The notes below the pieces were generated by a model that was not told where the DNA came from, searched no databases, and was given only the letters and a program-made list of their open reading frames with translations. This document shows, piece by piece, positions 1 through 48,044 of a stretch of 48,044 nucleotides of DNA (position 1 is its first letter; the number at the start of each line of letters is the position of its first letter). The position numbers and the translations under genes were made by a program. The stretch comes from Desulfobacterales bacterium. GTDB taxonomy: Bacteria > Desulfobacterota > Desulfobacteria > Desulfobacterales > SKZT01. The stretch is from assembly GCA_018399715.1 (NCBI GenBank), contig JAGYNR010000005.1:1-48044 (forward strand), written 5' to 3'.

Positions 1-374
1 TCATGGTGTTGTTGCCATTTTACATAGGCGGTCACATCTTTTATTTTCAGAACGGGTCCGCTTGAAAGATCCCACAGAATTTCTGTCACCCGCTCACGGC
101 TTAAAAACGGAAATTTTTGTAACAGGTAATTTTCCGGCAGGATATGTTGCTGTTCGGCCTCGATAATATAATCCCTAAGCCTGCGAAGAAAAATGTCCTC
201 ATCGATGATTTCCAGATTCAACAGGTTGTTTAACGCAACGGACATTTCAAGCAGATCGATGGATTCTGCACCCAGGTCACGGACAAGGTACGTATCCGGA
301 CTGATGTCAATATTATCTTCCGTATCCATAATGTCGGCGATGATTTTTTGTATTTCAGAGAAAAGGTCGTTCAT
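1..374 (-). CDS. Acyl carrier protein-like protein (partial, runs off left edge)
   Basis: Reverse-strand reading from ATG at 374: MNDLFSEIQKIIADIMDTEDNIDISPDTYLVRDLGAESIDLLEMSVALNNLLNLEI...; DLGAESIDLLE is a phosphopantetheine-attachment motif. No stop before the window edge, so it is absent from the ORF track. Confidence 0.8.
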   Translation of the reverse strand, partial: MNDLFSEIQKIIADIMDTEDNIDISPDTYLVRDLGAESIDLLEMSVALNNLLNLEIIDEDIFLRRLRDYIIEAEQQHILPENYLLQKFPFLSRERVTEILWDLSSGPVLKIKDVTAYVKWQQHH

Positions 375-384
375 ATGGAATTCC

Positions 385-1134
385 TTATGATTGCTTTCCC
401 GCGGTAAGACCGCCGTCTATACAAATTTCGGTTGCGTTGAAGCTTCCGGCACTTTCGGAAAGAAGAAAAAGGATCGTATCTGCAATTTTTTCCGGTAAAA
501 CGGGATGTCCGACCGGAATCTTTGGTAATGTTTCGTTGGCATGGGTGCTTAGAAAATTTTTCCCGCGGCCTGCATCCACGTAACCGGGCCGTAAAATAAC
601 CGACGTGATACCCCGGCATCCTAATTCCAGTCCCATACTTCGATAAAGGGCTTCAGATGCCATTTTGGCAGCAGCATAAAACCCCTGTCCGGGATTGGGT
701 TGTGAGGCGGCGGTAGATGATACAAAAACGCAGCGGCCTTTTTTGCATTTGAGCATCAGGCGGCTGATTTGAATGAGTACGGCGGCGCGAAACGATATGT
801 TTTCTTCAAAATAAGTGTAGATGTCATCAACCCGGGCGGAGGACACCAGGCGCTCATAATCGGATTGTGCGAAATCAATCAGAAAATCCGGGCTTCCAAG
901 TATTTTCGGGGAAATATTTTTCAGAGTATCACGGTTGGAAAAATCCAATAACAGTGTTTTAAACCCGGATGATACGGGAGACAGTGCTTTCTCGATTTTA
1001 TGTTTGGATGCGTCGCTTCGATAGGTCAAAACAGGGGTGATACCTGAATTGAGCATCGATTTTGCCAATGCCAGACCGAGTAAGGAGCTGCCGCCGAGTA
1101 TAACCCCGAGATTTCCGTCAAAGGTTAGTCTCAT
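385..1134 (-). CDS. SDR-family oxidoreductase, 3-oxoacyl-ACP reductase (FabG)-like
   Basis: N-terminal GVILGGSSLLGLALAKS nucleotide-binding motif; YAAAKMASEAL (YxxxK); C-terminal ICIDGGLTAG. Confidence 0.8.
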   Translation of the reverse strand: MRLTFDGNLGVILGGSSLLGLALAKSMLNSGITPVLTYRSDASKHKIEKALSPVSSGFKTLLLDFSNRDTLKNISPKILGSPDFLIDFAQSDYERLVSSARVDDIYTYFEENISFRAAVLIQISRLMLKCKKGRCVFVSSTAASQPNPGQGFYAAAKMASEALYRSMGLELGCRGITSVILRPGYVDAGRGKNFLSTHANETLPKIPVGHPVLPEKIADTILFLLSESAGSFNATEICIDGGLTAGKQS

Positions 1135-1436
1135 AAAAGAAATGTTCCCTCCGCCAGGGAATCCGGCTGTTCACCGAAAAGTCGGCAGATAATTTTTGTT
1201 TTACCAAATTCCAGGCGATACCGGTAGTTTCCCGGCTTTAGAAAATGTTTAAATTTAAAGTTTTTAACCGAAAGATAATCCGGTTTAAATCCAGCAGTCT
1301 TGATCGCCTCGAAAAAAGCATGGATGATCATGCTTCCGGGGACAACCGGTTTACCCGGAAAATGATCCCGGTAAATAGGGTCCTCCGGATCAAAGAAAAC
1401 GTCTCCTTCCAGATAATGTTGCCGGCCACGGATCAT
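1131..1436 (-). CDS. 3-hydroxyacyl-ACP dehydratase (FabZ/FabA-like hotdog)
   Basis: DHFPGKPVVPGSMIIHAFFEAI active-site motif; 4-bp overlap with downstream SDR gene. Confidence 0.8.
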   Translation of the reverse strand: MIRGRQHYLEGDVFFDPEDPIYRDHFPGKPVVPGSMIIHAFFEAIKTAGFKPDYLSVKNFKFKHFLKPGNYRYRLEFGKTKIICRLFGEQPDSLAEGTFLL

Positions 1437-1442
1437 GTTTGT

Positions 1443-2432
1443 TTAAATCCCTTTTATCGTAAGGTCCAATGCTTCTGTCATCTGCCAATCCGAATGAATG
1501 TCTCTTCCGCCGGTGGTTAAATAATTTCCGGCCATGATACCATTGGCACCGGCCGCAAATATCATGGACTGGAAATCTTGAAGCGTGATTTCACGTCCGC
1601 CGCAGATGGTTATATCTTTTGCAGGATTAACAAATCTGAAAAGGCAGATACATTTTAACGCTTCGACAGGCGACATGATCGGCTGGTTTGCCAGCCTGGT
1701 GCCGAAAATGGGGTTTAAAAAATTAAGCGCAATGGAATCCACATCCAGGGCTTTCAGGGTAAACGCCAGTTCAACGCGCTGTTTCCAGCTTTCTCCAAGT
1801 CCTGCAATACCTCCGCTACAGATCTTCATCCCGGCCGATCTTGCATTTTCAATCGTTTTGATATTATCGGTAAACTGGTGGGTGGTGCAGATGTTTTTAA
1901 AAAAACTTTCCGCTGTTTCCAGGTTATGGTGATATCGGCTAATTCCACTTTCCATTAACGCATGGGCATTTTCATTACTGACCATACCCAGCGATGCGCA
2001 CAGATTCAGGTCGGTTGCCTTTCGGATTTTTTCGGCGGTGCGGCAAACTTGGTCTAATTCTTTCGGTGTCATGCAAAGTCCGCTGGTGACAATGGAAAAC
2101 TGGGTGGCTCCGGCTTTATGCATTTCGATTGCCCGCTGAAGTAAATCGTCTTCTGACATCAGCGGCCAGGTTTTGATACCGGTTTGATGAAAAGAGGACT
2201 GAGCGCAAAAAGCACAGTTTTGGGAACAACGGCCGGACTTGGCATTGACGATAGAACAGGCAAAGACTGTATTTTTCTTGTTTTGATGTCTGATCCGGTT
2301 GGTACAGGCGAGAAGATCAAACAAGTGTTCCACAGGAAGGGACACCATATCAAGTGCCTGTTTCTCCGGAATGGTGAAACTGCTGTCCGAAAGTATTTTA
2401 TCGGTTATTTCCAAAAGGTTTCTGATTTTCAT
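1443..2432 (-). CDS. bioB: Biotin synthase
   Basis: Radical SAM motif CSQNCAFCAQSSFHQTG, ICGGREITLQDFQSMIFAAGANGIMAGNYLTTGG; typical BioB. Confidence 0.95.
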   Translation of the reverse strand: MKIRNLLEITDKILSDSSFTIPEKQALDMVSLPVEHLFDLLACTNRIRHQNKKNTVFACSIVNAKSGRCSQNCAFCAQSSFHQTGIKTWPLMSEDDLLQRAIEMHKAGATQFSIVTSGLCMTPKELDQVCRTAEKIRKATDLNLCASLGMVSNENAHALMESGISRYHHNLETAESFFKNICTTHQFTDNIKTIENARSAGMKICSGGIAGLGESWKQRVELAFTLKALDVDSIALNFLNPIFGTRLANQPIMSPVEALKCICLFRFVNPAKDITICGGREITLQDFQSMIFAAGANGIMAGNYLTTGGRDIHSDWQMTEALDLTIKGI

Positions 2433-2486
2433 TGGTTCACTTTTTCAGGTTATCAGCCGGTGCATCACCAGGACTTCCAGATATTT

Positions 2487-3839
2487 TCAAAAATTATCTT
2501 CAACAATTACGTCCTGGATAGCCCTTGTAAGTTTTGTGATTTGGTCGGGCGCGATGATATAGGATGGCATCACATAAATCAGTTTTCCAAACGGCCTGAT
2601 CCATACGCCTTTTTCAACAAAACGCTTCTGAATTTTTTTCATATTGACAGGGCGTTTGAGCTCTACCACACCGATAGCTCCCAGGACACGAACATCTTCA
2701 ACCGGTGACAATTCTGCACACTGGAAAAGCTCTGATTTGAGCTGAGACTCAATTTTTTGGATCTTATCCTGCCAGGGAGTTGATAGCAACAGATCAATAC
2801 TGGCGATGGCGACAGCGCAGGCCAGCGGATTTGCCATAAAGGTTGGCCCGTGCATAAAGACGCCGCCTTTTGCGCAGATTCCCTCCGCCACCCGTTTTGT
2901 AGTCAGGGAGGCTGCCAGGGACATGCATCCACCGGTAAGGGCCTTTCCGACACATAGGATATCCGGGGTAACCTCGGCATGTTCCAGAGCGAACAGGGTG
3001 CCGGTTCTGCCAAAACCGGTAGCAATCTCATCGAAAATCAAAAGCACATTGAAATGATCGGTTAATTCCCTGACCCTTTTTAAATAATGCGGCGAGTAAA
3101 ACCGCATACCGCCGGCGCCCTGTACCACCGGCTCCAGAATAACCGCTGCAATGCTTTTATGATGGGTTTCCAGAAGATTTCTAAAGTCTGTAATATAGGT
3201 TTCATTCCAGGTTTCATCGAACCGGCAGCGGGGAGCTTCTGCAAAGTACTGAACCGGCAGCACTCCTTTGAAAAGGCTGTGCATGCCGGTAACAGGATCA
3301 CATACGCTCATGGCGGCAAACGTATCACCATGGTAACCGGAACGGACAGTCAGCAGCTTTTGTTTGTCTTCAAATCCTTTTGCCTGCCAGTACTGAAATG
3401 CCATTTTAATGGCGACTTCAACAGCCACCGACCCGGAATCACAGAAAAATATCTGGTCCAGCGCGGGAGGGGTCAGTGATATTAGACGGCGGGCAAGCCC
3501 GACCGCAGGTGCATGGGTCAGTCCTCCGAACATGATATGGGACATATTATCAACCTGCGCCCGGATTGCCTGGTTTAATACGGGATGGTTGTAGCCGTGA
3601 ATGGCGGCCCACCATGATGCCATACCATCAACCAGCTTACGTCCGTCCGTCAGCCGGATATGGACTCCCCTGGCGGAGTCTACCGGATAGGTCATCAGGG
3701 GGGCGGTCATGGAAGTATACGGATGCCAGATATGATTCTTGTCAAATTCCAGCAAATCATCATCATCGAACGGTTCCGGATCTGTAAAAGCAGTTTTGAT
3801 CGTTGCTGTTAATCCTTTTGCCATTAAGGAAACTCCCAT
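2487..3839 (-). CDS. bioA: Adenosylmethionine-8-amino-7-oxononanoate aminotransferase (start possibly 3824)
   Basis: [45 protein letters not shown]-lysine region GKALTGG; typical BioA. Confidence 0.95.
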
Positions 3840-3919
3840 AACCCCTGTTGAAAATATTTTGGTGAATATAACAATTTACCGCTTACATTTTCGGCTTTTT
3901 TTATCCCATAGGTTCCATA

Positions 3920-3951
3920 TTGTCAACCTAAATATAATCCTATGTTTACAA
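3920..3951 (-). promoter_or_regulatory. Candidate BirA (biotin repressor) operator
   Basis: TTGTCAACC-N14-TGTTTACAA, close to the known BirA palindrome TTGTAAACC-N14/15-GGTTTACAA, about 100 bp upstream of bioA. Confidence 0.75.
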
Positions 3952-4099
3952 TTAAAAGATGACCAACGGTCTTCATGGTATATCCAATACCTGCTATAGT
4001 ATTCCAGATAAATAATTCGGAACATAAAAACAATCTGTACTTCAAAATGTTTTTGATTTTTAAAAACCAAAATATTTTTCTTGAAAGCTATAGATTGAA

Positions 4100-5005
4100 T
4101 TACTGTATATTTATCAGCAGGGTTTCGATTTTTTTGGCAGCTTTCATTTCATCGATCCATTGACGGGGAATCGCATCCATGCCAAGATAAGCGCCAAGCA
4201 CCATTCCCACCAATGTCCCCCGAGCCGCGTTGTCCCCACCGCTCATGACACATTGAATGAGGGCTTCCTTTAAATTGTTTTCATATTTTGCAATAAGATG
4301 AATCACTCCCGGAAACATTTCACCGGTATGACAGCTTTGTCCGAAATTCCCAATAACCTCGACGCTGTCTTGATCTGTCGTCGCAAGCCCTTTCTGAAGC
4401 CATGCGGATACGGGGGAAATATCAAACCGGTCTTCTGCAACGGATTTTAAGGCGTCAACAGGTGAATTCCCTTTAAGAACCGCCTGTGTTACAAGGGCAA
4501 AATATTCCGCAGATTCGATGACGGATGGATCGGTATGCGTCATTCTTGTTTGTGCAATTGCGCTTTGAACAAGGGTTTTGGGGTCATTTTGGTAAAAACA
4601 GACCAGCGGAGCAATTCTTGCGGCACCCGCCAGGTCATCCGAACCTGACCCCGCCTCCCCGGCCGGCTTGCCCGCTTTATAGTTGGCCAACGTTTTTTGG
4701 GTAGCCCCGTCAATATAACCATCGTAACCCTCAAATAGTTTTTGCCAGCGATGTGAGAAGTCCTTAATGTCAAAGTTCCCGGTTTCGGCAACGGATGCCA
4801 GGAGTGCAAGCATCTGATCACCGTAATGGGTAAACTCACCACGATCTTTGCTTTTGTGATACGACTGCGGACCGGGCGCAAGCAAAGATTCCACCCGACC
4901 AAAATCAGACTTGATTCTTTCGGTATCATATATCCAGTGAACGCTCAGGGCCAGTGAATCCGCCGCAAAAGATGCCATAACCATTGCTTTTGTTTTACTT
5001 TCCAT
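4100..5005 (-). CDS. ADP-ribosylglycohydrolase family protein
   Basis: GDQMLALLASVAETG, TRMTHTDPSVIESAEYFA, GGDNAARGTLVGMVLGAYLG: DraG/ARH-type metal-binding motifs. Confidence 0.88.
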   Translation of the reverse strand: MESKTKAMVMASFAADSLALSVHWIYDTERIKSDFGRVESLLAPGPQSYHKSKDRGEFTHYGDQMLALLASVAETGNFDIKDFSHRWQKLFEGYDGYIDGATQKTLANYKAGKPAGEAGSGSDDLAGAARIAPLVCFYQNDPKTLVQSAIAQTRMTHTDPSVIESAEYFALVTQAVLKGNSPVDALKSVAEDRFDISPVSAWLQKGLATTDQDSVEVIGNFGQSCHTGEMFPGVIHLIAKYENNLKEALIQCVMSGGDNAARGTLVGMVLGAYLGMDAIPRQWIDEMKAAKKIETLLINIQ

Positions 5006-5356
5006 AAAACCTCCTGTTAATGAATATTAGTCAGAAACTAAGGCATACCATATGGGAATGCAAGTATTATTGTGATTGATGAAGATGTCCGACGTTGCTT
5101 AACCAAGCGTTTTCCATCCGCTGTCTTTATACCATCAGACACAATTATATTTTAATACTGTCTGTTATGCATTGTAGCCGGGAACCATCGTACCGGAAAC
5201 ATAGGCTCCCGTAGAAATTTCGCAAATGCGAACATCTCATTTGAGTAGACGCGGAACAAAATCGTCCTTATTTTCAAGCATCTCGGCTGCGCCGATCAAT
5301 TCAGCGTAGCGTATGGAAAAATTGACCAAAATTTTCAGGTTTGATAATATTGAATT

Positions 5357-5668
5357 ATGGCACTTATTCAGGAGATCCGCGCAAAAATTAAACAACGTCG
5401 TTATGAATACTCCAAACATGCTGTCGATCAGAGTATTTTCCGCGATATAAGTGTGTTTGAATTAGAGGAAGCGGTGATCGGTAAAAGTGAAGTAATTGAA
5501 GATTACCCAGACGACAAATATGGCCCGACTTGTCTTATCCTTCACTACACTAAAGCGGGTAGGCCGTTGCATATACAGTGCAGCTATCCGGGTCGGCATC
5601 TTGTCAAGATCATCACCCTATACCAGCCTGACCCCGAACTTTGGATCGATTTTAAGATCAGAAGGTAG
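5357..5668 (+). CDS. DUF4258-type small protein (putative toxin)
   Basis: KIKQRRYEYSKHAVDQSIFRDISVFELEEAVIGKSEVIEDYPDDKYGPTCLILHYTKAGRPLHIQCSY: DUF4258-like. Confidence 0.7.
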   Translation: MALIQEIRAKIKQRRYEYSKHAVDQSIFRDISVFELEEAVIGKSEVIEDYPDDKYGPTCLILHYTKAGRPLHIQCSYPGRHLVKIITLYQPDPELWIDFKIRR

Positions 5669-5685
5669 ACATAAGGAGATTTAAA

Positions 5686-5895
5686 ATGAAAGAGACAATG
5701 GTAGAATCTAGAGTAACCTATATACTTGAACATGATGGAAAATTTTTTATTGTCGAAAATGTCCCGGCGCGAGTATGCATAGAGACTGGAGAGCAGTTTT
5801 TTTCTCCTGAAACGGTAGATCATATCCATGGCATTATCAAGGGGAGACGAAACCCTGATAAAATAATTGAAACTCCCGTGTATAATTATGGATAG
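5686..5895 (+). CDS. MqsA/YgiT-type antitoxin-like protein lacking the zinc-finger cysteines
   Basis: VTYILEHDGKFFIVENVPARVCIETGEQFFSPETVDHI matches the YgiT-type core; located 17 bp after the DUF4258 gene. Confidence 0.65.
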   Translation: MKETMVESRVTYILEHDGKFFIVENVPARVCIETGEQFFSPETVDHIHGIIKGRRNPDKIIETPVYNYG

Positions 5896-6181
5896 CACTG
5901 CCCAATCTGTCACTTAACAGGAAAGGCTATTAAATCGCCGAATCATCTTTCGGAGTTTTGCGATGTTCATTATTTTAAAAACCTTATTGCTGTATGCTCC
6001 GACTGCCTGTTAGTTCACTTTTGAACTCACACACTGCGAGGTTAGCGGAAGGTCAAGATAAATAAAAGCAAAGCCGAACGTTACATGTTGAAACGAGCGA
6101 AAATCTCCAGCGCAATGATAATAAATTAGCGCTGAGCGGGTTACATATATTTTTTGAAAATCACCTTATGGGAACAAACTC

Positions 6182-6613
6182 ATGACCAAAGACCTGACAA
6201 ATTCGGCGGTTGATCGCCAAAACATTCTCAATAACCCTTATGCTCTTGCAGAAATCGAGAAGGCAGCAGGCATCCGAGGCATTCCTTTCGAGGGAAAGAC
6301 GGTGGTGCTCAAGGAACAAGTCGCGTCGTTTTTCGAGGTGACTCTGCGCACTGTGGAAAACTATTTAGAACAAAACGCAGAGGAACTTTCCCGAAACGGG
6401 TATGAGGTGTTGAAAGGTAAACGCCTGAAAGCTTTAAAGTTAGAAATTCAAGAGTTGAATGTTCCCGAAACAGATTTCGGGAACATTTCAAAATCTCCCC
6501 AATTAGGAGTGTTTGAATTCCGAGCGTTTTTAAACCTCGCGATGCTAATGCGAGAATCCGAGAGGGCTGCATTTTGGACTGGCGGATGCAATTTTAGCTG
6601 CAACAGCCGATAA
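6182..6613 (+). pseudogene. Truncated RhuM-like DNA-binding protein N-terminus
   Basis: KTVVLKEQVASFFEVTLRTVENYLEQNAEELSRNGYEVLKGKRL resembles the N-terminal HTH region of RhuM/virulence-type DNA-binding proteins; homology appears to stop near 6560 and the frame reads out into an unrelated sequence. Confidence 0.5.
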
Positions 6614-6704
6614 AGAAAATGCAAAATTAAAGACCCTAAATGTAAGGCATTATCCTATGATTAAGGGCTTAAAGCCAGCTTATAAAAACGGTTATGGCAA
6701 TTGA
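6564..6704 (+). pseudogene. C-terminal fragment of a PIN-domain (VapC-like) protein
   Basis: In a frame other than the preceding ORF: GLHFGLADAILAATADKENAKLKTLNVRHYPMIKGLKPAYKNGYGN*; typical PIN C-terminal motif, no N-terminus present. Confidence 0.65.
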
Positions 6705-6712
6705 TGAAACTG

Positions 6713-7459
6713 CTAAGAATTTAAACCCTCATAGAATTGCTCATAATCTTTGCCCAGGTACGCGCGTTTTACCTCTTCGTCAGCCAGAAGGTCTGCTGCT
6801 GTCCCCTGAAGCACCATCCGGCCGGTTTCCAGAACATAGCCTCGGTCTGCGATTTTCAAAGCTGCCGTAGCGTTTTGCTCTACCAACAAAATGGTTAAAC
6901 CGTTTTCGCGAAGATCAACCAAGGTTTTCAGAATTTTGTCCACCAGCAGTGGCGCAAGTCCCATGGAGGGTTCATCGAGAAGCAATAACTGCGGACGAGC
7001 CATCAGTGACCGCCCAATAGCCAGCATTTGTTGCTCTCCCCCTGATAGAGTGCCGGCAGGCTGATGGATTCGTTCTTTGAGCACCGGAAAAAGGGTCATA
7101 ACCATTTCCAGGTCCTGTGCAATTTGATGATGTTGTTTGCGGCGATACATCGTATAAGCGCCTAATTTTAAATTATCCATCACCGACAAGGGGGGAAAAA
7201 TCAACCGCCCTTCGGGGACCATGCTGATCCCTTTTCTGACAATTCCCGGCGGGTCTATCCCTTTGATCGGGACATTTTGGAAAAGAACCTCTCCCTTCCA
7301 TCTGGAAAGCAAACCGCAGATAGCTTGTAATAAGGTGCTTTTTCCTGCACCATTGGCACCAATGAGACTTACCAGTTCACCTTGTGCTACCGAAAGGCTT
7401 ACTCCCTTGATGGCCATGATCCGTCCATAATAACATTTTAAATTGCGTATTTTTAGCAT
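6713..7459 (-). CDS. livF: Branched-chain amino acid ABC transporter ATP-binding protein
   Basis: GANGAGKSTLLQAI, LSGGEQQMLAIGRSLM, LLLDEPSMGLAPLLVD: LivF type. Confidence 0.93.
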   Translation of the reverse strand: MLKIRNLKCYYGRIMAIKGVSLSVAQGELVSLIGANGAGKSTLLQAICGLLSRWKGEVLFQNVPIKGIDPPGIVRKGISMVPEGRLIFPPLSVMDNLKLGAYTMYRRKQHHQIAQDLEMVMTLFPVLKERIHQPAGTLSGGEQQMLAIGRSLMARPQLLLLDEPSMGLAPLLVDKILKTLVDLRENGLTILLVEQNATAALKIADRGYVLETGRMVLQGTAADLLADEEVKRAYLGKDYEQFYEGLNS

Positions 7460-7469
7460 CTTTGTGTTT

Positions 7470-8267
7470 TTAATGCTCTGAACGTCCTAAATAAGCTGAC
7501 ATTACGGCCTCGTTGCTCTGAACTTCCCTCGGGGTTCCCTCGGCAATTTTTTCGCCCTGATCCAACACCACAATCCGGTTTGAAATATCCATTATGAGAC
7601 CCATGTCATGTTCTACCAGCAATAAGGTAATGCCTTGTGCCTGAATTTTTTTTAACAGCGTTCCAAGTTGGCGGGTTTCCACTGTATTGAGTCCGGCTGC
7701 AGGTTCATCGAGCAAAAGCAGTCGGGGGCTTGATGATAAAGCTCTCGCTATTTCCAGAAGCCGCTGCCATCCAAAGGACAGTTCTGAACTTCTTCGGTTG
7801 GCCAGATGATCAATTCCTACAAACGCCATTATTTTCAGCGCCTTTTTCCGGGATGCTGTTTCTTCTTTCACCATCCATGGCGTTCGGGTCACAGCACTCC
7901 AGAATCCACATCGCGTGCGAACATGTTGTCCGACCATGACATTTTCCAGGGCGGTCATGCTGCCAAACAGCTCGACATTTTGAAACGTGCGGGCAATTCC
8001 TACCTGAACAAGATCATATACTTTTTTTCCTCCGATCGGTCTGCCGTCAAAAAGAATCTCTCCGGAATCGGGTGTAAAAATACCGGTAATCAGATTGAAA
8101 AGGGTGGTTTTCCCGGCACCGTTGGGACCAATGAGGGCTTGCACCATTCCCTCTTTAAGATCAAATGATATATTCCAAAGGGCTTGAACGCCACCAAACG
8201 CTTTTGCAATCGAATTTAATGTTAATAACGGTTTATGGCTGGTCTTTTTTCGATCGGGTTCGTTCAT
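7470..8267 (-). CDS. livG: Branched-chain amino acid ABC transporter ATP-binding protein
   Basis: GPNGAGKTTLFNLITG, ARTFQNVELFGSMTALENVMVGQH: LivG type. Confidence 0.93.
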   Translation of the reverse strand: MNEPDRKKTSHKPLLTLNSIAKAFGGVQALWNISFDLKEGMVQALIGPNGAGKTTLFNLITGIFTPDSGEILFDGRPIGGKKVYDLVQVGIARTFQNVELFGSMTALENVMVGQHVRTRCGFWSAVTRTPWMVKEETASRKKALKIMAFVGIDHLANRRSSELSFGWQRLLEIARALSSSPRLLLLDEPAAGLNTVETRQLGTLLKKIQAQGITLLLVEHDMGLIMDISNRIVVLDQGEKIAEGTPREVQSNEAVMSAYLGRSEH

Positions 8268-9195
8268 ATATATCCAGTAATCCTCGAGTTAAACCCTGTG
8301 GCAAGAGTACCATCACCAGCATCAGAATCAGTCCGTAGACCACCATTTCGAATTCAGAAAATGCATGAAGCCATTCAGGGAGCATCGTTAACAACGATGC
8401 TCCCAAAAGGGACCCCCAAACGCTGGCCATACCACCGATAACCACCATGGTAACGATTTTGATGGAGACAATAAAGCTAAATGTGCCCGGGCTGATAAAA
8501 CTGACCAGATGTGCATAAAAAAAGCCAGCCAGGGCAGATAACCCCGCGCTGAACACAAAAATTTCCAGTTTCATGTTCCGGGTGTTTATTCCCATTGCCC
8601 GCGCAGCATTTTCGCTGTCATGTATGGCGCGCAGGGCTCGACCTATCCTTGAATGAATGAGCCGTTTACTGACAATAAAGCTGATCAGCACCGTCAGCCA
8701 GACTAGATAAAAAAAGTTTCGTATCTGAGAAAAAGAAACGGGACCGATTTCCAGAGGCGGAATACCGATAAATCCGGAGGAACCACCGGTCATTGATGAC
8801 CATTCACGAAAAACAATGTGAACGATCATTCCAAATCCTAATGTTCCCATTCCCAGATAGTATCCGGATAGCTTAAGGGTGGGAAGTCCCACAAGAAAGG
8901 CCACCAGCATGGAAAGCAAAATAGCACAGGGAAGTGCCAACCAGGGAGAAAACCCATAGTGGACCGTCAGCACCGCAGTGGTATAAGCTCCTAAACCGTA
9001 AAAAGCAGCATGACCAAGCGATATCTGTCCGGCATACCCCATTAGCATATTAAGACCCAGGGCAAGAATTGTGTTAATGCCGATAAATGTCAATAGCTGA
9101 ACATAGTAATAGTTTTCAACAGATAATCCGATAATAGCAATCGCTATGAAAAATACAGCGTAGCTGAGCCGATCCCGGTTTAGGAATTTTAACAT
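8233..9195 (-). CDS. livM: Branched-chain amino acid ABC transporter permease (ORF track start 9267)
   Basis: LALGLNMLMGYAGQISLGHAAFYGLGAYTTAVL; start MLKFLNRDRL chosen to avoid overlap with livH. Confidence 0.9.
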   Translation of the reverse strand: MLKFLNRDRLSYAVFFIAIAIIGLSVENYYYVQLLTFIGINTILALGLNMLMGYAGQISLGHAAFYGLGAYTTAVLTVHYGFSPWLALPCAILLSMLVAFLVGLPTLKLSGYYLGMGTLGFGMIVHIVFREWSSMTGGSSGFIGIPPLEIGPVSFSQIRNFFYLVWLTVLISFIVSKRLIHSRIGRALRAIHDSENAARAMGINTRNMKLEIFVFSAGLSALAGFFYAHLVSFISPGTFSFIVSIKIVTMVVIGGMASVWGSLLGASLLTMLPEWLHAFSEFEMVVYGLILMLVMVLLPQGLTRGLLDIYERTRSKKDQP

Positions 9196-9217
9196 ACCAA
9201 ATAACAACTGATAGAAT

Positions 9218-10129
9218 TTAAAATCGTTTGATATCCTTTGCCATGATAATTCCACCCGGCCGGACATACAAAATTAACAATAAAAGAAAAAAAGCAATAG
9301 CATCTTTCATGCTGGAGGAAAAAAAACCGACGCCTAACGATTCAAGAATTCCCAGAATAAAGCCGCCTAAAATAGAGCCCCATAAACTGCCGAGACCCCC
9401 CAGCATTGCAGCACAAAATCCTTTCAGCCCCAGCATGGTACCCATATCATAGCTGCACATGGTGATCGGGGCAATAATAATGCCGGCAACAGCTCCCATG
9501 CCCGTACTCAAAAAGAAGGCCAGAAGCACCATTCGTTCTGAGGGAATTCCTGTCAGCCAGGCGGCTTTTTTGCTGATTGCGCAGGCTATCATGGCTTTTC
9601 CGGTCAGCGTTTTCTTAAAAAAAAGATGGAGCAAGATGACAAAAAACAATGCGATACCCACAATCCAGATGCTCTGAGAAAGGAGTTTGGCTCCGGCCAG
9701 ATCGATGGGATCATGGTCGGAAAAGGGAGGAACACTGTAAGCATCCTTGCCCCAGGTGAGCATCCCGATACCCCTAAGGAATATGGATGCGCCGACCGTA
9801 ATAATGACCAGCACAATAGGATTTGGTTTTCGAACTGTCCGTATAGCAAGCCGTTCAAACAGAAAGCCAACCACAGCAACTCCGATAACAACCAACAAAA
9901 AAGCAACCGGCAGCGGTATTCCCAGACCTCCCCATAAGCTTACAAGCCCCAGAGCGCCTAACATGACAAATTCACCATGAGCGAAATTGATTAGCTCGGT
10001 GGAGCTGTAGAGCATTGAAAATCCAACAGCAATAACCCCATAGATAGCACCGTTGGTAATGCCTGAAAACAGGTACTGTAGTAACTCCTGAAGCAATTTA
10101 TTCCACCAGCTTCCAGGTTCCGTTTTCAA
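9218..10129 (-). CDS. livH: Branched-chain amino acid ABC transporter permease
   Basis: LFSGITNGAIYGVIAVGFSMLYSSTELINFAHGEFVMLGA; start could be an internal non-ATG codon just downstream of livK. Confidence 0.92.
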   Translation of the reverse strand: MKTEPGSWWNKLLQELLQYLFSGITNGAIYGVIAVGFSMLYSSTELINFAHGEFVMLGALGLVSLWGGLGIPLPVAFLLVVIGVAVVGFLFERLAIRTVRKPNPIVLVIITVGASIFLRGIGMLTWGKDAYSVPPFSDHDPIDLAGAKLLSQSIWIVGIALFFVILLHLFFKKTLTGKAMIACAISKKAAWLTGIPSERMVLLAFFLSTGMGAVAGIIIAPITMCSYDMGTMLGLKGFCAAMLGGLGSLWGSILGGFILGILESLGVGFFSSSMKDAIAFFLLLLILYVRPGGIIMAKDIKRF

Positions 10130-11258
10130 TCTTCACCATCACAAATGCATCCGGCGCAAGACCGTTATGATCCTCGGGTGTAAAATTAAAGGTGCCGCTT
10201 ATTCCTACCAGTCCTTTAATGTTTTCGATATTGTCCCGGAGTTTTTTCAAATCGCCGTTGGTTCCGGGAAGAGCCCGCTCGAGCATCATCATGGCATCAT
10301 AGGCATATCCGCCGAAACCGGAGACAGATTGTCCGTATGTTTCCTCAAAATTTTTTTGGTACTCCATGAGGATCTTTTTTTGAGGATCGGTATCCGGCAA
10401 AAGGTCAGCGACGAGAATTTTTCCGGTGGGAAGATAAATGCCTTCCGCAGCTTCTCCCGCCAGTTCAATAAATTTTGGTGATGCTACCCCATGGCTTTGG
10501 TACAATGGCATATTGATTTCTAACTGCTTTATATTTTTGGCGACGACTGCCGGGCCGGGATTTGTTCCCCAGCACACAATCGCATCGGGTTGAACCTTTC
10601 TGATTTTGGTCAACTGAGGCGTCATGTCGGTATCCTTGGCACCAAAACTTTCCTCTTCAACAATCTCTATGCCAAAATCACCGGCGTGTTGTTTCAACTG
10701 GTTTTTTCCGCTCTCCCCAAACGCATTGGTTACCGTTATAATACCGATTTTTTTGATACCATTGTCTTTCATGTGCTGATAGACCGAACAGACGGCTAAC
10801 GCATCATTTTGAGCTGTTTTAAATACCCACTTTTTTACCGGATCAACAATCGTAATACCGGCAGCACAACTAATAAGGGGAATCTGAACTCTTTCAGCAA
10901 AGGGGATCACTGCAAGGGTTGTGGGCGTACGGCTGGGCCCGACGATTGCGATGACGTTATCCTTATTGATCAATTTGGTAACATTATTGACCGATCGCTG
11001 GGGATCACCCTCTGTGTCATAAATAACCCCTTCCAGCAGATGACCATCGATACCACCGGCATCATTGATCTGATCAATCATCATTTCCATACTTTTTTTC
11101 TCCGGATCTCCCAAGAAGGACGCCGGTCCCGTGACGGAAAAAATCCCTCCGATTTTATAAGTTTCCGTTGTAAATGCCGGGCAGGCAAAAATAAATCCCC
11201 CGACTGCCAAAAAAGTCATGAGCAGGATCAGTTTTTTTGATAACCTTGACAACATCAT
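10098..11258 (-). CDS. livK: Periplasmic ABC transporter substrate-binding protein
   Basis: Signal peptide then YKIGGIFSVTGPASFLGDPEKKSMEMMIDQINDAGGIDG; type I periplasmic binding protein. Confidence 0.9.
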   Translation of the reverse strand: MMLSRLSKKLILLMTFLAVGGFIFACPAFTTETYKIGGIFSVTGPASFLGDPEKKSMEMMIDQINDAGGIDGHLLEGVIYDTEGDPQRSVNNVTKLINKDNVIAIVGPSRTPTTLAVIPFAERVQIPLISCAAGITIVDPVKKWVFKTAQNDALAVCSVYQHMKDNGIKKIGIITVTNAFGESGKNQLKQHAGDFGIEIVEEESFGAKDTDMTPQLTKIRKVQPDAIVCWGTNPGPAVVAKNIKQLEINMPLYQSHGVASPKFIELAGEAAEGIYLPTGKILVADLLPDTDPQKKILMEYQKNFEETYGQSVSGFGGYAYDAMMMLERALPGTNGDLKKLRDNIENIKGLVGISGTFNFTPEDHNGLAPDAFVMVKIENGTWKLVE

Positions 11259-11298
11259 GATTTTACCTCCTTTACTGTAATAGGTTCATTTATAAACG

Positions 11299-11730
11299 CT
11301 ACATGGTATACAAGGTTTTGCCATCAATCATTTGAATGCCGTTTTTATTCAGGATTTCCACGGCCTTGTCGGTGTTGTCAAACCGGAAAATCATCACCGC
11401 ATTATTGCCGCTTTGCTGAACAAAAGCATACATGTATTCCACATTAATTCCGGCATTGTAGAGGATATCCAATATATTGTGTAATCCTCCGGGTCGATCC
11501 GTCACCTTGACAGCAACGACGTTGGTTTTACCTACCGTAAACCCCCTTTTTTTTAAGATTTCTTTGGTTTTTTCGTTGTTGTCTACAATCAGTCTGAGCA
11601 CTCCGAAATCGGAAGTATCCGCCAGAGACAATGCCCGGATATTAACACCTGCCTCTGCAAGGATACCGGCCACCTCGGCCAGTCTGCCTGCTTTATTTTC
11701 CAGAAATACAGATATCTGTTCCGCTTTCAT
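11299..11730 (-). CDS. Tandem ACT-domain protein
   Basis: [30 protein letters not shown] and [30 protein letters not shown]: two ACT repeats. Confidence 0.9.
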
Positions 11731-11742
11731 CTTACCTCCTTT

Positions 11743-13044
11743 TTAAATTTTTCGATTGTCTATGACCCGTACCGCTTTTCCCTCGCTGCGGGTAATCGCT
11801 TTAGGTTCCACCAGTTTGACTTTGGCGGAAACGCCGAGATAATCCTTGATGTTTTTTGAAATCTTTTGCGAGATATCCTGAAGTACTTTCACTTCATCAG
11901 AAAATGCTTTTTCTCCAAGTTCCACATTGATCGTCAACGTATCCAGATTACCTTTCCGGTCTACAAACAACTGATAGTGAGGTTCGACTTCATCCATTTC
12001 CATCAGGACACTTTCAATTTGGGATGGAAACACATTGACGCCTCTGATGATGAGCATGTCATCGGTACGGCCGCTGATTTTGTTCATGCGGGTAAGCGTG
12101 CGGCCACATATACAGGGTTCGGAATTAAGGGAGGTAATATCACGGGTCCGGTAGCGGATTACCGGAAATGCCTCTTTGGTAATGGTGGTAAATACCAACT
12201 CGCCGGTTTCACCTTCGGGTAATACCTCACCCGTAGCGGGATTGATTATTTCTGCAATGAAATGATCTTCGAATATATGCAGCCCTTTTTTGGCTTCATG
12301 ACATTCAATCGCAACACCTGGTCCCATAACTTCGCTGAGCCCGTAAATATCCACTGCAACCATGCCGGTCTTTCTTTCAATTTCTTCGCGCATTCGCTCA
12401 GACCATGGTTCGGCTCCAAATATACCAAATTTGAAATTTAAATTCCGGAAGTCAACGCCCATCTCAGTTGCTACTTCCGCTAAATGTAAGGTATACGAGG
12501 GCGTTGCTGTTAAAATAGTTGGGCCAAAATCCTTCATAATAACAATCTGACGTTTGGTGTTGCCACCGGAAACCGGAATGACGGATGCCCCCAATTTTTC
12601 AGCGCCGTAGTGAACACCCAGCCCGCCGGTAAAAAGACCATATCCGTAAGCGTTATGGATAATATCATCCTGCCAGGCACCCCCGGCAGCCAGCGAGCGA
12701 GCCATCATTGATGCCCAGGTGGTGATATCCCGGGCAGTATATCCGACCACAGTTGGTTTGCCGGTCGTTCCCGATGAAGCATGAATTCGTACCACGTTAT
12801 CCATAGGGACAGCGAACATGCCAAACGGATAGTTGTCCCGAAGATCCTGCTTTGTTGTAAAGGGAAGGCGCTTTAAATCCTCTAAAGATCGGATATCTCC
12901 CGGTTTGACCCCGGATTCATCAAATTTTTGGCGGTAAAATGGGACAGTCGCATATACCCGCTGGATGGTTGCCTGAAGCCGCCGCAACTGAATAGCTGAC
13001 AATGCCTCGCGGGGAAGGGTTTCAAACTCCATGTCGTATATCAT
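11743..13044 (-). CDS. paaK: Phenylacetate-CoA ligase family protein
   Basis: [57 protein letters not shown]: PaaK family. Confidence 0.92.
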
Positions 13045-13100
13045 CTAAACAACTCCTCCTTTCATCAAATAATCCGAACACCTGTGACTAACCAAAACCC

Positions 13101-13134
13101 AAAAAGGCTGTAGGTATTAACCCACAGCCTTTTT
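13101..13134 (-). terminator. Rho-independent-like hairpin
   Basis: AAAAAGGCTGTAGG-tattaa-CCCACAGCCTTTTT inverted repeat with flanking A/T runs. It lies upstream of paaK on that strand, so it may terminate a transcript from outside the operon; could function on either strand. Confidence 0.7.
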
Positions 13135-13497
13135 AAAAAAATACCATGAGTTTTTTCTTTTCGTCTACCCATGGTTACTGTTTATCAAGTCAGTTCTGCG
13201 TTTTCTACCAAGCCAGACCACGGATAGACCCGCTAAAATGAAAGCCATCAATAAAAAGAAAAAAGTACCCGATATTAGGATGAGCCATCATTGATAGGTC
13301 TCCTTTTCCTTAAAAAAACCAATAAGTTGTTGTAATTTAAAAATAAAGAATTTAATCGCCAGCATTCCTATTACGAAAAAATCTATATATGATGATATAT
13401 CGTGTGTCAAGGGAAAAAGCCTGTTTCACAAGCCTTCCTTTAAAATCAGGCTTGCGCTTTTCCATAAATGCGTTTATTTTTATAAAAGGAGGACAAA

Positions 13498-13892
13498 TGA
13501 AAGGGATTTTTATTCGATGGTTAATATTAACGGTGGCTATCGTGGTTACCTCATATCTGATAGATGGAATCCGGGTCAGCGGATTTTTTTCGGCATTTTT
13601 TGCAGCGGCAATGCTGGGCATTCTCAATGCGTTTTTTCGGCCGATACTCATTGTGCTCACGCTACCCATCAATATTTTAACTCTCGGGTTTTTCACTTTT
13701 GTCATCAATGCAATCTTGCTGCTGATGGCATCGGGGGTGATACCTGGCTTTGGGGTCAGCGGATTCTGGAGCGCTCTTTTGGGAGCATTACTGATTAGTC
13801 TGGTCAGTTGGATACTCAATACGTTTATTGGCGAACAGGGATCTGTTGTTTATATGGATATTAAAAGAAACCGGCAAAATCCATGGGATTAG
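13498..13892 (+). CDS. Phage holin family (holin_4_2-like) small membrane protein
   Basis: MKGIFIRWLILTVAIVVTSYLIDGIRVSGFFSAFFAAAMLGILNAFFRPILIVLTLPINILTLGFFTFVINAILLLMASGVIPGF; RBS AAAGGAGG just upstream of this ATG. The track start at 13389 lacks support. Confidence 0.85.
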
Positions 13893-13913
13893 CAGTTTTC
13901 ACAGGAAATAATG

Positions 13914-14555
13914 TTAAGATTTTTTGATCCCCCGGGCAAAAACGTCGAAAGCAAGTGAAAGGGTGGATTTTAAAAAATCCTTTTTTGGATTTATAATTCT
14001 TTTACTTTCTTCCCAAAGAACGAGGCCGGAGAACATTGACCATAGACTATCCGCAAGCGCTAAGGGATGGGCATCGATAAATATTCCCTGATCAATACCC
14101 TCTTGGAAAATTTTGGCCATTTCGCCGATAGATTTGCGGGACATATCCTTCATTTCATCCAGAATTTTTGGGGATAGATTCATCAGGGTTTCACTGGATT
14201 GCAGATGAAACATGTTAATGATAATTAGCGGATCGAAATCATAAACATCATACAATGCATCTTTTAATGCCCGGATTTTTTCTTCCGGTCCCATTTCCGG
14301 TTCCTTGCTGACATGCTCTAAACGAATCAAAAGATACTGAAGTATTCTGAAAGACAAAGAAGCAAACAATTCCTCTTTATTTTTAAAATAGAGATAGAGG
14401 GTTCCGGTGCTCAGTTCAGACTCCTTGGAGATGTCTTCCATAGTGGTCTTGGCAAAGCCTTTATCAGAAAAAACCCTTTTAGCTGCCACCATAATTTGTT
14501 GCCGTCTTCTTTCTTTTTCTCTTTCTTTTCTTTCTTCAATACCCATTTCCCACAA
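13914..14555 (-). CDS. TetR/AcrR family transcriptional regulator
   Basis: RRQQIMVAAKRVFSDKGFAKTTMEDISKESELSTGTLYLYFKNKEELF. Confidence 0.93.
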   Translation of the reverse strand: MWEMGIEERKEREKERRRQQIMVAAKRVFSDKGFAKTTMEDISKESELSTGTLYLYFKNKEELFASLSFRILQYLLIRLEHVSKEPEMGPEEKIRALKDALYDVYDFDPLIIINMFHLQSSETLMNLSPKILDEMKDMSRKSIGEMAKIFQEGIDQGIFIDAHPLALADSLWSMFSGLVLWEESKRIINPKKDFLKSTLSLAFDVFARGIKKS

Positions 14556-14788
14556 CTCTCCAATTCATCATCACATTTTCTCATAAAAGACGAAATTGTT
14601 AATTTTTTTAATGTTAAATTTTGTTGTATTTTATATGTACAAAAGCATCTTAAACTCATTAATATAATGAATAAGATTTTTAGGGTCAAGAACAAAAGGT
14701 TAAATGCAACAATTCTAATTCGGATCTGGATGGTTGAGTCGAAATTAGAATTGCTGGCGATTGACGGAAAGTCTTGGGCAAGATATTT

Positions 14789-14826
14789 AGTGCCCGAACG
14801 TAAACTGTCTTTTTCGTTCAGGCACT
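14789..14826 (+). repeat. 38-bp internally deleted MITE-like copy C (near-palindromic)
   Basis: AGTGCCCGAACGTAAACTGTCTTTTTCGTTCAGGCACT, flanked on both sides by ATTT. Confidence 0.85.
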
Positions 14827-14883
14827 ATTTAAAAACGATTGTAACGATATTGTTTACACAACAACTTGAGAGGATACGAGACA

Positions 14884-15894
14884 ATGAAACTCGGAATCAT
14901 CGGTCTGCCGGGAAGCGGCAAAACAACAGTATTTGAAGCATTAACACAAAAGTTTGAGGATACCGGAAAGAAGGATGAAAACCGAATTGGTGCTATCTAC
15001 GTTCCGGATGAACGGGTGGATTCCTTAAGTAAAATGTACACACCTAAAAAAACGACCTATGCACAAGTGGAATACTTTCTTCCCGGAAAAGGGGAACAAA
15101 CGATCCTGAACCGTGTCCGTGACTGTGATGCTTTCATTCATGTGCTCCGGAATTTTCGTGTTTACGGGATGGACCCCCCGACTGCATTACAGGATTTTAG
15201 GAATATGGAGCAAGAGATGGTACTTTCTGATCTTGTGACTGTGGAAAAACGGCTTGAAAGGCTTCAGCTGGATGAAAAAAGGGGGAAAAAACCGGATCAG
15301 GAGGAACTGGTTCTGTTGGAAAAGTGTAATGAACACCTGAATCAGGGAGTGGCATTACGAAAGTTTCCGGAACTAACCGAAGCCAAGATGCTTAAGGGGT
15401 TTGCTTTTCTTTCCGCTAAACCTGTCCTGGTGCTTTTCAACAACGAGGATGAGGATGAGGCGTTGCCGCAAATAAAGAACCTTACAGATCAGGAACATTG
15501 CATGGTCATCCGGGCCAAGTTGGAGCAGGAGCTGGCACAGATGTCTGATGAAGAATCGGAGGACTTTCTTTCAGAGTTCAATATTACAGCTCCGGCGACG
15601 GATCGGGTCATCAGCCGGTCTTACGAATTGATGGGACTGATTTCATTTTTTACCGTGGGTGATGATGAGGTAAAGGCGTGGACCATTAAAAAAGGTATAG
15701 AAGCACTGGATGCTGCCGGGACAATACACACCGATATGAAAAAAGGATTTATCCGGGCGGAAGTAATCCATTTTGATGATCTCATGGCAGCCGGGTCCCT
15801 GGCTGAAGCCAGAAAGCATGGCACTGTGCGCCTGGAGGGAAAAACATACCGTGTAAAAGATGGTGATATTATCACATTTCGGTTTAATGTTTGA
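14884..15894 (+). CDS. ychF: Redox-regulated ATPase / GTP-binding protein YchF
   Basis: MKLGIIGLPGSGKTTVFEALTQ... C-terminal TGS-like domain ...GTVRLEGKTYRVKDGDIITFRFNV. Confidence 0.93.
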   Translation: MKLGIIGLPGSGKTTVFEALTQKFEDTGKKDENRIGAIYVPDERVDSLSKMYTPKKTTYAQVEYFLPGKGEQTILNRVRDCDAFIHVLRNFRVYGMDPPTALQDFRNMEQEMVLSDLVTVEKRLERLQLDEKRGKKPDQEELVLLEKCNEHLNQGVALRKFPELTEAKMLKGFAFLSAKPVLVLFNNEDEDEALPQIKNLTDQEHCMVIRAKLEQELAQMSDEESEDFLSEFNITAPATDRVISRSYELMGLISFFTVGDDEVKAWTIKKGIEALDAAGTIHTDMKKGFIRAEVIHFDDLMAAGSLAEARKHGTVRLEGKTYRVKDGDIITFRFNV

Positions 15895-16032
15895 ATTAAG
15901 AGCCGGTTGATCGGGTTAGCGTAAGTGATATCTTTTCTTGACAGGGATTGGTTTTTGGCTTAAGAAACTAAATTTCATTTAGACCCATGAGAAGTTAGTA
16001 AATCCACCAATAAACATAGACATGCATATACA

Positions 16033-18063
16033 ATGAAAAAGTCCAGAATTAACCAAATTCGAAATATTGGAATTGTTGCTCATATTGATGCCGGAAAAAC
16101 AACGGTTACCGAACGGATACTCTATTATACCGGCAGGTCTCATAAAATGGGAGAGGTTCACGATGGTGAAGCAGTGATGGACTGGATGCCGGATGAGCAG
16201 GAACGGGGTATAACAATAACTTCCGCTGTAACCACCTGTCAATGGAAGGATTTTGATATTCAAATAATCGATACTCCCGGTCATGTGGATTTTACCATTG
16301 AAGTAGAACGAAGCCTACGGGTTTTGGACGGTGCTGTAGGGGTTTTTTGTGCCGTAGGCGGTGTTGAGCCGCAGTCCGAAACTGTCTGGCGGCAGGCTGA
16401 CAAATACAGGGTGCCGAAAATTGCTTTTATCAATAAACTGGATCGGATCGGGGCGGATTTTTTGGGAACTGTCGATATGATCCGTGAACGTCTGAAGGCC
16501 AACCCCTTGGTGTTGGAACTCCCGGTCGGTTCAGAAGATGATTTCACGGGAGTCATTGATTTATTGCGCATGCAGCAGGTTATCTGGGATGATGATACCT
16601 TGGGAGCCAATTTCACTTATGAGGAAATCTCCCCGGAGTTCAGGGAGCTGGCAGAAAAGTATCGTGAAAAACTTTTGGAAACAGTTGCCGAAGTCGATGA
16701 TGATATCATGGAGGTTTATCTTTCCGAGAAACCGGTTGAAACAGATGCTTTGATAAAGGCTGTCAGGAAAGCAACGATCGGTTTGAAACTGGTTCCTGTG
16801 CTGTGCGGTAGCGCCTTAAAAAATAAAGGAATCCAACCGCTTCTTGACGCAATTGTCAGTTTTCTTCCCAGTCCCCCTGATGTTCCGGCAATTCAAGGTC
16901 ATCAACCGGATACCGGAGAGGTAATCGAATGTTTTCCAAAAGAAAAAGGTCCTCTGGTTGCCTTGATTTTCAAAGTTTCCATGGTTGAAGGTCGGAAACT
17001 GTCCTATGTCCGTGTTTATAGCGGCAAACTAAAATCCGGCGGTGAGGTTTACAACCCTTTTCGTAAAAAGAAGGAAAAGCTTTCCCGAATACTTAAAATG
17101 CATGCCAATAAGCGGGAACGCTGTGATGAGGTCGGACCGGGAGCCATTGTGGGAATCATCGGTTTAAAGGAATCTTCTACAGGTGAAACACTTTGCACCA
17201 GCGAAAATCCGGTGTTACTTGAGAGGATAGAATTTTATGAACCCGTTATTTCGGTGGCAATAGAACCCAAAACACATGCGGATCAGGAAAAAATGGATCA
17301 GGTTTTAGAAAAACTTGCCGCCGAAGATCCCACCTTACAGGTTCGCAAAGATGAAGATACCGGTCAAACACTCTTATCCGGCATGGGGGAACTACACCTG
17401 GAGGTGATTATCAGTCGGATGCTCAGGGAGTTTAAGACCCATGTTAATGTCGGCAAGCCCCAGGTCGTCTACAGAGAAACGATCGAGAAACAAGGCCAGG
17501 GCAGTGGTGTATTTGACAGAGAGGTGGCCGGGCAGCATCATTATGCTGAGGTTCGATTGGTCTTAAAACCTTTGGAGCGTGGTGCCGGCAACTATTTTTC
17601 ATCCCGTGTTAGCGATGAAGTAATACCGGAAAATTTTGTGCCGGCTATCGAAAAAAGCGTGATGGAATCCCTTGAAAGCGGCACCTTGCTAGGATATCCC
17701 GTTGTAGATGTGAAGGCGGTGCTATCCGGCGGAGCCTTTAAAGAAGCTGCCAGTTCGGAATTGGCGTTTTCTGTTGCGGCGTCGATGGCTTGTAAATCCG
17801 CCCTGGAAGATGGCAATCCTTTCCTTTTGGACCCCATTATGAAAGTAGAAGTTTTGGTACCGGAGGCTTTTATTGGCGACGTTATCGGAGATTTAAATGC
17901 CCGTAATGGAAAAATCGAATCCATATCTGCCAGGCACGGAATCCAGATCATTAAAACAACTGTTCCGCTGGCTGCTATGTTTGGCTATTCAACCTCGCTG
18001 AGATCCGCAACACAGGGAAGAGGAACCTTTTCAATGTATTTTTCTCATTTTGACAAAGTTTAA
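16033..18063 (+). CDS. fusA: Elongation factor G (probably a paralogue, 676 aa)
   Basis: [65 protein letters not shown]; full EF-G length. Confidence 0.92.
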
Positions 18064-19503
18064 TCGGGATTCATCAGTCATTTTGGCTTCTCTTCGTTCA
18101 TCTGAATATTCTTTTCTTAAAATTTTAAGCTTTTTCTCTATTTCCTGACGTCTTGACGGGTCCGAAGTGCCTTGAAGTGCCTTTTCAAGATGAAAAATGG
18201 CGTTACGGTACTCCTTCTTTTTTTCAGAATAAATGCCCAGGAAATAATGAGCGTTTTTGAAGTTTCCCATTTTGCCGTACGTTTCTCCCAGAAAATAGTA
18301 AGTCTCTACATAATTCTTGTGATTGTCGATAATTTCTTCGAAACTCTCTGTAGCTTCTTCCAGCTTTCCTAATTCCATCTGGGTGCGGCCTAGTAAAAAC
18401 AGACTTTCCGGATCTCCGTCAGAGAGATTGATCGACCCTTTCAAAGCCGTCAGAGCTTCAGAGAGTTTTCCGTCCTGAAAATATAGATGTCCCAGTTCTT
18501 TGAGCAAATAGGCATCAAATGGATTTTTGTTCAATACAATCTTAAGATGTTCGGCTGCTTTTGAACGATGACCGGATCGTTTCAGTGCCATGCCGTATCC
18601 ATAGTGTGTCATGGGATCATCCGGTTCTTCTGCCAGAGCATCTTTAAAAAACTGCAATGCCTCTGCCGGGTCGCCGTAGAGTGCAATCAGTCGCATACGG
18701 GCTATTTTAAACGCCTCCGGATCACTGGTGGATGCCGGTGGCTCATGACGTTGAAGCCAACTGTCAATATTGGCCATCCGTTCTTCAGCAGCCGGATGCG
18801 TGGTTAGATAAGACGGAATTTGTTCCGGTCCGAACCATCGTTTCTCCCGGATTTTTTTAAGCATGGTTAAAAGCCCTTCCGCATTGTAACCAGCGCTTTC
18901 CATATTGATCAGTCCAATCTGATCGGCCTGATGTTCATCCTCACGGCTGAAAGCCAGTTGCATGGATTGCAGAGCGGCTGTTGATCCAATTGTCAGTGCA
19001 TTGGCGGCTGTCGAAGCACCCCTGATCCCAAAGAAAACACCAGCGATAATTCCCGCCAGAGACGCAATGCTCATTTTGCCTGCTCGGTCGATATTGTCGG
19101 AAATGTGACGACATTGTACATGAGCAACTTCGTGAGCAAGAATTCCAGCCAATTCATCTTCATTCTGCATCGCCTCCATCAGTCCGCGGTAAATAAAAAT
19201 ATTTCCCGCTGGTGTTGCAAATGCATTATAAACATCTGTATCTATGACATAAAAATGATATTGAAAGGGTTGAGGCGGCAATGTGGATAGAATTTTTTCT
19301 CCAACATGGTTGACATATTTTATAATATATGGATCTTTTATCAGGTTAAACCGTTTTTTGATTTCCTTCATGAACTCCTGTGCAAGTTTTTCTTCTTCAG
19401 CAATCGTAATGGCTGGAGATGTTATGGGAAATAACAACGTTAGGGTTATAGACAAAATGGTAAACAGCGCCACTGATTTTTTAAAACACATGAAGGTCCT
19501 CAT
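18031..19503 (-). CDS. M48 family metalloprotease with TPR repeats (BepA/YfgC-like)
   Basis: [19 protein letters not shown] (HExxH), [16 protein letters not shown]-terminal TPR repeats; N-terminal signal peptide. Confidence 0.92.
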
Positions 19504-19660
19504 TTAATTTTTTGAATTCCGATATTCGGGCAGGTAATATTTTGCCCTTGTGATAATAGCTATTTATTATCTGTAAGCATTTTAAAAAGATACGTCAAAT
19601 GAAATTTGATGATATCCATTCTATAGTCTTTTCAAAATATATCTTTTATGATAGGTACTG

Positions 19661-20440
19661 TTGAATATGACACAAATTATCTGCATAGCCAACCAGAAAG
19701 GTGGAGTTGGCAAGACAACGACAGCAATCAATCTTTCAGCGGCGTTGGCGGCGTCGAAAAAGAGGACGCTTCTTATTGATTGTGATCCTCAGGCCAACGC
19801 AACCACCGGAGTCGGGATCGATAAGGCCGCCCTAAGAAAAAATCTCTATCATGGGATCATCGGAAGCGCCTCCGCATCTAGCCTGATAGTAGACAGTGAA
19901 ATCGAAACCTTAAAAGTAATTCCTGCGCAGGTGGAGTTAATCGGATTTGAGGTGGAGATGATGGAGGCAACTGGGCGGGAATTGATTTTGAAACGATTGA
20001 TCAGCGATTTACAGAAGGATTTTGATTATATTATTCTCGATTGTCCCCCCTCACTTAGTCTTCTGACGGTAAACGCCATGACAGCCGCTACTTCACTTTT
20101 GATACCGCTTCAGTGTGAATTTTATGCGTTAGAAGGTCTAGGGCAGCTTCTGCAAACCGTAAGGCGGATTAAACAAAGCCTGAACCCCTCCCTGACAATT
20201 TCCGGAATCTTGCTGACGATGTTTGATAAAAGAACCAATTTGTCACATCAAGTTGCCCAGGATGCGGAAAAATATTTTAATAAACTGGTGTTTAAAACCC
20301 GAATTCCCAGAAATGTTAAGCTAGGGGAGGCGCCTAGTTTCGGTAAACCCATACTTTTCTATGATATGGCATCTACAGGGGCACAAAGCTATATCAGTTT
20401 AGCACGAGAAATTTTGGAATTGTCGGAGCCAAAAAACTAA
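19661..20440 (+). CDS. parA: Chromosome-partitioning ParA family ATPase
   Basis: IICIANQKGGVGKTTTAINLSAALA; ILDCPPSLSLLTVNAM. Confidence 0.94.
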   Translation: MNMTQIICIANQKGGVGKTTTAINLSAALAASKKRTLLIDCDPQANATTGVGIDKAALRKNLYHGIIGSASASSLIVDSEIETLKVIPAQVELIGFEVEMMEATGRELILKRLISDLQKDFDYIILDCPPSLSLLTVNAMTAATSLLIPLQCEFYALEGLGQLLQTVRRIKQSLNPSLTISGILLTMFDKRTNLSHQVAQDAEKYFNKLVFKTRIPRNVKLGEAPSFGKPILFYDMASTGAQSYISLAREILELSEPKN

Positions 20441-20560
20441 ATCATTTTTGCAGGGTTAAATTCACGAATATCCCGATAAAATAACATAACTTCGAATTTT
20501 CAGGTATTTATCTGATATTTGTTTTTTTTGGCGAATGCTGTTTTTTAGATAAGGCTTAAA

Positions 20561-21466
20561 ATGGAAAAAGAGAAAGAAAATAAGGAGACCGGATCACGTA
20601 AATTTAAAAAGATGGCTCTGGGGCGGGGTCTCGATTCCCTGATTCCGGGTATAGAGTCCATAGACAACCGTCCCAGTGAATATTTTATGTGTGACGTTGA
20701 GCTGATCCGGTCTAACCGCTATCAACCCCGGCTTCAGTTTTCGGAGGAAAAGCTACAGAGACTTACTGATTCGGTAAAACAGCAAGGAATTCTTCAGCCG
20801 CTTGTTGTCAGAAAAAATTCGGAGGGTTATGAACTGGTAGCCGGGGAGCGACGCCTTAAAGCTGCCAGACGTTCGGGGTTGAAACAGGTACCTGTTATTA
20901 TCAGAGACATTTCTGATTCACAGCTTTTGGAAATATCTATCATAGAAAACATCCAGCGTGAAAATTTAAATCCCATGGAGGAGGCTGATGCCTATCGCCG
21001 GTTAATGGATATGTTTCATTTAACCCAGGATCAGGTGGCGCAGCGTGTAGGAAAAAGCCGGTCGGCTGTGGCCAATTTTATTCGTCTTTTGAATTTGCCC
21101 GATGAGATTAAAGACAGCATTATGGATAATGTTATCTCAATGGGTCATGCCAGAGCGCTGCTCGGTCTGGCATCTGCTTCACAACAACGGGCGGTCTGGC
21201 GACAGATAATATCAAAGAGCCTTTCGGTAAGACAGACCGAAGAAATTATCAAAAAACAACGAAAAGAAAATGAGAAGAGCGCACCAAAGCCACAAGAGCC
21301 AAGTTCAGATGATGTCTATTTTTCAAGATTAGCAGAGGATCTTTCCCGGAGCTATGGTACACGGGTACAGATAAATCGGCGTGGCAAAAAGGGCAGAGTG
21401 GTTATTGAATTTTACAATGACAACGATCTGGATCGATTGTTAAGCCTTCTGAAGGCCGGCACCTAA
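20561..21466 (+). CDS. parB: ParB/Spo0J partition protein
   Basis: MALGRGLDSLIPG, RSNRYQPRLQFSEEKL, GERRLKAARRSGLKQVPVIIRD, ENIQRENLNPMEEADAY. Confidence 0.95.
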   Translation: MEKEKENKETGSRKFKKMALGRGLDSLIPGIESIDNRPSEYFMCDVELIRSNRYQPRLQFSEEKLQRLTDSVKQQGILQPLVVRKNSEGYELVAGERRLKAARRSGLKQVPVIIRDISDSQLLEISIIENIQRENLNPMEEADAYRRLMDMFHLTQDQVAQRVGKSRSAVANFIRLLNLPDEIKDSIMDNVISMGHARALLGLASASQQRAVWRQIISKSLSVRQTEEIIKKQRKENEKSAPKPQEPSSDDVYFSRLAEDLSRSYGTRVQINRRGKKGRVVIEFYNDNDLDRLLSLLKAGT

Positions 21467-21991
21467 ATGTCTTTGTATATTGTCATAGATGGTTATAACC
21501 TGATTCGTCAATCAGTCATGTTAAGCCGGTTGGATGATCAGGCTTTAGAGTTAGGTCGGGAAGCGCTTATTGATTTTCTGGCAGCATATAAACGGGTTAA
21601 AGGACATCAAATTTCTGTTGTATTCGATGGTATAAATGCACCAATTTTTTCTCAACAGCGGGAACGGTTGAAAGGTATCGATATTCGGTTTTCCAGAAGC
21701 GGAGAACAGGCCGATGCTGTTATCAAGCGTATGGCGGATCGGCTGAAGGAAAAAGCGCTGGTGGTGACCTCGGATAAAGAAGTTGCTGATTTTGCGGTTG
21801 AAAAAGGTGCAACCGCGGTCAGTTCTCTGGAATTTGAAGAAAAAATGCAAATGGCTGTTTTGATGGAAATGAAAGGCACAGATGAAAGCGGGGAAAATTC
21901 CGGGTGGGAACCTACAACCCAAAAAAAGGGTCCCAGAAAAAGATTGCCGAGAAAAGCACGTCGTAAGAAAAAGAAATTACATAAACTTTAA
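21467..21991 (+). CDS. NYN domain (YacP/Rae1-like) putative RNase
   Basis: YIVIDGYNLIRQSVMLS, ISVVFDGINAP, VVTSDKEVADFAVEKGATAVSSLEF. Confidence 0.88.
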   Translation: MSLYIVIDGYNLIRQSVMLSRLDDQALELGREALIDFLAAYKRVKGHQISVVFDGINAPIFSQQRERLKGIDIRFSRSGEQADAVIKRMADRLKEKALVVTSDKEVADFAVEKGATAVSSLEFEEKMQMAVLMEMKGTDESGENSGWEPTTQKKGPRKRLPRKARRKKKKLHKL

Positions 21992-22061
21992 GGAGTGCGG
22001 TACAATTGTTTCTTGCTGCGATTCTAACCGATTATTAATTTAAGTATAAAGGAACATGTCT

Positions 22062-22247
22062 ATGTGTGAAGCAAACGCTTATTTAATTCAAAAAGATGAA
22101 CCTATGCTGATTATGGAGGCGGTTGATACTATCGAGCCGGTTGAAGAGGGTATGGTTCTGGTTAGTATTTTTGGAGAAGAAAAGTTTATTAAAGCCCATA
22201 TTCATTCGGTATCTTTGGTAGAAAATAAAGTTTTTATGAAAGAATAA
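22062..22247 (+). CDS. CooT-family putative nickel-binding protein
   Basis: MCEANAYLIQKDEPMLIMEAVDTIEPVEEGMVLVSIFGEEKFIKAHIHSVSLVENKVFM: MCEAN-type N-terminus and size fit CooT. Confidence 0.8.
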   Translation: MCEANAYLIQKDEPMLIMEAVDTIEPVEEGMVLVSIFGEEKFIKAHIHSVSLVENKVFMKE

Positions 22248-22273
22248 GATGGCAATTGACCATTTAAACCCTT

Positions 22274-24007
22274 TTGTTTATGAAAATCATAATAGCCAGT
22301 AGAGCCGGCTTTTGTATGGGGGTTCGAAGAGCTGTGGATATGGTTCTGGATGCCTCCAAAAAATATAAAGGACCCATTTATACCTTTGGTTCACTGATAC
22401 ACAACCCGCAAGTGTTGAACGTTTTGTCTGAAAAAGGTATACGGGTGATCAACGAAGTTCCTCGAAAAGGAAAGGGAACTGTTATTATCAGAGCACACGG
22501 TGTGCCGCCGGAAACAACCGCTGATTTGAAGTCAGCCGGATTCGAAGTTTTAGATGCAACCTGCCCGAGAGTTGTCAGGGTGCAGACGATTATAAAAAAG
22601 TATACGAATAAAGGATATGTTGCAATTATTGTCGGCGACAGGGATCATCCGGAAGTTGTCGGCCTTCTGGGATTTGCCGGGAGCAAGGGAGTTGTTATCG
22701 GTGATTTAGCTGAGTTCAGCGCTTTACCTGAATTTCAGGATGCCATTATTATAGCGCAAACCACTCAAAACACAATTCATTATAAGGCTATAAAAGAATA
22801 CGTCCGGGATCGGTTTCCTCACTATAAGATATTTGATACCATTTGCGATTCTACGGGAAAAAGGCAGAAAGAAGTAAGCCGGCTGGCTGCTGAGGTAGAT
22901 GCAATGGTGGTGATCGGGGGTTACAGCAGCGGCAATACAAAGCGGCTTTTTGAAATTGCCTGCAAATCCGGAAAACCCGCATTTCATGTTGAAACCGAAT
23001 CCGATTTAAATGTCAATGCATTAGTTGATGCAAGAAGTATTGGAATTACAGCCGGTGCATCCACTCCCAACTGGGTGATCCGTCGTATATATCGATTTCT
23101 TGAAACCATGCCGATTCCGGGTAAACATTGTTGGCGCCGGATATTGTTTGATGTTTGTCGAAACCTCCTGTATTCCAACACTTATCTTGCTATAGGCGCC
23201 GGATTGATGTGTTATGCCTGCTCCATGCTTCAGGGGATTGAAACGTTTTTTCCCCATGGACTGATACCGGTATTCTATGTGTTTTCCATGCATATTTTCA
23301 ATAATCTGACAGGACGTCGGGCGGATCGTTACAATGATCCGGAAAAATCTGTGTTTTATGATAACCATAAATTTATATTAAAAACCCTTGCGGCCCTTTC
23401 AGGACTGGCGGGTATTGTCGTATCTTTTATGACAGGTTGGCTTGTTTTGTTCCTGTTTCTATTCATGAGCACTTCCGGCATTTTATACAATATAAGACTA
23501 ATTCCGAAAATTTTTACGGGAGGAAAAAGGGGAAGGATAAAAGATATTCCGGCCTCTAAAACCCTGTTGATTGCTATCGCCTGGGGGATTACGAGTGCCC
23601 TGCTTCCAGCCTTTTCGCAGAATGCGTTTTCGGTTTCGGTATCGGGTTTTGTGTTTTTATGGGCGACAGGCCTGATTTTTATTCAGACAGCGTTTTTTGA
23701 TTTGTTAGACATACATGGGGATCGGATGGTGGGACGGGAAACACTTCCGATTGTGATGGGTGAAAATCGTACCCAAAACCTTTTGAATATGATGACATTG
23801 TTGCTAATGGCCATGATGATTACCGGAAGCGTGACGGGCCTCGTTTCTGCTTTGGGTTTTGTTCTTTCCATATGTCCTGTATATTTGCTGATTCTTCTGG
23901 TACTTCACCAAAAGGGTCGCTTGCCGGCCAGCATTCGGTTGGAATTTTTGGTTAAAAGTCATCTGATTTTGATAGGGGGAGTTACATGGGTCTACTCTTT
24001 TTTTTAA
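22274..24007 (+). CDS. ispH: IspH (HMBPP reductase) fused to a UbiA-like prenyltransferase/membrane domain
   Basis: N-terminal IspH: ASRAGFCMGVRRAVDM, LDATCPRVVRVQ, DTICDSTGKRQKEV. C-terminal multi-TM region with NNLTGRRADRYNDP and DLLDIHGDRMVGRETLPIVMG (UbiA-like). Single uninterrupted frame. Confidence 0.88.
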   Translation: MFMKIIIASRAGFCMGVRRAVDMVLDASKKYKGPIYTFGSLIHNPQVLNVLSEKGIRVINEVPRKGKGTVIIRAHGVPPETTADLKSAGFEVLDATCPRVVRVQTIIKKYTNKGYVAIIVGDRDHPEVVGLLGFAGSKGVVIGDLAEFSALPEFQDAIIIAQTTQNTIHYKAIKEYVRDRFPHYKIFDTICDSTGKRQKEVSRLAAEVDAMVVIGGYSSGNTKRLFEIACKSGKPAFHVETESDLNVNALVDARSIGITAGASTPNWVIRRIYRFLETMPIPGKHCWRRILFDVCRNLLYSNTYLAIGAGLMCYACSMLQGIETFFPHGLIPVFYVFSMHIFNNLTGRRADRYNDPEKSVFYDNHKFILKTLAALSGLAGIVVSFMTGWLVLFLFLFMSTSGILYNIRLIPKIFTGGKRGRIKDIPASKTLLIAIAWGITSALLPAFSQNAFSVSVSGFVFLWATGLIFIQTAFFDLLDIHGDRMVGRETLPIVMGENRTQNLLNMMTLLLMAMMITGSVTGLVSALGFVLSICPVYLLILLVLHQKGRLPASIRLEFLVKSHLILIGGVTWVYSFF

Positions 24008-24009
24008 GT

Positions 24010-24152
24010 AGTGCCTGAACGAAAACCGTCTTTTTCGCCAATATCTGCGTCAGACTCAAATTTTAATCCTCCAAATACTCAATGTATGTCTGTTGTTAAA
24101 ATTTTCGTCTTCCTTGATCTTAACGAAAAATTCTGGTTTTCAATCAGGCACT
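24010..24152 (-). repeat. Full-length MITE-like element copy A (143 bp)
   Basis: AGTGCCTGAACGAAAAC...GGTTTTCAATCAGGCACT; flanked by AAGT (24006-24009 and 24153-24156); about 8 mismatches to the reverse complement of copy B. Confidence 0.92.
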
Positions 24153-24260
24153 AAGTATAAAATAGATCAATCCTGTGATGGCTGATTTAACTTGACTTTC
24201 TTGATATTTAATTTATTGTAACTAAGTTTATTATACTGCCTTATTTTTAAACAAAAAGAG

Positions 24261-25073
24261 GTGTTTTTGAACCAAGAGACCACCAAACGATACAATCCTG
24301 TTGCTGCACTTGGAAGATCGGTCATCTTTCCGATTCAGAATATGGGGAGCATCGCGATTTTCTTTTTTAAGGGATTTTTAAATATCTTTACCATTCCTTT
24401 TCGCCCCGAGAAAATTATTCAGCAGGTGTATTTTATTGGAATGAAATCGATTTTTGTTATATGTCTGACCGGCGCTTTTACCGGGATGGTTTTGGGCCTT
24501 CAGGGATATTACACGCTTTCAAAATTCGGTTCGGAAGGAATGTTGGGAGCAGCGGTGGCTTTGTCCTTGATTCGGGAGCTTGGACCTGTGCTGTCGGCAA
24601 TCATGGTCATCGGAAGGGCTGGTTCGGCCATGGCTGCCGAAATCGGGATTATGAGAATTTCTGAACAGATTGATGCGCTGGACACCATGGATATTAACCC
24701 GATACGTTTTTTGGTAAGCCCCCGGCTGGCGGCATCTTTGATATGTTTTCCGCTTTTGACGGCGATTTTTGATTCCATTGGAATTTTGGGTGGTTATTTG
24801 ACAGGCTCCGGTCTTTTAGGCATTAATTCGGGAGTTTATTTTGCCAGGGTCGAATCCAGTGTGGCTATGGAAGATCTAACCGGGGGATTTATCAAATCCT
24901 TGGTTTTTGCGGTTATCGTTGCGACTATCTGTTGTTTCCAGGGGTACTATACCCATATGAGATCCGAAGGATTCGGAGCCAAGGGGGTCAGCATGTCTAC
25001 CACATCAGCGGTGGTTATTTCCAGTGTGTTGGTTCTGATTTCTGACTATATCCTGACAAGTTTTTTACTGTAA
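24261..25073 (+). CDS. mlaE: MlaE-family ABC transporter permease
   Basis: [60 protein letters not shown]. Confidence 0.93.
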
Positions 25074-25078
25074 AGAAA

Positions 25079-26290
25079 ATGGCCGAGCTGTTGATACAAT
25101 TACAAAATGTCTATAAACGCTTCGGTACCCAGCAAGTGCTCAAAGGTATCTATTTGGATATCTACAAGGGCGAGATTACGACGATTATCGGCGGAAGCGG
25201 CGTCGGCAAAAGTGTGCTTTTAAAGCATATTATTGGCTTGGTAGAACCGGATGCCGGAAAAATTCTGTTGAACGGAAAACCGATTCGCTCCATGAATAAA
25301 AAGGAGCGAGGACGGCTTAAAAGCAAGTTCAGTTATATGTTCCAGGGAACGGCTCTGTTCGATTCCATGACGGTTTTTGAAAACATCGCGCTTCCTCTGA
25401 AAGAAAAAAGCAAAAAATCTTCGGATGAGATAAATTCCAGGGTTAAAGAAAGGATGCAGCAACTGGAATTAGTTGGCAGCGAAGAAAAATACCCATCCCA
25501 GTTGTCCGGTGGAATGAAAAAGCGGGTTGCTCTGGCCAGGGCTCTTGTGATAAATCCGGAAATCGTGCTTTTTGATGAGCCGACAACCGGACTGGATCCG
25601 GTAAAAAAAAATGCTGTTCATAATATGATTTTGGATTATCAGCGTAAATTTGGTTTTACAGCAGTAGTGGTCAGCCATGAAATTCCTGATATTTTCTATA
25701 TTTCCCAACGCATTGCCATGCTGCATGACGGAAAAATAATGGTGGAGGGAAAGCCTGGAGAAATACAGCAATCTTCCGATCCGGTGCTTCAGAGTTTTAT
25801 CCACGGACTTCAAAACCACCGGGAAAATGTCACTGATATGGCATCGTTGCCGCAGGTGGAAACCCGCTTCAAAGAGGCCATGATTCACCTTCAGCGTCAT
25901 AAAATCGCCTTTTCCCTGATCGTACTGACATTAAACAACTTAGATGAACTCAATGAAAAATTGGGATACGTGACCGGACAAGTGGTCTTGAAAAAGTTTA
26001 TGGCAAAGATTCGGGAAAGGATTTCAATTGTCGATACCTGTTCTTTGTATAGTCTGAATAAAATTATGCTGGTGCTTTCGGGAACTGACAAAATACAGGC
26101 GAAGGAGTTTTGTATGCGTTTATCGAAGGAAATCAAGGGAAATGAACTCATCGATGTTCAGTCCTATACGGGATTTTGCTTTTCGATCAGCGCTGGATTC
26201 GCTGAAGCAAAGGAAGGCAGCCCCTTTGGAGCGGTTCTGGTCAAGGCGGAGTCAAGCAGGAATATATTCCTTGAATTTCGTGTATGTTAA
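25079..26290 (+). CDS. mlaF: MlaF-family ABC ATPase with a C-terminal degenerate GGDEF-like domain
   Basis: [43 protein letters not shown]; residues from about 270: [38 protein letters not shown]...SISAGFAEA. Confidence 0.9.
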
Positions 26291-26305
26291 ACCAATGGAG
26301 GAGTC

Positions 26306-26758
26306 ATGAAAAAAACGACTCTGGAAACAGCAGTCGGAATCTTTGTGCTGATCGGTCTTGTCTGTGTCGGTTATTTGACTATCAAACTGGGCAAAATGGA
26401 ACTTTTGGGCGAAAACTATTATTTGCTAAATGCCCGGTTTTACTCGGTAGCAGGCCTGAAAAAAGGTTCTCAAGTGGAGCTGGCCGGAGTTCAGATCGGA
26501 CAAGTAAAGTCGATTGAGCTGGATACAAAACGATATGTGGCCAACGTCAAGCTAAAAATCGAAAATGATGTAAAACTTACCGAGGACTCTATTGCATCCA
26601 TTAAAACATCAGGGCTTATCGGTGACCGGTATATTCAAATTTCACCCGGAGGTTCCGATATTTACCTGGAGCCCGGCGAAACGATCATTGAAACGGAATC
26701 CCCGGTCGATATTGAAGAGCTGATTAGCAAATATGTTTTCGGAGGCGTCGAACAATGA
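26306..26758 (+). CDS. mlaD: MlaD-family MCE-domain protein
   Basis: LETAVGIFVLIGLVCVGYLTIKLGK, FYSVAGLKKGSQVELAGVQIGQVKSIELD, GLIGDRYIQISPGG. Confidence 0.93.
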   Translation: MKKTTLETAVGIFVLIGLVCVGYLTIKLGKMELLGENYYLLNARFYSVAGLKKGSQVELAGVQIGQVKSIELDTKRYVANVKLKIENDVKLTEDSIASIKTSGLIGDRYIQISPGGSDIYLEPGETIIETESPVDIEELISKYVFGGVEQ

Positions 26759-26783
26759 TGATTCGTAACGGACAGGAGGAAAT

Positions 26784-27389
26784 ATGTTAAAACGAATTTC
26801 AATCGTTTTTTTAATAACCCTATTGGTAGGTGGCATATCTGATTCGGTTCTGGCTGAAAAACCTGTGGAGGCCATCAGGACATCTGTTGATAAGATCGTT
26901 GAAATATTAAATGACCCGCAATATGATGAGGATTCCCGTAAGGCAGAACAAAAAGAAAAAATGAAACGGGAGATTCAAAAAATATTTGATTTCAAAACCA
27001 TGGCGCGTGGTACGCTCCGTCATTATCAATGGGAGAGCTTTTCAGAACTGCAAAAAGAGGAGTTTATCGGTTTATTTACACAGTTGCTGGGTGATACTTA
27101 TCTGGAAAGAATCCAGGGGGAATACAATGATGAAAAAGTTGAGTATCTGGAACAGCAAATGCTGACCGATACCAGGGCGGTGGTTAAAACAAATATTGTA
27201 AGAGCATCAGAAAGGATACCTGTTGATTACCGGTTGATAAATGAGGACGGCTGCTGGAAAGTATATAATGTATATGTCGAGCGAACGAGCCTGGTTTCCA
27301 ATTATCGGGATCAATTCGGTAGAGTTTTGATGTCCGGCTCGCCGGCGGATTTAATTGAACGATTGAGAGAAAAAGTAAAGAAAAGTTAA
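26784..27389 (+). CDS. mlaC: MlaC-family phospholipid-binding protein
   Basis: Signal peptide; FDFKTMARGTLRHYQWESFSELQKEEFIGLFTQLLGDTYLERI; VYNVYVERTSLVSNYRDQF. Confidence 0.92.
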   Translation: MLKRISIVFLITLLVGGISDSVLAEKPVEAIRTSVDKIVEILNDPQYDEDSRKAEQKEKMKREIQKIFDFKTMARGTLRHYQWESFSELQKEEFIGLFTQLLGDTYLERIQGEYNDEKVEYLEQQMLTDTRAVVKTNIVRASERIPVDYRLINEDGCWKVYNVYVERTSLVSNYRDQFGRVLMSGSPADLIERLREKVKKS

Positions 27390-27401
27390 AAAGGTGAATA
27401 A

Positions 27402-28253
27402 ATGATTCTCCTGGTTCGTCTGGCCGCAATTTGGTTCTTTTTGATGTTAATTGTGCCGGTCTATGCATCTGAGCCGTTACCCGGGAATCGGCAAAACGAT
27501 ACACAGATTGGTTTAAGAATGAGCGTTGTGGCATCGTCCGGAAATTGCTCCGAAACCGTTTTGATAACCCAACGAAATGATTCTTATCCTGACGATTTTT
27601 ATGAGGATGATCTTTACGAAGATGAACTTTATGAAGATGAGCGCCAATATCAAATTGCGGATCCGATCTATCCGTTCAACAAGGCGATGTTTCATGTAAA
27701 CGACAAGCTTTATTTTTGGATTTTAAAGCCTGCGGCTCAAGGATGGCGTGCTGTTGTTCCTGAAATGGCACGAACCGGAATCAAGAATTTTTTTTATAAT
27801 CTGACAACACCGGTCAGGTTGATCAATGCAGTGTTTCAAGCTAAATTAAATAAAGCCGAAGCTGAATTTGCAAGGTTTCTGGTAAATACATCCATTGGGA
27901 TTCTGGGGTTTGGAAATCCTGCTCAAAATTATGATGAGCTGAAAGTCGATCCTGAAGATTGTGGTCAAACGTTAGGTGTTTACGGAGTGGGACATGGATT
28001 TTATATTGTCTGGCCGGTTTTCGGTCCCTCCTCCTTTCGGGATACATTCGGAGTGGTTGGCGATTATTTCATGGATCCCGTTAGTTATGTGAATCCCTGG
28101 GAGGCTTCAATAGCTGCTAGTGTGACTGACAAGGTCAATGCTACCTCTTTTCGGATCGGAGATTATGAATCTTTTAAAGAAGCTGCTCTGTTGCCCTATG
28201 AGGCAATGCGAAATGCTTATGTCCAAAATCGTGACAGGAAGCTTGTCCAATAA
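27402..28253 (+). CDS. mlaA: MlaA/VacJ-family lipoprotein-like protein
   Basis: DPIYPFNKAMFHVNDKLYFWILKPAAQGWRAVVP; FFYNLTTPVRLINAVFQ; GVGHGFYIVWPVFGPSSFRDTFG. Confidence 0.92.
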   Translation: MILLVRLAAIWFFLMLIVPVYASEPLPGNRQNDTQIGLRMSVVASSGNCSETVLITQRNDSYPDDFYEDDLYEDELYEDERQYQIADPIYPFNKAMFHVNDKLYFWILKPAAQGWRAVVPEMARTGIKNFFYNLTTPVRLINAVFQAKLNKAEAEFARFLVNTSIGILGFGNPAQNYDELKVDPEDCGQTLGVYGVGHGFYIVWPVFGPSSFRDTFGVVGDYFMDPVSYVNPWEASIAASVTDKVNATSFRIGDYESFKEAALLPYEAMRNAYVQNRDRKLVQ

Positions 28254-28278
28254 TTTCATCGGTTGAAAGTTTTGACTG

Positions 28279-29601
28279 ATGTACCTTGATCAATTAATTT
28301 TCAACGCAATCATTGTAACTGTAAATGATAGATTTGATATTTTTGATGACGGCGCACTGGGTATTAAAGACGGCAGAATTGCTTACGTTGGGGAAAAACC
28401 TTCAAATATAAGTTTTTTCAATGCTACAGAAATAATTGATGCCAGAGGCGGTGTTGTTTTACCAGGGCTTATCAATACCCATACGCATCTTCCCATGACC
28501 CTTTTCCGGGGGCTTGCTGATGATCTTCCGTTGGATCAGTGGCTTAATGAGTATATTTTTCCATCAGAAGCCAACCATATATCTTCGGAAACTGCGTATT
28601 GGGGGGCCCTGCTGGCATGCGCTGAAATGATGCTTTCCGGAACTACGACTTGCTGCGATGGTTACTTTTATGAATCGCAGGTGGCTGCAGCGGTTTTTCA
28701 ATCCGGTATGCGCGGCGTATTAGGCCATGGCATTGTTGATTTTCCGGCACCAGGAGTGCCGGATCCCTTAAAAAATGTACAAACTGCTGATCAATATATT
28801 AAAAAATGGGATGGCAAAACCGAGTTCATTAAGCCCTCTATTTTTTGTCATTCCCCCTATACCTGTTCAAAAGATACCCTGAAAAATGCAAAGGCGGTAG
28901 CCCAACAAACAGGTGTTCTGTTTCAAATCCATGCGTCTGAAACCCGTCAGGAGGTAGAAACCTGCATTAAAAGACATGGGTTTAGTCCCATTGGTTATCT
29001 GAATTATATCGGTGTCTTAGATAATCAGACGCTTTTGGCTCATTGTGTATGGATAGACGATGCTGATTTGGACATTATTGCAAAAACCGGAGCTTTTGTA
29101 TCCCATGTCCCGGAAAGTAATATGAAACTTGGATCGGGTACCGCACCGGTAAACCAGATGATTTCAGCGAATATCCCTGTGGGACTGGGAACTGATGGTT
29201 GTGCCAGCAATAACACGCTGGATATGTTCAGAACAATGAATGTCACCGCCAAGCTTCACAAAGTCTGTAACCTCGATCCCACAGTCATGAATGCTAAAAC
29301 GATTCTTAAAATGGCTACCATCAATGGTGCAGCAGCCATTGGTCTTAAAAGTGAAATCGGTTCTCTTGAAATAGGAAAAGCTGCCGATATCCTTATCATA
29401 GATAAACGAAAACCCCATCTGGTTCCAATGTACTCCCCGGTCTCTCATCTGGTATACGCAGTTTCCGGGGCAGACGTACGCCATGTCTTTATTGGTGGAC
29501 AGCAGGTCGTAAAAGACAGAAATCTGCTGACCCTTGATTTGGATGAAATCATAGAAAAAATTATTGCCTTTGCAGGAGTTATTTCTCATGACACTAACTG
29601 A
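28279..29601 (+). CDS. mtaD: Amidohydrolase, 5-methylthioadenosine/S-adenosylhomocysteine deaminase family
   Basis: GLINTHTHLPMTLFRGLADDLPLDQWL, LAHCVWIDDADLDIIAKTGAFVSHVPESNMKLGSG, LGTDGCASNNTLDMF. Confidence 0.9.
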   Translation: MYLDQLIFNAIIVTVNDRFDIFDDGALGIKDGRIAYVGEKPSNISFFNATEIIDARGGVVLPGLINTHTHLPMTLFRGLADDLPLDQWLNEYIFPSEANHISSETAYWGALLACAEMMLSGTTTCCDGYFYESQVAAAVFQSGMRGVLGHGIVDFPAPGVPDPLKNVQTADQYIKKWDGKTEFIKPSIFCHSPYTCSKDTLKNAKAVAQQTGVLFQIHASETRQEVETCIKRHGFSPIGYLNYIGVLDNQTLLAHCVWIDDADLDIIAKTGAFVSHVPESNMKLGSGTAPVNQMISANIPVGLGTDGCASNNTLDMFRTMNVTAKLHKVCNLDPTVMNAKTILKMATINGAAAIGLKSEIGSLEIGKAADILIIDKRKPHLVPMYSPVSHLVYAVSGADVRHVFIGGQQVVKDRNLLTLDLDEIIEKIIAFAGVISHDTN

Positions 29602-31306
29602 AAAAATCCGGGTGGCCCGGGGAAAAAGTCCTTCCGATCTCTTATTGACCAACGCTCGTATTGTAAATGTATTCACCGGTGAAATCGAGGACGGCAATAT
29701 TGCTGTGAGCGATGGAATGATTGTCGGGACAAAGCCCTGTCCTGCGGTTGAGACAATCGATTTAAAGGGGCGCTATGTATCTCCGGGATTGATCGATGCG
29801 CATGTCCACATTGAAAGTTCCATGGCAGATATAACCGGATTTGCACGGGCAGTTGTTCCCCATGGAACCACTACTGTTGTTGCGGATCCTCACGAGATTG
29901 CAAATGTACTCGGTATCAAGGGGATCGAGTATATGCTTCAAACATCCAAAAACCAGCCCATGACCATTTATTTGGGTCTTCCGTCATGTGTTCCGGCAAC
30001 AGATCTGGAAACTTCGGGAGCCAGGCTGTCGGCAGAAGATCTGGCGCCGTTTATGAACCTGAAAAATGTTGCGGTACTGGGCGAAATGATGAATTTTCCG
30101 GGAGTGATCCACGGTGATCCGGTGGTGTTGTCTAAAATGGAAATGGCCCGAAAGGCCGGAAAACGAATTGACGGCCATTCTCCCGGTCTTACCGGCCATG
30201 ATCTCAATGCCTATCTGGTTGCCGGGGCTGCAAGTGATCATGAATGTACCACCGAAAAAGAGGCATGGGAGAAACTGTCTGCCGGAATGTTTATCATGAT
30301 TCGTGAGGGAACCGGCGCCAGAAACCTTCATGATCTTCTCCCCGTGTTAAATCTCCGGACTGCCTCCCGTATTATGTGGTGCACTGATGATCGTCATCCA
30401 CGTGAACTTGTCCATGAAGGCTCTATTGATAGTATGGTCAGAGAGGCTGTTCGCTGCGGTGTCGATCCGGTAACCGCTATCCGAACCGGAACCCTTTCTC
30501 CGGCTGATTATTTTGGATTTCATCATTTGGGGGCCATTGCACCGGGCAGGTTGGCCAATTTGGTGGTTTTTTCGGATCTGCAACATTTTTGTGCGGAAAT
30601 GGTATATCATCAAGGAAAATTGGTGGCAAAAGATGGTGAAATGCTGCCGGAAATACCAAAACCAGCCGCAATTGCAGTGGAAAATTCCATGAATGTCGAT
30701 ATTTTTGCCCTTGATTTCAAAATCCCGTGTAAGGGAAAAAGGGCGCGGGTAATAGAAATTGTTCCCGGTCAAATTGTGACCCGGCAGGTTGTTAAAGAAA
30801 TCTCCTGTAAAGATGGATCGGTTTTGGCTGATACTGATGAAGATATTTTAAAAATGGCTGTGGTGGAACGTCATACGGGTTCCGGAAATATAGGAAAAGG
30901 GTTGGTAAGTGGATTTGGCTTGAAAACGGGTGCATTGGCATCGAGTGTTGCTCACGACTCTCACAATATTATCGTGGTCGGTACACAGGATAGCGATATG
31001 AAATCAGCTGTGGAGCAGGTAATTAAAATGGGTGGTGGATTAGCTGTCGTTGATGGTGACCAAATTGTCGAAACGCTTCCGTTACCGGTTGCCGGATTGA
31101 TGAGCAGTAAACCGGTGAAAACCATTCAAAAACAAATGGATAAACTCCTCAACATCAGCCACAATATCGGATGCCGACTTGATGACCCCTTTATGATACT
31201 TTCGTTTCTGGCACTTCCGGTAATACCCGAATTGAAACTGACGGATAAGGGCTTAGTAGATGTGACAGCGTTTAAACTGGTATCATTGTTTTCGTTCAGG
31301 CACTAA
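29588..31306 (+). CDS. ade: Adenine deaminase (C-terminal residues and stop supplied by a repeat remnant)
   Basis: GLIDAHVHIESSMADITGFARAVVPHGTTTVVADPHEIANVLG, CTDDRHPRELVHEGSIDSMVR; last residues FSFRH* are encoded by the MITE terminus. Confidence 0.92.
   Translation: MTLTEKIRVARGKSPSDLLLTNARIVNVFTGEIEDGNIAVSDGMIVGTKPCPAVETIDLKGRYVSPGLIDAHVHIESSMADITGFARAVVPHGTTTVVADPHEIANVLGIKGIEYMLQTSKNQPMTIYLGLPSCVPATDLETSGARLSAEDLAPFMNLKNVAVLGEMMNFPGVIHGDPVVLSKMEMARKAGKRIDGHSPGLTGHDLNAYLVAGAASDHECTTEKEAWEKLSAGMFIMIREGTGARNLHDLLPVLNLRTASRIMWCTDDRHPRELVHEGSIDSMVREAVRCGVDPVTAIRTGTLSPADYFGFHHLGAIAPGRLANLVVFSDLQHFCAEMVYHQGKLVAKDGEMLPEIPKPAAIAVENSMNVDIFALDFKIPCKGKRARVIEIVPGQIVTRQVVKEISCKDGSVLADTDEDILKMAVVERHTGSGNIGKGLVSGFGLKTGALASSVAHDSHNIIVVGTQDSDMKSAVEQVIKMGGGLAVVDGDQIVETLPLPVAGLMSSKPVKTIQKQMDKLLNISHNIGCRLDDPFMILSFLALPVIPELKLTDKGLVDVTAFKLVSLFSFRH
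31287..31303 (+). repeat. One-ended MITE-like remnant D
   Basis: TGTTTTCGTTCAGGCAC(T), identical to the right end of copy B. Confidence 0.7.
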
Positions 31307-31320
31307 ATAGGGTTTTTATG

Positions 31321-31389
31321 TCAGGAGGTGAAGGGGGTTCAGAAGAATAATTTTACTTGTCAATTATGTCTCCTGAACCCTTCTCCTGA
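31321..31389. terminator. Imperfect inverted repeat downstream of adenine deaminase (possible terminator/hairpin)
   Basis: TCAGGAGgtgAAGGGGGTTCAGaaga ... tctCCTGAACCCTTCTCCTGA. Confidence 0.4.
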
Positions 31390-31627
31390 TACATCATAGA
31401 ATCTTTTACGTTTGGCTGAACCGACTATTATATTTTGCCGTGAAATCGTAACTTCTACCTCTAACTATGGCAAAACATCAACAATATTGTTTCGAAAATT
31501 TCTTTAAAGAGGTAGCAGATATTGCTGCCGACAAAGCTTAACCTTGTAGGCTTTCTGATAAAGCGGGAAGATACAAATATACATCCAACCCGCCATGTCC
31601 CTTAACGTTTTTCCAAGAATATACAAT

Positions 31628-31897
31628 CTACTTGACTGCTTCTTTCAAAGCCTTACCCGCCACGAATTTAGGAACTTTTTTTGCTTTAATTTGCATTTTT
31701 TCACCGGTTTGAGGATTTCGTCCTTCCCTGGCAGCACGTTCCTGCACTTTAAATGTTCCGAATCCCACCAAGGTAACCGAGTCGCCTTTTTTTAATGCAT
31801 CCGTAACAGATGAAATCACAGTATCAACTGCTTTTTGCGCATCTTTCTTACTGTCCAAAACCTCTGCTACTTCATTAATCAGATCTCCCTTGTTCAT
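31628..31897 (-). CDS. hup: HU-family DNA-binding protein (start refined to [10 protein letters not shown])
   Basis: [89 protein letters not shown]. Confidence 0.95.
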
Positions 31898-32259
31898 AAA
31901 AATCATTCCTTTCTTCTTTTTGTGCATCGTTAAAAGATGCAGCGTCTTTTTTACACCCAAACACAGTTCGTTCAGGCATCCCACCATTTTTCTCCTTAAT
32001 TGGTTCCTCCCATAAAGCTGCTTTTCAACGCATTCTTGAAAACATATCACATATAACCGCAATAAAGGCGCATCGTCAAATATTTTTTTTAGAAAATAGC
32101 AATATTATGGGAATAAATTCGAAAATTATTTTTTACCGTGATATGGATAATACCTGTATCGAAACAAAAAAGTGCAAAAGTACCTGCAATGACAGCTATT
32201 ATGATAAGAAATCCAAAAGTGAATCGTTTTGAAAAGATCGATTCAGAAAAACGAAGATC

Positions 32260-33303
32260 ATGAAAATTATAAAAACAGGACAAACCCAATGCTTTGATCA
32301 GAAAGGCCGGATTATTCCATGTCCCGGTACGGGGCAGGACGGTGAATTTCAAAAAGGGATATGTCTTCGGGATTCCAGATTTAATATTTGGGATACCATC
32401 GTTTCTGACCAGCTAACCGGGCTTTTATGGACGAAACAAGGCAGTCTGAGTGAGTTTCCGCTTTCCTGGTCAGAAGTACTTGATTTTGTTAAGAAGATGA
32501 ACACTGCCGGAACCTACGGTTATTCCGACTGGCGACTTCCCAATCGGCGTGAGTTATTCAGCCTGATCAATCATTCCAATATTAATCCGTCGCTTGCCCA
32601 AAATACATTTTTGAATGCTTTTTCAGGTTATTACTGGACTTCTACAACCTGTTGCCGGCTCCCCTCACAGGCATGGTATATTCATCTGGGCGGCGCGCGG
32701 GTTTTTAAAGGAATGAAACACGGCTCTTACATGGTGTGGCCGGTAAGATCAGGAAAAGCGTCGTTAACGGGAGTTTTTCAGACAGGACAAACATTGTGTT
32801 ACGATGATGTTGGAAATATTAGTGACTGTCATTTATCCGGTCAGGATGGAGCCTTGCTGTCCGGAATCCAATGGCCCCGACCCCGGTTTGAATCCATAGG
32901 GGAAACTGTTTTGGATCAGATGACGGGGCTTATCTGGGCATGCAATGCCAATTTACCGGAAAAGCCTTTGAACTGGATGGAGGCACTAAATGCCGTGAAG
33001 GTAATCAATTCAAAACGATACGGCGGTTTTCAGGACTGGCGGCTTCCCAACATCCGTGAACTGGAAAGCCTGACATGCATGGGAACGCATTCCCCGGCGT
33101 TACCTCGGGAACATCCGTTTCAACAGGTCAAACAATTTTACTGGTCGTCAACCACCAGCCAGTATGAAACTACGTATGCATGGGTGCTATATCTCCAGGA
33201 CGGAAATCTTGGCGTAGGATTTAAACAAAAACCGGAATTTTTTGTCTGGCCGGTAAAAGATGCAACCAGCAATCTGCAGCCCCGAAAGCAGAAAATTTTT
33301 TGA
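32260..33303 (+). CDS. DUF1566 (Lcl C-terminal-like) protein with two tandem repeats
   Basis: TGLLWTKQGSL...YGYSDWRLPNRRELFSLI...YYWTSTT and TGLIWACNANL...YGGFQDWRLPNIRELESL...FYWSSTT. Confidence 0.85.
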   Translation: MKIIKTGQTQCFDQKGRIIPCPGTGQDGEFQKGICLRDSRFNIWDTIVSDQLTGLLWTKQGSLSEFPLSWSEVLDFVKKMNTAGTYGYSDWRLPNRRELFSLINHSNINPSLAQNTFLNAFSGYYWTSTTCCRLPSQAWYIHLGGARVFKGMKHGSYMVWPVRSGKASLTGVFQTGQTLCYDDVGNISDCHLSGQDGALLSGIQWPRPRFESIGETVLDQMTGLIWACNANLPEKPLNWMEALNAVKVINSKRYGGFQDWRLPNIRELESLTCMGTHSPALPREHPFQQVKQFYWSSTTSQYETTYAWVLYLQDGNLGVGFKQKPEFFVWPVKDATSNLQPRKQKIF

Positions 33304-33393
33304 GAGGTTAAAAGCCGTATAAAAGGAAATGTGCTTTCAAACCTGATATTTTTATGTTAAATATTTTTGTTCATGTAAAGGTTTCTTTTAGAA

Positions 33394-33426
33394 ATTGGCG
33401 AAAAAGACAGTTTTCATTCAGGCACT
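33394..33426 (+). repeat. One-ended MITE-like remnant E
   Basis: ATTGGCGAAAAAGACAGTTTTCATTCAGGCACT, one mismatch to the copy B right end. Confidence 0.8.
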
Positions 33427-33485
33427 TGATAAGTATATAAAATGGCTGATCATCCGAGTTTATAAACGATAAACAAGGGGAGGGA

Positions 33486-34382
33486 TTGAAGATGACAGGT
33501 GCGGCAAAGAGGCTGCCGGGTCCGGAGATTCGGTTCGACATCGAAACTCAGGCGAATGCAAACAGTTTTATGTGTGTGAATTGCAGTTCGTGTGATGTGG
33601 TATGTCCGGTAAATGTTGGCTCAAATCGGCTTTGGCCGCAGAAGATAGTTCGTTTGGCCAATCTTGGATTAATAGATGAGCTGATAACGGCTCGTGAAAT
33701 ATGGTACTGCCTGAGATGCCGCAAGTGCGAAACAGTTTGCCCTAGGCAGGTTAAACATGGAAATATTATATCATTTGCAAGAGCTGAAATATTTCGTCGA
33801 CATCTTATATCCGTGTCAGCCATTGAACAATTACGCAAGATCTTTTATGAATTTCAGTATGTCAGGTGGCATTTGGCGGATAGCTGTATTCAGAGAAAAA
33901 AAGTTGAAGCAACTCATCAGCAGTGGGCATATTGGGCGGATTTGCCAGCCCGATCCATAGCCGACGAAATAAAACACCGGCCGATGCCGAAGGGAACCGG
34001 TGTATTCCGAAATTTTTTCGCTCCTGCCAACCTGTCAACCTGCCAGACATGCAGTGAATGCACCAATGCCTGTCCCATATTTGTAGATCGGGCGGTATTT
34101 GATCCCCAGTTAATCATCCGGATGATTAATTTAGGCTTTATTGATGCCGCTCTTCGTTCTCCCAGCATATGGCTTTGTATCGGCTGCCAGCAGTGTGCAG
34201 ATGCTTGCAATCAATTGGTAAAACCATATTTGGCTATTGAGTGGCTGAAGCAAATGGCTGAAAATAAAGGGGTTGTCCCTTTCGGATTTGCCCATCGGTT
34301 CGAAATTGCCGAAAAAAGTTTCTATAACCTCTATCTGGATAAGATCGATGATATTTTAGGGAATTCATTCAATATCCAGTGA
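33486..34382 (+). CDS. Tandem HdrC-like 4Fe-4S protein
   Basis: CVNCSSCDVVCPVN...CLRCRKCETVCPRQV and CQTCSECTNACPIFVD...CIGCQQCADACNQLV: two HdrC-like dicluster units in one chain. Confidence 0.85.
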   Translation: MKMTGAAKRLPGPEIRFDIETQANANSFMCVNCSSCDVVCPVNVGSNRLWPQKIVRLANLGLIDELITAREIWYCLRCRKCETVCPRQVKHGNIISFARAEIFRRHLISVSAIEQLRKIFYEFQYVRWHLADSCIQRKKVEATHQQWAYWADLPARSIADEIKHRPMPKGTGVFRNFFAPANLSTCQTCSECTNACPIFVDRAVFDPQLIIRMINLGFIDAALRSPSIWLCIGCQQCADACNQLVKPYLAIEWLKQMAENKGVVPFGFAHRFEIAEKSFYNLYLDKIDDILGNSFNIQ

Positions 34383-34416
34383 TTTAACAAAATAGATATA
34401 AAATCCCACCCGTTGG

Positions 34417-34944
34417 TTATCCATATGACCTTTTGCCGGGGATTACGCCTCTGACGCCGCCTTTGGGATATTTGGTATCATTATCCCGTCTGGGTATCAA
34501 GTGAATATGGGCATGAAAAATGCTCTGCCCGGCTGAAAAACCGCAATTTATTCCAATATTGAAACCAGTTATTGAGGGATCATCATTTACGTATTTTTTT
34601 CGCAATATATGAATCATTTTGTGAATTTCATGGAGCTCAGTTTTTGTCAGATCAAAATAGTCCTTGGCGTGGCGTTTTGGAATGATCAGCAAGTGACCGG
34701 GGGTGACCGGATAACCATCCGGAATGGCCACAATTGAATCCATCTCTGCGATAATAGGTTTTTTCAGGTTTTTGTAGCAAAAAATGCAATCCGGATCATA
34801 CTCACATGAAGCCTTTGTTTCGGAAAATAAAGATCCGTGGCATTTTTTTTCTTTTTTCATCAATTCACACCTTTCTTTAAACATTAAAAAGGATAGTGAG
34901 AAAAAAAAACAAATAAAACAGTAGGACTGATAAATTCTTTTCAA
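34417..34944 (-). CDS. HIT family protein (true start probably about 34860-34885)
   Basis: CIFCYKNLKKPIIAEMDSIVAIPDGYPVTPGHLLIIPKRHAKDYFDL...GQSIFHAHIHLIPRRDND. Confidence 0.92.
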   Translation of the reverse strand: MKRIYQSYCFICFFFSLSFLMFKERCELMKKEKKCHGSLFSETKASCEYDPDCIFCYKNLKKPIIAEMDSIVAIPDGYPVTPGHLLIIPKRHAKDYFDLTKTELHEIHKMIHILRKKYVNDDPSITGFNIGINCGFSAGQSIFHAHIHLIPRRDNDTKYPKGGVRGVIPGKRSYG

Positions 34945-34945
34945 C

Positions 34946-36832
34946 TCAGTTCCGGGCCGACACCGCCAAGCTCAGGTAGGTTTCCCTTTCATCAAACATC
35001 AGCCGTTTTTGAGTCATCATCCGAAGAAACGGCAGCAGCTTGTCTTCTGAAAGTGAAGGGAATTTTGCCAGTATCTGTTGGATAGTTCTGCGGTGGTCAC
35101 AATACAAATAAATTTGACGTGAAATTCCGGTTAATCGATGATTGACAGGTTTGTCATCGGGTTTTCGTTCCTTTATAATGATAAAATCTTTGCCGTCCAG
35201 ATAGCTTAAGATAGGACCTGAACCAGGATGGCTGTGAAGCTGTTCGTAATACGTTTTCCAGTCGGAAACAGCATCTTTGACTGGTTGCCACAGCCTTTTC
35301 TGATCAGTCTTGTCTCCCCGGTAATCCTGCATAATGAAATGAACGTGCCGGTATATTTTTTCAGGAAACAAAATCCGGTAGCCTGGATGATTAAAAACCG
35401 ATGTAATGCCGAACTGTTGAGGATGTTTCCAGACAGGACTTTCCATACCCAGCCAGAAGCGGACTATCCGTAAAGGTTGAAAAATTCTGGCGAATTTTAG
35501 TGCCCGAAGTGTTTCGTTTACATCCTGAACATCGCTGCCGGGAAAAGATAGAATCAGATTTGAAATATTACGGATACCCAAAGCTTCGCAATTTTTCATG
35601 ATTTCCATATTTTCAATGGAAGTCGTTCCTTTATTCAGCTTTTTTAAAAGGCTTGTACAAAGAGCTTCGATACCTATCTGCACCTCATTCATACCGGCTT
35701 TGGCAAGTTTTTCGAGGGTCTGTCTGTTCGTAGATGCCCTGATTTCGGAAAAAAAACAAAAATCTTTATTGAGGTCAGAAAGCGCCTCAAAGATTTGCCG
35801 GCTGCCTTTGGGAGGGAGGGCATTGTCCATAAACGCTATCGATAACAACTGATAGCGGGAAGTTATCTGATCGATTTCCGAGACTACCTGTTCTTTGCTC
35901 TTGGTCCTGTAGCCTTGCCACTGAAGATTCAGATTGCAAAAAGCGCAGCCCGTTTCTTTTCCATGGTGATGCAATTTTCTCCACCAGCAGCCCCGGGATA
36001 TTTCAGCCGGCAGGGTTGGAAAGAATGTTTTTTCAGGAGCAAATGTTTTTAAAAGATTAAAATACTCCTGATAATCCGGAGGCGGAAGTTTCTCCAGATT
36101 GGGTAACTGGCAAAAGATTTCACCGGATTGCCTTGGGATCTGACGACTGAATACGCCGGGGGTTCTCGGAAAGTCATTTAATGTGCCCGATATGTTCAGA
36201 TGTTCGATCAATCTCACCATTGGCTGCTCTCCCTCTCCGACAACGATTATATCGATTTGAGGAAAGGCTGTTAAAATGTCTGTGGCCGACTGGCCGCTGG
36301 TAATGGATCCGCCAAGAATAACCGGAAGGTCAGGTGCTTTAGTTTTGATTTCTTTTATAAAATAAAGAGATGATGTCAACTGGCAAAGGCATGCGGAAAT
36401 TCCCACCAGGTCGAAAGCTTTCCAGTTAATTTCACGGATAAAAGTATCCGTGGTTTTTTTTACCTGATTGATCAGATCCGTAAAGTTCAGGTTAGACAGG
36501 TTTTTGTTGTTTCGGGACTTTTTGGCAAAAAACCGTTCAATTTTTTCAAATCGTTCAGGATACAATATCGCCGCGTAAATACTTTCCGACAGCCAGCTTC
36601 GCTCGGAAATTGACTGGTATATGCCGTATCCGATATCGGCCGCAACGTTGAGGAAGAAATGATATGCTCTGCAATCTGTTTCCGGAAGCTGGTTTTTTAT
36701 ATACGCCTTGAGGGCGCCAAGTTGTATGGATGGCCGGCTGAAAATAGGCCAGGGTGCAGAAATAAGCACGACCCGGTTTGAAAAAGCGTTCAGCTTCCCG
36801 GATTGTTTACAGGACAACTTTAACCCCGGCAT
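34946..36832 (-). CDS. B12-binding radical SAM protein, RiPP-maturation (rSAM_ocin_1-like) family
   Basis: SIQLGALKAYIKNQL...FDLVGISACLCQLTSSLYFIKEIK...VILGGSITSGQ...IIVVGEGE; EISRGCWWRKLHHHGKETGCAFCNLNLQWQGYRTKS. Start refined to MPGLKLSCK; the track's 37045 start would overlap nnr. Confidence 0.75.
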   Translation of the reverse strand: MPGLKLSCKQSGKLNAFSNRVVLISAPWPIFSRPSIQLGALKAYIKNQLPETDCRAYHFFLNVAADIGYGIYQSISERSWLSESIYAAILYPERFEKIERFFAKKSRNNKNLSNLNFTDLINQVKKTTDTFIREINWKAFDLVGISACLCQLTSSLYFIKEIKTKAPDLPVILGGSITSGQSATDILTAFPQIDIIVVGEGEQPMVRLIEHLNISGTLNDFPRTPGVFSRQIPRQSGEIFCQLPNLEKLPPPDYQEYFNLLKTFAPEKTFFPTLPAEISRGCWWRKLHHHGKETGCAFCNLNLQWQGYRTKSKEQVVSEIDQITSRYQLLSIAFMDNALPPKGSRQIFEALSDLNKDFCFFSEIRASTNRQTLEKLAKAGMNEVQIGIEALCTSLLKKLNKGTTSIENMEIMKNCEALGIRNISNLILSFPGSDVQDVNETLRALKFARIFQPLRIVRFWLGMESPVWKHPQQFGITSVFNHPGYRILFPEKIYRHVHFIMQDYRGDKTDQKRLWQPVKDAVSDWKTYYEQLHSHPGSGPILSYLDGKDFIIIKERKPDDKPVNHRLTGISRQIYLYCDHRRTIQQILAKFPSLSEDKLLPFLRMMTQKRLMFDERETYLSLAVSARN

Positions 36833-38378
36833 ATCGGTCTTGGAGTTTTTGTTCGATGCCATCCCGGTCAAAAGCGACAGCCAGTGGGAGATAGTCAAGG
36901 ATATTCTGCGCTGTGATACCATCCTCGCCCAATTCTTCTGCGGCCAGGTCTCCTGAAAAACCGTGAATAAAAACGCCCTTTCGAACCGCATCGTCCAGGT
37001 TGAGTCCCAGTGTGTACATAGCCGCGACAGTTCCGGTGAGAACATCTCCTGAACCGGCGGTACCCATTCCGGCGTTTCCGCTCATATTGATAAAAACCGT
37101 TTCATCGGGATATCCAATCAGGGAGTGAGCACCTTTGAGGACGATAACGGATCCCAGCTCTGATGCAGTTCTTTGAAGTATATCGATGGGGCTGTCTTGG
37201 ATCTGATCGACAGATAGCCGGGTAATTCTCGACATTTCTCCCAAATGGGGAGTAATAACAGTTTCCGCCTTGCGTCCTTTGATAATCTGAAGATTTTCAC
37301 AAAGAGCTGTAATACCATCACCGTCGAGTAATATCGGTTTTTCAATTGCTTCGGTTAACTCCCGGGTCAATTGCTGGGTCTCTTCGGACAAAGAAAGACC
37401 GGGGCCTATCACCACAAAATCAAGCTTGTTGGCTAGTGCCAATAGTTCGTCTTTGTTTTTCCGGGATATACTTCCATCAGCGGTCTCTTTCTGGGGAATA
37501 AAAACGATTTCACTTCCTTTGTTGGCAATAAACGGTGTTATGGATTCGGGGCAAGCCAGGCGACTATATCCACCCCCGGCTTTCAAAAAAGAAAGTGCAG
37601 CGAAATAAGGCGCTCCGTAATAACCAGCGGCGCCTGCGATAAAAAGAGCCTGGCCGAATGTACCTTTATGGCCGGCTAAGTCGCGGGCCGGAAGTGCAGG
37701 GGGGGCGTTGATAGTTACTTTAATGTCGTTATAAATTTCAGGGGGAAAAGAAATGTGAGTGACATAAAGTTCTCCGCAATAATCAAATCCTGGATAAAGA
37801 ATATTTCCCAGTTTTGGAAGACCGAAGGTTACTGTATAATCAGCACGGACAGCAGTGCCCATAACTTTTCCGTTATTTCCATTGATGCCGGAGGGAATGT
37901 CAACACTGATTACTGTTTTTCCACTCCGATTGATCAGTTCAATTACCTCCCGGTATCGGCCTGCCACATTTCTATCAAGGCCTGTACCCAATATGGCATC
38001 TACAATGATATCGCAGTGGGAGACACGGGAACTGATGGCCTCAATGGATTCTACTGTTTCCACTGTTATGGGAAGCCGTGAAAGGATCTCATAGTTGAGA
38101 CGAGCCGCTCCTTTGTATTTGTCCGGGTTTCCCATAAGAAATACGCTGACAACGCCTCCGTTGGAATAAAGCTTACGGGCAATAACAAACCCATCGCCGC
38201 CGTTGTTGCCCCCTCCGGAGAAAACCACAAATCGTCTGCCCCGGGTTCCAATTGCCTTGGAAGTCATCTGAAACGTCGCAAGACCTGCATTTTCCATAAG
38301 CAGTTCATCGACGATGTTAAATTTTTCAATGGCTGTCTTGTCCAGGGTTCTCATTTCAGAAACGTTGCTGATTTTCAT
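36807..38378 (-). CDS. nnr: Bifunctional NAD(P)H-hydrate epimerase/dehydratase
   Basis: VVFSGGGNNGGDGFVIARKLY, DAILGTGLDRNVAGRYREVIELIN, VITPHLGEMSRIT, NMSGNAGMGTAGSGDVLTGTVAA. Confidence 0.95.
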   Translation of the reverse strand: MKISNVSEMRTLDKTAIEKFNIVDELLMENAGLATFQMTSKAIGTRGRRFVVFSGGGNNGGDGFVIARKLYSNGGVVSVFLMGNPDKYKGAARLNYEILSRLPITVETVESIEAISSRVSHCDIIVDAILGTGLDRNVAGRYREVIELINRSGKTVISVDIPSGINGNNGKVMGTAVRADYTVTFGLPKLGNILYPGFDYCGELYVTHISFPPEIYNDIKVTINAPPALPARDLAGHKGTFGQALFIAGAAGYYGAPYFAALSFLKAGGGYSRLACPESITPFIANKGSEIVFIPQKETADGSISRKNKDELLALANKLDFVVIGPGLSLSEETQQLTRELTEAIEKPILLDGDGITALCENLQIIKGRKAETVITPHLGEMSRITRLSVDQIQDSPIDILQRTASELGSVIVLKGAHSLIGYPDETVFINMSGNAGMGTAGSGDVLTGTVAAMYTLGLNLDDAVRKGVFIHGFSGDLAAEELGEDGITAQNILDYLPLAVAFDRDGIEQKLQDRYAGVKVVL

Positions 38379-38617
38379 TTCATTTCCTTTTATATGAAAC
38401 TTGAAGTGTTTTATTTTTTGTTGAGCCGCTAAGGTATGGCTGTTAAATCTTTACCAGTTTGTCATCAGTTTAAATTTCATAAAATTTGAATATCAACCTC
38501 TGCTGACAAATGTCAACCAGCAATTCTAATTTTGAGAAAAACAATGACATCACCCTCAATCTTTCTTCAAACTGAATTTTTCTTTAATTTTAACCTGAAT
38601 CCTGATACAAAAACAGT

Positions 38618-39361
38618 ATGAAAAACTTTATACATGAAAACATGCCAGTACCATTCAGAGAAAAATATCATTCATGTCTTTCCTGCGGAATTCCCTTAAA
38701 TTCCCGGCGAAAGCGCTACTGCTCAACCAAATGCCGTCAGACACTGGCAACTTATCTGAACAGACGCACAGGACTTCTTGTGGCATTGAATACCTGGCAT
38801 GCTACTTTTTATTTCACCGATTATGTGATCGTTATGGATATTCTTCCCTACGGATCACAGAGTATTTATAGTTTTATTCTCCCAAGAACCCCGGGGCAAA
38901 AGCCGGTTGATGATTATTGTGAAATGTCAAAATGGCTGGGTACAGCCTGGTGGAATGAAAGGCATCGAACAAAGAAACGGTATAAAGCCTCTACTTATAT
39001 TCTGAATAAGGCCAAACGTACAGATGCGCCTTTAAATACAGTTATTCCGGAAAGATTATATGTTCCCGCCGTAAAAGAAACTGATTTGAAGGTGCTCTCG
39101 CTCTCCAAACCTGAACTGGTATCCGATTCCCTGTCTTTCAAAATAAAAAGAGCTTACCGGCAGCAGGCAAAAAAACATCATCCTGACCTGGGCGGTGATG
39201 CCAAACGATTTCGAAATCTTCAGCTTGCTTATGAAAAACTCATTCAATGGTCCAAAAACCCAACGTTTGTTTCTTTGAGCGGTTTTCCCGATAAGTGGCA
39301 TTATGATAGATATACAAATCGATGGACCCGGCCTAGGCCGATGAAATGCCTGTATTCATAA
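38618..39361 (+). CDS. Zinc-finger plus C-terminal J-domain protein of unknown function
   Basis: CLSCGIPLNSRRKRYCSTKC and SFKIKRAYRQQAKKHHPDLGGDAKRFRNLQLAYEKLIQW (HPD motif). Confidence 0.75.
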   Translation: MKNFIHENMPVPFREKYHSCLSCGIPLNSRRKRYCSTKCRQTLATYLNRRTGLLVALNTWHATFYFTDYVIVMDILPYGSQSIYSFILPRTPGQKPVDDYCEMSKWLGTAWWNERHRTKKRYKASTYILNKAKRTDAPLNTVIPERLYVPAVKETDLKVLSLSKPELVSDSLSFKIKRAYRQQAKKHHPDLGGDAKRFRNLQLAYEKLIQWSKNPTFVSLSGFPDKWHYDRYTNRWTRPRPMKCLYS

Positions 39362-39463
39362 AGAAAGGAAAATCGTTACGGTTGTTCAACAATGAAAACA
39401 AAAGAGAATTTTTCAGTTTTAGCTGCTTTCAAAAAGCTATAATATTAAATATAAGGAGAATCA

Positions 39464-39934
39464 ATGGAACAAGGAGAGAAAAATATCAATAAAAACATAC
39501 TTATTGCAGTGGATGATTCCGAGAATTCCCATCGGGCCGTAACATATGTGGGACAAATGCTTGGGGATGCACATGGCTTTAAAGTGATGATTCTTCATGT
39601 GATAGCCGCTCCGGAGGATGATTATTTTTCATCCGGGGAAGAGCGGGATCAATGGCTCAAACAACGTCAAAAAAGTATAGATGACATGCTGGAAGAATAC
39701 CGGAATGAACTGATAAAGGCAGGGTTTAACCCAGAAAACGTTTCGGTGCGGTCTATGTTGAAATACTGTCCCTCGATGGCTGAATGTATCCTGGCGGAAA
39801 GAGATGATACCCAGTATTCAACTATTGTTGTAGGAAGACAGGGGATCTCGCGAAGTGAGGAGTTTTTGTTCGGAAGTGTCTCCAGCAAAATTGTAACGCA
39901 TGCACGAAAATGCACAGTATGGGTAGTGGAATAA
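39464..39934 (+). CDS. Universal stress protein (UspA family)
   Basis: NILIAVDDSENSHRAVTYVGQM; YSTIVVGRQGISRSEEFLFGSVSSKIVTHARKCTVWVV. Confidence 0.93.
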   Translation: MEQGEKNINKNILIAVDDSENSHRAVTYVGQMLGDAHGFKVMILHVIAAPEDDYFSSGEERDQWLKQRQKSIDDMLEEYRNELIKAGFNPENVSVRSMLKYCPSMAECILAERDDTQYSTIVVGRQGISRSEEFLFGSVSSKIVTHARKCTVWVVE

Positions 39935-40020
39935 TTTTATCCGGTACTTTGTCTAACTTCTTGACTTTATAGTATGACTTATTATTATCTGTTTTTAGGT
40001 TATACAACAGCAAATAACAC

Positions 40021-40413
40021 TTGGATAATGAATCGGGGGACATAGCGATGTCGTCAAAAAGTGGAAGACCAAAGAGTTTTGATACAATGGTGAAATATTT
40101 TCTACGATATTATAATATTCCCACCAAAAAGGATTTAGAAAAAATAAATGCCAAAATGGATCATTTAGAAAACTTGATTCATCAGAAAAAATACGGAGAA
40201 GTAGCGGGCAATTACCGAAGTAAGTATGGAAATACAGCTTCCGGAGTTGTTTTGGGGGTAATTAAAAATGCACAAGATGGTATCCGGTTTGCACAGCTTA
40301 AAGAACAGACAGGCTTCGAGGAGAAAAAATTAAGAAATATTGTATTTCGGTTAAACAAGCTCGGAAAAATTAAAACGAAATCGAGAGGTGTGTATATTCC
40401 GACAGACAAATAG
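40021..40413 (+). CDS. Hypothetical protein with C-terminal winged-helix-like region (start possibly 40048)
   Basis: KNAQDGIRFAQLKEQTGFEEKKLRNIVFRLNKLGKIKTKSRGVYIP resembles a wHTH. Confidence 0.6.
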   Translation: MDNESGDIAMSSKSGRPKSFDTMVKYFLRYYNIPTKKDLEKINAKMDHLENLIHQKKYGEVAGNYRSKYGNTASGVVLGVIKNAQDGIRFAQLKEQTGFEEKKLRNIVFRLNKLGKIKTKSRGVYIPTDK

Positions 40414-40549
40414 TTTAAAAAACTACCGGTTGTTAGTTAACAGGAGATAAGTTGCTAAATGATTAAAACATTAACGCCACTTCACCAATACCCCGAAATA
40501 CCTGTCGGTACGTCAACGGATTTACCTGTTATCGATTCGAATTTTAAAA

Positions 40550-40626
40550 TGGGGTGAGTGAAGGGACTTGAACCCTCGACAACCGGGGCCACAACCCGGT
40601 GCTCTACCAACTGAGCTACACCCACC
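40550..40626 (-). tRNA. tRNA-His (anticodon GTG), CCA encoded
   Basis: Reverse strand GGTGGGTGTAGCTCAGTTGGTAGAGCACCGGGTTGTGGCCCCGGTTGTCGAGGGTTCAAGTCCCTTCACTCACCCCA; cloverleaf folds by eye with the G-1:C73 pair characteristic of tRNA-His. Confidence 0.95.
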
Positions 40627-40765
40627 ATACACATTTCATTTTTTAAAAAAATATTTTATAACAAAATAATTTCGATCTTTCAAGTATTTTATTTTTATCC
40701 GGCAATTCTGATTTTGGAAAATCCCACACGGCATTTTTAAACATAGAGGATGCATCCATATAAAT

Positions 40766-40908
40766 AGTGCCTGAACGAAAACTAGAATTTTTCGTTAAGA
40801 TCAAGGAAGACGAAAATTTTAACCACAGACATACTTTGAGTATTTCGAGGATTAAAATTTAAGTCTGACGCAGATATTGGCGAAAAAGACAGTTTTCGTT
40901 CAGGCACT
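40766..40908 (+). repeat. Full-length MITE-like element copy B (143 bp)
   Basis: AGTGCCTGAACGAAAACT...AGTTTTCGTTCAGGCACT: 18-bp perfect terminal inverted repeats, flanked by AAAT at 40762-40765 and 40909-40912. Confidence 0.93.
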
Positions 40909-40944
40909 AAATAAGCGTATAAACGAATACAGATCAAAATTGAT

Positions 40945-41262
40945 ATGTTTTTGATGGAAAAGTTGTTATTGACCGACCTTACCTCATGCTATAATATGAC
41001 TTTCGATTTTGGTACGACCAAAGTTATTTTAAAAATTTCAATTAAATTTTCAGGGGGAAAATTGTCCCGGTTTTATATTTTTATTATCAGAGCAGTTTTG
41101 GGAATTGTAATCGCTGTATTTTTGACCCGAATGTTTTATGGCCGTGTAGATTTTGTTTATGTGGCGGGGTTGGCGATTTTTATGGTAGGGCTGGCATATG
41201 TTCTCGAGTACTGGCGGAAAAAGAAACAAAGTGAAAGCAATACAGGGGAGCATCTGGGTTGA
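40945..41262 (+). CDS. Small hypothetical membrane protein (start uncertain, may begin near 41060)
   Basis: FYIFIIRAVLGIVIAVFLTRMF and FVYVAGLAIFMVGLAYVLEYW: two TM segments; overlaps selB start by 4 bp. Confidence 0.5.
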   Translation: MFLMEKLLLTDLTSCYNMTFDFGTTKVILKISIKFSGGKLSRFYIFIIRAVLGIVIAVFLTRMFYGRVDFVYVAGLAIFMVGLAYVLEYWRKKKQSESNTGEHLG

Positions 41263-43169
41263 AAAGAATTATACTGGGAACAGCCGGCCATATTGATCAC
41301 GGCAAAACAACACTGATCAAGGCAGTAACCGGTATTAATACTGACCGTCTGAAGGAAGAACAACAACGCGGCATTACGATTGAGTTGGGATTTGCATCTT
41401 TGCCTCTTCCCAGCGGGCAGTTACTGGGCATTGTGGATGTCCCCGGCCATGAAAGATTTATAAAAAATATGGTGGCGGGCGCTACGGGAATTGATATCGT
41501 GGTCATGGTTATTGCTGCAGATGAAGGCGTGATGCCTCAGACCAGGGAGCATCTGGAAATTTGTGAACTTCTTGGAATACAATATGGATTTGTGGTTTTA
41601 ACCAAAATCGACATGGTTGATGAGGAATGGCTGGAACTGGTAATGGAAGATGTGGAAACCACGGTTGAAGGAACTTTTCTGGAAAATTCTCCGATCGTGC
41701 CCGTTTCTTCGGTTACCGGGGAAGGGCTTGATGAGTTTATTAAAATATTGGATGAATTTTGCACCCGGGTTCCCGCCCGCACATCGGCAGGACTATTTAG
41801 GCTTCCCATTGACCGGGTTTTCAGCATGAAAGGTTTCGGAACGGTGATCACCGGAACGCTTATTTCAGGAAGTGTATCGGTCGGGGATACTGTGATGTTG
41901 TTTCCTTCCCGAATTTCTGCAAAAGTCCGGGGCCTTCAGGTTCACAATCAGAGCGTCAATACTGCTGAGGCCGGGATGCGCACCGCTATTAATTTTCAAG
42001 GACTGGAAAAAGGTTCGGTAAACCGGGGTGATGTTCTGTCAGAACCTGATGCGTTGAACCCCGGCTATATGTTGGATGTATATCTTCATTACCTCGGGAG
42101 TAATAAAAAACCACTTAAAAACCGTACGCGTGTGCGATTTCATTCCGGGACCAACGAGATCCTCGGGTTATTAATTTTGCTGGACCAGGAAGAACTTGCA
42201 CCGGGAGAAAAGACGGCTGCCCAACTTCGGCTGGAGTATCCGGCGGCATTAATCAAAGAAGATCGGTTTGTGCTTCGCAGCTATTCCCCGGTGAGAACCA
42301 TCGGCGGCGGAATTGTGCTTAACCCCCTGCCCATAAAACACAAACGATTTAAACCGCAGGTTCTGGAAGACCTTAAAGGTCTCCGAAACTGGTCAGCCGA
42401 AGATGTTGTTTTATATCATTGCAGGGAATCCGGTTATAATGGTGTTTTGTTTTCAGACCTGCGGCTGATGACCAATGTCAACGAAAAACAACTCACTATG
42501 ATTCTTCAGGAATTGATGTCAGCCAAAAAAGTTCTTCTGGTTGACAGGGAAGGCCGGTTGTATGTCCACCATGACACTGTTGATGATTTAAAACTTCAGG
42601 CACAGGTATATCTTGAGCGATACCATGAAAATCATCCGCTTAAACCAGGAATATCAAGGGAAGAGCTTAAATCAAGGCTTCCTAAGCCTATGAGCGTAAA
42701 ATTATTTAATTTGCTTCTCAATCAGATGATCAAGGATGCCATCATTGTTCAGGAAGGAGAAAGTGTGCGCTTAAAAAGCCACAAGGTCTCCTTAAAAGCG
42801 GATCAGACAGCTACCCGTGATAAATTGTTAAAAATATACAGGGATTCGGGTCTTAAGCCGCCCAATTTCAGCGATGTTGTAAAAAAAATTGAAGAAGCCT
42901 CTGCGGGCGTTAAAGAGGTTTTAATGCATCTGGTCAGCGAGGGTCATCTGGTAAAAATAACAGATGAACTGTTTTTTGATTCCCTGGCAATAGAGAAGTT
43001 GAAAAAACGACTGGTGGAATATTTGCAAAAGCACGGAGAAATCAATACATCCGGGTTTAAGGACATGACCGGCGCTTCGCGTAAATATGTAATTCCGTTA
43101 ATGGAGTACTTTGATGCAAAAAACGTAACTATCAGGGTTGGAGATATCCGAAAATTAAGAAGCGGTTGA
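41259..43169 (+). CDS. selB: Selenocysteine-specific translation elongation factor (TTG start)
   Basis: [76 protein letters not shown]-terminal winged-helix repeats. Confidence 0.95.
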
Positions 43170-43175
43170 AAAGTT

Positions 43176-43206
43176 CATGCGGGAGGGCCGGGGTGGGGGT
43201 GATCAG
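43176..43206 (-). repeat. GC-rich REP-like half-element remnant
   Basis: CATGCGGGAGGGCCGGGGTGGGGGTGATCAG; reverse reading gives ITPTPALPHE, the pattern of CCCTCACCCC(G)GCCCTCTCCCGCA-type repeats. Confidence 0.45.
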
Positions 43207-43219
43207 GTGTATTGAGTAA

Positions 43220-43258
43220 GCAGATATTGGCGAAAAAGACAGTTTTCGTTCAGGCACT
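43220..43258 (+). repeat. One-ended MITE-like remnant F
   Basis: GCAGATATTGGCGAAAAAGACAGTTTTCGTTCAGGCACT, identical to the copy B right end. Confidence 0.85.
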
Positions 43259-43312
43259 AAATAAAAAATCATATCGAAATCAGGACAGTCGTCAGCTATC
43301 AGGGGAGAAGTC

Positions 43313-44437
43313 ATGAATTTATCAGGAAAACGTTTAATTGTCGGTGTATTGGGAGCTCTTGTGTTGCTTTGGGTGATTAGCACTATTGTCGGATTTTTTG
43401 GGTCCCCTGAAGACGATCAGCTCGGCAAAAATGTTCAGGTTACTGAGCGCCCCGGTATCAATCAGCATTCGGATTCAAGCCATATGGCGGATAGTTCCTC
43501 CCGTGCTCAAAAAACTGAAAGCCATGCGACACCAAACCATGACAATGCTCCGGAAACCCCGACCGCATCCTATGACATGTCATCTCGTTCGTCTGAAGCG
43601 GAAACACCAGAAAAAACGGCGGAAAAACTTCATATTCCGAAATTGCCGGAAGATACGCATCTTCCGTCTCCCAAAGCCGAGAGCAGCAGGCCGGGGGTTG
43701 CATTAACCCAGGCCATAATAGAACCAATGCGAAAAGAACTGGAAGAACGATGGTGGGGATGGAGACCCAACGATATCATTAACTTAACGGATAATGTGGA
43801 CAACTTTCAACTAGGGGTACTGGAGGTGACCAGGAGGGCAGTCGTTGCATTGGCAGACCGTCTTGCCCGAACCGGCAGCGCGTCTTCTTATGATCCCAAT
43901 CTCGAAAATGCCATGAACTGGTTCATGGTTAAAGCTGATGCCTACTGGTTCCCTACACCTGAATCCAAATACAAAGAAGGGCTCCAGGATCTGGCGTCTT
44001 ATAAAAGAAGGCTTGAAAACGGCCAGGGAAATTTTTATACACGATCGGATAACCTGATTCCTATGTTGTCAACATTTGAGGATCTTCTAGGCAGTTGTGA
44101 TGAAAACCTGGTTAAGGAGTTTGAAGATGATGGTACCAAGGTCAGTTTTTTTAAGGCGGATGATTATTTTTATTATGCCAAGGGGGTGGCGTCCGCCATG
44201 CACGGCATTCTGGAGGCTATTCACGTGGATTTTGAGGAGATGGTTCATAGCCGGGGCGCAACTGAAGTACTTCATCACGCCATTTTATCCTGTCATCATG
44301 CGGCGGTAATTGACCCCTGGCTCATTTTAAACAGTGATCTGAGCAGTATTTTTGCCAACCACCGCGCCAATATGGCTGCTCCCATCAGTCACGCCCGTTA
44401 TTATTTGGGGGTTTTAATAAAAGTTCTGTCAACCTGA
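43313..44437 (+). CDS. DUF2333-like membrane-anchored protein
   Basis: N-terminal TM MNLSGKRLIVGVLGALVLLWVISTIVGFF; RWWGWRPNDIINLTDNVDNFQLGVLEVTRRAVVALADRLARTG. Confidence 0.7.
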   Translation: MNLSGKRLIVGVLGALVLLWVISTIVGFFGSPEDDQLGKNVQVTERPGINQHSDSSHMADSSSRAQKTESHATPNHDNAPETPTASYDMSSRSSEAETPEKTAEKLHIPKLPEDTHLPSPKAESSRPGVALTQAIIEPMRKELEERWWGWRPNDIINLTDNVDNFQLGVLEVTRRAVVALADRLARTGSASSYDPNLENAMNWFMVKADAYWFPTPESKYKEGLQDLASYKRRLENGQGNFYTRSDNLIPMLSTFEDLLGSCDENLVKEFEDDGTKVSFFKADDYFYYAKGVASAMHGILEAIHVDFEEMVHSRGATEVLHHAILSCHHAAVIDPWLILNSDLSSIFANHRANMAAPISHARYYLGVLIKVLST

Positions 44438-44446
44438 TCCGGTGAT

Positions 44447-45604
44447 TTGTTATGTATGAATAAACGTATATCCGAACATGCCGGCCTGTATATTCATATT
44501 CCGTTTTGCATATGTAAGTGTCCCTATTGTGACTTTTTCTCCATAACAAACCATTCTTTGAAACAGGCTTTTTTGGAGGCGCTCTTCAGAGAAATGGATT
44601 TGTATAAAGGGTTGTCGGAATCTTTTAACTCCATATACATTGGCGGCGGGACGCCGTCCGTGCTGACACCTGAAGAAATATCTTGTGTATTGAAGCAGGT
44701 GTATGCCGGTTTTGTTATCGAAGATAACGCTGAGATCACGATGGAAGTCAACCCCGGTACCATCGATGATAAAACCTGCCTGGGATACAAAAATGCAGGG
44801 GTAAACCGTCTCAATATCGGTGTACAATCCTTTTCCGATAATCACCTGAAATTTTTGGGACGCATTCACTCGGCGGCGCAAAGCCGGGCTGCCATTGAAA
44901 CTGCCCGAAAAGCGGGGTTTCATAATTTAGGAATTGATCTGATCTATTGCCTGCCGAACCAGAGCCTAAATGACTGGAAGAAAGATTTAAAAGCGGCTGT
45001 CCGGTTCAAACCCGACCATCTTTCCTGTTACCTGCTGACCTTTGAGCCCGGCACACCGCTTACCAAAGACATGGAAAAGGGGATATATCCCTTTCCGGAT
45101 GAAAACATTTCCCGGATAATGTTTCTGTTCACCATCAGATTTCTGGAAACCCAGGGGTATTTGCAATATGAAATATCCAATTTTGCCCGAGTCGGCGAAA
45201 AAAATCCCCGTCATTTTGAATCCCGCCATAACCGGAAATACTGGAATTTTGTACCCTACCTGGGTCTTGGACCTTCGGCGCACTCCTATTTAAAATTAAG
45301 CCGGTTCTGGAATCACGCTTCAGTAACCCGGTATATTCAGGATTTGAAAAACGGAAAATTTCCTGTGGCGGGAAAGGAAATGATTAACCATGAACAACGC
45401 AAAATTGAGACCATTTTGCTGGGATTGAGAAAAAAAGAGGGGTTTTCCCTGAAACATTACCGGGATCAGTTCGGCCATACATTGCCGGCGGAAAAACTGT
45501 TACAACTTCAGCATAATGGATATCTGCAAAAATCTAATGATCGATGTGCATTGACACCCAAGGGGATGTGCATTTTAGACAGTATCTGCGAACTTTTGGC
45601 ATGA
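44447..45604 (+). CDS. hemW: Radical SAM family heme chaperone HemW (start possibly 44456)
   Basis: LYIHIPFCICKCPYCDFFS, YIGGGTPSVLTPEEI, EVNPGTIDDKTCLGYKNAGVNRLNIGVQSF. Confidence 0.94.
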   Translation: MLCMNKRISEHAGLYIHIPFCICKCPYCDFFSITNHSLKQAFLEALFREMDLYKGLSESFNSIYIGGGTPSVLTPEEISCVLKQVYAGFVIEDNAEITMEVNPGTIDDKTCLGYKNAGVNRLNIGVQSFSDNHLKFLGRIHSAAQSRAAIETARKAGFHNLGIDLIYCLPNQSLNDWKKDLKAAVRFKPDHLSCYLLTFEPGTPLTKDMEKGIYPFPDENISRIMFLFTIRFLETQGYLQYEISNFARVGEKNPRHFESRHNRKYWNFVPYLGLGPSAHSYLKLSRFWNHASVTRYIQDLKNGKFPVAGKEMINHEQRKIETILLGLRKKEGFSLKHYRDQFGHTLPAEKLLQLQHNGYLQKSNDRCALTPKGMCILDSICELLA

Positions 45605-45694
45605 GAAATTAAATGTAAAATGTGCCATTTTTAAAATTTGCCAGCCTTAATGTTTATTTTAGGGTTTATTTGTCATTATTCCGGGGAATCTGAT

Positions 45695-46660
45695 ATGAAC
45701 TTACTCCAGGAGAACAAACACCTGAAAGCTATCCTGCATTCTAAACGTGCTAATATGTATTACCTTGAACATTGTCGGGTGTTGGTCCATGGGGGTCGGG
45801 TAGAATATCTGACCCAGGATCAGGACAGACAGGCTTATTGGAATATACCGATTGCCAATACCACCGTAATCTTGCTGGGTACCGGTACTTCAATTACACA
45901 GGCAGCCGTAAGAATGCTATCAGCGGCAGGTGTTATGATCGGCTTTTGTGGAGGTGGGGGTACCCCTCTGTTTGCTGCTGCTGAAATTGAATGGCTTTCA
46001 CCTCAAAGTGAGTACCGTCCGACAGAATACATTCAAAAATGGTTTTCCTTCTGGTTCCAACCGGAAAAACGTCTTGAAGCTGCTAAATTAATGCAGAAAC
46101 ACAGACTCAATAATATTAAATCCATTTGGCAAAAAGAGCTGCTTTACCAGGAATATGGTCTTTATATTGATGATCCGGCCATGGAAACAACTCTCCACAG
46201 ATTACAAAAAGCGTTAGATACGGCTGAAAGTGCTCAACATCTTTTTGAAACTGAGGCCAGAGCAACAAAAGCAATTTACGCTTATGTTGCAGAAACAACC
46301 AGGTATGGAAAGTTTACCCGTGATCATTCTGGTGGGGACAAGGCCAATATTTTTCTAAATCATGGTAATTATCTGCTTTATGGTCAGGCTGCAGCCGCTC
46401 TATGGGTTCTTGGGATACCTTATGGTTTTGCCGTAATGCATGGTAAAACAAGACGCGGGGCTTTGGTTTTTGATATTGCGGATCTGGTTAAGGATGCCAT
46501 AGTTCTGCCGACAGCTTTTATTTGTGCCATTCGTGGAGATAGAGAACAGGGATTTCGTGATACCGTTATTGATCTGCTGACCAAACAAAAAACTATAGAT
46601 TTGATGATTGATTCATTAAAAACGATTTGTAGGGATTTTGCACAGCCAGAGCCATTATGA
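45695..46660 (+). CDS. cas1: CRISPR-associated endonuclease Cas1, type I-F
   Basis: LHSKRANMYYLEHCRVLVHGGRVEYL, NTTVILLGTGTSITQAAVRMLSAAGVMIGFCGGGGTPLF, FTRDHSGGDKANIFLNHGNYLLYGQAAAAL. Confidence 0.94.
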   Translation: MNLLQENKHLKAILHSKRANMYYLEHCRVLVHGGRVEYLTQDQDRQAYWNIPIANTTVILLGTGTSITQAAVRMLSAAGVMIGFCGGGGTPLFAAAEIEWLSPQSEYRPTEYIQKWFSFWFQPEKRLEAAKLMQKHRLNNIKSIWQKELLYQEYGLYIDDPAMETTLHRLQKALDTAESAQHLFETEARATKAIYAYVAETTRYGKFTRDHSGGDKANIFLNHGNYLLYGQAAAALWVLGIPYGFAVMHGKTRRGALVFDIADLVKDAIVLPTAFICAIRGDREQGFRDTVIDLLTKQKTIDLMIDSLKTICRDFAQPEPL

Positions 46661-48044
46661 TTATTATTTTTGTTTCCGAATGTGAAAAAAAGGCAAGAAA
46701 GACTACCTTCCAGATTTTGGATAACTTTGCTGAACGGATAGGCCGTTCAACCTGGAAAACTAGAATGACAATGGAAGGTTTAAAATCTGTAAAAATACTT
46801 CTTAGCAAAAAAGCAACCCGGAATACTTCGGTAGCCTGTCATCGGGTTTTGGGATATACAAATACCAGATTACTGTGGATCGTCGGCAACAAAAGAAAAT
46901 TTAACCGTTATGGAATTATTCCTACCAACATTACCGGAACAGAATCTATTGGAATAACAGATAATGATTGGCACTACCTTGAATTAATCAAGGTTCTTAC
47001 TGCTATCGCTGCGCTTTTTCATGACTGGGGAAAGGCATGGAATGCATTTCAAAGCATGCTGAAAGACAATACCCATACCGACTATATTCGGCATGAATAT
47101 GTATCGTTGATACTGTGGGCAGCTTTTGTTCGTGAAAGAACAGCAGTTGAGTGGATGAGTGCATTGCGTGACAGCAAAAAACTAAATGAAAATTGTATTT
47201 TTGAGTGGCTAAACACATTTTCTTCAGAAAGCTCCCCATTTGATTTTCTTCCGGATCCAATATCAAAAACAATCGGTTGGTTAATAATAAGCCATCATCT
47301 TTTGCCGGATCCACCAAAAGACGATGCTTTTCAATATATTGAGGCGACAACTCTTTTGAATCAAATCAAACCTCATCATGGTTACATGAAAAAAATTCAG
47401 GACAGACCACTTCTTGAATTTCCAATCGGTTTGCCTTGTGGTCCGGCATGGCTCAAACAGGCGTCAAAATGGGCCAAAAGAGGACTGGAACAATTGGAAG
47501 TTCTTCAGTTAAAAACTGATACACTGAATTCTTTACTTCGTCCGATAGCCCATACGGCCCGATTAGCCGTGATGGTAGGTGATCATCTGAGTTCTTTTAA
47601 GGAGGAAAAACAAGACCGACACATTGAAAATAATCCTGAAAAACAGCTTTGGGCTAAATCTATAGGAAGGTCTGACAATAAATCTCCTGTTTTATTAGAG
47701 GAGCATCTTTTAGGGGTTACCAAAGAGGCATTGGCTTTTTGTCATTTTTTTCCGTACATGGAAAACAAGCTGGCATGTGTGGAATCTCCGGATTCAATTG
47801 AGAAAAGAGCTACCGGCGATTTTGCCTGGCAGGACAAAGCGACGGATTACATTCGTGGCAAAATCAAAGAAGTGGGACCAGACAGTTGTGGTTTTTTCGG
47901 TGTCAATATGGCTAGTACCGGTACTGGAAAAACATTTGGAAATGCCAAAATAATGCATGCTGTTCAGGGAGGAATGCTTCGGTACACGCTGGCACTTGGG
48001 TTGCGTACGCTGACACTACAGTCCGGAGATGAATACAGGGAAAG
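46657..48044 (+). CDS. cas3: Type I-F Cas2/3 fusion helicase-nuclease (partial, runs off right edge)
   Basis: Open frame from ATG 46657 (ATGA overlap with cas1): N-terminal Cas2-like MIIIFVSECEKKARKTTFQILDNFAERIGRSTWKTRMT; HD motif ALFHDWGKAWNAFQ; Walker A MASTGTGKT. Confidence 0.93.
   Translation, partial: MIIIFVSECEKKARKTTFQILDNFAERIGRSTWKTRMTMEGLKSVKILLSKKATRNTSVACHRVLGYTNTRLLWIVGNKRKFNRYGIIPTNITGTESIGITDNDWHYLELIKVLTAIAALFHDWGKAWNAFQSMLKDNTHTDYIRHEYVSLILWAAFVRERTAVEWMSALRDSKKLNENCIFEWLNTFSSESSPFDFLPDPISKTIGWLIISHHLLPDPPKDDAFQYIEATTLLNQIKPHHGYMKKIQDRPLLEFPIGLPCGPAWLKQASKWAKRGLEQLEVLQLKTDTLNSLLRPIAHTARLAVMVGDHLSSFKEEKQDRHIENNPEKQLWAKSIGRSDNKSPVLLEEHLLGVTKEALAFCHFFPYMENKLACVESPDSIEKRATGDFAWQDKATDYIRGKIKEVGPDSCGFFGVNMASTGTGKTFGNAKIMHAVQGGMLRYTLALGLRTLTLQSGDEYRE

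Follow-up and report, generated by a model that had tools for sequence, protein, structure and literature searches.

The mla locus and its fused ATPase

The window, that is the whole 48,044-nucleotide stretch of DNA analysed here, carries on its forward strand genes in the order mlaE-mlaF-mlaD-mlaC-mlaA. The combined ORF and Pfam scan places a 403-aa MlaF ORF (25079-26290) within this order, and mlaE, mlaD and mlaC share an operon with it. The genes and the main parts of MlaF are:

24261-25073, forward strand: mlaE permease, 270 aa (PF02405, E 7.9e-79), without a STAS domain, unlike the second MlaE of the same genome (L003)
25079-26290, forward strand: mlaF, 403 aa, an ABC ATPase continuing into a degenerate GGDEF-like domain; the closest solved nucleotide-binding domains are the Acinetobacter, E. 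coli and Pseudomonas MlaF
25079-25813, forward strand: ABC nucleotide-binding domain, with Walker A (GGSGVGKS), LSGGM signature, Walker B and H-loop all intact
25806-25844, forward strand: linker, about residues 243-255, of low model confidence (pLDDT below 50 at residues 244-255 of the full-length model)
25829-26287, forward strand: degenerate GGDEF-like domain, residues 251-403 (PF00990, AlphaFold2, Foldseek)
26306-26758, forward strand: mlaD, MCE domain (PF02470, E 4.9e-23)
26784-27389, forward strand: mlaC (PF05494, E 6.6e-41)
27402-28253, forward strand: mlaA (PF04333, E 8.5e-66)

Upstream lies a 577-aa ORF (22274-24007, forward strand) in which an enzyme of isoprenoid-precursor synthesis, IspH/LytB (PF02401, residues 5-276), is joined to a membrane prenyltransferase of the UbiA type (PF01040, residues 312-546). 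Downstream of mlaA are two amidohydrolase-family genes (28279-31306, forward strand), the second an adenine deaminase.

Residues 1-245 of the window MlaF are an intact ABC ATPase (PF00005 at residues 21-170, E 1.1e-35), and the ATPase motifs are invariant across 41 homologs. The MlaF model NF008809 is the best NCBIfam match, yet its 192 bits fall short of the cut-off of 441. For the rest of the protein, the initial annotation had proposed a degenerate GGDEF-like domain, and this is borne out by both profile and fold. PF00990 (GGDEF) matches residues 251-391 with an E-value of 3.6e-10 and 40.3 bits (gathering cut-off 23.8), and the extension scanned on its own still gives E 1e-9. The AlphaFold2 model of the domain, run on 21 orthologs, has a pLDDT of 87.2 and a pTM of 0.82, and its best 50 PDB fold matches (Foldseek) are all GGDEF domains (TM 0.67-0.80), so that profile score and fold together identify the extension as a GGDEF domain. 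The span originally assigned to it (25870-26287) misses its start, which lies at ~25829, about 14 residues earlier. In the full-length MlaF model (pTM 0.58), the linker is flexible and the GGDEF-like domain shows no confident packing on the ATPase.

Distribution, origin and active site of the fused domain

Searching 243 genomes sampled from the order with a profile of the domain returned 94 places in 90 genomes (87-220 bits), nearly all in ORFs of ~400 aa or longer with mlaE ~1.4 kb upstream, while other GGDEF domains in the same search scored at most 84 bits. Two of the 94 places are divergent (87 and 92 bits), both in genus g5 of family f4. A phylum search of 395 Desulfobacterota genomes added families f106, f132 and f146. 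The fusion is thus a conserved family, wider than could be seen from the window, and its recurrence in 90 genomes, together with the GGDEF fold of the domain model, rules out chance or an assembly error. Matches at ~93 bits in family f81 proved to be ordinary GGEEF cyclases without a fusion. A split gene, with the domain encoded elsewhere where MlaF lacks it, was likewise rejected, such genomes showing only ordinary-scoring GGDEF domains in the order search. The protein-only scan of genome contigs found a single close relative.

Genome G171 has a second MlaF-GGDEF copy (L130:3589-4800, reverse strand) with no mlaE detected alongside; among its neighbours, identified by eye, are a gene similar to GroEL and an ORF that looks like an ABC sugar-binding protein. 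At L147 (G373:C15:1-5000), the MlaF-GGDEF gene adjoins mlaA and a second partial domain match lies in the same mla cluster, which probably holds two MlaF-GGDEF copies.

When 41 fused domains were compared with 13 ordinary GGDEF domains they formed one group (bootstrap 100), and when the active-site columns were masked they did so again, against 36 ordinary domains (SH-aLRT 100). Because the fused domains form one clade, the trees support an origin by one fusion event. On a combined MlaF and MlaE tree of 55 operons, the presence of the domain requires at least nine changes, two of them forced by well-supported branches, and parsimony does not separate gain from loss; within genus g5 some operons have the domain and others lack it.

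This patchiness would fit a passive remnant of little function that is decaying, as would the faster evolution of the domain relative to the ATPase in every pair compared. In seven close, non-saturated pairs, however, dN/dS was 0.06-0.33 for the domain (0.02-0.14 for the ATPase), well below 1, indicating that the fused domains are under purifying selection. The reading frame is also open in all 98 distinct MlaF-GGDEF members that make up the family set, the basis of all per-residue counts below, and their alignment shows near-invariant columns of Ala, Phe, Gly, Asp and Gln as well as a new conserved loop. Selection and the new loop make decay improbable.

Active-site positions are given in PleD numbering, mapped onto the family through aligned ordinary GGDEF domains. 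The sites in the window protein are:

26024-26035, forward strand: S-I-V-D at the position of the c-di-GMP I-site RxxD, with the Arg lost (alignment)
26039-26041, forward strand: Cys321, family-specific, in 88/98 members (family alignment)
26051-26065, forward strand: equivalent of the GG[D/E]EF loop, here S-L-N-K-I (alignment to GGDEF domains)
26111-26113, forward strand: Cys345, family-specific, in 78/98 (family alignment)
26177-26179, forward strand: Cys367, family-specific, in 75/98 (family alignment)
26285-26287, forward strand: Cys403, C-terminal, in 53/98 in register and 71/98 with shifts (family alignment)

As had been read from the sequence, the catalytic loop is replaced: SLNKI (residues 325-329) occupies the GGDEF position, and a GG[D/E]EF loop occurs in 0 of the 98 members. 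In the family GG becomes G-[L/M/I], and the catalytic Asp/Glu position is held by Asn in 66 members, Asp in 21 and Glu in three. The equivalent of Asp344 is kept in no member (Gln in 86/98), the metal ligand Asp327 is mostly Thr and Lys332 mostly Asp or Glu, neither D327 nor K332 appearing among the commonest residues listed. The window protein, with Thr at the metal Asp and Asp at the phosphate Lys, accordingly lacks all three features of an active diguanylate cyclase (loop, metal Asp and phosphate Lys), and of the GTP and metal contacts tested only Asn335 is unchanged. In place of the lost residues, the family has its own loop, R-Y-G-[L/M]-N-K-I (R 91, G 68, L/M 73, N 66, K 69 and I 72 of 98), which reads Y-S-L-N-K-I in the window. 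Because a different loop is conserved where the catalytic residues are lost, the site has been repurposed, not eroded.

Could the domain still read a nucleotide, as the initial annotation had suggested? For the window protein this is unlikely, given the loss of the GTP site and the replacement of the I-site Arg (R359) by Ser. Elsewhere RxxD stands in the I-site register, five residues ahead of the loop, in 59/98 members even though their catalytic residues are gone, and these genomes encode other GGDEF proteins; in such relatives, and only there, c-di-GMP binding is possible. A domain that served as a c-di-GMP receptor tuning phospholipid transport in the RxxD lineages, and lost that role in the window organism, nevertheless strikes us as rather unlikely: the tree requires at least 11 changes at R359, and Asp362 and Arg366 are invariant also in the ordinary GGDEF domains compared, such that partial retention of the motif may merely reflect ancestry.

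A thiol- or metal-sensing module would draw on the cysteines at 321, 345, 367 and 403, positions at which Cys is not among the commonest residues of the 13 ordinary GGDEF domains. The last two tend to go missing together (64 members with both, 16 with neither and 18 with one only), but this joint loss is not significant on the tree, where phylogenetically independent comparisons are too few, and a buried Cys may be mere packing. We therefore hold such sensing to be a distant prospect.

Absence of MlaB with and without the domain

The initial annotation had further noted that no mlaB (STAS) gene lies in the mlaEFDCA cluster, and had proposed that the extension replaces MlaB. The first point holds, since neither the window operon nor the window contig contains a STAS match. 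The window genome (77% complete) does encode an unlinked 128-aa STAS protein and a STAS-MlaE fusion. The latter belongs to a second Mla/MCE-type transporter (G000:C68; L003, L038), in which the STAS domain is N-terminal on MlaE (380 aa) and is followed by a 251-aa ATPase without an extension. A downstream mlaB is usual in E. coli-type mla operons but not universal, being absent in Rickettsia rickettsii (PMC7790496).

If the domain substituted for MlaB, it would pack on the MlaF helical subdomain, stabilise MlaF and support assembly. Consistent with this, mlaB is missing from every domain-bearing operon examined, and the STAS domain fused to the other MlaE of the window genome illustrates that such transporters can carry regulatory fusions. 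However, among the loci examined, STAS genes were equally absent from mlaEFDCA operons of the same lineage that lack the domain, the one match (in G070) adjoining an operon on the opposite strand. Moreover, PF13466 (STAS_2) found no match in seven genomes with a domain-free MlaF (G005, G051, G133, G073, G142, G047 and G022), nor in the domain-bearing G198 and G541, although a very divergent MlaB could escape the profile. Both kinds of operon occur within genus g5, the GGDEF and STAS folds are unrelated, and the full-length model gives no docking of the domain on the ATPase. Presence of the domain thus does not track absence of MlaB, and replacement of MlaB is rejected as a simple account; we consider it unlikely. 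Because domain-free relatives are equally without MlaB, its absence is a property of the operon type, uncoupled from the domain.

A separate STAS gene was seen at another kind of locus, in G217 (L151, G217:C14), where the order is ATPase-mlaE-mlaD-STAS-mlaC; the mlaEFDA-type locus of G217 lies elsewhere in that genome.

A possible accessory role and known counterparts

The GGDEF-like domain begins where the C-terminal extension of E. coli MlaF starts: the linker falls at that position, and E. coli MlaF residue 248 aligns with profile position 245. In E. coli, this extension spans residues 247-269 and makes a reciprocal handshake required for MlaF dimerisation; its deletion abolishes function, which a GCN4 dimerisation domain substantially restores (PMC7367683). 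GGDEF domains, including degenerate ones, have been tested in E. coli as homo- and heteromeric interaction modules (PMC5635695). The reading we favour, to which we give about an even chance, is that the domain is an accessory pseudo-GGDEF module, acting through protein contacts to pair or regulate the two MlaF subunits. A GGDEF fold would have been captured once on MlaF, would have lost its enzyme activity and GTP site, and would then have been retained by selection as an accessory module. Two copies of the domain (one per MlaF), or one copy and another protein, would make contact, and these contacts would set how easily the ATPase subunits pair on MlaE, as proposed for the E. coli handshake and the MetN C-terminal domain.

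Against a pairing role, the domain-free MlaFs stop shortly past a shared FIxG motif, most within ~20 residues and so without a handshake-length tail, and these relatives, which also lack MlaB, still keep the operon. Pairing therefore cannot strictly require the domain. The lack of confident packing on the ATPase in the full-length model and the faster evolution of the domain also speak against this role. The analysis shows the fusion, its fold, the lost catalytic residues, the single clade, purifying selection, the location at the handshake site and the independence from MlaB; dimerisation, a regulatory role and the nature of any signal are inferred from these. Direct control of an Mla lineage by such a signal, whether c-di-GMP in the RxxD members or metal or thiol state through the cysteines, seems to us improbable; if true, a signal-reading domain would couple the lipid balance of the outer membrane to second messengers or to redox state.

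No paper in the library searched describes an MlaF with a GGDEF domain, MlaF and GGDEF or c-di-GMP being co-mentioned only incidentally, and no chain carries the name of an ABC ATPase among those in the PDB that the domain profile matched at E ≤ 0.001. The parts are of known kinds; what is new, as far as tested, is that they are combined, that the combination is conserved and that it does not depend on MlaB. Little is understood of how Mla transporters are regulated, even in E. coli, whose transporter needs both MlaB and the MlaF tail for assembly. A conserved family that drops MlaB, and in many members places an inactive signalling domain at the tail position, provides a natural experiment, with and without the domain, even within one genus. 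An ABC ATPase is an unusual home for a degenerate GGDEF domain, and the fusion offers a way to ask directly whether second messengers act on lipid transport at the outer membrane.

Several known systems offer partial parallels. A folded C-terminal domain likewise sits on the importer ATPase MetN of MetNI, where it responds to methionine. The MetN domain is described as dimeric and ferredoxin-like, and is a proposed regulator of the configuration of the nucleotide-binding domains (PMC7367683); MetN is of a different family from MlaF, and the likeness carries no claim of sequence kinship. A GGDEF domain is also attached to a transporter in PDB entries 8qj3, 8qj4 and 8qpf, which we know by PDB title and sequence match only; the chain is deposited as an ammonium transporter, not an ABC transporter. 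Degenerate GGDEF domains such as E. coli CdgI (PMC5635695) similarly have a dead active site and are used or suspected as interaction modules, but they are not fused to an ABC ATPase, whereas the MlaF domain has an RYG[LM]NKI loop, a truncated C-terminal helix and the family cysteines. The nearest counterpart by position is the E. coli MlaF handshake in MlaFEDB (PMC7367683, PMC7790496), on the same ATPase family and likewise attached after about residue 245. There, ~25 mostly extended residues dock at the MlaF-MlaB interface, whereas the window MlaF bears a folded domain of ~150 residues and is encoded in an operon without MlaB.
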